From assembly GCF_045679555.1 (NCBI RefSeq), contig NC_092089.1, positions 7,656,051-7,720,050 on the forward strand: 64,000 bases of DNA, written 5' to 3'. The position numbers were made by a program, and so were the translations under genes. Of this stretch, positions 1 to 64,000 are shown one piece after another; position 1 is the first letter of the stretch, and each line of letters begins with the position of its first letter. This stretch comes from Salvelinus alpinus (lineage: Eukaryota > Chordata > Actinopteri > Salmoniformes > Salmonidae). The notes beneath the pieces are model-generated. The model saw only the letters and a program-made list of their open reading frames with translations. It did no database searches and was not told the origin of the DNA.

Positions 1-160
1 AGGAGAGGGTCAGTCTTAGTTCATGAAGAGAAGAGGGTCAGTCTTAGTTCATGAAGAGAAGAGGGTCAGTCTTAGTTCATGAAGAGCCTGTAGACTGAAG
101 CTCTCTGAGTCTCTGTATCTATCTTCCTGTCTGTGTGGCCTGTAGACTGAAGCTCTCTGA
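1..160. repeat. Short tandem repeats, about 30 bp units
   Basis: About three copies of a roughly 30-bp unit carrying GGTCAGTCTTAGTTCATGAA, followed by two copies of a unit carrying CTGTAGACTGAAGCTCTC. They lie in the intron upstream of the first visible ldlrad4 exon. No gene signal seen. Confidence 0.8.
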
Positions 161-265
161 GTCTCTGAATGAGCTTCACATGTTGACCTCTGCTTCCACC
201 TGGTGGGGGAAAGGAAAAATAACCCATCATCCCAATATATGCTTTCTTAATGCCGTCATCCAACA

Positions 266-468
266 TTTATTTATTTTACCTTTTATTTAACTAGGCAGGT
301 CAGTTAAGAACCAATTCTTATTTTCATTGACGGCCTAGGAACAGTGGGTTAACTGCCTTGTTCAGGGGCAGAATGACATATTTTTACCTTGTCAACTCGG
401 GGATTCGATCTTGCAACCTTTTGGTTACTAGTCCAACGCTCTAAACCACTAGGCTACCTGTCGCCCCA
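266..468 (-). mobile_element. tRNA-derived SINE, minus orientation
   Basis: Read on the minus strand, the head resembles a tRNA gene: GTAGCCTAGTGGTTTAGAGC (A box) and a B-box-like stretch reading GATCGAATCCCCGAG, followed by a body ending in TTAAATAAAAGGTAAAATAA. This is a very common salmonid and teleost interspersed repeat. The family name is not certain. It lies in the ldlrad4 intron. Confidence 0.75.
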
Positions 469-569
469 AACGGTATCGACAGACATTGACAGTGATTAAT
501 TATCAGCATGTTGTGAATCCTCAAACCTGTTGTCTCTTTCTCTCCGTGTCTCTCCTCTCTGTCCTCCAG

Positions 570-6240
<5,671 letters not shown>

Positions 6241-6336
6241 GATGGAGGAGGAACTACGCTGCCTGAGACTCCTCCCCCCCTGTAAAGAGGTGTGGCCAAT
6301 CTCTCTATGGACCGACACTCCCAGGATGCACAACTA

Positions 6337-9300
6337 AACACAACATTATCAACCTGTTACAACTAAACACAACATTATCCACCTGCTACAACTAAACACA
6401 ACATTATCAACCTGCTACAACTAAACACAACATTATCCACCTGCTACAACTAAACACAACATTATCAACCTGCTACAACTAAACACAACATTATCCACCT
6501 GTTACAACTAAACACAACATTATCAACCTGTTACAACACAACATTATCAACCTGTTACAACTAAACACAACATTATCCACCTGCTACAACACAACATTAT
6601 CCACCTGTTACAACTAAACACAACATTAATCACCTGCTACAACTAAACACAACATTATCAACCTGTTACAACTAAACACAACATTATCCACCTGCTACAA
6701 CACAACATTATCCACCTGTTACAACTAAACACAACATTAATCAACCTGCTACAACTAAACTACAACATTACCAACCTGCTCCAACTCAACACAACATTAT
6801 CCACCTGCTACAACTAAACACAACATTATCCACCTGCTACAACTAAAGACAACATTATCAACCTGTTACAACTAAAGACAACATTATCAACCTGCTACAA
6901 CTAAACACAACATTATCAACCTGCTACAACTAAACACAACATTACCAACCTGCTACAACACAACATTATCCACCTGCTACAACTAAAGACAACATTACCA
7001 ACCTGCTACAACACAACATTATCCACCTGCTACAACTAAAGACAACAATACCAACCTGCTACAACTAAACACAACATTATCAACCTGTTACAACTAAACA
7101 CAACATTATCAACCTGCTACAACTAAACACAACATTACCAACCTGCTACAACACAACATTATCCACCTGCTACAACTAAAGACAACATTACCAACCTGCT
7201 ACAACTAAACACAACATTAGCAACCTGTTACAACTAAACACAACATTACCAACCTGTTACAACTAAACACAACATTACCAACCTGTTACAACTAAACACA
7301 ACATTATCAACCTGCTACAACTAAACACAACATTATCAACCTGTTACAACTATACACAACATTATCAATCTGTTACAACACAACATTATCCACCTGCTAC
7401 AACTACACACAACATTATCAACCTGTTACAACTAAACACAACATTATCAACCTGTTACAACACAACATTATCCACCTGCTACAACTAAAGACAACATTAT
7501 CAACCTGTTACAACTAAAGACAACATTATCAACCTGTTACAACTAAAGACAACATTACCAACCTGCTACAACTAAACACAACATTACCAACCTGTTACAA
7601 CTAATCACAACATTATCAACCTGCTACAACTAAACACAACATTATCCACCTGTTACAACTATACACAACATTATCCACCTGCTACAACTACACACAACAT
7701 TATCAACCTGTTACAACTAAACACAACATTATCCACCTGCTACAACTAAAGACAACATTATCAACCTGTTACAACTAAAGACAACATTATCAACCTGCTA
7801 CAACTAAACACAACATTATCAACCTGCTACAACTAAACACAACATTACCAACCTGCTACAACTAAACACAACATTATCCACCTGCTACAACTAAAGACAA
7901 CATTATCAACCTGTTACAACTAAAGACAACATTATCAACCTGCTACAACTAAACACAACATTATCAACCTGTTACAACACAACATTATCCACCTGCTACA
8001 ACTAAAGACAACATTATCAACCTGTTACAACTAAAGACAACATTATCAACCTGCTACAACCAAACACAACATTATCAACCTGCTACAACTAAACACAACA
8101 TTACCAACCTGCTACAACACAACATTATCAACCTGTTACAACTAAAGACAACATTATCAACCTGTTACAACTAAAGACAACATTACCAACCTGCTACAAC
8201 TAAACACAACATTACCAACCTGTTACAACTAAACACAACATTATCAACCTGTTACAACTAAACACAACATTATCAACATGTTACAACTAAACACAACATT
8301 ACCAACCTGTTACAACTAAACACAACATTATCAACCTGCTACAACTAAACACAACATTATCAACCTGCTACAACTAAACACAACATTACCAACCTGCTAC
8401 AACTAAACACAACATTATCCACCTGTTACAACTAAACACAACATTATCAACCTGTTACAACACATTATCAACCTGCTACAACTAAACACAACATTATCAA
8501 CCTGCTACAACTAAACACAACATTATCAACCTGCTACAACTAAACACAACATTATCAACCTGTTACAACTAAACACAACATTATCAACCTGCTACAACTA
8601 AACACAACATTATCAACCTGCTACAACTAAACACAACATTATCAACCTGTTACAACTAAACACAACATTATCCACCTGCTACAACTAAACACAACATTAT
8701 CAACCTGCTACAACTAAACACAACATTATCAACCTGTTACAACTAAACACAACATTACCAACCTGTTACAACTAAACACAACATTATCAACCTGCTACAA
8801 CTAAACACAACATTATCCACCTGTTACAACTAAACACAACATTATCAACCTGTTACAACTAAACACAACATTACCAACGTGTTACAACTAAACACAACAT
8901 TATCAACCTGCTACAACTAAACACAACATTATCCACCTGCTACAACTAAACACAACATTATCCACCTGCTACAACTAAACACAACATTATCCACCTGCTA
9001 CAACTAAACACAACATTATCAACCTGCTACAACTAAACACAACATTACCAACCTGCTACAACTAAACACAACATTATCCACCTGCTACAACTAAACACAA
9101 CATTACCAACGTGTTACAACTAAACACAACATTATCAACCTGCTACAACTAAACACAACATTATCCACCTGCTACAACTAAACACAACATTATCAACCTG
9201 CTACAACTAAACACAACATTATCCACCTGCTACAACTAAACACAACATTATCCACCTGCTACAACTAAACACAACATTATCAACCTGTTACAACTAAACA

Positions 9301-9967
9301 CAACATTATCCACCTGCTACAACTAAACACAACATTATCAACCTGCTACAACTAAACACAACATTATCAACCTGTTACAACTAAAGACAACATTACCAAC
9401 CTGCTACAACTAAACACAACATTATCAACCTGTTACAACTAAACACAACATTATCCACCTGTTACAACTAAACACAACATTATCAACCTGCTACAACTAA
9501 ACACAACATTATCCACCTGCTACAACTAAACACAACATTATCCACCTGCTACAACTAAACACAACATTATCAACCTGCTACAACTAAACACAACATTATC
9601 CACCTGTTACAACTAAACACAACATTATCAACCTGCTACAACTAAACACAACATTATCCACCTGCTACAACTAAACACAACATTACCAACGTGTTACAAC
9701 TAAACACAACATTATCAACCTGCTACAACTAAACACAACATTATCCACCTGCTACAACTAAACACAACATTATCAACCTGCTACAACTAAACACAACATT
9801 ATCCACCTGCTACAACTAAACACAACATTATCCACCTGCTACAACTAAACACAACATTATCAACCTGTTACAACTAAACACAACATTATCCACCTGCTAC
9901 AACTAAACACAACATTATCAACCTGCTACAACTAAACACAACATTATCAACCTGTTACAACTAAACA
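6337..9967. repeat. 29-bp minisatellite, about 125 copies, after the ldlrad4 stop
   Basis: Begins about 95 bases after the ldlrad4 stop, so it probably lies in the 3' untranslated region. Units contain ACAACTAAACACAACATTAT and CAACCTG. Shorter units lack CTAAACA. Variants (ATTATCAA/ATTATCCA/ATTACCAA, CTGCTA/CTGTTA, AAACAC/AAAGAC) are shuffled along the array. No stable open frame. Confidence 0.97.
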
Positions 9968-10017
9968 AACACAGAGAGGAACCAAGCATGAATACATTTA
10001 TTTTTTCATTAATTGAA

Positions 10018-10965
10018 AGTCTGTACCGACCCGCCGGACTGAGGGGTTTTATACAGACCAGGGTCAGTACCGACCCGCCGGACTGAGGGGTTTTATACAG
10101 ACCAGGGTCAGTACCGACCCCCTGGACTGAGGGGTTTTATACAGACCAGGGTCAGTACCGACCCCCTGGACTGAGGGGTTTTATACAGACCAGGGTCAGT
10201 ACCGACCCCCTGGACTGAGGGGTTTTATACAGACCAGGGTCAGTACCGACCCACTGGACTGAGGGGTTTTATACAGACCAGGGTCTGGACTGAGGGGTTT
10301 TATACAGACCAGGGTCAGTACCGACCCGCTGGACTGAGGGGTTTTATACAGACCAGGGTCAGTACCGACCCACTGGACTGAGGGGTTTTATACAGACCAG
10401 GGTCAGTACCGACCCCGAGCTGGACTGAGGGGTTTTATACAGACCAGGGTCAGTACCGACCCGCCGGACTGAGGGGTTTTATACAGACCAGGGTCAGTAC
10501 CGACCCGCCGGACTGAGGGGTTTTATACAGACCAGGGTCTGTACCGACCCGCTGGACTGAGGGGTTTTATACAGACCAGGGTCAGTACCGACCCGCTGGA
10601 CTGAGGGGCTTTATACAGACCAGGGTCAGTACCGACCCGCTGGACTGAGGGGTTTATACAGACCAGGGTCAGTACCGACCCGCTGGACTGAGGGGTTTTA
10701 TACAGACCAGGGTCAGTACCGACCCCCTGGACTGAGGGGCTTTATACAGACCAGGGTCAGTACCGACCCCCTGGACTGAGGGGTTTTATACAGACCAGGG
10801 TCAGTACCGACCCCCTGGACTGAGGGGTTTTATACAGACCAGGGTCAGTACCGACCCACTGGACTGAGGGGTTTATACAGACCAGGGTCAGTACCGACCC
10901 ACTGGACTGAGGGGTTTTATACAGACCAGGGTCAGTACCGACCCGCCGGACTGAGGGGTCAGGGT
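10018..10965. repeat. 44-bp minisatellite, about 21 copies
   Basis: Units carry GGACTGAGGGGTTTTATACA and CAGGGTCAGTACCGACCC. A few units are truncated (10283-10295) or have small insertions. Located downstream of ldlrad4. Confidence 0.97.
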
Positions 10966-11257
10966 TCAACCAAGATGGAGGAGGAACGACTCAAACATCG
11001 AAATCTTAGTGCCACGGTTACCGTGGAAACAGAGGAGGGGAACTGACTTGTCTAAGTAACTAACATTAAAAAAAAAAATCGTTATATGAAGTTGTATTGT
11101 CTACTTGTTGAAGCGTAAAGAGAGAAACACTAGATGTGATGATGTGTGTTGTTGTCCTGTCAGGAGTGGATGGATTGGTTGATTGGTTGGTTGAACTCTG
11201 GCTCCAAAGGTAAGGGAGGAGCAGATGGTAGGGCCAGGCCTCTTTCTATTGGAGCAC
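10966..11257. other. Unique stretch downstream of ldlrad4
   Basis: About 290 bases of non-repeated sequence between two arrays. It contains AGATGGAGGAGGAAC, also present just after the ldlrad4 stop (6241-6256). A weak exon-like structure lies near 11164-11210 (acceptor CCTGTCAG, donor AAAG|GTAAGG) but matches no protein I recognise. Confidence 0.4.
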
Positions 11258-13937
11258 CAACAGCCTATTATCTATCGGTCCCACTACCACACAGTAACCA
11301 ACTACCCTGTAGAACCCAGCCTAGTATCTATCAGTCCCACTACCACAAAGTAACCAACTACCCTGTAGAACCCAGCCTAGTATCTATCAGTCCCACTACC
11401 ACACAGTAACCAACTACCCTGTAGAACCCAGCCTAGTGTCTATCGGTCCCACTACCACACAGTAACCAACTACCCTGTAGAACCCAGCCTAGTGTCTATC
11501 AGTCCCACTACCACACAGTAACCAACTACCCTGTAGAACCCAGCCTAGTATCTATCAGTCCCACTACCACACAGTAACCAACTACCCTGTAGAACCCAGC
11601 CTAGTATCTATCAGTCCCACTACCACAAAGTAACCAACTACCCTGTAGAACCCAGCCTAGTGTCTATCGGTCCCACTACCACACAGTAACCAACTACCCT
11701 GTAGAACCCAGCCTAGTATCTATCGGTCCCACTACCACACAGTAACCAACTACCCTGTAGAACCCAGCCTAGTGTCTATCGGTCCCACTACCACACAGTA
11801 ACCAACTACCCTGTAGAACCCAGCCTAGTATCTATCGGTCCCACTACCACACAGTAACCAACTACCCTGTAGAACCCAGCCTAGTATCTATCGGTCCCAC
11901 TACCACACAGTAACCAACTACCCTGTAGAACCCAGCCTAGTATCTATCAGTCCCACTACCACACAGTAACCAGCTACCCTGTAGAACCCAGCCTAGTATC
12001 TATCAGTCCCACTACCACACAGTAACCAACTACCCTGTAGAACCCAGCCTAGTGTCTATCAGTCCCACTACCACACAGTAACCAACTACCCTGTAGAACC
12101 CAGCCTAGTATCTATCAGTCCCACTACCACACAGTAACCAGCTACCCTGTAGAACCCAGCCTAGTATCTATCAGTCCCACTACCACACAGTAACCAACTA
12201 CCCTGTAGAACCCAGCCTAGTGTCTATCGGTCCCACTACCACACAGTAACCAACTACCCTGTAGAACCCAGCCTAGTATCTATCGGTCCCACTACCACAC
12301 AGTAACCAACTACCCTGTAGAACCCAGCCTAGTATCTATCAGTCCCACTACCACACAGTAACCAACTACCCTGTAGAACCCAGCCTAGTATCTATCGGTC
12401 CCACTACCACACAGTAACCAACTACCCTGTAGAACCCAGCCTAGTATCTATCGGTCCCACTACCACACAGTAACCAACTACCCTGTAGAACCCAGCCTAG
12501 TATCTATCAGTCCCACTACCACACAGTAACCAACTACCCTGTAGAACCCAGCCTAGTATCTATCAGTCCCACTACCACACAGTAACCAGCTACCCTGTAG
12601 AACCCAGCCTAGTATCTATCGGTCCCACTACCACACAATAACCAGCTACCCTGTAGAACCCAGCCTAGTATCTATCAGTCCCACTACCACACAGTAACCA
12701 GCTACCCTGTAGAACCCAGCCTAGTATCTATCAGTCCCACTACCACACAGTAACCAGCTACCCTGTAGAACCCAGCCTAGTATCTATCAGTCCCACTACC
12801 ACACAGTAACCAACTACCCTGTAGAACCCAGCCTAGTATCTATCGGTCCCACTACCACACAGTAACCAGCTACCCTGTAGAACCCAGCCTAGTATCTATC
12901 AGTCCCACTACCACACAGTAACCAACTACCCTGTAGAACCCAGCCTAGTATCTATCAGTCCCACTACCACACAGTAACCAACTACCCTGTAGAACCCAGC
13001 CTAGTATCTATCGGTCCCACTACCACACAGTAACCAACTACCCTGTAGAACCCAGCCTAGTATCTATCAGTCCCACTACCACACAGTAACCAACTACCCT
13101 GTAGAACCCAGCCTAGTATCTATCAGTCCCACTACCACACAGTAACCAACTACCCTGTAGAACCCAGCCTAGTATCTATCAGTCCCACTACCACACAGTA
13201 ACCAACTACCCTGTAGAACCCAGCCTAGTATCTATCAATCCCACTACCACACAGTAACCAGCTACCCTGTAGAACCCAGCCTAGTGTCTATCAGTCCCAC
13301 TACCACACAGTAACCAACTACCCTGTAGAACCCAGCCTAGTATCTATCAGTCCCACTACCACACAGTAACCAACTACCCTGTAGAACCCAGCCTAGTATC
13401 TATCGGTCCCACTACCACACAGTAACCAGCTACCCTGTAGAACCCAGCCTAGTATCTATCGGTCCCACTACCACACAGTAACCAACTACCCTGTAGAACC
13501 CAGCCTAGTATCTATCGGTCCCACTACCACACAGTAACCAACTACCCTGTAGAACCCAGCCTAGTATCTATCAGTCTCACTACCACACAGTAACCAACTA
13601 CCCTGTAGAACCCAGCCTAGTATATATCGGTCCCACTACCACACAATAACCAGCTACCCTGTAGAACCCAGCCTAGTATCTATCAGTCCCACTACCACAC
13701 AGTAACCAGCTACCCTGTAGAACCCAGCCTAGTGTCTATCGGTCCCACTACCACACAGTAACCAACTACCCTGTAGAACCCAGCCTAGTATCTATCAGTC
13801 CCACTACCACACAGTAACCAACTACCCTGTAGAACCCAGCCTAGTATCTATCAGTCCCACTACCACACAGTAACCAGCTACCCTGTAGAACCCAGCCTAG
13901 TATCTATCAGTCCCACTACCACACAGTAACCAGCTAT
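11258..13937. repeat. 56-bp minisatellite, about 48 copies
   Basis: Units carry CCCACTACCACACAGTAACC and CCTGTAGAACCCAGCCTAG. Main variants are TATCTATCAG/TATCTATCGG/TGTCTATC and CAACTACC/CAGCTACC. Very homogeneous. No gene signal. Confidence 0.97.
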
Positions 13938-13944
13938 AATATAA

Positions 13945-14268
13945 ATAAGGTGCCTAATGTCATGTTTAAGCAGGCATAGGAACCCTAATGTCATGTTATG
14001 AACAGTCATAGGACCCCTAATGTCCTTGTTGAGAAGACATAGGAACCCTAATGTCATGTTAGGAGCAGACAAAGGAAACCTAATGACCTGTTATGAACAG
14101 ACATAGGACCCCCTAGTGTCCTTATTGAGAAGACATAGGAACCCTAATGTCATGTTATGAACAGACATAGGAACCCCTAATGTCCTTGTTGAGAAGACAT
14201 AGGAACCCTAATGTCATGTTATGAGCAGACATAGGAACCCTAATGTCATGTTATGAGCAGACACTCAA
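13945..14268. repeat. About 32-bp degenerate tandem repeat
   Basis: Roughly ten units containing CATAGGAACCCTAATGTCAT, with more divergence and length variation than neighbouring arrays. Confidence 0.85.
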
Positions 14269-15038
14269 AAGCTCCCACCTTTGTTGTGCCTCACTTGCAA
14301 TGGTGCTTTTTCACTAGTCTGTCTTTGTTAGTAAGGTGCTGTATATAACTGTAATATATTACATATCCTGCCCAGTGGTAGAAAACCACAGAAAACATTG
14401 TCAATATAATGTCTAGATTATATCAACATTTTAAGGCAGCATCAAATGTGCTCCTTTTAATGAACAAGAAAAAGGTTTGTAAAGTAATGCTTAAATACGA
14501 AAATGCAAAATGAATACAAATGACTACTTATAATATTTTCCTGTAACTAATAGTCTGTTATGATACAGGATGACATCATTCTGGATGAAGGAAAGGGTTT
14601 AACAGAATATTAATCCCTGTTATAGTTTATCTTCAACAAAACAGAGTTTGGTATTATTCAGATATCGGTCAACTGCTGTTTTTTTTGTTACTAGTATTTA
14701 CCATGATTAACAAATGTAAATATAGTTATATAAGAGACACTTCTATAACAGAGAATATAACTCACAGAAGAGGCTGTTGGACAAAGGTGATCTTTCCGCG
14801 TTTTATTCAATGAGCTTTGCACATCAAATAGATTGACTGGTGTCGTAGTGCTTCTCTACAGTCAACAACTGCAACAGATTTAGACGACTAGGTTCAGTTG
14901 TGTGTCTCTGCGTTAAACTACATGCTCAGCATCACCTCTCTGACAGGACATTCTCTAGTGTAGCACGTCAGCCCAGGCTGACACTGAGATAATAATGACA
15001 CCAAGATGCTACACTGTTGTGACATTTACTCCTGAGGT
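14269..15038. other. Unique AT-rich sequence
   Basis: Non-repeated, AT-rich, without convincing exons. It could be far 3' untranslated sequence of ldlrad4 or spacer. At 14980-15015 a stretch containing ACACCAAGATGCT recurs at 15400-15432, on the other side of a SINE. Confidence 0.5.
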
Positions 15039-15039
15039 G

Positions 15040-15365
15040 CTGACTTGTTGCACCCTCGACAACTACTGGGATTATTATTATTTGACCCTGCTGGTCATCT
15101 ATGAACATTTGAACATCTTGGCCATGTTCTGTTATAATCTCCACCCGGCACAGCCAGAAGAGAACTGGCCACCCCTCATAGCCTGGTTCCTCTCTAGGTT
15201 TCTTCCTAGGTTTTAGCCTGTCTAGGGAGTTTTTCCTAGCCACCGTGCTTCTACACCTGCATTGCTTGCTGTTTGGGGTTTTAGGCTGGGTTCCTGTACA
15301 GCACTTTGAGATATCAGCTGATGTAAGAAGGGCTTTATAAATACATTTGATTTGATTTGATTTGT
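15040..15365 (+). mobile_element. V-SINE-like interspersed repeat, plus orientation
   Basis: Ends with the repeated tail TTTGATTTGATTTGATTT, preceded by CAGCACTTTGAGATATCAGC, the conserved core of a widespread fish SINE. The body includes CTGGCCACCCCTCATAGCC. A second copy lies at 28694-28920 in the opposite orientation. The exact family name is not certain. Confidence 0.8.
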
Positions 15366-15695
15366 GTAAAGAAGCAGAGCCTGTCAACCACACTGACCAG
15401 AGATAATAATAACACCAAGATGCTGCACTGTTGTGTAAGTAAGCAGAGCCTGTCAACCAGGAAAGGATATGGTCAAAGATTTTAGTTTGGTGCATTGTTA
15501 TCTCAAGTCAGAGTTTTGGTTTAAGTCTTACAGAGGCCATTTTTAATGGAGTTATTTTGAAATGTAGAATCGCTCTCAGTAGAGGCATTGACAACTGTAG
15601 AGTATTTGAACACAATGAGGATTTGAGAAGTGATACTTTATTTGAAAGCGTTTTAATAAATAGAAACCAGCCAGAACAAAGTGGTCATTCATTCC

Positions 15696-17456
15696 TGTGG
15701 AGGACAGTGATGTTATGACAGGTGATAACCAGGTGATGTTATGAAAGGTGATAACCAGGTGATGTTATGACAGGTGATAACCAGGTGATGTTATGAAAGG
15801 TGATAACCAGGTGATGTGATGGAAAGTGATAACCAGGTGATGATATGGAAGGTGATAACCAGGTGATGTTATGAAAGGTGATAACCAGGTGATGTTATGG
15901 AAGGTGATAACCAGGTGATGTTATGAAAGGTGATAACCAGGTGATGTGATGGAAAGTGATAACCAGGTGATGATATGGAAGGTGATAACCAGGTGATGAT
16001 ATGAAAGGTGATAACCAGGCGATGTTATGGAAGGTGATAACCAGGTGATGTTATGAAAGGGGATGTTATGAAAGGTGATAACCAGGTGATGTTATGAAAG
16101 GTGATAACCAGGTGATGTTATGGAAGGTGATAACCAGGTGATGTTATGAAAGGTGATAACCAGGCGATGTTATGAAAGGTGATAACCAGGTGATGTTAAC
16201 CAGGTGATGATATCAAAGGTGATAACCAGACGATGTTATGAAAGGTGATAACCAGGTGATGTTATGACAGGTGATAACCAGACGATGTTATGAAAGGTGA
16301 TAACCAGGTGATGTTATGACAGGTGATAACCAGACGATGTTATGAAAGGTGATAACCAGGTGATGTTAACCAAGTGATGTTATGAAAGGTGATAACCAGG
16401 TGATGTTAACCAAGTGATGTTATGAAAGGTGATAACCAGGTGATATATGAAAGGTGATAATCAGGTGATGTTATGAAAGGTGATAACCAGGTGATGATAT
16501 CAAAGGTGATAACCAGACGATGTTATGAAAGGTGATAACCAGGTGATGTTATGACAGGTGATAACCAGACGATGTTATGAAAGGTGATAACCAGACGATG
16601 TTATGAAAGGTGATAACCAGGTGATGTTAACCAAGTGATGTTATGAAAGGTGATAACCAGGTGATGTTAACCAAGTGATGTTATGAAAGGTGATAACCAG
16701 GTGATATATGAAAGGTGATAATCAGGTGATGTTATGAAAGGTGATAACCAGGTGATGATATCAAAGGTGATAACCAGACGATGTTATGAAAGGTGATAAC
16801 CAGGTGATGTTATGAAAGGTGATAACCAGGTGATATTATGACAGGTGATAACCAGGTGATGTTATGAAAGGTGATAACTGGGTGATGATATGACAGGTGA
16901 TAACCAGGTGATGTTATGAAAGGTGATAACCAGGTGATGTTATGAAAGGTGATAACCAGGTGATGTTATGAAAGGTGATAACCAGGTGATGATATCAAAG
17001 GTGATAACCAGACGATGTTATGAAAGGTGATAACCAGGTGATGTTATGAAAGGTGATAACCAGGTGATGATATGAAAGGTGATAACCAGGTGATGTTATG
17101 AAAGGTGATAACCAGGTGATGTTATGAAAGGTGATAACCAGGTGATGTTATGAAAGGTGATAACCAGGTGATGTTATGACAGGTGATAACCAGGTGATGT
17201 TATGAAAGGTGATAACCAAGTGATGTTATGACAGGTGATAACCAGGTGATGTTATGAAAGGTAATAACCAGGTGATATGACAGGTGATAACCAGGTGATA
17301 TTATGAAAGGTGATAACCAAGTGATGTTATGACAGGTGATAACCAGGTGATGTTATGAAAGGTAATAACCAGGTGATGATATGACAGGTGATATTATGAC
17401 AGGTGATAACCAGGTGATGATATGGAAAGTGATAACCAGGTGATAACCAGGTGAAA
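15696..17456. repeat. 26-bp minisatellite, about 65 copies
   Basis: Units carry GGTGATAACCAGGTGATGTT and ATGAAAG. Blocks are duplicated at a larger scale: the variant TGATATATGAAAGGTGATAA occurs at 16441 and 16703. An AATAAA lies just before the array at 15655, a possible poly(A) signal. Confidence 0.96.
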
Positions 17457-17550
17457 GTACACTGAGTGGATGATACCGCTCAACAAACTGTCATTTTCTG
17501 TTATTATGTGAATGTGGCCCACAGTAGTGGACCACAAGTCATGTTTAACT

Positions 17551-17722
17551 GCTTCCATTATTCCTGTACTAAGACTCCACTGTACGATACCCGTTACGCA
17601 TGGCCATGCTTCCATTATTCCTGTACTAAGACTCCACTGTACGATACCCGTTAAGCATGGCCATGCTTCCATTATTCCTGTACTAAGACTCCACTGTACG
17701 ATAACCGTTGAGCATGGCCATT
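17551..17722. repeat. 57-bp repeat, three copies
   Basis: Three tandem units containing CTTCCATTATTCCTGTACTA and CCACTGTACGATA. Confidence 0.9.
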
Positions 17723-17940
17723 CTGAATTACAGGTCATGTTCATAACAATACCATTTTCAAAAGCACCAGATGAGTGGCAAACGTTGTTTTCACAGATGA
17801 TCTATTCATTGTAATTCTTGTTCAAGCCACAGACTGTAGACTTTCTACGTTGCACTAGGTTGAAGAACTAACGTCGGGCTGTGCACTGATCTCCTGCAGT
17901 CCACTCCTTTTCCCAGTCGACAGAGTCTGTCACACTGACA

Positions 17941-19066
17941 CACAGTAGCTGTTTGTAATGTTGAATCCTGTCTGGACAGTTAGACAGTAGCTGTTTGTAA
18001 TGTTGAATCCTGTCTGAACAGTTAGACAGACAGACAGTAGCTGTTTGTAATGTTGAATCCTGTCTGAACAGTTAGACAGTCACCAGACAGTAGCTGTTTG
18101 TAATGTTGAATCCTGTCTGGACAGTTAGACAGTAGCTGTTTGTAATGTTGAATCCTGTCTGAACAGTTAGACAGTCACCAGACAGTAGCTGTTTGTAATG
18201 TTGAATCCTGTCTGAACAGACAGACAGTAGCTGTTTGTAATGTTGAATCCTGTCTGAACAGACAGACAGTAGCTGTTTGTAATGTTGAATCCTGTCTGAA
18301 CAGACAGACAGTAGCTGTTTTAAATGTTGAATCCTGTCTGGACAGTTAGACAGACAGACAGTAGCTGTTTGTAATGTTGAATCCTGTCTGGACAGTTAGA
18401 CAGACAGACAGTAGCTGTTTGTCATGTTGAATCCTGTCTGAACAGTTAGACAGACAGTAGCTGTTTTTATTGTTGAATCCTGTCTGAACAGTTAGACAGA
18501 CACACAGTAGCTGTTTGTAATGTTGAATCCTGTCTGAACAGTTAGACAGAAGCTGTTTTTAATGTTGAGTCCTGTCTGGACAGTTAGACAGACAGACAGA
18601 AGCTGTTTGTAATGTTGAATCCTGTCTGAACAGTTAGACAGAAGCTGTTTTTAATGTTGAATCCTGTCTGGACAGTTAGACAGACAGAAGCTGTTTGTAA
18701 TGTTGAATCCTGCCTGAAGAGTTAGACAGAAGCTGTTTTTAATGTTGAATCCTGTCTGAACAGACAGACAGACAGACAGTAGCTGTTTTTAATGTTGAAT
18801 CCTGTCTGAACAGTTAGACAGACAGACAGCAGCTGTTTGTAATGTTGAATCCTGTCTGAACAGTTAGACAGACAGACAGTAGCTGTTTTAAATGTTGAAT
18901 CCTGTCTGAACAGTTAGACAGACAGACAGTAGCTGTTTGTAATGTTGAATCCTGTCTGAAGAGTCAGACAGTTAGACAGAAGCTGTTTTTAGTGTTGAAT
19001 CCTGTCTGAACAGTCAGTAGCTGTTTTTAGTGTTGAATCCTGTCTGAACAGTCAGACAGTCACCAG
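17941..19066. repeat. About 42-bp minisatellite, about 25 copies
   Basis: Units carry AGCTGTTTGTAATGTTGAAT and CCTGTCTGAACAGTTAGACAG. Length varies through differing numbers of the tetranucleotide CAGA between units. Confidence 0.95.
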
Positions 19067-19640
19067 ACAGGACTGCTCCCATCTTGGGTTTTGTAATATC
19101 TGATTTATTTACATTATGACCCCGTCTCGGGGTCATATATATACCTGTATATAGTCACAAATATACAAATATATATGTATATAGTCACAAATATACAAAT
19201 ATATATGTATATAGTCACAAATATACAAATATATATGTATATATATACACGAATAGAGGTAAAGCTAGTTTGCCTCTTTGTGTTGTTGCTCTTGTGATGT
19301 ACTAGGTTTTAGGCCTAAGGTCTGTTATCGCAATACTTTTACAGAAAATGGCAAAATGTATCTCCAAGCGCTGTTGTAGTCCAAGATGTGACGCTTCGAT
19401 TTATATGACGTGGTCAAACTGCAGATTAATACGACTTTAAAAGTCAACCACTAATGTGTCTGGAAGTGATTTTTATAATGCAACTTTAAAATACTGTAAT
19501 GAGAAAATATCAACCTTGGTTTGCAGCAGCAGCAGTCAAGGTTGCACCTGTTTCCTCAGTAAATGTCTCCAGGTGTGTAAATACGTCAATGGTTATTCCT
19601 TACCTCAGCCACTTCTTCAGTATATCCCACACTCTGCATG
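19067..19640. other. Unique AT-rich sequence with a small 30-bp triplication
   Basis: Mostly non-repeated. At 19135-19245 a 30-bp unit containing TATATAGTCACAAATATACA is repeated about three times. No exon recognised. It may be a distal untranslated region of ldlrad4, but that is a guess. Confidence 0.45.
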
Positions 19641-19644
19641 AACT

Positions 19645-21560
19645 ATATCAAATCAAATGTTATTGGTCACATGCTTGGTAAACAACAGCTGGAGACTAAC
19701 AGTGAAATGCTTCCTGGCGGGTCCTTTTCCAACAACGCAGAGAAGGAACATAGTGTTTATTTATTGCTCATGTTATTAATTCTCTGAGTCAATGATAACA
19801 TGGCTATATACACTGGGTAACAGTACTGGGTCAATGATAACATGGCTATATACACTGGGTACCAGTACTGGGTCAATGGGCAGGGGTACCAGGTAATAAC
19901 ATGGCTATATACAAGGGATACCAGTTCTGAGTCAATGATAACATGGCTATATACACTGGGTACCAGTACTGGGTCAATGATAACATGGCTATATACACTG
20001 GGTACCAGTACTGGGTCAATGGGCAGGGGTACCAGGTAATAACATGGCTATATACAAGGGATACCAGTTCTGAGTCAATGATAACATGGCTATATACACT
20101 GGGTACCAGTACTGGGTCAATGATAACATGGCTATATACACTGGGTACCAGTACTGGGTCAATGGGCAGGGGTACCAGGTAATAACATGGCTATATACAC
20201 TGGGTACCAATACTGAGTAATGATAACTTGGCTATATACACTGGGTACCAGAACAGAGTCAATGATAACATGGCTATATACACTGGGTACCAGTACTGAG
20301 TCAATGTGCAGGGGTACGAGGTAATAACATGGCTATATACACTTGAAGCTCTCGACCCGCTCTACTACAGCCTTGTCGATGTGGATGGGGGCGGACTTGG
20401 CCTTCCATTTCCTGTAGTCCACGGTCAGCGGTTGTCTTGCTGACGTTGCTGACGTTGAGGAAGAGGTTGTTGTCCTGGCACCACACTGCCATGTCTCTGA
20501 CCTCCTCCCTATAGGCTGTCTCCTCGTTGTCGGTGATCAGGCCTACCACCGTTGTGTCGTCCGCAAACGTAATAATTGTGTTGGAGTCGTGCGCGGCCAC
20601 GCAGTCAAGGGTGAACAGGGAGTACAGGAGGGGACTAAGCACACACCCCTGTGTTGGGGGTCAGCGTGGCCGATGTGTTGGTGCCTACCCTCACCACCTG
20701 AGGGCGGCCCGTCAGGAAGTCCAGGATCCAGTTGCAGATGGAGGTGTTCAGTCACAGGGTCCTGAGCTTAGTAATGAGCTTGGAGGGCACTATGGTGTTG
20801 AATGCTGAGCTGTAGTCAATGAACAACATTCTCTCGTAGGGGTTTCTCTTGTCCAGGTGGAAAAGGGCAGTGTGGACAGCAATAGATTGCATCCTATGTG
20901 GATCTGTTGGGGCGGTATGCAAATTGGAGTGCGTCCGGGGTGTCTGGGATGATGGTGTGGATGTGAGCCATGACCAGCCTTTCAAAGCATTTTATGGCTA
21001 CAGATGTGAGTGCTACGGGATGATAATCATTTAGACGCGATACCTTGGCGTTCTTGGGCACAGGTACTATGGTGGTCTGCTTGAAACGTATGTATTACAG
21101 ACTGGGTCAGGGAGAGGTCAGTGAAGACACTTGCCAGATGTTAGCGCGGCCTTGTGAATGTTAACCTGTTCCAAGGTCTTACTCACATTGGCTATGGTGA
21201 GCAAGATCACACAGTCGTTCGGAACAGCTGGTGCTCTCATGTATGGTTCAGTGTTGCTTTCCTCAATGCGGATTTAGCTCGTATGGTAGGCTCGCGTCAC
21301 TGGGCAGCTCGCAGCTGTTTCCCTCTGTAATCTGTGATAGTTTGTAAGCCCTGCCACATCCGACGAGCGTCAGAGCCGGCATGGTATGCTTCCGATCTTC
21401 GTCCTGTATTGACGTCTTGACTGTTTGACGGCGTAGCAGGATTTCTAATAAGCGTCAGGGATTAGTGTCTCTCGCCTTGAAAGCGACAGCTTTAGCCTTT
21501 ATCAAGGCTGCTGGTAATCAGTTGTTGGGCTTTCAATTCCAAACATGATTTTGGAGTGAA
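19645..21560 (-). pseudogene. Decayed L2-type LINE with broken reverse transcriptase
   Basis: Minus-strand relic of a non-LTR retrotransposon. In 5' to 3' order on that strand: RT fragment with [17 protein letters not shown] (20752-20985), a frameshifted part (about 20543-20755), then SPLLYSLFTLDCVAAHDSN and FADDTTVVGLITDNEETAY (20301-20642). FADD is the RT active-site box. The order and wording are those of the L2 clade elements abundant in fish. The 3' end on this strand reaches about 19645, where the plus strand reads ATCAAATCAAATGTTATTGG, the usual salmonid LINE tail in reverse. The frame is broken by several frameshifts, so it is dead. Its 3' untranslated region has grown into a tandem array (19792-20342). 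Confidence 0.8.
19792..20342. repeat. 42-bp minisatellite inside the LINE 3' region, about 13 copies
   Basis: Units carry ATAACATGGCTATATACACT and GGGTACCAGTACTGGGTCAA. Some units add GGGCAGGGGTACCAGGT, giving a larger alternating pattern of about 140 bp. The unit matches the 3' untranslated text of the LINE itself. Confidence 0.93.
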
Positions 21561-21825
21561 CCGTTCCATAGTACAGTACTCAGAACATGGAATGAAGACA
21601 GGAACCTGAACGATGTTTAGAAGCTCAATATTCTGCTTTATTGTAAATTGTGATCATACCAGACATGATTTTAAATGACAGTAACAGTCCAATAACTGGT
21701 ACTACAGTACCCAACACCCCTCTGTTCAGACTGTGGGTTTTCATTCTATTGCATTTCGGCTTTATATTTCTGTAATATCCACGGAGCAACTTAGAAGGAT
21801 ACTTCTGGATTTTGGCCATGAGTTC
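21561..21825. other. Unique sequence downstream of fam210a
   Basis: No gene or array seen. The end, approaching 21825, carries the left part of a dispersed salmonid repeat (GAGTTCATCTGACTCTG). Confidence 0.4.
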
Positions 21826-22203
21826 ATCTGACTCTGTGGAAGTAGATAAAGGGCCTCATTGTCAACATCTGACTCTGTGGCAGTAGATAAAGGGCCTCAT
21901 TGTCAACATCTGACTCTGTGGAAGTAGATAAAGGGCCTCATTGTCAACATCTGACTCTGTGGAAGTAGATAAAGGGCCTCATTACCAACATCTGACTCTG
22001 TGGAAGTAGATAAAGGGCCTCATTGTCAACATCTGACTCTGTGGAAGTAGATAAAGGGCCTCATTGTCAACATCTGACTCTGTGGAAGTAGATAAAGGGC
22101 CTCATTACCAACATCTGACTCTGTGGAAGTAGATAAAGGGCCTCATTGTCAACATCTGACTCTGTGGAAGTAGATAAAGGGCCTCATTGCCAACATCCAG
22201 AAG
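21826..22203. repeat. 41-bp minisatellite, about 9 copies, grown from a dispersed repeat
   Basis: Units carry CATCTGACTCTGTGGAAGTA and GATAAAGGGCCTCATTG. The last unit runs on into CCAACATCCAGAAGAATCCC, matching a single non-expanded relative at 59158-59215 (GGAAGTAAATAAAGGGTCTC). Confidence 0.93.
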
Positions 22204-22661
22204 AATCCCTTTAAGGAACCAATCAACCGACTTCTCTAATCACACTTCCTATTATAGGCACAATTCTCAGTTGATTAGACATTAGGAACACAAAAATAAT
22301 ACACAATATATTAAACTTTGGGTATTGGATAAAAAAAGACATTAGAAAACGTGATTGAAAGACACACAAGCAGTTACAGCCTCAATGAGGCTTTGATGGA
22401 CGATGTTGAATTGAACAGGAAGTTTGTTTCATACCCAGAATTCATAAATGCTCCTCAGTGTATTCTAATAGAACTGAGAAATGCCTCCTCCTTATAGCAG
22501 GTATAATGGTACTAGCTGGGGCAGTCAGGATGGCAGAAGGACAGTGTCTGGACTCATTCGTCTCTCAACAGGTTCATAATACGTGCCTTAATTCTGTCTT
22601 TGACCCCAACCACATTGAAGACACCAAACGTGTGTTTATTCACAACCACTTGTAAACAAGA

Positions 22662-23201
22662 CTAATCTAGCTTCTTTCGGTAAGATACTTTGTCTTTGGT
22701 TTCCTGTAGTTTATCAGAGAACATGTCTTTAGTCTCCCCCATCTTTCCAGAGAAACGTTCTTTCGTCTCCCCCATCTTTCCAGAGAAACGTTCTTTCGTC
22801 TCCTCCATCTTTCCAGAGAGACGTTCTTTCGTCTCCTCCACCTTTCCAGAGAAACGTTCTTTCGTCTCCTCCATCTTTCCAGAGAAACGTTCTTTCGTCT
22901 CCTCCATCTTTCCAGAGAGACGTTCTTTCGTCTCCTCCATCTTTTCGGAAATACCAGACAATCGTTCTTTCGTATCTTCCATTTTCCCCGAGAGTAGTTC
23001 TTTAGTTTCCTCCATTTTTTCAGAGAACAGTTCCTTAGTCTCCTCCATTTTCTCTGTGAGTTTCTCCCTGGTCTCTTCCATCCGGTCCTGCAGGTAGTCT
23101 TTGACAGGCGGCGGGGTAGAGAAGTAGCCGTGTTTACGGAGGTACTGCACTGAGAAGGACGTCCCACCCAGAGTCACTGTGTATCTGGCAGGTGTTGCAA
23201 T
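22662..23201 (-). CDS. fam210a: fam210a last exon: end of DUF1279 and repeated coiled coil
   Basis: Acceptor CCTTCAG|ATTGCA, phase 0, 179 codons, stop TAG at 22662-22664. Starts IATPARYTVTLGGTS, then PPPVKDYLQDRMEE, then tandem 11-residue repeats. One repeat carries an extra ISE. Confidence 0.93.
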   Translation of the reverse strand: MATPARYTVTLGGTSFSVQYLRKHGYFSTPPPVKDYLQDRMEETREKLTEKMEETKELFSEKMEETKELLSGKMEDTKERLSGISEKMEETKERLSGKMEETKERFSGKMEETKERFSGKVEETKERLSGKMEETKERFSGKMGETKERFSGKMGETKDMFSDKLQETKDKVSYRKKLD

Positions 23202-26078
23202 CTGAAGGAAATCAGGATAAAGAAAGCCATCAAATTCAGTAGAGACAAGTGAATTGAAGCTGATGTTGCAATCTGAGTATTTCTGCTCACCCTGAACAGG
23301 GCGTCGTATGTACAAGTCCTTTTACCTTGTACAAGTCATAGTCCGTGAGTATTCTTACCTTGTACAAGGCGTAGGCAGTGAGTTATCTTATACAAGTCAT
23401 AGTCCGTGAGTTATCTTACCTTGTACATGGCGTAGGCAGTGAGTTATCTTACCTTGTACAAGGCGTAGGCAGTGAGTTATCTTATCTTGTACAAGTCATA
23501 GTCCGTGAGTTATCTTACCTTGTACATGGCGTAGGCAGTGAGTTATCTTACCTTGTACAAGTCATAGTCCGTGAGTTATCTTACCTTGTACATGGCGTAG
23601 GCAGTGAGTTATCTTACCTTGTACAAGGCGTAGGCAGTGAGTTATCTTACCTTGTACAAGGCGTAGGCAGTGAGTATTCTTACCATGTACAAGGCGTAGG
23701 CAGTGAGTTATCTTACCTTGTACATGGCGTAGGCAGTGAGTTATCTTACCTTGTACATGGCGTAGGCAGTGAGTTATCTTACCTTGTACATGGCGTAGGC
23801 AGTGAGTTATCTTACCTTGTACATGGCGTAGGCAGTGAGTTATCTTACCTTGTACAAGGCGTAGGCAGTGAGTTATCTTACCTTGTACATGGCGTAGGCA
23901 GTGAGTTATCTTACCTTGTACAAGGCGTAGGCAGTGAGTTATCTTACCTTGTACAAGGCGTAGGCAGTGAGTATTCTTACCATGTACAAGGCGTAGGCAG
24001 TGAGTTATCTTACCTTGTACATGGCGTAGGCAGTGAGCTATCTTACCTTGTACATGGCGTAGGCAGTGAGTTATCTTACCTTGTACAAGTCATAGTCCGT
24101 GAGTTATCTTACCTTGTACATGGCGTAGGCAGTGAGTTATCTTACCTTGTACATGGCGTAGGCAGTGAGCTATCTTACCTTGTACATGGCGTAGGCAGTG
24201 AGTTATCTTACCTTGTACATGGCGTAGGCAGTGAGTTATCTTACCTTGTACATGGCGTAGGCAGTGAGTTATCTTACCTTGTACAAGGCGTAGGCAGTGA
24301 GTTATCTTACCTTGTACATGGCGTAGGCAGTGAGTTATCTTACCTTGTACATGGCGTAGGCAGTGAGGGCGTAGCCACCAGAAGAGTGATTCAGCAGACC
24401 AACAATCTTCTCTGGTAAACCAATAAACTCCAGAAAAGGCACCACATTCACTCCCCTGTGAAATACACAGTGAGGTTATTAACTAAGGCCAGATACTGCG
24501 CCTTCCCGTGAAACACTCAGTGGCCAGTTTATTAGGTACACCACCCTGCTCACCAAAACGGTTAGCTTCTATAAAACAGTGAGTCACATGACCGTGGCAG
24601 ACAGACGTTCGACTGGGGAAAAAACAAGTCAGACTAATTGACTGTCATCGCTCCACATTATGTCAGACTAATTGACTGTCCTAGCGCCACATTATGTCAG
24701 ACTAATTGACTGTCATCGCCCCACATTGTCAGACTAATTGACTGTCCTAGCCCCACATTGTCAGACTAATTGACTGTCCTAGCCCCACATTGTCAGACTA
24801 ATTGACTGTCATCGCCCCACATTATGTCAGACTAATTGACTGTCATCGCCCCACATTATGTCAGACTAATTGACTGTCCTAGCCCCACATTATGTCAGAC
24901 TAATTGACTGTCCTAGCCCCACATTATGTCAGACTAATTGACTGTCCTAGCCCCACATTATGTCAGACTAATTGACTGTCATCGCCCCACATTATGTCAG
25001 ACTAATTGACTGTCATCGCCCCACATTATGTCAGACTAATTGACTGTCCTAGCCCCACATTGTCAGACTAATTGACTGTCCTAGCCCCACATTGTCAGAC
25101 TAATTGACTGTCCTAGCCCCACATTGTCAGACTAATTGACTGTCCTAGCCCCACATTATGTCAGACTAATTGACTGTCCTAGCGCCACATTATGTCAGAC
25201 TAATTGACTGTCCTAGCCCCACATTATGTCAGACTAATTGACTGTCCTAGCCCCACATTATGTCAGACTAATTGACTGTCCTAGCCCCACATTATGTCAG
25301 ACTAATTGACTGTCCTAGCCCCACATTGTCAGACTAATTGACTGTCATCGCCCCACATTATGTCAGACTAATTGAATGTCCTAGCCCCACATTATGTCAG
25401 ACTAATTGACTGTCCTAGCCCCACATTGTCAGACTAATTGACTGTCCTAGCCCCACATTGTCAGACTAATTGACTGTCCTAGCCCCACATTATGTCAGAC
25501 TAATTGACTGTCCTAGCGCCACATTATGTCAGACTAATTGACTGTCCTAGCCCCACATTATGTCAGACTAATTGACTGTCCTAGCCCCACATATAATGGA
25601 ATCCCCAGGGAGATTAGACCAGACAGGTGACTCACTGCATAGCAGCGTAGTAGAAGGTCCCGAACCAGACGCTGGAGGTCAGGAGATGGACAGGTATCAT
25701 CACCTTCCCGTACTGCTTAAAGGTCTTCTTGAATCTCTGGACCAGACCAATGGACTTGTCCTGCAGAGGGTCTATCTCTGGGGCCTCCGGCGGGGCCTCC
25801 GGCAGGGCCTCCACAGGCAGCTTGGAGGAGTCTGCCCCGTAGACGGGCTCTGTTCCAGCCAGGCCGGGTGGGTCCTGGTCCTCCGGTTGGAGCTTGGGCC
25901 GTTCCACTGCCCTGTTAAAGGCTGAGGTACTGACCCAACGCTGGACGGGCCCGGTGGGCAGGCGGCCTACAATACACACCGACACGGCCAGGCGAGCCTC
26001 ACACACCGACAGGCCCACGACCACGGACCGCACGTAGGCCATCTGCCGCAATGCACCCTGGGACAGAACACGATGCAT
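22662..26078 (-). CDS. fam210a: fam210a: mitochondrial DUF1279 protein with lengthened coiled coil
   Basis: Join on the minus strand: 26078-25636, 24455-24344, 23201-22662, giving 364 residues; from memory the human protein has 272. All junctions are GT-AG and in phase. Domains: likely mitochondrial targeting sequence at residues 13-50 (MAYVRSVVVGL up to RWVSTS), acidic linker, DUF1279 from about 103 (DPLQDKSIGLVQRFKKTFKQ) with one membrane segment near 126-146, and a C-terminal coiled coil of twelve 11-residue repeats (KMEETKERFSG type) ending DKVSYRKKLD. Known of the family: FAM210A is a mitochondrial membrane protein tied to mitochondrial translation and to muscle and bone mass. The first ATG in the exon is at 26078; a second at 26042 sits directly at the targeting sequence and may be the true start. 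Intron 2 begins with a 31-copy array of the splice donor; intron 1 holds a 34-bp array. Confidence 0.93.
22690..23090 (-). repeat. Coding 33-bp minisatellite in fam210a (11-residue coiled-coil repeats)
   Basis: Twelve repeats of the type KMEETKERFSG, with E/K/R at charged positions and M, F/L at the hydrophobic ones. The central units are nearly identical at DNA level (TTTCCAGAGAAACGTTCTTT on the plus strand). The outer units are more divergent and align with the three repeats recalled from the human protein. Confidence 0.93.
23330..24366. repeat. 33-bp array of duplicated fam210a exon end plus 5' splice site, about 31 copies
   Basis: On the minus strand each unit reads CTCACTGCCTACGCCATG, then TACAAG|GTAAGATAA. 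That is the last 24 or so bases of fam210a exon 2 (LTAYAMYK) plus the intron donor. The true exon joins the array without a gap at 24344. Variants: TACAAG versus TTGTACAAGTCATAG (plus-strand sense) and GTAAGAATA. One unit has a broken donor (GATAAGA at about 23483). Reading on past any donor meets TAA within three codons. Confidence 0.96.
24344..24455 (-). CDS. fam210a: fam210a middle exon
   Basis: Acceptor TTTCACAG|GGGAGT, donor ACAAG|GTAAGA. It encodes GVNVVPFLEFIGLPEKIVGL and continues to YALTAYAMYK. Its 3' end is the founder of the splice-donor array. Confidence 0.92.
24510..24600. mobile_element. Fragment of a dispersed fish repeat
   Basis: CAGTGGCCAGTTTATTAGGT followed by ACACCAC is a phrase found in many fish interspersed repeats. 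Only a fragment is present, in fam210a intron 1. Family not assigned. Confidence 0.5.
24622..25594. repeat. 34/32-bp minisatellite in fam210a intron 1, about 29 copies
   Basis: Units carry GTCAGACTAATTGACTGTCC and TAGCCCCACATTAT. Units lacking the dinucleotide AT are 32 bp, and CCTAGC alternates with ATCGC. It ends about 40 bases from the donor of fam210a exon 1. Confidence 0.96.
25636..26078 (-). CDS. fam210a: fam210a first coding exon
   Basis: Donor ATGCA|GTGAGT at 25636/25635, phase 2. A clean acceptor (CTGTCTGCAG) at 26111 places the exon's 5' edge at 26110, so 26079-26110 is untranslated or, if translation starts further upstream, coding. Start 26078 is the first in-frame ATG; 26042 is the alternative. 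Confidence 0.85.
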
Positions 26079-26266
26079 CTCCTCCTCCCTGAGACGTTTG
26101 ACCACAGAGGCTGCAGACAGCACACATCATCAGAGTTTACAAATGACTATCAATTACAAGAGGAGTAATCATTTATGTTGATAAGTATATATTAAGTTAG
26201 GAAACGTTATAATCAGAGTGAAGAAACGTATCTGATGGTATGATAAGACATAATACCAAAACATAC

Positions 26267-26301
26267 CTCCAACTAGAGTAGGACAACCATTAATCCAGCA
26301 C
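26267..26301 (-). other. Candidate 35-base untranslated exon of fam210a
   Basis: Bounded by acceptor TTTTCATTTCAG and donor GGAG|GTATGT. It contains an ATG opening a 5-codon frame (MVVLL, then TAG). Inferred only from splice signals. Confidence 0.45.
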
Positions 26302-26920
26302 CTGAAATGAAAACGTCCAAATAAAAATATTATAAACACAATCTAAGCACAGAAGTTAGCCACAACAGACTAATCCAGTGGACACTACTGTGGATGATTC
26401 TCAGCAAAACAACCAAAGTTCTGGTTTAACTACGTTTACTAGCTACACACAGCCATGTTCGGATATATAGCTAACAAGGCAAATAAAAAAAATAGCTAGC
26501 AAGCCAACTATAGTAAGTAGCTAGTCAGCTAGCTAAGTGGCTATCTAGCCAAGTTACATGTGCAAAGGTTCACTACAGAACTTGCAAAACATCTAGTTAT
26601 CTTTCTAGAGCTAGCTGTCTGGCTAGCTGTCACATACGCAGTGGCTTCTGTGTGGTTGACATTGGGGGGGGGTCTGGAGGACGGCAAACTTCCTTCACTT
26701 ATAAAGCTTCCAGAACAACCCAGTGTAAACACGGGCCAGTTTTAGATATGGTTAGCTAACGTTAGTTGTCTGGCTAATGCCTGATTCTGACAGAAAGCCA
26801 ACTCGGGTTGTTTTGCTTGCTAGCTAAGTTAGCTAGCCGACACTTGGCAAAGTAGTTGTTTACATTTTTCGGGAAGTTGTAAAACTACGTGACAAAGCTC
26901 ACACGTAACGGAATACATAC

Positions 26921-27045
26921 ATTGAAATTCAAGAGGTGTTTGATCCAGTCAAAAGTGTTTTCTGTAGTTGTATGAGCCATAAGTACATAGAATGACCGTC
27001 CGGTCAGTAGAAGACCTTACAGCAGAGATAGAGGGGATCCGCGTG
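26921..27045 (-). other. Candidate first exon of fam210a
   Basis: Ends in donor TTCAAT|GTATGT at 26921/26920. It contains an ATG at 26980 opening a short frame (MAHTTTENTFDWIKHLLNFN) that meets TAA soon after splicing to the 35-base exon, so it would be an upstream open frame. The 5' edge is a guess from the promoter position. Confidence 0.35.
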
Positions 27046-27145
27046 TCCTCGGGCCGCGCAATGCATCATGGGATTCCTAGTTCATTTGTCGCGAGATTTG
27101 GTGTCTGTAAACTGGGTAAAAACAACACTTCCCGAAATGCCTAAA
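27030..27145. promoter_or_regulatory. Probable CpG-rich promoter of fam210a
   Basis: Locally CpG-rich, with TCGCGAGA (27090-27097), a housekeeping-promoter motif, next to GCATCATGGGATTCCTAG and CACTTCCCGAAATGCC, both resembling the ZNF143/THAP11 site. No TATA box seen. In human the FAM210A promoter region faces RNMT, but no RNMT exon was found here. Confidence 0.55.
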
Positions 27146-27540
27146 ACCTTTCGGTCAGAATTTCCATTTCTATGAAAGAGATACAAACCTCTAGTCCAGC
27201 GGATAACAACCAAATATACCCAAAGATCGTTCCACTTTCTGTTGCAAGTATCAAACTTGGTACACTAACACTCAAATGTTACCTTTTTATTTTGTAAATA
27301 TAGTCATCACATATTCACTGCACTTAGTCTGTAATAAAACCTTAAGTCCGTCTTTATGGAACTAACTGCACATTCTCTCTTATATTCAATGTGATGTTTC
27401 TCTGTTCCTTGTTTCTCTCGTCTCTGTGCTGCAGATCTTTTAAAACAACTTGATGGTATAGCAAAAGCCGAATAAACTTGACATTAACTTGAATGGTCTC
27501 TCTTCATTTTACCCACAAACAAAATCACTTATAGTCTAGG

Positions 27541-27690
27541 TATAGTCCCCTGTATCTCAGGTGGTAGCGCATGGTGCTTGTAATACCAAGGTTGTGGGTT
27601 TGATTCCCACGGGGGTGAAGTATGAACAAATAAAAAGTACATAAATGTATGCACTCACTAATGTAAGTGGTGTCTGCTGAATGTAAAGCA
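27541..27690 (+). mobile_element. HpaI-type salmonid SINE
   Basis: tRNA-like head with A-box text GGTGGTAGCGCATGGTGCTT and B-box text GTGGGTTTGATTCCCACGGG, then ATGTATGCACTCACTAATGT and GTCTGCTGAATG, the body of the HpaI family. It is a SINE, not a tRNA gene. Confidence 0.85.
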
Positions 27691-27713
27691 TATTGTTTTT
27701 TTAAATTATTGCC

Positions 27714-27960
27714 AGTGTAACGGATGTGAAATGGCTAGCTAGTTAGCGGGTACGTGCTAGTAGCGTTTCAATCAGTTACGTCACTTGCTCTGAAACCTAG
27801 ATGTAGTGTTGCCCCTTGCTCTGCAAAGGCCGCGGCTTTTGTGGAGCGATGGGTAACGACGCTTCGTGGGTGTCAGTTGTTGATGTGTGCAGAGGGTCCC
27901 TGGTTCGCGCCCGTGTCGGGGCGAGGGGACGACGTAAAGTTATACTGTTACACCAGTATA
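27714..27960 (+). mobile_element. Dispersed salmonid repeat, tRNA-related
   Basis: Starts CAGTGTAACGGATGTGAAAT and runs through GATGGGTAACGACGCTTCG and CCCTGGTTCGCGCCCGTGTC. This is an abundant interspersed repeat in salmonid genomes. Family name not certain. Confidence 0.65.
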
Positions 27961-28693
27961 ACTTAGCAGCTTTGACGTGCGTCGACCAAACAGCGGCTGA
28001 AGGGCAAATATGATCTAATGGTGACGTCATCTTGCCAATGTGCCAACGCTCTCCATACTACATCAGCCCAATGTATAATGTATACATCGAGCCGACGTCG
28101 GCGAGATGTATGTGTGCTGTCTGGGAAGACCTTACGGGGGTCATATTGAGGTCATTTTGACCATAGTCTAGCAGCTACGGAAAGAATTGTGGACTTTCTG
28201 ATAGAGCCACCACATTTCACACACAGCTGGGGCATGTCTAAAGGAAGTATTTTTTGGCTGTAGTGCCATCACAGATTTAGTCCATTACCCCCTGGCGGCC
28301 ATTTCCAATATGGCGGCCATTCAGCTGCAGGGGGTCATATTGGACTAGATTCACTTGGCCATATCTCCACACATAATTGGTACATACGGCCCAATGATGA
28401 CTTTAAATGTTTGAGGGGGTCATGTAAAAAAAAATGATCAAAAGGCCCCAAAATGCCATATATACATATCCTTTAAACGTTTAGTAGAAAATGGTGAAAG
28501 CGAGTGCCAAATTACTGCTTTTTGTAAATGTTTTCGTGGCTAGTTCCAATAGTTTACACGTAAACACTCTAAAAAGTAATATATATATACACATTGGTGT
28601 TCCCTGAAGTTTACAGATTGCAATGACATATAATGACATATTTTTTTGTGTAAATTTTAATACAAATTACAGGAAACCTGCCCTGTACACGTC
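27961..28693. other. Spacer, no gene seen
   Basis: Non-tandem sequence with CCCTGGCGGCCATTTCCAAT and AATATGGCGGCCATT, which form an imperfect inverted pair near 28295-28325. It may be an old transposon. No coding signal. Confidence 0.4.
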
Positions 28694-28920
28694 ACTTTAG
28701 GTCAAATCAAATCAAATGTATTTATAAAGCCCTTATTACATCAGCTGATATCTCAAAGTGCTGTACAGAAACCCAGCCTAAAACCCCAAACAGCAAGCAA
28801 TGCAGGTGTAGAAGCACGGTGGCTAGGAAAAACTCCCTAGAAAGGCCAGAACCTAGGAAGAAACCAAGAGAGGAACCAGGCTATGAGGGGTGGCCAGTCC
28901 TCTTCTGGCTGTGCTGAGTT
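28694..28920 (-). mobile_element. V-SINE-like interspersed repeat, minus orientation
   Basis: Starts AAATCAAATCAAATGTATTT and contains AGCTGATATCTCAAAGTGCT and GAGGGGTGGCCAGTCCTC. It is the reverse of the copy at 15040-15365. Confidence 0.8.
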
Positions 28921-29284
28921 AAAATCCCATAGGAATGTATTATGTCCAGCAGAGAGAGAGGTAACCCACTAAATACTATTTATGATGAGGCCTTCCAGCC
29001 ATTAGACAAAGGAAAAGTCTAAAGGAAGATGTGTAGCTATAGTTGCAGATTTACCCTGTTATACTCAGTGGTGTAGTTTTGTAAGTCTTTGTTGTTTGCT
29101 TCCAAGTTAAGAGGTCGTTTGTTTCCTATTTTCATGTATATTTTAGTTAATCATTACGTTGAGATGTCACGTAATTTCCTTATTTTCCTTATTTGAGATG
29201 TATTGGTTTAATAGATTTATCCTTGTCACCTTTACCTTCACCTTTACCTGCAACCTGCTTATCATGTCTGCCCTGTTGCAGAAC
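28921..29284. other. Spacer, no gene seen
   Basis: AT-rich non-repeated sequence, followed by CACCTTTACC stretches leading into the 46-bp array. Confidence 0.4.
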
Positions 29285-30880
29285 CACACACCACCTTTAC
29301 CACGCCGAACCACAAGTCCTTAATAAATAACCAATCCAACTTTACCACATCCAACCACTAGTCCTTAATAAATAACCAATCCAACTTTACCACGTCCAAC
29401 CACAAGTCCTTAATAAATAACCAATCCAACTTTACCACGTCCAACCACAAGTCCTTAATAAATAACCAATCCAACTTTACCACGTCCAACCACAAGTCCT
29501 TAATAAATAACCAATCCAACTTTACCACGTCCAACCACAGGTCCTTAATAACCAATCCACCTTTACCACGTCCAACCACAAGTCCTTAATAAATAACCAA
29601 TCCACCTTTACCACGTCCAACCACAGGTCCTTAATAATTAACCAATCCAACTTTACCACGTCCAACCACAGGTCCTTAATAACCAATCCACCTTTACCAC
29701 GTCCAACCACAAGTCCTTAATAAATAACCAATCCACCTTTACCACGTCCAACCACAGGTCCTTAATAATTAACCAATCCAACTTTACCACGTCCAACCAC
29801 AGGTCCTTAATAACCAATCCACCTTTACCACGTCCAACCACAAGTCCTTAATAATTAACCAATCCAACTTTACCACGTCCAACCACAAGTCCTTAATAAA
29901 TAACCAATCCAACTTTACCACGTCCAACCACAGGTCCTTAATAACCAATCCACCTTTACCACGTCCAACCACAAGTCCTTAATAAATAACCAATCCACCT
30001 TTACCACGTCCAACCACAGGTCCTTAATAATTAACCAATCCAACTTTACCACGTCCAACCACAGGTCCTTAATAACCAATCCACCTTTACCACGTCCAAC
30101 CACAAGTCCTTAATAAATAACCAATCCACCTTTACCACGTCCAACCACAGGTCCTTAATAATTAACCAATCCAACTTTACCACGTCCAACCACAGGTCCT
30201 TAATAACCAATCCACCTTTACCACGTCCAACCACAAGTCCTTAATAATTAACCAATCCAACTTTACCACGTCCAACCACAGGTCCTTAATAATTAACCAA
30301 TCCACCTTTACCACGTCCAACCACAAGTCCTTAATAATTAACCAATCCAACTTTACCACGTCCAACCACAGGTCCTTAATAATTAACCAATCCACCTTTA
30401 CCACGTCCAACCACAAGTCCTTAATAATTAACCAATCCAACTTTACCACGTCCAACCACAAGTCCTTAATAAATAACCAATCCAACTTTACCACGTCCAA
30501 CCACAAGTCCTTAATAATTAACCAATCCAACTTTACCACGTCCAACCACAAGTCCTTAATAAATAACCAATCCAACTTTACCACGTCCAACCACAAGTCC
30601 TTAATAAATAACCAATCCAACTTTACCACGTCCAACCACAAGTCCTTAATAACCAATTCAACTTTACCACGTCCAACCACAAGTCCTTAATAAATAACCA
30701 TTTCAACTTTACCACGTCCAACCACAAGTCCTTAATAAATAACCAATCCAACTTTACCACGTCCAACCACAAGTCCTTAATAAATAACCAATTCAACTTT
30801 ACCACGTCCAACCACAAGTCCTTAATAAATAACCATTTCAACTTTACCACGTCCAACCACAGGTCCTTAATAAATATGTG
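29285..30880. repeat. 46-bp minisatellite with 131-bp higher-order repeats
   Basis: Units carry TACCACGTCCAACCACAAGT and CCTTAATAAATAACCAATCC. Between about 29520 and 30230 the units are arranged in 131-bp triplets: one short unit lacking ATAA/AATT, then two fuller variants. The pattern repeats at 131-bp spacing about six times. Confidence 0.95.
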
Positions 30881-31124
30881 AACTGTGGAACTCACACCTG
30901 TGATGTGGTTATTCACAGTAGACTACCAGCCTGCAGTGCTACCAACAGATGGTGGTATCGCTTTCTTAAAATAAAGGCCAATATTGTGTGAGACTCTTCT
31001 GTGGTTTACAGTGGACAGCTGGGAACCAGAGCTATTTAGCCTTTTGCACATTGGATGAGGTGAAAACTCCCTCTGTAGAATAGAATAACTTTGTGGTAAT
31101 GGTTGCCTCTCATGGTCCCCTATG

Positions 31125-31318
31125 ACGACAGTGGGCTGGGGCAGGGCTGAGGTGGCGAAGCTCAACCAGCTGGCATTAAATAATATAGACAGTGGGCTGG
31201 GGCAGGGCTGAGGTGGCGAAGCACTACCAGCTGACATTAAATAATATAGACAGTGGGCTGGGGCAGGGCTGAGGTGGTGAAGCACTACCAGCTGACATTA
31301 AATAATATAGACAATGGC
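31125..31318. repeat. 61-bp repeat, three copies
   Basis: Units carry CAGTGGGCTGGGGCAGGGCT and CATTAAATAATATAGAC. Confidence 0.9.
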
Positions 31319-31511
31319 AACAGAATGATCATAAGTGATCTACTTTATATTGATGGGTTGACGATCTCATCCTAAATCAGTCATCAATCCCCTTGTGACA
31401 GGGGAATGGAGGTTTGTTGTGTGCAACAGGGAGGGGCAACTGAATGCAAGCTTCACCCCCAAAAAATACATTGTTTAAACATTTCTGGCCTGTCCATCTA
31501 TGGGTAACAGG

Positions 31512-32256
31512 GTTAACAATGGCCAAACACCAGACAATGGCCAACCACCAGACAATGGTCAACCACCAGACAATGGCCTAACACCAGACAATGGCCAAAC
31601 ATCAGACAATGGCCAAACACCAGATAATGGCCAAACACCAGACAATGGCCAATCACCAGATAATGGCCAAACACCAGATAATGGCCAAACACCAGACAAT
31701 GGCCATACACCAGACAATGGTCAACCACCAGACAATGGCCAAACACCAGACAATGGCCATACACCAGACAATGGCCATACACCAAACAATGGCCAAACAC
31801 CAGACAATGGCCAAACACCAGATAATGGCCAAACATCAGACAATGGCTTTAAACACCAGACAATGGCTTTAAACACCAGACAATGGCCAAACACCAGATA
31901 ATGGCCAAACACCAGACAATGGCTTAACACCAGACAATGGCTTAACACCAGACAATGGCCAAACACCAGACAATGGCTTTAAACACCAGACAATGGCTTT
32001 AAACACCAGACAATGGCTTTAAACACCAGACAATGGCCAAACACCAGATAATGGCCAAACACCAGATAATGGCCAAACACCAGACAATGGCTTAACACCA
32101 GACAATGGCCAAACACCAGACAATGGCTTTAAACACCAGACAATGGCCAAACACCAGACAATGGCTTTAAACACCAGACAATGGCCAAACACCAGACAAT
32201 GGCCAAACACCAGATAATGGCCAAACACCAGACAATGGCCAAACACCAGACAATTT
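31512..32256. repeat. 18-bp minisatellite, about 40 copies
   Basis: Units read close to ACACCAGACAATGGCCAA, with variants ATAATGG, CATCAGAC and GGCTTTAAACACC. 18 is a multiple of three, so false open frames run through it. Confidence 0.95.
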
Positions 32257-32640
32257 TTTATATTAAAAAAGGAATATTTCCACCATATTAAAACGAGAGT
32301 TCTGTTCACGTAAAGAGGATTAAGTGGGTTAGAATCTTCCTAGAAGTGACAAAGGGTTGACAGAGAGATATAAAAATTATACATTTTGGCACTGTAGCAG
32401 CCTTTATAAATGTGATTTATTGAATGGTCAATATTAAAGGCCACTTCATTTAATATTTTAAGCTTTTAAAATTCAATATTCGGTGGACAATTTCCCACTT
32501 GAAATATCAAAGGGACGCAAAAGGCACTCATTTGGTGGAACGACCCATGAGTCACTGCAATAATTTTAAAGAAGTATATTATCAGTCTCGTTAAATACAC
32601 CGCTGCATGTAGTCTTTGTTATGAAAGCCTTTAGATCATC
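32257..32640. other. Spacer, no gene seen
   Basis: AT-rich, non-repeated. No exon or element recognised. Confidence 0.4.
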
Positions 32641-33650
32641 ATGTCTTGACATTTAATCAGACAGACAGCATGTCATTAGTAAAGATTGAAAAAAGTAAGG
32701 GGCCTAGACAGCTGCCCTGGGGAATTCCTGATTCTACCAGTAAGTGGCCTAGACAGCTGCCCTGGGGAATTCCTGATTCTACCTGGATTATGTTGGAGAG
32801 GCTTCCATTAAAGAACCCTCTCTGTATTCTGTTAGACAGATAACTCTTTATCCACAATATAGCAGGGGGTGTAAAGCTAGACTATAATCGATAATGACAA
32901 AAGCCGCACTGAAGTCTAACAAAACAGCTCCCAAAATCTTTTATCATCACTTTCTCTCAGCCAATCATCAGTCATTTGTGTAAGTGGTGTGCATGTTGAA
33001 TGTCCTTCCCTATCAGCGTGCTGTAAATCTGTTGTTCATTTATTTACTGTAAAATAGCATTGTATCTGGTCAAACACACATTTTCCCAAAAGTTTACGAA
33101 GGGTTGGTAACAGGCGGATTGGTCGGCTATTTGAGCCAGTAAAGGGTGATTTGCTATGGATAGCGGAATGACTTTTGCTTCCATCCAGACCTGAGGGCAC
33201 ACACTTTTTTGTAAGCTTAGATTGAAGATATGGCAAATAGAAGTGGCAATATCGTCTGCTATTATCCTCAGTAATTTTCCATCCAAGTTATCAGACCCCG
33301 GTGGCTTTTCAATAGTTTTTTCACCTCTTCCACACTCACTTTACGGAATTCAAAATTACAATGCTTGTCTTTCATATTTTGGTCAGTTTTACTTGGATGT
33401 GGAGGTTCGGCTTTTGGCCGAATGTCATGCCTAAGTTTGCTAATCTTGCCAATTAAAAAAATCATTCAAGTAGTTGGCAATATCAGTGGGTTTTGTGATG
33501 AATGAGCCATCTAATTCAATGAGTTGAGTTTGACTTTTTGCCCAAAATTTCATTTAAGGTGTTCCAAAGCTTTTTACTGTCATTCTTTATATAATTTGTC
33601 TTTGTTTTTTTAGTATAGTTTCTTCTTCCTTTTGTTCCGTTTAGTCACAT
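32640..33650 (-). pseudogene. Non-LTR retrotransposon reverse-transcriptase fragment
   Basis: Minus-strand pieces in different frames: PLSIANHPLLAQIADQS and SRPIRLLPTLRKLLGKCVFD (33036-33286), then VESGIPQGSCLGPLLFSIF (32657-32857). These are RT signatures of the LINE type (GIPQGSCLGPLLF is the box before the active site). Frames are broken, so it is inactive. The GIPQGS segment is duplicated in tandem with a 53-bp offset (AGACAGCTGCCCTGGGGAAT at 32706 and 32753). Confidence 0.7.
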
Positions 33651-33683
33651 GATTTCTCAATTTGCAGTAGGTTTGCCAATCGG

Positions 33684-34296
33684 TTATTCAGCCAGACAGT
33701 CTTTTAGGTGCCTTTTGGCAAACTCCAAGTGGGCTGTCATGTGCCTTTTACTGAGGAGTGGCATCCGTCTGGCCACTCTACAATAAAGGACTGATTGGTG
33801 GAGTGCTGCAGAGATGGTTGTCCTTCTGGAAGGTTCTCCCATCTCCACACTGTCAGTGTGACCATTGGGTTCTTGGTCACCTCCTTGAACAAGGCCTTTC
33901 TCCCCGATTGCTCTGTTTGGCAAGGCAGCCAGCTCTAGGAAGAGTCTTGGTGGTTCCAAACTTGTTCCATTTAAGAATGATGGAGGACACTGTGTTCTTG
34001 GGGACCTTCAATGCTGCAGACATGTTTTGGTACCCTTCCCCAGACATGTGCCTCAACACAATCCTGTCTCGAAGCTCTACGGACACTTTCTTTGACATGG
34101 TTTTTGCTCTGACATGCACTGTCAACTACGGGACCTTATATAGACAGGTGTGGCTTTCCAAATGCACCTGAGCTCAATTTCAAGTCTCATAGCAAAGGGT
34201 CTGAATACTTATGTAAATAAGGTATTTCTTTTTTTTATTTGTTATAAATGTGCAAACATTTCAAAAAACCTGTTTTGCTTTGTCATTATGGGGTAA
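33684..34296 (-). pseudogene. Truncated Tc1-like transposon
   Basis: Minus-strand transposase start with the helix-turn-helix region (VSVELRDRIVLRHMSGEG, then ALKVPKNTVSSIILKW) at 33877-34125, and a later part in another frame (GEPSRRTTISAALHQS) at 33684-33959. The outer end (34190-34296) has GGGTCTGAATACTTATGTAA and TTTGTCATTATGGGGTA, the usual salmonid Tc1 flank. The catalytic DDE part is missing and the frame is broken. Confidence 0.85.
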
Positions 34297-35219
34297 TTCC
34301 CCATATAGTGCCCTACCTTTAACCAAGGCCCTATTCCACATATAGTGCTCTACCTTTAACCAAGGCCCTATTCCCCATATAGTGCCCTACCTTTAACCAA
34401 GGCCCTATTCCCCATATAGTGCCCTACCTTTAACCAAGGCCCTATTCCCCATATAGGGCCCTACCTTTAACCAAGGCCCTATTCCCCATATAGTGCCCTA
34501 CCTTAAACCAAGGCCCTATTCCCCATATAGTGCTCTACCTTTAACCAAGGCCCTATTCCCCATATAGGGCCCTACCTTTAACCAAGGCCCTATTCCCCAT
34601 ATAGTGCCCTACCTTTAACCAAGGCCCTATTCCCCATATAGTGCTCTACCTTTAACCAAGGCCCTATTCCCCATATAGTGCCCTACCTTTAACCAAGGCC
34701 CTATTCCCCATATAGTGCCCTACCTTTAACCAAGGTCCTATTCCCCATATAGGGCCCTACCTTTAACCAAGGCCCTATTCCCCATATAGTGCCCTACCTT
34801 AAACCAAGGCCCTATTCCCCATATAGTGCTCTACCTTTAACCAAGGCCCCATTCCCCATATAGGGAACTACCTTTAACCAAGGCCCTATTCCCCATATAG
34901 GGCCCTACCTTTAACCAAGGCCCTATTCCCCATATAGTGCCCTACCTTAAACCAAGGCCCTATTCCCCATATAGTGCTCTACCTTTAACCAAGGCCCTAT
35001 TCCCCATATAGGGCCCTACCTTTAACCAAGGCCCTATTCCCCATATAGTGCCCTACCTTTAACCAAGGCCCTATTCCCCATATAGGGAACTACCTTTAAC
35101 CAAGGCCCTATTCCCCATATAGGGCCCTACCTTTAACCAAGGCCCTATTCCCCATATAGTGCCCTACCTTTAACCAAGGCCCTATTCCCCATATAGTGCC
35201 CTACCATATAGTGCCCTAC
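34297..35219. repeat. 38-bp minisatellite, about 24 copies
   Basis: Units carry CCCCATATAGTGCCCTACCT and TTAACCAAGGCCCTATT, with AGTGCCC/AGTGCTC/AGGGCCC/AGGGAAC variants. It starts at the end of the Tc1 relic and lies just downstream of mc2r. Confidence 0.96.
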
Positions 35220-35273
35220 CCACGGGGTCAAACACTCCGGTGGAAAGTTGTGCATTATCTAGGGAATAGGGTA

Positions 35274-35373
35274 CAGCCAAAGCCCCTCAGTGGAACAGAG
35301 CTTTGACCTCGTAGCAGAGTGGTGCAGCCAAAGCCCCTCAGTGGAACAGAGCTTTGACCTCGTAGCAGAGTCG
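35274..35373 (-). repeat. Tandem duplication of the mc2r stop-codon region
   Basis: Two copies, 51 bp apart, of a stretch containing CCTCAGTGGAACAGAGCTTT and GACCTCGTAGCAGAG. The inner copy (35325-35373) is the real end of mc2r (LCYEVKALFH and stop); the outer copy lies after the stop. Confidence 0.9.
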
Positions 35374-36255
35374 TGAGTCTGAGCAGAGCAGCATCTTCCT
35401 GAAGGTGTGTCGTAGCTCTGCGCTGCGGAAGGCGTAGATGGCCGGGTCTATCACAGCGTGACTCATCAGCAGAACCAAATTCAGCTGGAACAGAGAGCGG
35501 TAGCACTCACAGTAGGGGTTCTCTACACACACCATGAGGAGGAGGAGATGGAGGAAGAAAGGTGCCCAGCACACAACAAACACACCGAATAGCATGGTGA
35601 GCGTGAGCGCCCCCCGGAGGCTGCGGTGCGGCATGGCACTCCCGGGCAGCGCCGCAATCTTCCTGGCGTGGGACCGAGCCAGCAGGAACATGTGGACGTA
35701 GAGGAAGAGGATGAGGAGCAGCGAGATGAGGAAGAGCACGATGAAAAGGATCTTGATGACCGTGGCATCACAGAATGCCACCATGACCGTCCCGGCGACG
35801 CCGCACAGCGCCCAGATCCCCGCCAAGGCGGCGGCGGCTCGCCTCATGGTCATGATGTTGTGGTAGCGCAGCGCGTGGAAGATGGTGACGTAGCGGTCCA
35901 CGGCGATGGCCAGGAAGCTACAGATACAACCGATAAAGGACATGCAGAGCAGTGCGTCTATGATGTCGTCCACCCTCCGGACGGAGTCCCCTCGGGAGTC
36001 CAGGTGTCCGACATCGCTGAACACCATCATCAGGGTCTCCCAGGTCTTGGAGAGGGAGGAGATGGTGTTGAACGTGGCCAGGCTACAGATAAACATGTAC
36101 ATCGGGGAGTGGAGGTTCTTGTTGCGCACCACGGCCACCACCACCAACAGGTTCTCACTGAGAGACACCATACCCAACACGAAGAACGCCAGGTGGGGGA
36201 CCTTCACCACCTGACAGTCTGTGTGGTTGGAGGGGAGAACTGAGCCATCATTCAT
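35338..36255 (-). CDS. mc2r: mc2r: melanocortin 2 receptor (ACTH receptor)
   Basis: Single-exon class A receptor, 305 residues, close to the family's usual 290-320. Seen: short N-terminus with a glycosylation site (NHT at 10-12), seven hydrophobic segments, the DRY motif in AVDRYVTIFHALRYH, the CWAPFF box, and DPAIY in the last helix followed by AFRSAELRHTFRKMLL. Assigned to MC2R and not to MC5R or MC4R by DDIIDALL and NPYCECYRSLFQLN. Known of the family: binds ACTH only, needs the accessory protein MRAP to reach the surface, and couples to Gs/cAMP to drive cortisol synthesis in interrenal cells. The start at 36255 (MNDGSVLPSNHTDC) is chosen over an in-frame GTG at 36291. Oddity: the helix 2 Asp of the family appears to be Asn (CSLATFNT). 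A large array begins about 40 bases upstream of the start codon. Confidence 0.95.
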   Translation of the reverse strand: MNDGSVLPSNHTDCQVVKVPHLAFFVLGMVSLSENLLVVVAVVRNKNLHSPMYMFICSLATFNTISSLSKTWETLMMVFSDVGHLDSRGDSVRRVDDIIDALLCMSFIGCICSFLAIAVDRYVTIFHALRYHNIMTMRRAAAALAGIWALCGVAGTVMVAFCDATVIKILFIVLFLISLLLILFLYVHMFLLARSHARKIAALPGSAMPHRSLRGALTLTMLFGVFVVCWAPFFLHLLLLMVCVENPYCECYRSLFQLNLVLLMSHAVIDPAIYAFRSAELRHTFRKMLLCSDSRLCYEVKALFH

Positions 36256-36295
36256 TATGGAGACCACAGACAGTGTCAGAGCAACGTCCACAGTA

Positions 36296-37890
36296 GATCG
36301 GATCAGGGTATTTCAGAATAGATCAGAACAGGGTGTTTTAGAATAGATCAGAACAGGGTGTTTCAGAGTAACGTCCAGATCAGAACAGAACAGGGTGTTT
36401 CAGAATAGATCAGAACAGGGTGTTTCAGAATAACGTCCAGATCAGATCAGAACAGGGTGTTTCAGAGTAACGTCCAGATCAGATCAGAACAGGGTGTTTC
36501 AGAGTAACATCCAGATCAGAACAGGGTGTTTCAGAGTAACGTCCAGATCAGAACAGGGTGTTTCAGAGTAACATCCAGATCAGATCAGAACAGGGTGTTT
36601 CAGAGTAACGTCCAGATCAGAACAGAACAGGGTGTTTCAGAGTAACGTCCAGATCAGAACAGGGTGTTTCAGAGTAACATCCAGATCAGAGCAGAACAGG
36701 GTGTTTCAGAGTAACGTCCAGATCACAACAGGGTGTTTCAGAGTAACGTCCAGATCAGAACAGGGTGTTTCAGAGTAACGTCCAGATCAGAACAGAACAG
36801 GGTGTTTCAGAGTAACGTCCAGATCAGAACAGGGTGTTTCAGAGTAACATCCAGATCAGATCAGAACAGGGTGTTTCAGAGTAACGTCCAGATCACAACA
36901 GGGTGTTTCAGAGTAACGTCCAGATCAGATCAGAACAGGGTGTTTCAGAGTAACGTCCAGATCACAACAGGGTGTTTCAGAGTAACGTCCAGATCAGAAC
37001 AGGGTGTTTCAGAGTAACATCCAGATCAGATCAGAACAGGGTGTTTCAGAGTAACATCCAGAACAGAACAGGGTGTTTCAGAGTAACGTCCAGATCAGAT
37101 CAGAACAGGGTGTTTCAGAGTAACGTCCAGATCAGATCAGAACAGGGTGTTTCAGAGTAACGTCCAGATCAGATCAGAACAGGGTGTTTCAGAATAACGT
37201 CCAGATCAGAACAGGGTGTTTCAGAATAACGTCCAGATCAGAACAGAACAGGGTGTTTCAGAGTAACATCCAGAACAGAACAGGGTGTTTCAGAGTAACG
37301 TCCAGATCAGATCAGAACAGGGTGTTTCAGAGTAACGTCCAGATCAGATCAGAACAGGGTGTTTCAGAGTAACGTCCAGAACAGAACAGGGTGTTTCAGA
37401 GTAACGTCCAGATCAGAACAGGGTGTTTCAGAGTAACGTCCAGATCAGAACAGAACAGGGTGTTTCAGAATAACGTCCAGATCAGAACAGAACAGGGTGT
37501 TTCAGAATAGATCAGAACAGGGTGTTTCAGAATAACGTCCAGATCAGATCAGAACAGGGTGTTTCAGAGTAACATCCAGATCAGAACAGAACAGGGTGTT
37601 TCAGAATAACGTCCAGATCAGAACAGAACAGGGTGTTTCAGAATAACGTCCAGATCAGAACAGAACAAGGTGTTTCAGAATAACGTCCAGATCAGAACAG
37701 AACAGGGTGTTTCAGAATAACGTCCAGATCAGAACAGAACAGGGTGTTTCAGAGTAACGTCCAGATCAGAACAGAACAGGGTGTTTCAGAATAGATCAGA
37801 ACAGGGTGTTTCAGAATAACGTCCAGATCAGATCAGAACAGGGTGTTTCAGAGTAACATCCAGATCAGAACAGGGTGTTTCAGAATAGAA
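36296..37890. repeat. Variable 24-40 bp minisatellite upstream of mc2r
   Basis: Units carry AGAACAGGGTGTTTCAGAGT and AACGTCCAGATCAGA, with zero, one or two extra GATCA/GAACA pentamers. The first, most divergent unit (36275-36315: CAGAGCAACGTCCACAG, GGATCAGGGTATTTCAG) overlaps the mc2r 5' flank, so the array appears to have grown from it. It occupies the 5' untranslated or proximal promoter position. Confidence 0.95.
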
Positions 37891-38097
37891 CAGGAGCAGA
37901 AGCAGAGCAGGAGTGTCAGATCTTTGGTTCAGACAGTTAGCTGAAATGTTTCATCTTTGGTTCAGACGGTTGGCGGAAATGTCTAGTGAGGTTTGGTTCA
38001 GACAGTTGGCTGTACTGTCTCCTCAGTGTGATGGCACTCTGCATGGACCTGCTGGGTGGTGGTTGGGTTGTGATGGATCACCTTAGTAGACCAGGTA

Positions 38098-38300
38098 CTG
38101 TAGAGAGGAGATGATTCTAGAGAGGAGACGATTCTAGAGAGGAGATGATTCTGGAGAGGAGACGATTCTGGAGAGGAGACGATTCTAGAGAGGAGACGAT
38201 TCTAGAGAGGAGACGATTCTGGAGATGATTCTAGAGAGGAGATGATTCTAGAGAGGAGATGATTCTGGAGAGGAGATGATTCTGGAGAGGAGATGACCCC
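38098..38300. repeat. 17-bp minisatellite, about 12 copies
   Basis: Units of the type GAGAGGAGATGATTCTA/G. Confidence 0.93.
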
Positions 38301-38370
38301 ACCTGTGGAAAGAGAACAAAAACATGAAAGAAATTACATCAAATTTAATTGAACACATGATGAGTGTGAT

Positions 38371-38374
38371 AGTG

Positions 38375-38405
<31 letters not shown>

Positions 38406-38445
38406 ACGTGTGTGTGTGTATGTAGTGTATGTGCACGTGTGGGGA
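38371..38445. repeat. Interrupted (TG)n microsatellite
   Basis: GTGTGT runs broken by single changes, followed by a C-rich run. Confidence 0.9.
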
Positions 38446-38539
38446 AGCCAAGCCCCCCCACCCCCCAAAAATATCATTTTACAACCTATGTGTTGTGATA
38501 ATTGCGTTATTTGCTCTATAACCTGTTAGTTCATATGCC

Positions 38540-39507
38540 TTGACATCGTGATATATAGACCTAAGGCCTTGTGATAGATAGGCCTAAGGCCTTGTGATAT
38601 ATAGGCCTAAGGCCTTGACATTGTGATATATAGGCCTAAGGCCTTGACATCGTGATATATAGGCCTTGACACTGTGATATATAGGCCTAAGGCCTTGACA
38701 TCGTGATATATAGGCCTAAGGCCTTGACATCGTGATATATAGGCCTAAGGCCTTGACATCGTGATATATAGGCCTAAGGCCTTGACATCGTGATATATAG
38801 GCCTAAGGCCTTGACATCGTGATATATAGGCCTAAGGCCGAGACATTGGCATATATAGGCCTAAGGCCTTGACATCGTGATATATAGGCCTTGACACTGT
38901 GATATATAGGCCTAAGGCCTTGACATCGTGATATATAGGCCTAAGGCCGAGACATTGGGATATATAGGCCTAAGGCCTTGACATCGTGTAATATAGGCCT
39001 TGACACTGTGATATATAGGCTTAAGGCCGAGACATTGGGATATATAGGCCTAAGGCCTTGACACCGTGATATATAGCCCTAAGGCCTTGACATCGTGATA
39101 TATAGGCCTAAGGCCTTGACATCGTGATATATAGGCCTAAGGCCGAGACATTGGCATATATAGGCCTAAGGCCTTGACATCGTGATATATAGGCCTTGAC
39201 ACTGTGATATATAGGCCTAAGGCCTTGACATCGTGATATATAGGCCTAAGGCCGAGACATTGGGATATATAGGCCTAAGGCCTTGACATCGTGTAATATA
39301 GGCCTTGACACTGTGATATATAGGCTTAAGGCCTTGACATCGTGATATATAGGCCTTGACACCGTGATATATATGCCTAAGGCCTTGACACCGTGATATA
39401 TAGGCCTAAGGCCGAGACATTGGGATATATAGGCCTAAGGCCTTGACACCGTGATATATAGCCCTAAGGCCTTGACATCGTGATATATAGGCCTAAGGCC
39501 TCTGATA
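38540..39507. repeat. About 29-bp minisatellite with larger duplicated blocks
   Basis: Units carry GTGATATATAGGCCTAAGGC and CTTGACATC, some shortened to a CCTTGACACTG form, some reading CGAGACATTGG. The rare variant CATCGTGTAATATAGGCC occurs near 38983 and 39286, indicating a block duplication of about 300 bp. Confidence 0.94.
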
Positions 39508-39607
39508 GGGCACCAACTCATCATCAAGCTTTGATGATTTGAATCAGCTGTGTAGAGCTAGGGCAAACAACTAAACATGCACCCAGGACCGAGGTTGGGA
39601 AACCTTG

Positions 39608-39838
39608 TGCCTGGGCACCAAGACCATCTGCTAGGGCACCAAGGCCATCTGATAGGGCACCAAGGCCATCTGATAGGGCACCAATGCCATCTGCTAGAGC
39701 ACCAAGGCCATCTGCCAGGGCACCAAGGCCATCTGCCAGGGCACAAGGCCATCTGATAGGGCACCAAGGCCACCTGCCAGGGCACCAAGGCCATCTGCTA
39801 GGGCACCAAGGCCATCTGCCAGGGCACCAAGGCCATTG
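39608..39838. repeat. 21-bp minisatellite, about 11 copies
   Basis: Units close to GGGCACCAAGGCCATCTGCTA, with CTGATA/CTGCCA variants. Confidence 0.93.
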
Positions 39839-39944
39839 ACCAAAACAGACAATTATACTGATTTGAAAACTGAAAAACACGAGCTATTCTGTTAAGAAAA
39901 ACATACGTTTATGTAAATGTACATAAATAATTAGTCTACATGTC

Positions 39945-40490
39945 AAAGTGTAGGTGATAGTCTGTGGTATTAACTACAGTCTATGGTATTAACTACAGTC
40001 TGTCATGTCTAAGTGTAGGTGGTAGTCTGTGGTATTAACTACAGTCTGTGGTATTAACTACAGTCTGTCATGTCTAAGTGTAGGTGATAGTCTATGGTAT
40101 TAACTACAGTCTATGGTATTAACTACAGTCTGTCATGTCAAAGTGTAGGTGATAGTCTATGGTATTAACTACAGTCTATGGTATTAACTACAGTCTGTCA
40201 TGTCAAAGTGTAGGTGATAGTCTATGGTATTAACTACAGTCTGTCATGTCTAAGTGTAGGTGATAGTCTATGGTATTAACTACAGTCTATGGTATTAACT
40301 ACAGTCTATGGTATTAACTAGTCTGTCATGTCAAAGTGTAGGTGATAGTCTATGGTATTAACTACAGTCTATGGTATTAACTACAGTCTGTCATGTCTAA
40401 GTGTAGGTGATAGTCTATGGTATTAACTACAGTCTATGGTATTAACTACAGTCTATGGTATTAACTACAGTCTACATGTCTAAGTGTAGG
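39945..40490. repeat. Composite 23/40-bp tandem repeat
   Basis: Alternates GTCTATGGTATTAACTACA units, in ones to threes, with GTCATGTCTAAGTGTAGGTG spacers. Confidence 0.92.
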
Positions 40491-40494
40491 TGAT

Positions 40495-43400
40495 AGTCTA
40501 TGTCCTAGATCTATCAAAGCTGAACTGTATCCACCATGTCCCAGATCTATCAAAGCTGAACCGTATCCACCGTGTCCTAGATCTAACAAAACTGAACCGT
40601 ATCCACCGTGTCCCAGATCTATCAAAGCTGAACCGTATCCGCCATGTCCTAGATCTATCAAAGCTGAACTGTATCCACCATGTCCGTATCCACCATGTCC
40701 TAGATCTATCAAAGCTGAACCATATCCACCATGTCCCAGATCTATCAAAGCTGAACCGTATCCACCATGTCCTAGATCTATCAAAGCTGAACCGTATCCA
40801 CCATGTCCCAGATCTATCAAAGCTGAACCGTATCCACCACGTCCTAGATCTATCAAAGCTGAACTGTATCCACCATGTCCGTATCCACCATGTCCTAGAT
40901 CTATCAAAGCTGAACCATATCCACCATGTCCCAGATCTATCAAAGCTGAACCGTATCCACCATGTCCTAGATCTATCAAAGCTGAACCGTATCCACCCTG
41001 TCCCAGATCTATCAAAGCTGAACCGTATCCACCACGTCCTAGATCTATCAAAGCTGAACCGTATCCACCGTGTCCCAGATCTATCAAAGCTGAACCGTAT
41101 CCACCGTGTCCTAGATCTATCAAAGCTGAACTGTATCCAACATGTCCCAGATCTATCAACGCTGAACCGTATCCACCGTGTCCCAGATCTATCAAAGCTG
41201 AACCGTATCCACCATGTCCCAGATCTATCAAAGCTGAACCGTATCCACCATGTCCCAGATCTATCAAAGCTGAACCGTATCCACCATGTCCTAGATCTAT
41301 CAAAGCTGAACTGTATCCACCATGTCCTAGATCTATCAAAGCTGAACCGTGTCCACCATGTCCCAGATCTATCAAAGCTGAACCGTATCCACCATGTCCG
41401 TATCCACCATGTCCTAGATCTATCAAAGCTGAACTGTATCCACCGTGTCCTAGATCTATCAAAGCTGAACCGTATCCACCATGTCCGTATCCACCATGTC
41501 CCAGATCTATCAAAGCTGAACCGTATCCACCGTGTCCTAGATCTATCAAAGCTGAACCGTATCCACCATGTCCGTATCCACCATGTCCCAGATCTATCAA
41601 AGCTGAACCGTATCCACCATGTCCTAGATCTATCAAAGCTGAACCGTATCCACCATGTCCGTATCCACCATGTCCTAGATCTATCAAAGCTGAAACATAT
41701 CCACCATGTCCCAGATCTATCAAAGCTGAACCGTATCCACCATGTCCTAGATCTATGAAAGCTGAAACGTATCCACCATGTCCTAGATCTATCAAAGCTG
41801 AACCGTATCCACCATGTCCAAGATCTATCAAAGCTGAACCGTATCCACCATGTCCCAGATCTATCAAAGCTGAACCGTATCCACCATGTCCCAGATCTAT
41901 CAAAGCTGAACCGTATCCACCGTGTCCTAGATCTATCAAAGCTGAACCGTATCCACCATGTCCCAGATCAAAGCTAAACCGTATCCACCATGTCCGTATC
42001 CACCATGTCCTAGATCTATCAAAGCTGAACCGTATCCACCGTGTCCTAGATCTATCAAAGCTCCACTGTATCCACCATGTCCGTATCCACCATGTCCTAG
42101 ATCTATCAAAGCTCCACTGTATCCACCATGTCCGTATCCACCATGTCCGTATCCACCATGTCCGTTTCCACCATGTCCCAGATCTATCAAAGCTGAACCG
42201 TATCCACCATGTCCCAGATCTATCAAAGCTGAACCATATCCACCATGTCCCAGATCTATCAAAGCTGAACTGTATTCACCATGTCCTAGATCTATCAAAG
42301 CTGAACCGTATCCACCATGTCCGTATCCACCATGTCCCAGATCTATCAAAGCTCCACTGTATCCACCATGTCCGTATCCACCATGTCCGTATCCACCATG
42401 TCCCAGATCTATCAAAGCTGAACTGTAACCACCGTGTCCCAGATCTATCAAAGCTCTACTGTATCCACCATGTCCGTATCCACCATGTCCTAGATCTATC
42501 AAAGCTGAACTGTATCCACCATGTCCTAGATCTATCAAAGCTGAACCGTATCCACCCGGTCCTAGATCTATCAAAGCTGAACCGTATCCACCATGGCCGT
42601 ATCCACCATGTCCTAGATCTAACAAAGCTGAACTGTATCCACCGTGTCCTAGATCTATCAAAGCTGAACCGTATCCACCATGTCCTAGATCTATCAAAGC
42701 TGAACCGTATCCGCCATGTCCCAGATCTATCAAAGCTGAACCGTATCCACCATGTTCTAGATCTATCAAAGCTCCACTGTATCCACCAGGTCCGTATCCA
42801 CCATGTCCCAGATCTATCAAAGCTCCACTGTATCCACCATGTTCGTATCCACCATGTCCGTTTCCACCATGTCCCAGATCTATCAAAGCTGAACCGTATC
42901 CACCATGTCCCAGATCTATCAAAGCTGAACCGTATCCACCGTGTCCCAGATCTATCAAAGCTGAACCGTATCCACCGTGTCCCAGATCTATCAAAGCTGA
43001 ACCGTATCCACCATGTCCTAGATCTATCAAAGCTGAACCGTATCCACCTTGTCCTAGATCTATCAAAGCTGAACCGTATCCACCGTGTCCCAGATCTATC
43101 AAAGCTGAACCGTATCCACCATGTCCGTATCCACCATGTCCTAGATCTATCAAAGCTGAACCATATCCACCGTGTCCTAGATCTATCAAAGCTGAACCGT
43201 GTCCACCATGTCCCAGATCTATCAAAGTTGAACCGTATCCACCCTGTCCGTATCCACCATGTCCTAGATCTATCAAAGCTGAACCGTATCCACCATGTCC
43301 CAGATCTATCAAAGCTGAACCGTATCCACCATGTCCGTATCCACCATGTCCTAGATCTATCAAAGCTGAACCGTATCCACCATGTCCGTATCCACCATGT

Positions 43401-46400
43401 CCGTATCCACCATGTCCTAGATCTATCAAAGCTGAAACGTATCCACCATGTCCCAGATCTATCAAAACTGAACCGTATCCACCATGTCCTAGGTCTATCA
43501 AAGCTGAACCGTATCCACTATGTCCGTATCCACCATGTCCGTATCCACCATGTCCTAGATCTATCAAAGCTGGAACGTATCCACCATGTCCCAGATCTAT
43601 CAAAGCTGAACCGTATCCACCATGTCCTAGATCTATCAAAGCTGAACCGTATCCACCATGTCCCAGATCTATCAAAGCTGAACCGTATCCACCATGTCCC
43701 AGATCTATCAAAGCTGAACCGTATCCACCATGTCCGTATCCACCATGTCCCAGATCTATCAAAGCTGAACCGTATCCACCATGTCCTAGATCTATCAAAG
43801 CTGAACCGTATCCAACGTGTCCTAGATCTATCAAAGCTGAACTGTATCCACCATGTCCGTATCCACCATGTCCTAGATCTATCAAAGCTGAACCGTATCC
43901 ACCATGTCCTAGATCTATCAAAGCTCCACTGTATCCACCATGTCCGTATCCACCATGTCCCAGATCTATCAAAGCTCCACTGTATCCACCATGTCCGTAT
44001 CCACCATGTCCCAGATCTATCAAAGCTGAACCGTATCCACCATGTCCTAGATCTATCAAAGCTGAACCGTATCCACCATGTCCCAGATCTATCAAAGCTG
44101 AACCGTATCCACCATGTCCTAGATCTATCAAAGCTCCACTGTATCCACCATGTCCGTATCCACCATGTCCCAGATCTATCAAAGCTCCACTGTATCCACC
44201 AGGTCCGTATCCACCATGTCCGTTTCCACCATGTCCCAGATCTATCAAAGCTGAACCGTATCCACCATGTCCTAGATCTATCAAAGCTGAACCGTATCCA
44301 CCATGTCCCAGATCTATCAAAGCTGAACCGTATCCACCATGTCCTAGATCTATCAAAGCTGAACCGTATCCACCATGTCCCAGATCTATCAAAGCTGAAC
44401 CGTATCCACCGTGTTCTAGATCTATCAAAGCTGAACCGTATCCACCATGTCCCAGATCTATCAAAGCTGAACCGTATCCACCGTGTTCTAGATCTATCAA
44501 AGCTGAACTGTATCCACCATGTCCGTATCCACCATGTCCCAGATCTATCAAAGCTGAACCGTATCCACCATGTCCTAGATCTATCAAAGCTGAACCGTAT
44601 CCACCATGTCCCAGATCTATCAAAGCTGAACCGTATCCACCATGTCCCAGATCTATCAAAGCTGAACCGTATCCACCATGTCCGTATCCACCATGTCCCA
44701 GATCTATCAAAGCTGAACCGTATCCACCATGTCCTAGATCTATCAAAGCTGAACCGTATCCAACGTGTCCTAGATCTATCAAAGCTGAACTGTATCCACC
44801 ATGTCCGTATCCACCATGTCCTAGATCTATCAAAGCTGAACCGTATCCACCATGTCCTAGATCTATCAAAGCTCCACTGTATCCACCATGTCCGTATCCA
44901 CCATGTCCCAGATCTATCAAAGCTCCACTGTATCCACCATGTCCGTATCCACCATGTCCCAGATCTATCAAAGCTGAACCGTATCCACCATGTCCTAGAT
45001 CTATCAAAGCTGAACCGTATCCACCATGTCCCAGATCTATCAAAGCTGAACCGTATCCACCATGTCCTAGATCTATCAAAGCTCCACTGTATCCACCATG
45101 TCCGTATCCACCATGTCCCAGATCTATCAAAGCTCCACTGTATCCACCAGGTCCGTATCCACCATGTCCGTTTCCACCATGTCCCAGATCTATCAAAGCT
45201 GAACCGTATCCACCATGTCCTAGATCTATCAAAGCTGAACCGTATCCACCATGTCCCAGATCTATCAAAGCTGAACCGTATCCACCATGTCCTAGATCTA
45301 TCAAAGCTGAACCGTATCCACCATGTCCCAGATCTATCAAAGCTGAACCGTATCCACCGTGTTCTAGATCTATCAAAGCTGAACCGTATCCACCATGTCC
45401 CAGATCTATCAAAGCTGAACCGTATCCACCGTGTTCTAGATCTATCAAAGCTGAACTGTATCCACCATGTCCGTATCCACCATGTCCCAGATCTATCAAA
45501 GCTGAACTGTATCCACCATGTCCCAGATCTATCAAAGCTGAACCGTATCCACCATGTCCCAGATCTATCAAAGCTGAACCGTATCCACCGTGTTCTAGAT
45601 CTATCAAAGCTGAACTGTATCCACCATGTCCCAGATCTATCAAAGCTGAACCGTGTCCACCATGTCCCAGATCTATCAAAGCTGAACCGTATCCACCATG
45701 TCCGTATCCACCATGTCCGTATCCACCATGTCCCAGATCTATCAAAGCTGAACTGTATCCACCATGTCCCAGATCTATCAAAGCTGAACCGTATCCACCA
45801 TGTCCTAGATCTATCAAAGCTGAACTGTATCCACCATGTCCTAGATCTATCAAAGCTGAACCGTATCCACCATGTCCCAGATCTATCAAAGCTGAACCGT
45901 ATCCACCATGTCCTAGATCTATCAAAGCTGAACCGTATCCTCCATGTCCTAGATCTATCAAAGATCCACCGTATCCACCGTGTCCTAGATCTATCAAAGC
46001 TGAACTGTATCCACCATGTCCCAGATCTATCAAAGCTGAACTGTATCCACCATGTCCCAGATCTATCAAAGCTGAACTGTATCCACCATGTCCCAGATCT
46101 ATCAAAGCTGAACTGTATCCACCATGTCCCAGATCTATCAAAGCTGAACTGTATCCACCATGTCCCAGATCTATCAAAGCTGAACTGTATCCACCATGTC
46201 CCAGATCTATCAAAGCTGAACTGTATCCACCATGTCCCAGATCTATCAAAGCTGAACTGTATCCACCATGTCCCAGATCTATCAAAGCTGAACCGTATCC
46301 ACCATGTCCCAGATCTATCAAAGCTGAACCGTATCCACCATGTCCCAGATCTATCAAAGCTGAACCGTATCCACCGTGTTCTAGATCTATCAAAGCTGAA

Positions 46401-47487
46401 CTGTATCCACCATGTCCCAGATCTATCAAAGCTGAACCGTATCCACCGTGTCCCAGATCTATCAAAGCTGAACCGTATCCACCATGTCCCAGATCTATCA
46501 AAGCTGAACTGTATCCACCATGTCCCAGATCTATCAAAGCTGAACCGTATCCACCGTGTCCCAGATCTATCAAAGCTGAACCGTATCCACCATGTCCCAG
46601 ATCTATCAAAGCTGAACTGTATCCACCATGTCCCAGATCTATCAAAGCTGAACCGTATCCACCATGTCCCAGATCTATCAAAGCTGAACCGTATCCACCA
46701 TGTCCCAGATCTATCAAAGCTGAACCGTATCCACCATGTCCCAGATCTATCAAAGCTGAACTGTATCCACCATGTCCCAGATCTATCAAAGCTGAACTGT
46801 ATCCACCATGTCCCAGATCTATCAAAGCTGAACCGTATCCACCATGTCCCAGATCTATCAAAGCTGAACTGTATCCACCATGTCCCAGATCTATCAAAGC
46901 TGAACCGTATCCACCATGTCCCAGATCTATCAAAGCTGAACCGTATCCACCATGTCCCAGATCTATCAAAGCTGAACTGTATCCACCATGTCCGTATCCA
47001 CCATGTCCGTATCCACCATGTCCCAGATCTATCAAAGCTGAACCGTATCCACCATGTCCTAGATCTATCAAAGCTGAACCGTATCCACCATGTCCTAGAT
47101 CTATCAAAGCTGAACTGTATCCACCATGTCCCAGATCTATCAAAGCTGAACCGTATCCACCATGTCCGTATCCACCATGTCCGTATCCACCATGTCCCAG
47201 ATCTATCAAAGCTGAACCGTATCCACCATGTCCTAGATCTATCAAAGCTGAACTGTATCCACCATGTCCCAGATCTATCAAAGCTGAACTGTATCCACCA
47301 TGTCCCAGATCTATCAAAGCTGAACCGTATCCACCATGTCCGTATCCACCATGTCCGTATCCACCATGTCCCAGATCTATCAAAGCTGAACCGTATCCAC
47401 CATGTCCCAGATCTATCAAAGCTGAACTGTATCCACCATGTCCGTATCCACCATGTCCGTATCCACCATGTCCCAGATCTATCAAAG
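40495..47487. repeat. 7-kb array of 36-bp and 51-bp units, about 170-180 copies
   Basis: Base unit of 36 bp (AGATCTATCAAAGCTGAACC, then GTATCCACCATGTCC); a 15-bp module, CGTATCCACCATGTC, is inserted once to three times in many units. All lengths are multiples of three and the unit has no stop in several frames, so uninterrupted frames of up to 1923 codons exist on both strands. They are by-products. A block of 948 bp is duplicated inside the array (marker CCAACGTGTCC at 43812 and 44760). Confidence 0.97.
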
Positions 47488-47756
47488 GGAAATGAAGCAC
47501 CATATGAAATCACAACACAAGACTAGCCTGTAGTGTACAGCTCTCGTAAGAGGAACCCACGGCCCTATTGATGAATCTGATCAGCATGACGATCTCTGTC
47601 CAAACGCTCTCCAACCTGATGACTAGAGTCTTCAGGGCTGTTTAAAATCCTTACCTTTGACTCTTTACAGGCTGCTGTGTTGTCCAATCATTGTCCTGTC
47701 GCTCTGTAGGAGAGTGGAACTGTACACTTCCTGCAGTAGGAGACTGAGGATATGTA
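47488..47756. other. Spacer between arrays
   Basis: Non-repeated. No coding signal recognised. Confidence 0.4.
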
Positions 47757-47965
47757 CCAAATGGCACCCTATTCCCTACATAGTGCCCTGTGGGGCACAT
47801 AGCGCCCTGTGGGAACCCATAGGGCTCTGAAAAGTAGTGCACTACATAGGGAATAGGGTGCCATAGGGCTCTGGTCTAAAGTAGTGCACTACATAGGGAA
47901 TAAGGTGCCATAGGGCCCTGGTCTAAAGTAGTGCACTACATAGGGAATAGGGTGTCATTTGGGAG
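47757..47965. mobile_element. Palindromic dispersed repeat, MITE-like
   Basis: The left arm TGGCACCCTATTCCCTACAT and right arms ATGTAGTGCACT-type in reverse (CACTACATAGGGAATAGGGT at 47840, 47886 and 47934) can pair as a hairpin. The right arm is repeated three times with about 47-bp spacing. The same phrase occurs near mc2r (CTAGGGAATAGGG at 35259). Confidence 0.65.
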
Positions 47966-48235
47966 GCAGCCCTGTGAGGAACACTACTCTGTTATTGTAC
48001 CCTTGGATGATGTCATCGCCGAGGGTGACAGAGATGTTATCAGACCGGTTGATGTTCTCTCTGCTGTTTCACAAGGCCTTCTGAGAAGCAGAAGACACGT
48101 TTTTGAACGACAACCCTAAACCCAGAAGCTGAAGCAAATTAAATGTTTTCTGCTATTGAAAGACATGTGTTTTTCACCTACAGAAAAGCTCTGACAATTA
48201 TTATTTATTATCTAAATGAAATCTATTAGAAATGC
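47966..48235. other. Spacer between arrays
   Basis: Non-repeated. No coding signal recognised. Confidence 0.4.
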
Positions 48236-49290
48236 ATAACGGGACCCAGTGCAGACCAACAGCATACCATAACAGGACCCAGTGCAGACCAACAGCATAC
48301 CATAACAGGACCCAGTGCAGACCAACAGCATACCAGGACCCAGTGCAGACCAACAGCATACCATAACAGGACCCAGTGCATACCAACACCATACCAGGAC
48401 CCAGTGCAGACCAACAGCATACCATAACAGGACCCAGTGCAGACCAACAACATACCATAACAGGACCCAGTGCAGACCAACAGTATACCATAACAGGATC
48501 CAGTGCAGACCAACAGCATACCATAACAGGACCCAGTGCAGACCAACAGCATACCATAACAGGACCCCATGCAGACCAACAGCATAACAGGACCCAGTGC
48601 AGACCAACAGCATACCATAACAGGACCCAGTGCATACCAACAGCATACCATAACAGGACCCAGTGCAGACCAACAGCATACCATAACAGGACCCCATGCA
48701 GACCAACAGCATAACAGGACCCAGTGCAGACCAACAGCATACCATAACAGGACCCAGTGCATACCAACAGCATACCATAACAGGACCCAGTGCAGACCAA
48801 CAGCATACCATAACAGGACCCAGTGCAGACCAACAGCATACCAGGACCCAGTGCAGACCAACAGCATACCATAACAGGACCCAGTGCATACCAACAGCAT
48901 ACCATAACAGGACCCAGTGCAGACCAACAGCATACCATAACAGGACCCAGTGCAGACCAACACCATAACAGGACCCAGTGCAGACCAACATCATACCATA
49001 ACAGGACCCAGTGCATACCAACAGTATACCATAACAGGACCCAGTGCAAACTAACAGCATAACAGGACCCGGTGCAGACCAACAGCATACCATAACAGGA
49101 CCCAGTGCAGACCAACAGCATACCATAACAGGACCCGGTGCAGACCAACAGCATACCATAACAGGACCCAGTGCATACCAACAGTATACCATAACAGGAC
49201 CCAGTGCAAACTAACAGCATAACAGGACCTTGTGCAGACCAACAGTATACCATACCAGGACCCAGTGCAGACCAACAGTATACCATAACA
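48236..49290. repeat. 33-bp minisatellite with 127-bp higher-order repeats
   Basis: Units carry CAGGACCCAGTGCAGACCAA and CAGCATACCATAA. Shortened units lacking CATACCATAA recur at 127-bp spacing (48562, 48689), showing duplication of four-unit blocks. Confidence 0.95.
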
Positions 49291-49318
49291 GTCCTCTCTC
49301 TCCTTCCCTTGGCTGCAG

Positions 49319-50335
49319 CAGGCCATATCACCAGGTAACATTCTGAGTATGTTGTCTAGCAGCACCATATCACCAGGTAACATTCTGAGTATGTTGTCTA
49401 GCAGCACCATATCACCAGGTAACATTCTGAGTATGTTGTCTAACAGCACCATATCACCAGGTAACATTCTGAGTATGTTGTCTAGCAGCACCATATCACC
49501 AGGTAACATTCTGAGTATGTTGTCTAACAGCACCATATCACCAGGTAACATTCTGAGTATGTTGTCTAACAGCACCATATCACCAGGTAACATTCTGAGT
49601 ATGTTGTCTAGCAGCACCATATCACCAGGTAACATTCTGAGTATGTTGTCTAGCAGCACCATATCACCAGGTAACATTCTGAGTATGTTGTCTAGCAGCA
49701 CCATATCACCAGGTAACATTCTGAGTATGTTGTCTAGCAGCACCATATCACCAGGTAACATTCTGAGTATGTTGTCTAACAGCACCATATCACCAGGTAA
49801 CATTCTGAGTATGTTGTCTATCACTAACAGCGCCATATCACCAGGTAACATTCTGAGTATGTTGTCTAACAGCACCATATCACCAGGTAACATTCTGAGT
49901 ATGTTGTCTAGCAGCACCATATCACCAGGTAACATTCTGAGTATGTTGTCTAGCAGCACCATATCACCAGGTAACATTCTGAGTATGTTGTCTAGCAGCA
50001 CCATATCACCAGGTAACATTCTGAGTATGTTGTCTAGCAGCACCATATCACCAGGTAACATTCGGAGTATGTTGTCTAACAGCACCATATCACCAGGTAA
50101 CATTCTGAGTATGTTGTCTATCACTAACAGCACCATATCACCAGGTAACATTCTGAGTATGTTGTCTAACAGCACCATATCACCAGGTAACATTCTGAGT
50201 ATGTTGTCTAGCAGCACCATATCACCAGGTAACATTCGGAGTATGTTGTCTAGCAGCACCATATCACCAGGTAACAGTCTGAGTATGTTGTCTAACAGCA
50301 CCATATCACCAGGTAACATTCGGAGTATGTGTACA
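49319..50335. repeat. 42-bp minisatellite, about 24 copies
   Basis: Units carry AGCACCATATCACCAGGTAA and CATTCTGAGTATGTTGTCTA. Two units have an extra TCACTAACA. Each unit contains a donor-like CCAG|GTAACA on the plus strand, and a pyrimidine-rich acceptor-like stretch ending CTGCAG lies just before the array at 49293-49318. Confidence 0.95.
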
Positions 50336-50474
50336 TGTACTTGGTAAATAAAGGTGATTCTGAAAAGAACACGTTAGCTTTTTTTAATGGACAGGCTTTT
50401 CCCCACTATCCCCATTTAGTTTGACTGGTCAGTAATAATGACCTTTTAAAGGTCAAGACAGAGCAGTGGCATGG

Positions 50475-51372
50475 AAGGATGATGGATGAATGCTGGATGG
50501 ATGATGGATGCTGGATGGATGATCAATGTGGAGGAGAGCAGTCCTCCATGAGACAATAATTGGATCATATTATGATGGATGGATAATGGATGGATAATGT
50601 GGAGAGCAGCCTTCCATGAGACAATCATTGGATTATAGTATTATGATGGATAATGGATGGATAATGTGGAGGAGAGCAGCCTTCCATGAGACAATCATTG
50701 GATTATAGTATTATGATGGATAATGGATGGATGGATAATGTGGAGGAGAGCAGCCTTCCATGAGACAATCATTGGATTATAGTATTATGATGGATAATGG
50801 ATGGATAATGTGGAGGAGAGCAGTCCTCCATGAGACAATAATTGGATCATATTATGATGGATGGATAATGTGGAGAGCAGCCTTCCATGAGACAATCATT
50901 GGATTATAGTATTATGATGGATAATGGATAATGGATGGATAATGTGGAGGAGAGCAGCCTTCCATGAGACAATCATTGGATTATAGTATTATGATGGATA
51001 ATGGATGGATAATGTGGAGGAGAGCAGCCTTCCATGAGACAATCATTGGATTATAGTATTATGATGGATAATGGATGGATAATGTGGAGGAGAGCAGCCT
51101 TCCATGAGACAATCATTGGATTATAGTATTATGATGGATAATGGATGGATGGATAATGGATGGATAATGTGGAGGAGAGCAGTCTTCCATGAGACAATAA
51201 TTGGATCATATTATTATGATGGATAATGGATGGATGATGGATGGATAATGTGGAGAGCAGTCTTCCATGAGACAATAATTGGATCATATTATTATGATGG
51301 ATAATGGATGGATGATGGATGGATAATGTGGAGAGCAGTCTTCCATGAGACAATAATTGGATCATATTATTA
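50475..51372. repeat. About 75-bp minisatellite with GGAT-rich spacers, about 11 copies
   Basis: Units carry GAGCAGCCTTCCATGAGACA and ATCATTGGATTATAGTATTA, joined by variable GATGGATAAT simple repeats. Confidence 0.93.
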
Positions 51373-51654
51373 AACAATGCTTACCTGTTAGATTTTAATT
51401 TGTCAAATTAAATAGAAATAGGCTCTGTAACAGTGAACATTTACAAAACATTTACAAAAAAAAGGGACATTTATATTGTATACAGTGAGCGTCACAAAAC
51501 AGGATCTGAACATCATATTTACAAAGTCATGCTTCACATATAGAACCGGAAACAGAGCGTCAAGGGGAACGTGGTGAGTTAACCAACAGATCAATAACAC
51601 GGACATTAAAACGAGTCCCAGAAGTTCAGTCCACGGCAGGGTTCAAGGTGTCAG

Positions 51655-52297
51655 ATCTAAAAGGACCTAGGGCCTAGGGGTTAGGGGCTAGGAGCTAGGG
51701 GCTAAACGAGTCCCAGAAGTTCAGTCCACAGCAGGGTTCAAGGAGTCAGATCTAAAAGGTATGGATAGGTAACAGCAAAATGGATGCTGCTTCACCTTGC
51801 CCTCTGATAGGCAACATTCTTGGACCTAGGAAATCCTTTCAGATCTGTACAAGTGGCAATGTACCTAGGGGTTAGGAGCTAGGGGTTAGGGGCTAGGAGC
51901 TAGGGGTGTGGAGGTGTTGTAGTGGAGGCAATGTACCTAGGGGTTAGGAGCTAGGGGTTAAGGGTGTGAGGGGTTAAGGACTAGGGATTAGGAGCTAGGG
52001 ATTAAGAACTAGGGGTTAAGGACTAGGGGTTAAGGACTAGGGGTTAGGGGTGTGGAGGGGTTAAGAGCTAGGGATTAGGAGCTAGGGGTTAAGGACTAGG
52101 GGTTAAGGACTAGGGGTTAAGGACTAGGGGTTAAGGACTAGGGGTTAAGAGCTAGGGGTTAAGGACTAGGGGTTAAGAGCTAGGGATTAGGAGCTAGGAA
52201 TTAGGAGTGTGGAGGGGTTAAGGACTAGGGATTAGGAGCTAGAGGTTAGGAGTGTGTAGCTGTTAAGGACTAGGGATTAGGAGCTAGGTTTTAGGGA
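51655..52297. repeat. 15-bp minisatellite abutting the ice1 stop codon
   Basis: Units close to GGGGTTAAGGACTAG with GGGGTTAGGAGCTAG variants. The array ends at the ice1 stop, whose TAG on the minus strand sits in a degenerate unit, so the 3' untranslated region of ice1 consists largely of this repeat. Confidence 0.93.
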
Positions 52298-52479
52298 CTA
52301 GGGTCTGATGTGTCGGCAGAGCGAGGCGATCTGTGTGATGCAGCTGGTGACAGCGGGGGGGACGGGCTGGGTGGTCTCTCCTCGCCATGACGCCAGCGCA
52401 GCCAGAGCCTCCTTGGGGTTGCTAGGCGACAGGTCGTAGACGGTGTAGACAGCTGCCAGCTGGACCTCCCAGGGAACAC
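52298..52479 (-). CDS. ice1: ice1 last exon
   Basis: Acceptor CATTTCCAG|GTGTTC; encodes [20 protein letters not shown] through CRHIRP, stop TAG at 52298-52300. Confidence 0.9.
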
Positions 52480-55400
52480 CTGGAAATGACATCACAGAGA
52501 CTCATTGGTTGGCCATCTGTCCAATACAGACACACAGATCTGTCCAGTCTCATCTGTAAAAACAAAATAAAAAGTAATTCTGCTCAGATGAGACTGGACA
52601 GATGTCTGTCCAGTCCCGCCTGCCCAGTCCCGCCTGCCCAGTCCCGTCTGCCCAGTCCCGCCTGCCCAGTCCCGATCCTGCCCAGTCCCGATCCTGCCCA
52701 GTCCCGATCCTGCCCAGTCCCGATCCTGCCCAGTCCCGATCCTGCCCAGTCCCGATCCTGCCCAGTCCCGATCCTGCCCAGTCCCGATCCTGCCCAGTCC
52801 CGATCCTGCCCAGTCCCGATCCTGCCCAGTCCCGATCCTGCCCAGTCCCGCCTGCTCAGTCCCGCCTGCCCAGTACCGCCTGCCCAGTCCACACATTCAG
52901 CCCTGGCAGTATATTCATCCTGACAAGGGAAGCATTAAACTCCACACATTCAGCCCTGGCAGTATATTCATCCTGCCAATAGATATTCTGCCTGGGCCTC
53001 CCGGGTGGCGCAGTGCCACCACAGACTCTGTGTTCGAGCCCAGGCTCTGTCGCAGCCGACCGCGACCCGGGAGGCTCAGGGGGCACAATTGGCCCAGCGT
53101 TGTCTGGGTTAGCGACTCCTGTGGCGGGCCGGGCGCAGTGCACGCTGACCAGGTGTACGGTGTTTCCTCCGACACATTGGTGCGGCTGGCTTCCGGTTTG
53201 GAGGCGCGCTGTGTTAAGAAGCAGTGCGGCTTGGTTGGGTTGTGTTTCGGAGGACGCATGGCTTTCGACCTTCGTCTCTCCCGAGTACGTGCGGGAGTTG
53301 TAGCGATGAGACAAGACAGTAACTACTAACAATTGGATACCACGAAATAGGGGAGAAAATCAAAGAAAAAACTAAAGATATTCTGCCGGTTAAAGCAACG
53401 GGGATGTTAGTCCGTCTGAGTAGAACGACTGACGTTAGTCCGTCTGAGCAGAACGACTGACGTTAGTCCGTCTGAGCAGAACGACTGACGTTAGTCCGTC
53501 TGAGCAGAACGACTGACGTTAGTCCGTCTGAGCAGAACGACTGACGTTAGTCCGTCTGAGCAGAACGACTGACGTTAGTCCGTCTGAGTAGAACGACTGA
53601 CGTTAGTCCGTCTGAGCAGAACGACTGACGTTAGTCCGTCTGAGCAGAACGACTGACGTTAGTCCGTCTGAGCAGAACGACTGACGTTAGTCCGTCTGAG
53701 CAGAACGACTGACGTTAGTCCGTCTGAGCAGAACGACTGACGTTAGTCCGTCTGAGCAGAAAGACTGACGTTAGTCCGTCTGAGCAGAACGACTGACGTT
53801 AGTCCGTCTGAGCAGAACGACTGACGTTAGTCCGTCTGAGCAGAACGACTGACGTTAGTCCGTCTGAGCAGAAAGACTGACGTTAGTCCGTCTGAGCAGA
53901 AAGACTGACGTTAGTCCGTCTGAGCAGAAAGACTGACGTTAGTCCGTCTGAGCAGAATGACTGACGTTAGTCCGTCTGAGCAGAATGACTGACGTTAGTC
54001 CGTCTGAGCAGAATGACTGACGTTAGTCCGTCTGAGCAGAATGACTGACGTTAGTCCGTCTGAGCAGAAAGACTGACGTTAGTCCGTCTGAGTAGAACGA
54101 CTGATGAAATATCGATGAACCATTTCAGAAGCTTCCCAGTAGATTACCTTCTGACCGTCCATGTCTGGCGAACGTGTTGATGACCCTGGCGATGTTCTTC
54201 ACAGACGAGCCGCATCGCTCCTTTATCCCCTGCTGCCCAAGGCGTCCTAACGAGGTGGTTCTCATGGTTACGCTTCATTGGTCAGTACAAATTATATTTA
54301 AAAAAAAAAGTGTTTGATGAAACCATTCTACACAGAACAAACTCCACCCACCTATGAGTCTGAGGACTGCAGCCACAGTGACATCCTGGATGGGTGTTTG
54401 TCTGGATCTGGGCTGGGTCACCCAGGAGTTCATTACCGGCCACAGCTCTTTACTTTAAGACAGGAAGACACAGAACAGTCTGTCATGTTGTCTCTATATC
54501 CACTGCATCTACTGTCTACAGTCTGTCATGCTGTCTCCATGTCCACTGCAGTGTGCTAGCCATGCTAATCGCTAGCCATGCTAATCGCTAGCCATGCTAA
54601 TCGCTAGCCATGCTAATCGAAGCCTATGTTAAAGATGTACTATGCAGAAATCTCTCCGCCATTTTCTGGTTGCTAAAATTCTAAGTTTGATTGTTTTTGT
54701 GACCAAATAAAGCCTGTACAGTGTAGAGAATCATTGTACCATCTAAATCGCTGTTTCTTTTCTAGAACCATATTATCCATAACTGTTTATAGCTGGTGTA
54801 CAAAACCGAAAGTAAAAAGACACAAAAATTTTACTTAAGCCCGGAAGCATAGAAATAGTGACATAGAACAGATCTACCTCTTCTTAGACTGGCTTTCAAT
54901 GAGAATGACAGATCTATAACACATAGAACAGATCTACCTCTTCTTAGACTGGCTTTCAATGAGAATGACAGATCTATAACACATAGAACAGATCTACCTC
55001 TTCTTAGACTGGCTTTCAATGAGAACGACAGATCTATAACACACATTTCTATGTTAATTTGGTGAGGTCACCTAAAAAGTGACATCTGCAGTCTAAGTCA
55101 AATGGGGCTAACTGGCTGAGTTGGCTATCGAGTAGGTAGAAGTAATTCCCGTACCACTGGCCCAGGGTCAGAAGATATTTCATCCCCCTAGTGGTTATGG
55201 TTAGGATATGCGATAGGGTCATCTGGTCTTAGATCTGTGGTTAGGGGCAACCTGAGTTTATCTTACAGATGCCACAGTGGTGAGTCCTGGCTGGTTTGGG
55301 GATGATAAACTTCAACGGTTCACAAAATCATCTTTAGGTTGTCCCCCCCCCCCCACCACCACATGCTGTCTAGCTAGGTTAATATTTATCTGGATGGTCA

Positions 55401-58400
55401 TAATGACATTAAAGAGTTTACTAAATGTATGCATCTGGTTTTGTCTTCATTGTTTTGTTAGCCTGTGAATTTCAGTCCAGCTGTGGCAGTCAACAACAAC
55501 AACCAATAGCAGGCCTGCTTTGTACCTCAGTAGGTTGTCATGGGTCCACTGCCAGTGTGTTTGAGAGCAGAGCAGCTCCAGGGTGAAGATGTGTTGCCAG
55601 GCAACAGGGTTCAGGTCCTCTCCCTGTCGCAGGTGTTTCTGGAAGGTCATCTCAGCTGCATCTCTGACGGACGTCAACGTACGGGAAACCAACTGATCCA
55701 CGTCACTAGGAGGACTCTGGGGACACAGACATGGCAGGAAGTCAAAACTCACAATACACAAACAGGAAATGGCCTTCCCAGTGACAGAATACTGACAACT
55801 CTTCCCTCTGTTAATTGATCAAAAGGTGGAGACCAATAGATCCATAACCTGTTCATGACCACAGACCAAGCGTATAGAGATGCCATACCTTCTCCCATCC
55901 CAGGTAAGCAGTTAGGCAGTGGAGCACCTCTCCTTGAGCTTTGACCTTGGTGACCGTGTGGATGGCCTGACACACTACAGTCCTGCAGGAGAACACATTG
56001 GGCCACGTGGTCACCATGAACAGAACCAGCTTGGCTGACTCAGGCAAATCTGGGGGGGGGGACAAGAACAGAAACAAAGTCAACTCGGGCTGTGAAGTCT
56101 CGTCAGTCAACTCGGGCCGTGAAGTCTCGTCAGTCGACTCAAGCTGTAAGCAGCTGTAAACGTCAGTCAACTCAAGCTATTCAATGAAGCCATGTTACCT
56201 TCTCTAAGGACGCCGTAGGCCAGGATGTGTTTTTTTTAATAATGTAACCTTTTTTCTCCCCAATTTCGTGGTATCCAATTGGTAGTAGGGTCAATCTTGT
56301 CTCATCACTGCAACTCCCGTACGGACTCGGGAGAGGTCGAGAGCAATGCGTCCTCCGAAACACAACCCAACCAAGCCGCACTGCTTCTTAACACAGCGCG
56401 CATCCAACCCGGAAGCCAGCCGCACCAATGTGTCGGAGGAAACACCGTGCACCTGGTCAGCGTGCACTGCGCCCGGCCCGCCACAGGAGTCGCTAGTGCG
56501 CGATGAGACAAGGATATCCCTGCCGGCCAAACCCTCCCCTAACACGGACGAAGCTGGGACAATTGTGCGCCGCCCCATGGACCTCCCGGTCGCGGCCGGC
56601 TGCGACAGAGCCTGGGCTCGAACCCAGAATCTCTGGTGGCACAGCTAGCACTGCGATGCAGTGCCTTAGACAACTGCGCCACCCGGGAGGACCTTAGGTC
56701 AGGATGTGTTACCTTCTCTAAGGACGTCGTAGGTCAGGATGTGTTACCTTCTCTAAGGACGCCGTAGGTCAGGATGTGTTACCTTCTCTAAGGACGCTGT
56801 AGGCCAGGATATGTTACCTTCTCTAAGGACACCGTAGGCCAGGATGTGTTACCTTCTCTAAAGGACGCCGTAGGCCAGGATGTGTTACCTTCTCTAAGGA
56901 TGCTGTAGGTCAGGATGTGTTACCTTCTCTAAGGATGCTGTAGGCCAGGATGTGTTACCTTCTCTAAGGATGCTGTAGGCCAGGATGTGTTACCTTCTCT
57001 AAGGATGCTGTAGGCCAGGATATGTTACCTTCTTGAAGGATGCTGTAGGCCAGGATATGTTACCTTCTCTAAGGACGCCGTAACCCAGGATATGTTACCT
57101 TCTCTAAGGATGCTGTAGGCCAGGATGTGTTACCTTCTCTAAGGACGCTGTAGGTCAGGATGTGTTACCTTCTCTAAAGATGCTGTAGGCCAGGATGTGT
57201 TACCTTCTCTAAGGATGCTGTAGGCCAGGATGTGTTACCTTCTCTAAGGATGCTGTAGGCCAGGATGTGCTACCTTCTCTAAGGACGCCGTAACCCAGGA
57301 TATGTTACCTTCTCTAAGGATGATGTAGGCCAGGATGTGCTACCTTCTCTAAGGACGCCGTAGGCCAGGATGTGCTACCTTCTCTAAGGACGCCGTAACC
57401 CAGGATATGTTACCTTCTCCAAGGATGCTGTAGGCCAGGATATGTTACCTTCTCTAAGGATGCCGTAGGCCAGGATATGTTACCTTCTCTAAGGACGCCG
57501 TAGGCCAGGATGTGTTACCTTCTCTAAGGATGCTGTAGGCCAGGATATGTTACCTTCTCTAAGGATGCTGTAGGCCAGGATGTGTTACCTTCTCTAAGGA
57601 CGCCGTAGGCCAGGATGTGTTACCTTCTCTAAGGATGCTGTAGGCCAGGATATGTTACCTTCTCTAAGGATGCTGTAGGCCAGGATATGTTACCTTCTCT
57701 AAGGACGCCGTAGGCCAGGATGTGTTACCTTCTCTAAGGATGCTGAAGGCCAGGATATGTTACCTTCTCTAAGGACGCCGTAGGCCAGGATGTGTTACCT
57801 TCTCTAAGGACGCCGTAGGCCAGGATGTGTTACCTTCTCTAAGGATGCTGTAGGCCAGGATGTGTTACCTTCTCTAAGGATGCTGTAGGCCAGGATGTGT
57901 TACCTTCTCTAAGGATGCTGTAGGCCAGGATGTACCTTCTCTAAGGATGCTGTAGGCCAGGATGTACCTTCTCTAAGGATGCTGTAGGCCAGGATGTGTT
58001 ACCTTCTCTAAGGATGCTGTAGGCCAGGATGTGTTACCTTCTCTAAGGATGCTGTAGGCCAGGATGTGTTACCTTCTCTAAGGATGCTGTAGGCCAGGAT
58101 GTGTTACCTTCTCTAAGGATGCTGTAGGCCAGGATGTGTTACCTTCTCTAAGGATGCTGTAGGCCAGGATGTGTTACCTTCTCTAAGGACGCCGTAGGCC
58201 AGGATGTGTTACCTTCTCTAAGGATGCCGTAGGCCAGGATGTGTTACCTTCTCTAAGGATGCTGTAGGCCAGGATGTGTTACCTTCTCTAAGGATGCTGT
58301 AGGCCAGGATGTGTTACCTTCTCTAAGGATGCTGTAGGCCAGGATGTGTTACCTTCTCTAAGGATGCTGTAGGCCAGGATGTACCTTCTCTAAGGATGCT

Positions 58401-61400
58401 GTAGGCCAGGATGTGTTACCTTCTCTAAGGATGCTGTAGGCCAGGATGTACCTTCTCTAAGGATGCTGTAGGCCAGGATGTACCTTCTCTAAGGATGCTG
58501 TAGGCCAGGATGTACCTTCTCTAAGGATGCTGTAGGCCAGGATGTGTTACTTTCTCTAAGGATGCTGTAGGCCAGGATATGTTACCTTCTCTAAGGATGC
58601 TGTAGGCCAGGATATGTTACCTTCTCTAAGGATGCTGTAGGCCAGGATGTACCTTCTCTAAGGATGCTGTAGGCCAGGATATGTTACATTCTCTAAGGAT
58701 GCTGTAGGTCAGGATGTACCTTCTCTAAGGATGCTGTAGGCCAGGATGTACCTTCTCTAAGGATGCTGTAGGCCAGGATGTGTGCTCTGTCCCAGTCCCT
58801 CCTCTGTCGGCACAGAGCAGTGTAGACTCTAACCAGAGCCTGGAGGTGAGGCCCAGGCAGCTCAGTCTTCAGCTTCGTCAGCATCACCGACATCAGATCA
58901 TCTGCCAGAGGCTGACAAGTCACAGGACAACCATGTACCAATGATTCACAGGACAACCATGCACCAATGATTCACAGGACAACCATGCACCAATGATTCA
59001 CAGGACAACCATGCACCAATGATTCACAGGACAACCATGCACCAATGATTCACAGGACAACCATGTAAGAGGTGTTTACGTCTACAAATGAAAGGGATAC
59101 TTTAGGATCTCTGCTAGCAGATACCATAGACTTCTAGTTAGCAACTACGTTCAAACTACTCTGGGGAAGTAAATAAAGGGTCTCATTGCCAAAATCCAGA
59201 AGCATGCCTTTAAAACATCCTAAGGTAAATATGCTATGTAGACGCCGAGGCAAAGCTGTACGTGACTAACCTGATTGTTTGAGAACTCAGAGAGGACCGC
59301 CTTCTCCTCATCCCGTAACACAGGCTTCCTAGACAGATTCCCAACAAACAGGTGACTCTTGATGACAGGCAACAGGTCAAAACACTGGGCTGCTATCTTC
59401 TCTAAGGCCTGGGATACGGAGGCTTCGCCTGCTGGTTTCCCAACCAGTTTCTCCTTCTCTGTAGGCTGTGAAGAACTCCCATGTTGAGGTGTCCTGAGTA
59501 GTCGGTCAGGACTGGCTGATGTCGTGGAGGATATCTCCTTAGCAGCAGGGCCGTCCGTCGCCCCAGCAGGGCCGGGGGAGCAGTTATCCAGCCTCAGTCT
59601 TTTGGCACTCTTTGGTAGAAGCATGTTGACTCCACTTCGCTTCCCTCTTTGCTCTGTTTTGGTGAAAGCCGTGGACGAGGAGTTGATGGTTTTGAAACCA
59701 GATATCTGACTGACAGAGCTGGAGGGTGTTGTCCCCGTCTCAGCAGCAGACATACAGAGGTTTCCTCGGAGGATACTGAGAGTCCAGGCACGGGCAGACA
59801 GTTCTGGATACATGCTGTCTAGAATCCTCATGGAGTTCTCCTGGGCGGGACTAGTGGAGGAAGAGGAGGGGCTGAAGGCAGGAAGTCTCCCTGGAACAGG
59901 AACAGCGTGTTTAGGAGTGGCTGAACCAAACTGTAGTGGTGAGGAAGGGGTGGTTCGAGACGGGGAGCTCAACATCTGACCATCAGGTGCTGTTTGAGAC
60001 CCCACAGGGGAAAGAGGTCCTGCCATTGGTGGGGGAAAGGACAGTTTACCAATCCCCTGTCTTGGATTGCCAGGTTTTACCGGTCTCGGAGGAGTTACAG
60101 TGAGAGGCATCAGAAGAGGACGTAGTGGAGGACCCACTTCAAAGCGAACCTTCCCGATAGGAACTTTCCATGTGGGTTCTGGGGAGCGGCCCACAGGCAA
60201 GGCTGCTGTGGGTTCTGGGAAGTGGCCCACAGGCAAGGCTGCTGGCCTGATCCCTTCCCTCATGTCAGGGCTGAGTCTTTCAATAATAACTTTACATGAA
60301 ACGGTTTGCTGGCCGTCCCCGGGAGCCGCGCCGTCTTTCACTGAGCTGGTTTGGACTGTGTTTGATCTAACAAGACTCTTCCTGACACGCCCGCTTCTAG
60401 TACTGATCATCTCAGTCTGGGCTTTTCCACCTAGTTTCTCAGACCCTTCATCTGTCAGCTGGGACTCAGACCTTGACTCAGAGATGCAGTCGGTGGTTGT
60501 AGGATGCTTACGCTCAGCTTTCATATCCTGGTGTTGTAGAACATGGACTGGACGATCACAATCTTTCAGCGTCCCATTGTTCTCGTCACTCTGTACCTCT
60601 GTAGGAGACGGTGGACTCCTCACGTCAGACCCTGGGTCTTCAGCATCTTTCTTTCCATTCATCCTCTTCGGTTGTGTACCAGATCTCAGGAGCTTCACGT
60701 TCACCACAGGGGAAAGACACATGGGACTATGTAACCTCTTGCACACTGTATGGTTTCTGCTACTCTGAGCGTTGTGTTTCGTTGCCTGGATGTCGTCATG
60801 GAGTTCAGAGTTCTTTACAGAGATCATTAAACTGGCAGGAGAGATGTGGACACCAGATTTTAGCAGAGGTGCCAGAGACTTCTGTTCAAATGATGATGAT
60901 GATTCCTCTGCCCCAGAGGAATGCACCGTAGGATGACTGGGGGAGACCAGTCCTTCTGTAGGATGACTGGGGGAGGCCAGTCCTTCTGTAGGATGACTGG
61001 GGGAGGCCAGTCCTTCTGTAGGATGACTGGGGGAGGCCAGTCCTTCTGTAGGATGACTGGGGGAGACCAGTCCTTCTGTAGGATGACTGGGGGAGACCAG
61101 TCCTTCTGTAGGATGACTGGGGGAGACCAGTCCTTCTGTAGGATGACTGGGGGAGGCCAGTCTTTCTGTAGGATGACTGGGGGAGACCAGTCCTTCTGTA
61201 GGATGACTGGGGGAGACCAGTCCTTCTGTAGGATGACTGGGGGAGACCAGTCCTTCTGTAGGATGACTGGGGGAGACCAGTCCTTCTGTAGGATGACTGG
61301 GGGAGGCCAGTCCTTCTGTAGGATGACTGGGGGAGGCCAGTCCTTCTGTAGGATGACTGGGGGAGGCCAGTCCTTCTGTAGGATGACTGGGGGAGGCCAG

Positions 61401-63462
61401 TCCTTCTGTAGGATGACTGGGGGAGACCAGTCCTTCTGTAGGATGACTGGGGGAGACCAGTCCTTCCGTAGGATGACTGGGGGAGGCCAGTCCTTCTGTA
61501 GGATGACTGGGGGAGGCCAGTCCTTCTGTAGGATGACTGGGGGAGGCCAGTCCTTCTGTAGGATGACTGGGGGAGACCAGTCCTTCCGTAGGATGAATGG
61601 GGGAGACCAGTCCTTCTGTAGGATGACTGGGGGAGGCCAGTCCTTCCGTAGGATGAATGGGGGAGACCAGTACATCCCCAACCTGTTTACAAGAGAAACC
61701 CCCTTCATCGTCTTTATCTGATTCCTGGCCTGTAAACAACTTGTCTTGTTTATGGGGACATGCTTGAGGAGCTTGTTTCTGATCAGTTGTGTTACATTGA
61801 GTGTTAGGAGCCCATTCAGTCAGTTGATCTGGACCAGTCACTGTCTCAGCAGAACACTCAACCAGAGGACTGGGTTCCAGCTGTTTAGTGGTGTGAGTTT
61901 GAGACACGCTGGCGTCTCCTGACCGATCTTTAACGCTTTCTATTTTCTCTGAGTCCCCGTGGTTGATACTCTGACCCTCCAAGACACAGCCCTTATAACA
62001 TGGGTTAGTCTCAACCTCCATCTCTGTCATGTCCGGTGAGGAGTCCTGCACTCGTCCTCCTTGTGTCTGGGGGAGTGAGGTCTGAACGCTCCCAGGATGG
62101 ACAGAGAGGTTGCCTGGAGGCTGGACTGAGTTTGGGAGACCCTCTGTGGCTTTGGTAAAGGAGGGTAGATCAATAGAGGAGGTTTGAGTCTCTCCTGATG
62201 GGGACTGGAGGGTTTCAGTAGCTGCTTCTACCTGCATGTCTTCCTGTTCACAGACAGACACACGGTTCCTCTCTTTCTCTCCTGAGGTCCCTGTGGCCAG
62301 ATCAGGGCTTTCTCTCGGAGTAGAATGAACTCTGTCTGATGGTAGTTCCACTGAGGAGTCTGCAGGTTGTTGTCCTGCCAACACAAGGGCCATCTGATTG
62401 GCTGGTCCAGGTTGCTGTCCTGCTGTCTGATTGGCTGGTCCTGTAGCGTAGACAGGGTGGTTTCTGTTCTCTAGAGGAGATCTGGTCTCTCCAGCTCCTG
62501 ACTCCAAGACATCATCCAACCTCTCCTGAGCTGAGGAGCAGGGTAAGGGGGAGAGGACAGGGGGCAGCGGCTTGAACCAGTCCAGGATCTCCTCGACTGA
62601 TCTACTATGTTTATGGCCTGGCGGGTCACTGTTCCTGCTGGGTCCCTGGCCTGCCGGGTCACTGTTTCTGCTGGGTCCGTGGCCTGCCGGGTCACTGTTT
62701 CTGCTGGGTCCGTGGCCTGGCGGGTCACTGTTCCTGCTGGGTCCGTGGCCTGGCGGGTCACTGTTCCTGCTGGGTCCGTGGCCTGCCGGGCCACTGTTCC
62801 TGCTGGGTCCGTGGCCTGCCGGGTCACTGTTCCTGCTGGGTCCGTGGCCTGCCGGGTCACTGTTCCTGCTGGGTCCGTGGCCTGCCGGGTCACTGTTCCT
62901 GCTGGGTCCTTGGCCTGCCGGGTCACCGTTCCTGCTGGGTCCGTGGCCTGCCGGGTCACCGTTCCTGCTGGGTCCGTGGCCTGCCGGGTCACCGTTCCTG
63001 CTGGGTCCGTGGCCTGGCGGGTCACTGTTCCTGCTGGGTCCGTGGCCTGGCGGGTTACCGTTCCTGCTGGGTCCGTGGCCTGCCGGGTCACTGTTCCTGC
63101 TGGGTCCGTGGCCTGGCGGGTTACCGTTCCTGCTGGGTCCGTGGCCTGCCGGGTCACCGTTCCTGCTGGGTCCGTGGCCTGCCGGGTCACCGTTCCTGCT
63201 GGGTCCGTGGCCTGCCGGGTCACCGTCAGGTCTGTGAGGTTCAACTGTGCTGCTGTCCTGTAGGTGCTCCTTGAACTGCTGTTTCCTCCTGGCTGTGAGT
63301 GAGAGAGACAGAGATATAATGATGTTCTGGTCTGTTGTAACAAGGGGAGGTCCATTAAATCATATGACATCATTACAATGTGTCCTGAATACATACCAGG
63401 GAGGTGTGATGAGGGAGGAGCTACACACACCCACAGATCCTCCAGCAGCCTCTGGATCTTCT
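52298..63462 (-). CDS. ice1: ice1: little elongation complex subunit 1 (3' half of the gene)
   Basis: Minus-strand join: 63462-63397, 63292-59271, 58911-58752, 56049-55889, 55716-55526, 54452-54352, 54246-54148, 52479-52298. Upstream exons with the N-terminal coiled coil lie beyond the window. Phases agree at every junction, and the 4022-base exon is exactly 2 + 1340 codons without a stop. Recognised by [15 protein letters not shown] near the start of the large exon and by the C-terminal block from [20 protein letters not shown] through [40 protein letters not shown] and [17 protein letters not shown], which follows the ICE1 (KIAA0947) family. Known of the family: ICE1 scaffolds ELL, ICE2 and ZC3H8 for RNA polymerase II transcription of small nuclear RNA genes and localises to Cajal and histone locus bodies. 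Oddities: two coding minisatellites and a 60-copy splice-donor array. Confidence 0.92.
52602..52888. repeat. 16/14-bp minisatellite in the last ice1 intron, about 19 copies
   Basis: Units CCCAGTCCCGATCCTG (16 bp) flanked on both sides by CCCAGTCCCGCCTG (14 bp). Confidence 0.94.
52985..53370 (+). mobile_element. tRNA-headed salmonid SINE (SmaI/SlmI-type), plus orientation
   Basis: Head GGCCTCCCGGGTGGCGCAGT, B-box text GTGTTCGAGCCCAGGCTC, then GGCGGGCCGGGCGCAGTG, GTGTTTCCTCCGACACATTG, GTGTTAAGAAGCAGTGCGGC and the tail ATTGGATACCACGAAATAGG. The family name is approximate. A minus-orientation copy lies at 56228-56690. Confidence 0.85.
53393..54107. repeat. 28-bp minisatellite in an ice1 intron, about 25 copies
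   Basis: Units carry GTTAGTCCGTCTGAGCAGAA and CGACTGAC, with CGACTG/AGACTG/TGACTG variants clustered in blocks. It ends about 40 bases from an ice1 exon. Confidence 0.96.
54148..54246 (-). CDS. ice1: ice1 exon ([10 protein letters not shown]...)
   Basis: Acceptor CGTTAG|GACGCC, donor GAAG|GTAATC. It encodes [20 protein letters not shown] and on to FARHGRSE. Confidence 0.9.
54352..54452 (-). CDS. ice1: ice1 exon ([10 protein letters not shown]...)
   Basis: Acceptor GTCTTAAAG|TAAAGAG (a weak acceptor, chosen because it keeps frame and restores the family's S-K-E-L-W-P-V-M), donor CATAG|GTGGGT. Encodes [20 protein letters not shown] and on to VAAVLRLI. Confidence 0.85.
54552..54620. repeat. 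16-bp repeat, four copies
   Basis: Units GCTAGCCATGCTAATC in an ice1 intron. Confidence 0.93.
54855..55045. repeat. 60-bp repeat, three copies
   Basis: Units carry ACATAGAACAGATCTACCTC and GGCTTTCAATGAGAATGACA, a phrase also seen as a dispersed salmonid repeat. Confidence 0.92.
55526..55716 (-). CDS. ice1: ice1 exon ([10 protein letters not shown]...)
   Basis: Acceptor GTCCCCAG|AGTCCT, donor CTGAG|GTACAA. Starts [18 protein letters not shown] and ends QWTHDNLL plus two bases. Confidence 0.9.
55889..56049 (-). CDS. ice1: ice1 exon ([10 protein letters not shown]...)
   Basis: Acceptor run of C then CAG|ATTTGC, donor GAGAAG|GTATGG. Encodes [20 protein letters not shown] and on to TAYLGWEK. 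Confidence 0.9.
56195..58751. repeat. 35/32-bp array of duplicated ice1 exon end plus 5' splice site, about 60 copies
   Basis: On the minus strand each unit reads CACATCCTGGCCTACAGC, then ATCCTTAGAGAAG|GTAACA: a copy of the last 32 or so bases of the preceding ice1 exon ([10 protein letters not shown]) plus the donor. The real exon joins the array at 58752 with donor AGAAG|GTACAT. Units lacking AAC are 32 bp. Exonic third-base variants are common (GATGCTG/GACGCCG on the plus strand). A SINE (56228-56690) sits inside the far end. Confidence 0.96.
56228..56690 (-). mobile_element. tRNA-headed salmonid SINE (SmaI/SlmI-type), minus orientation, inside the donor array
   Basis: Same family as 52985-53370, reversed: starts with a T-run, CTCCCCAATTTCGTGGTATC, then CGCCGCCCCATGGACCTCCC, and ends GCGCCACCCGGGAGG. 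It is flanked on both sides by ice1 array units. Confidence 0.87.
58752..58911 (-). CDS. ice1: ice1 exon whose end founded the donor array
   Basis: Acceptor CTTGTCAG|CCTCTG, donor AGAAG|GTACAT, 53 codons plus one base: [20 protein letters not shown] on to [11 protein letters not shown]. Confidence 0.92.
58915..59068. repeat. 26-bp repeat, about five copies
   Basis: Units carry CACAGGACAACCATGCACCA and ATGATT, in an ice1 intron right before the exon's acceptor. Confidence 0.92.
59090..59218. mobile_element. Fragment of a dispersed salmonid repeat
   Basis: CTGCTAGCAGATACCATAGA, then GGGTCTCATTGCCAAAATCC. It shares its right end with the 41-bp array at 21826-22203. Confidence 0.6.
59271..63292 (-). 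CDS. ice1: ice1 giant exon
   Basis: Acceptor CTCACAG|CCAGGAGG, donor CAATCAG|GTTAGT, 4022 bases. In the correct frame it starts [20 protein letters not shown], passes through an 11-residue repeat tract, [10 protein letters not shown], a low-complexity S/T/P/Q-rich middle, a 10-residue repeat tract, a basic S/T-rich part ([12 protein letters not shown]), and ends [12 protein letters not shown] competing open frame in the 33-bp tract is a by-product of its period. Confidence 0.9.
60928..61672 (-). repeat. Coding 30-bp minisatellite in ice1 (10-residue repeats, about 25 copies)
   Basis: Encodes [20 protein letters not shown] repeats. The plus strand reads GGATGACTGGGGGAGGCCAG, then TCCTTCTGTA. 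The A/V alternation results from GGCC/GACC changes. In frame throughout. Confidence 0.96.
62605..63234 (-). repeat. Coding 33-bp minisatellite in ice1 (11-residue repeats, about 19 copies)
   Basis: In the ice1 frame it encodes [22 protein letters not shown] repeats. The plus strand reads GGCCTGCCGGGTCACTGTTC, then CTGCTGGGTCCGT. No stop in any unit. Confidence 0.95.
63397..63462 (-). CDS. ice1: ice1 exon ([13 protein letters not shown]...)
   Basis: Acceptor TTTTACAG|AGAAGA, donor CCCTG|GTATGT. 66 bases encode [20 protein letters not shown] and P, matching the ICE1 stretch just before the giant exon. Confidence 0.87.
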
Positions 63463-63477
63463 CTGTAAAACACACCA

Positions 63478-64000
63478 TCGTATCAACACCGTGACGACTG
63501 TAGGTACTACACCCCACCGTGACGACTGTAGGTACTACACAACACCGTGACGACTGTAGGTACTACACCCCACCGTGACGACTGTAGGTACTACACCCCA
63601 CCATATCAACACCGTGACGACTGTAGGGACTACACCCCACCGTGACGACTGAAGGTACTACACCCCACCGTGACGACTGTAGGTACTACACCCCACCGTG
63701 ACGACTGTAGGTATTACACCCTGCCGTGACGACTGTAGGTACTACACCCCGCCGTATCAACACCATGACGACTGTAGGTACTATACAACACCGTGATGAC
63801 TGTAGGTACTACACAACACCGTGACGACTGTAGGGACTACACCCCGCCGTGATGACTGTAGGTACTACACCCCACCGTGACGACTGTAGGGACTACGCAA
63901 CACCGTGACGACTGTAGGGACTACACCCCACCGTGACGACTGTAGGTACTACACCCCACCGTGACGACTGTAGGTACTACACCCCACCGTGACGACTGTA
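63478..64000. repeat. 28-bp minisatellite running off the window edge
   Basis: Units carry CCGTGACGACTGTAGGTACT and ACACCCCA, some extended by TATCAACA. It lies in the ice1 intron upstream of the exon at 63397-63462. Confidence 0.95.

Follow-up and report, generated by a model that had tools for sequence, protein, structure and literature searches.

The closest described system is the 31-bp VNTR of human CBS, c.1444_1467+7(16_21), which is given 16-21 copies in PMC2630376 and is placed where exon 13 meets intron 13 in PMC5188458 and in a table row of PMC1395315. By its name, each unit holds the 24 terminal bases of the exon and seven intron bases that include the donor (PMC2630376), and the review PMC5188458 reports lower CBS activity with more repeats. 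We find the same layout in ice1 of Salvelinus alpinus, in a 64,000-nucleotide stretch of contig NC_092089.1 (the window). Its parts, in the order in which the gene reads them, are as follows.

58752..58911, minus strand: ice1 coding exon, 160 nt, with predicted borders; its terminal 29 bases form copy 0 of the array, and its donor, GTACAT, begins at 58751
56695..58783, minus strand: ice1 donor-spanning minisatellite, about 60 copies of 35/32-bp units made of 29 exon bases plus GTAACA or GTA
about 56230..56695, minus strand: tRNA-derived SINE, borders approximate, which cuts the next-to-last array copy and has its A-rich tail at the low-coordinate end
56193..56227, minus strand: last array copy, with donor GTAACA, continuing into the unique intron GTAACATGGCTTC
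56050..56198, minus strand: residual unique intron, 149 nt from last donor to acceptor
55889..56049, minus strand: following ice1 exon, 161 nt, read in frame and free of stops solely from the first donor

TRF reports the array at 56695-58783 with period 35, 60.4 copies and 93% matches. Beyond the exon's own end there are 60 further copies of its terminal 29 bases, each joined to a GTA donor, and the units measure 35, 32 or 36 bp. Splitting the array at the core yields, after the copy that belongs to the exon, 59 complete intronic copies, a further one that the SINE interrupts and that has no donor left, and a final copy. Up to the SINE, and with the exon copy included, 50 of the 60 whole units are 35 bp long, nine are 32 bp and one is 36 bp; the nine 32-bp units all lie within the first 25 copies. 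Sixty near-identical units placed head to tail cannot be chance. The original prediction, of about 60 copies of an exon end and its donor, thus holds for 56695-58783, but it had run the array from 56195, and the stretch at about 56230-56695 is the SINE, which we take to be of a salmonid type. The intron ends at 56050 and is now 2702 nt long. The exon borders are predicted from the sequence, and they keep the protein continuous with a human ICE1 fragment. The open frame containing the exon at 55526-55716 matches Pfam ICE1_C (E 5.5e-22). No second ice1 copy with an empty site was among the seven matches returned by our search.

Counting the exon's own, ice1 has 61 donors: 47 AAG/GTAACA, nine AAG/GTACAT, three AAG/GTAGCA, one AAT/GTAACA and one AAA/GTAACA. 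The first is GTACAT and scores 1.35, below the 2.78 of the 47 later GTAACA donors, on a frequency table. An open message is predicted from this first donor only (1/61), and each of the other 60 leads to a premature stop; use of the second donor would add 32 bases, with a frameshift. The difference between first and later donors, the frameshift and the later stops had all been foreseen. Differences from the consensus increase along the array (Spearman 0.50, p 5e-5): the first 30 copies carry 0.43 on average, the last 30 carry 2.03.

The same architecture had been claimed for two unrelated genes of the window, and this proved correct. The second gene is fam210a, and a third, ldlrad4, has a counterpart at an acceptor.

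23322..24367, minus strand: fam210a donor-spanning array, 33-bp units of 24 exon bases plus GTAAGATAA, 31.8 copies by TRF
24344..24455, minus strand: fam210a exon, ending in the 24 bases that form copy 0 of the array above
5577..5720, plus strand: ldlrad4 acceptor-spanning array, about three copies of a polypyrimidine tract, TAG and the first exon bases

Only the first of the 30 donors found in fam210a gives an open message, and in ldlrad4 the native stop is reached only from the exon-adjacent acceptor. The present fam210a intron is 1142 nt, with a residual intron of 124 nt. Polarity along the fam210a array is weak (Spearman 0.30, p 0.09, counting one row that is not part of the array). Recursive splicing, or a zero-length exon, was considered and rejected for ice1: by eye, the unit CATCCTTAGAGAAG/GTAACA has no polypyrimidine tract before AG/GT. 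The ldlrad4 units do have such a tract. A probe for rnmt gave no match above 24 bits in the window.

It seems probable that the ice1 array is a minisatellite grown from a tandem duplication over the pre-existing exon-intron junction of a short intron, and that the gene works through its exon-side donor. The founding event would be a duplication that fused the start of the intron, immediately past the donor, to the end of the exon, with three or four bases of homology at the join. In ice1, ACA is common to the exon (..GCACA/CATCC) and the intron (GTAACA/TGG). In fam210a the shared bases are CTCA: the intron of its paralogue starts GTAAGAATGCTCAT, three array units have GTAAGAATACTCAC, and CTCACTG stands in the exon. 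Matches of this length can also arise by chance. Unequal exchange or slippage may then have multiplied the unit, donor included, to about 60 copies, while selection on the protein would fix the exon's own copy, leaving neighbouring copies near-identical and far ones free to drift. These steps are read from the sequence, with the selection and the exchange mechanism inferred; the two that follow are extrapolated from published work on other genes. Growth would have taken the short intron far beyond 250 nt, the range of pairing across the exon, with the exon-side donor being used, and any leakage to a later donor would end at a stop codon, presumably exposing the message to nonsense-mediated decay. 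The array might then act as a copy-number-dependent drag on output, like that reported for human CBS.

The short starting intron is supported by the fam210a paralogue, which has a 126-nt intron with one donor at the same site, and by the residual introns of 124 and 149 nt; the ancestral ice1 intron itself is deduced solely from the 149-nt residue. Gain of a new intron where none had existed does not fit fam210a, given the intron of the paralogue, and for ice1 only the residue speaks on this point.

Published data on competing donors bear on the later steps. In the minigenes of PMC9225289 the upstream of two identical donors was used exclusively with 365-nt flanking introns, and the switch between intron and exon definition lay near 250 nt. 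The same paper reports that 86% of events were dominated by the stronger donor, that the downstream one had the advantage in about 60% before events were filtered for strength, and that two weakened equal donors gave exon skipping in larger exons. Because the first ice1 donor scores as the weaker one, these last three results mean that donor leakage or exon skipping in ice1 could be large.

How often arrays span donors was assessed with myosin exons from elsewhere in the same genome. The sample was 80 of 155 matches; matches with internal stops, the first-listed one (a single match covering positions 2-679), several listed low-score matches and the unlisted ones were left out. Flanks were 350 bases for 60 exons and 200 bases for 20, and borders were set automatically for 77 of the 80 donors and 77 of the 80 acceptors. 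Arrays with a period below 14 or a score below 60 were excluded. The counts also omit an ACAC-rich array (in L084 and L126), a coding array on the downstream side of donor 63397, a further array close to acceptor 5713, and the one close to acceptor 63292, which had entered the counts at 63462. After inspection of the sequence, two arrays were counted as spanning that the merge rule had placed 16 bases inside the intron (L103) and 52 bases off the acceptor (L084). Donor-spanning arrays were found at four of the 80 donors, three with at least six copies, and acceptor-spanning arrays at one of 80. Such arrays thus recur, as the original prediction of junctions as recurrent seeds supposed, but its further idea that junctions are preferred for seeding is unproven (P 0.015-0.26).

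That preference, in which exon-donor junctions are favoured birthplaces of minisatellites, through a mutational hotspot or a benefit of extra donors, beyond random hits in a repeat-rich genome, is a tentative alternative. Besides the four spanned myosin donors, it draws on the starts of the myosin arrays between the junction and +200, where four of eight span the junction (P 0.019-0.040, units of 35 or 45 bp), and on all donors pooled, where six of 15 span (P 0.015-0.039) against two of 16 for acceptors (P 0.70-0.81). These values weaken to P 0.06-0.12 (four of 11) for myosin with ice1 5' exons and to P 0.04-0.26 without the two-copy array L120, and the donor-acceptor contrast gives a Fisher P of 0.11. 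When the 48 minisatellites of the window are placed at random, they span a mean of 0.75 donors, and at least two, the number observed, in 17% of trials; a stricter run with 43 arrays, refusing wholly exonic placements, gives 0.90 and 23%. The window was moreover picked for its arrays, and the seeding test was devised after the data had been seen. Genome-wide, three AGGTAAGT in a row at spacings of 10-40 bases are rarer than the reversed pattern, with 2553 (863+1690) against 7451 (3455+3996) overlapping matches, a few long arrays accounting for those listed. These counts speak against enrichment of consensus donors in arrays; with overlapping matches they were not used as a test. Across window (P 0.17-0.23) and samples (P 0.015-0.26, depending on pooling), a donor preference beyond chance is only suggestive. 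We are doubtful that donor-spanning arrays form a genome-wide class here, covering several percent of coding donors more densely than chance, seeded by short homology and self-protecting past about 250 nt.

An array kept for regulation, with donor competition or alternative donor use selected, for example to throttle ice1, is improbable. Sixty competing donors with poison frames would suit it, as would the activity of human CBS, reportedly lowered by repeat number (PMC5188458), but ice1 has no sign of tuning: the first donor is not strengthened and far copies drift. Three ice1 pieces are also less well folded than shuffled versions of themselves (z +2.13, +1.47, +1.15), so that, with a fam210a piece at z +0.47, none of the pieces did better than shuffled sequence. 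Structure hiding the later donors was likewise rejected, as an unpaired-probability scan of the first 900 nt from the ice1 exon start gave low accessibilities, 0.001-0.02, at 21 of 22 donors, first and later alike, which fails to single out the first. Long near-identical tandem arrays are difficult to assemble, and the ice1 array is of that type; its exact copy number in the assembly could be wrong. An array miscopied outright by the assembler is nevertheless very improbable, as its variants are ordered, its units fall into two main lengths, a SINE lies within its far end, and the same architecture occurs at unrelated loci.

The array makes ice1 a natural gene with 61 near-identical consecutive competing 5' splice sites, one of them predicted to be free of premature stops. 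It therefore allows a direct test, in living tissue, of how one donor is chosen from equals and of whether intron definition gives way to exon definition, as predicted, when an intron lengthens. Self-protection, if true, would mean that exon definition lets the exon-side donor win and that long arrays are spared a selection to which short ones are exposed. Were the genome-wide class real, thousands of genes could carry tens of competing donors each, and if several percent of donors are alike, the arrays must be taken into account when genes are predicted and variants called in such genomes.

The original prediction knew of no described class of such repeats, and here it is contradicted by the CBS VNTR and by the minisatellites at exon-intron boundaries of PMC2812944. 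We found no salmonid report of donor-spanning arrays in the literature within our reach, most subscription journals lying outside it. The minisatellites described in PMC2812944, from human duplicated genes, have units of about 30 bp, lie in some cases at exon-intron boundaries and alter gene structure; they average four copies and are tied to possible new introns, whereas here the intron pre-exists. Intron gain by tandem duplication, as described, likewise duplicates AG/GY and yields introns with premature stops, but it begins within an exon and makes a new intron, where ice1 starts from an existing junction. Human CBS also has 844_845ins68, a duplicated intron 7/exon 8 junction; of the two splice sites that compete there, one is strongly preferred (PMC2630376). 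It resembles the ldlrad4 acceptor array by position, but is a single 68-bp duplication and no array. PMC2630376 calls its sites donors; a junction of intron 7 with exon 8 is by position an acceptor. The donor-spanning layout of ice1 is not a new class, being already known in the CBS 31-bp VNTR. As in that repeat, the exon 3' end (its border predicted) and donor lie within the unit and there are more than 10 copies (60.4); ice1 has 61 donors against 16-21 copies, and the CBS number differs between people whereas the ice1 array is known from one assembly. Taken alone, the ice1 array is an extreme member of the kind known from human CBS.

The predicted ice1 exon 58752-58911 (minus strand) ends in CACACATCCTGGCCTACAGCATCCTTAGAGAAG, with GTACAT as the intron start, and the unit repeated head to tail is the last 29 exon bases plus GTA or GTAACA. 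TRF placed the array at 56695-58783, with 60.4 copies of period 35. Splitting the array at its core yields the copy at the exon end and 59 complete copies within the intron, then one interrupted by a SINE and a final one that continues into unique intron. Ahead of the SINE there are 60 complete units: 50 of 35 bp, nine of 32 bp and one of 36 bp. The predicted protein identifies the host gene as ice1: the open frame containing exon 55526-55716 matches Pfam ICE1_C (E 5.5e-22), and a C-terminal fragment of human ICE1 aligns with the window in six stretches. No second ice1 copy was found when the genome (2.37 Gb, 928 contigs) was searched, all seven matches returned lying inside the window. As a 26-bp array (58920-59065, 5.6 copies) stops 9 bases short of the acceptor, the exon is flanked by arrays on both sides. 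The large ice1 exon holds two coding minisatellites, 60928-61671 (30 bp x 24.8) and 62614-63223 (33 bp x 18.5), both with units that are multiples of three and both within a 1379-aa open frame.

Counting the exon's own, we found 61 donors in ice1. For each donor we joined the exon, plus any array sequence preceding that donor, to the following exon at their predicted borders. Only the first donor gave an open frame; all 60 later donors ran into a stop, 39 shifting the frame and 21 keeping it. The original prediction that proximal and distal donors differ in strength was borne out: on a frequency table, the first donor scores 1.35 against 2.78 for the 47 GTAACA donors, the other ten coding donors in the window ranging from -1.18 to 6.85 on the same table. 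The difference points the opposite way to that of a tuned system.

The window's other donor-spanning array, in fam210a (23322-24367), repeats a 33-bp unit of 24 exon bases and 9 intron bases. Among the 30 donors found, again only the first gives an open frame; the six later donors listed share an identical stop at codon 40, the TAA in the first array unit (K-V-R-stop). A fam210a paralogue on another contig, with protein identities of 78% and 77% in two exons and 65% in a third, has a 126-nt intron with a single donor, GTAAGAATGCTCAT, and no array. The present introns are 1142 nt in fam210a and 2702 nt in ice1, of which 124 nt and 149 nt, respectively, lie downstream of the last donor. Given these residues and the length of the paralogous intron, both arrays appear to occupy formerly short introns; the paralogue shows this for fam210a, and we infer it for ice1. 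The last fam210a exon carries a degenerate 33-bp coding repeat (22726-23082) with a repeated EETKE-like motif.

Such arrays could have arisen when short homologies led to a tandem duplication that later expanded. In the ice1 unit, intron GTAACA is joined to exon CATCC, with ACA common to both; in fam210a CTCA is common at the junction, provided that the ancestral intron start resembled the paralogue and three array units. These homologies are compatible with duplication and expansion, though three or four matching bases may also be chance. Divergence in ice1 rises with distance from the exon (Spearman 0.50, p 5e-5), with mean differences per copy of 0.43 in the 30 exon-near units and 2.03 in the last 30; the trend in fam210a is weak (Spearman 0.30, p 0.09).

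At the ldlrad4 exon 5713, the stretch 5577-5720 holds about three copies of a unit made up of the polypyrimidine tract, the TAG and the opening bases of the exon. Among its four AG|GT acceptors, the exon-adjacent (last) one alone reads to the native stop. Junction arrays are therefore found at both intron ends.

The window itself makes no case for a preference for junctions. Minisatellites make up 65% of it, against a mean of 27% (range 0 to 100%) in 20 arbitrary 3-kb genome stretches. For a chance expectation, each of the 48 window arrays was reduced to one unit and given a random position relative to the 11 coding donors and 14 acceptors. A mean of 0.75 donors was then spanned; two or more donors had P 0.17, and 24% of trials spanned at least three junctions. 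Refusing wholly exonic sites (43 arrays) gave a mean of 0.90 donors, P 0.23 and three or more junctions in 33%. Four of the 20 arbitrary stretches (L046, L049, L052 and L065) are 99-100% tandem repeat. Within the window, 40500-47487 is about 7 kb of a single minisatellite, whose 36-bp units contain a 15-bp sub-unit and which is open for 2353 aa in one frame, and 33880-34125 is a Sleeping Beauty type transposase helix-turn-helix fragment (Pfam HTH_SB, E 2.5e-21).

Outside the window, the sample consisted of 80 myosin head family matches, each covering a single exon. Arrays spanned the donor in four of the 80 (95% interval 1.4-12.3%) and the acceptor in one (L084):

Donor-spanning arrays at myosin exons
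L103, G000:C13:37358547-37359396: 40 bp, 10 donors in view
L126: 53 bp, 7 donors in view
L128, G000:C18:15427307-15428195: 42 bp, 6.6 copies
L120: 59 bp, 2.2 copies

Recurrence of donor-spanning arrays is thus firm. Later donors in L103 and L128 are near letter-for-letter copies of the exon's own, and in L126 five of the six have final exon bases unlike those of the exon itself. L103 has strong CAG|GTAAGG donors, and all nine later donors in view lead to stops; its array extends past the end of the stretch analysed. The L128 unit preserves the reading frame and has no stop (VGEVTYQHYSYLVQ); all six donors in view remain open and in frame, so that donor choice there could add 14 residues per unit. 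L084 (G000:C1:14563379-14564252) is an array of 40-bp units that each include a complete acceptor, CTTCTCCTCAG|G, and it runs up to a myosin exon; L126 is the following exon in that gene. Upstream of the window lie six more ice1 donors, none of them spanned; at three of these an array starts 4, 12 and 45 bases away. At an ice1 5' exon (L066 4325-5182, G000:C4), a 43-bp array begins 4 bases into the intron, flush with the donor, the exon end not included.

We then asked what share of the arrays that begin between the junction and +200 span it. This share was 4/8 for myosin donors (P 0.019-0.040), 4/11 with the ice1 extension donors added (P 0.06-0.12) and 6/15 for all donors (P 0.015-0.039; 0.04-0.26 without L120). 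Acceptors gave 2/16 (P 0.70-0.81), and donors versus acceptors a Fisher P of 0.11. As this test was devised after the data had been inspected, we take the result as a hint that arrays favour donors beyond chance.

Work on competing donors bears on how the genes may cope. PMC9225289 reports that, of two equal donors with 365-nt flanking introns, the upstream one is used exclusively, that short introns favour the downstream one, and that the switch lies near 250 nt. The study also gives the stronger donor as dominant in 86% of events, the downstream donor as preferred in about 60% before strength filtering, and exon skipping as the outcome where both donors are weak and the exon large. Array growth would itself push the ice1 and fam210a introns into the regime in which the first donor wins, and the risky stage would be low copy number within a 150-nt intron. 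Doubt about this scenario comes chiefly from the weakness of the first ice1 donor.

The earlier view that no class of such repeats had been described is contradicted by the human CBS 31-bp VNTR, c.1444_1467+7(16_21) (PMC2630376), whose unit, read from that name, would hold 24 exon bases and 7 intron bases. The literature searched yielded no salmonid report of donor-spanning arrays. CBS activity falls with more repeats, according to a review (PMC5188458). CBS also has 844_845ins68, which duplicates the intron 7/exon 8 junction and leaves two sites in competition, one of them strongly preferred (PMC2630376), and minisatellites at human exon-intron boundaries are discussed in PMC2812944. With the CBS VNTR and the human boundary minisatellites on record, the ice1 array is, on this comparison, an unusually long case of a layout already known.
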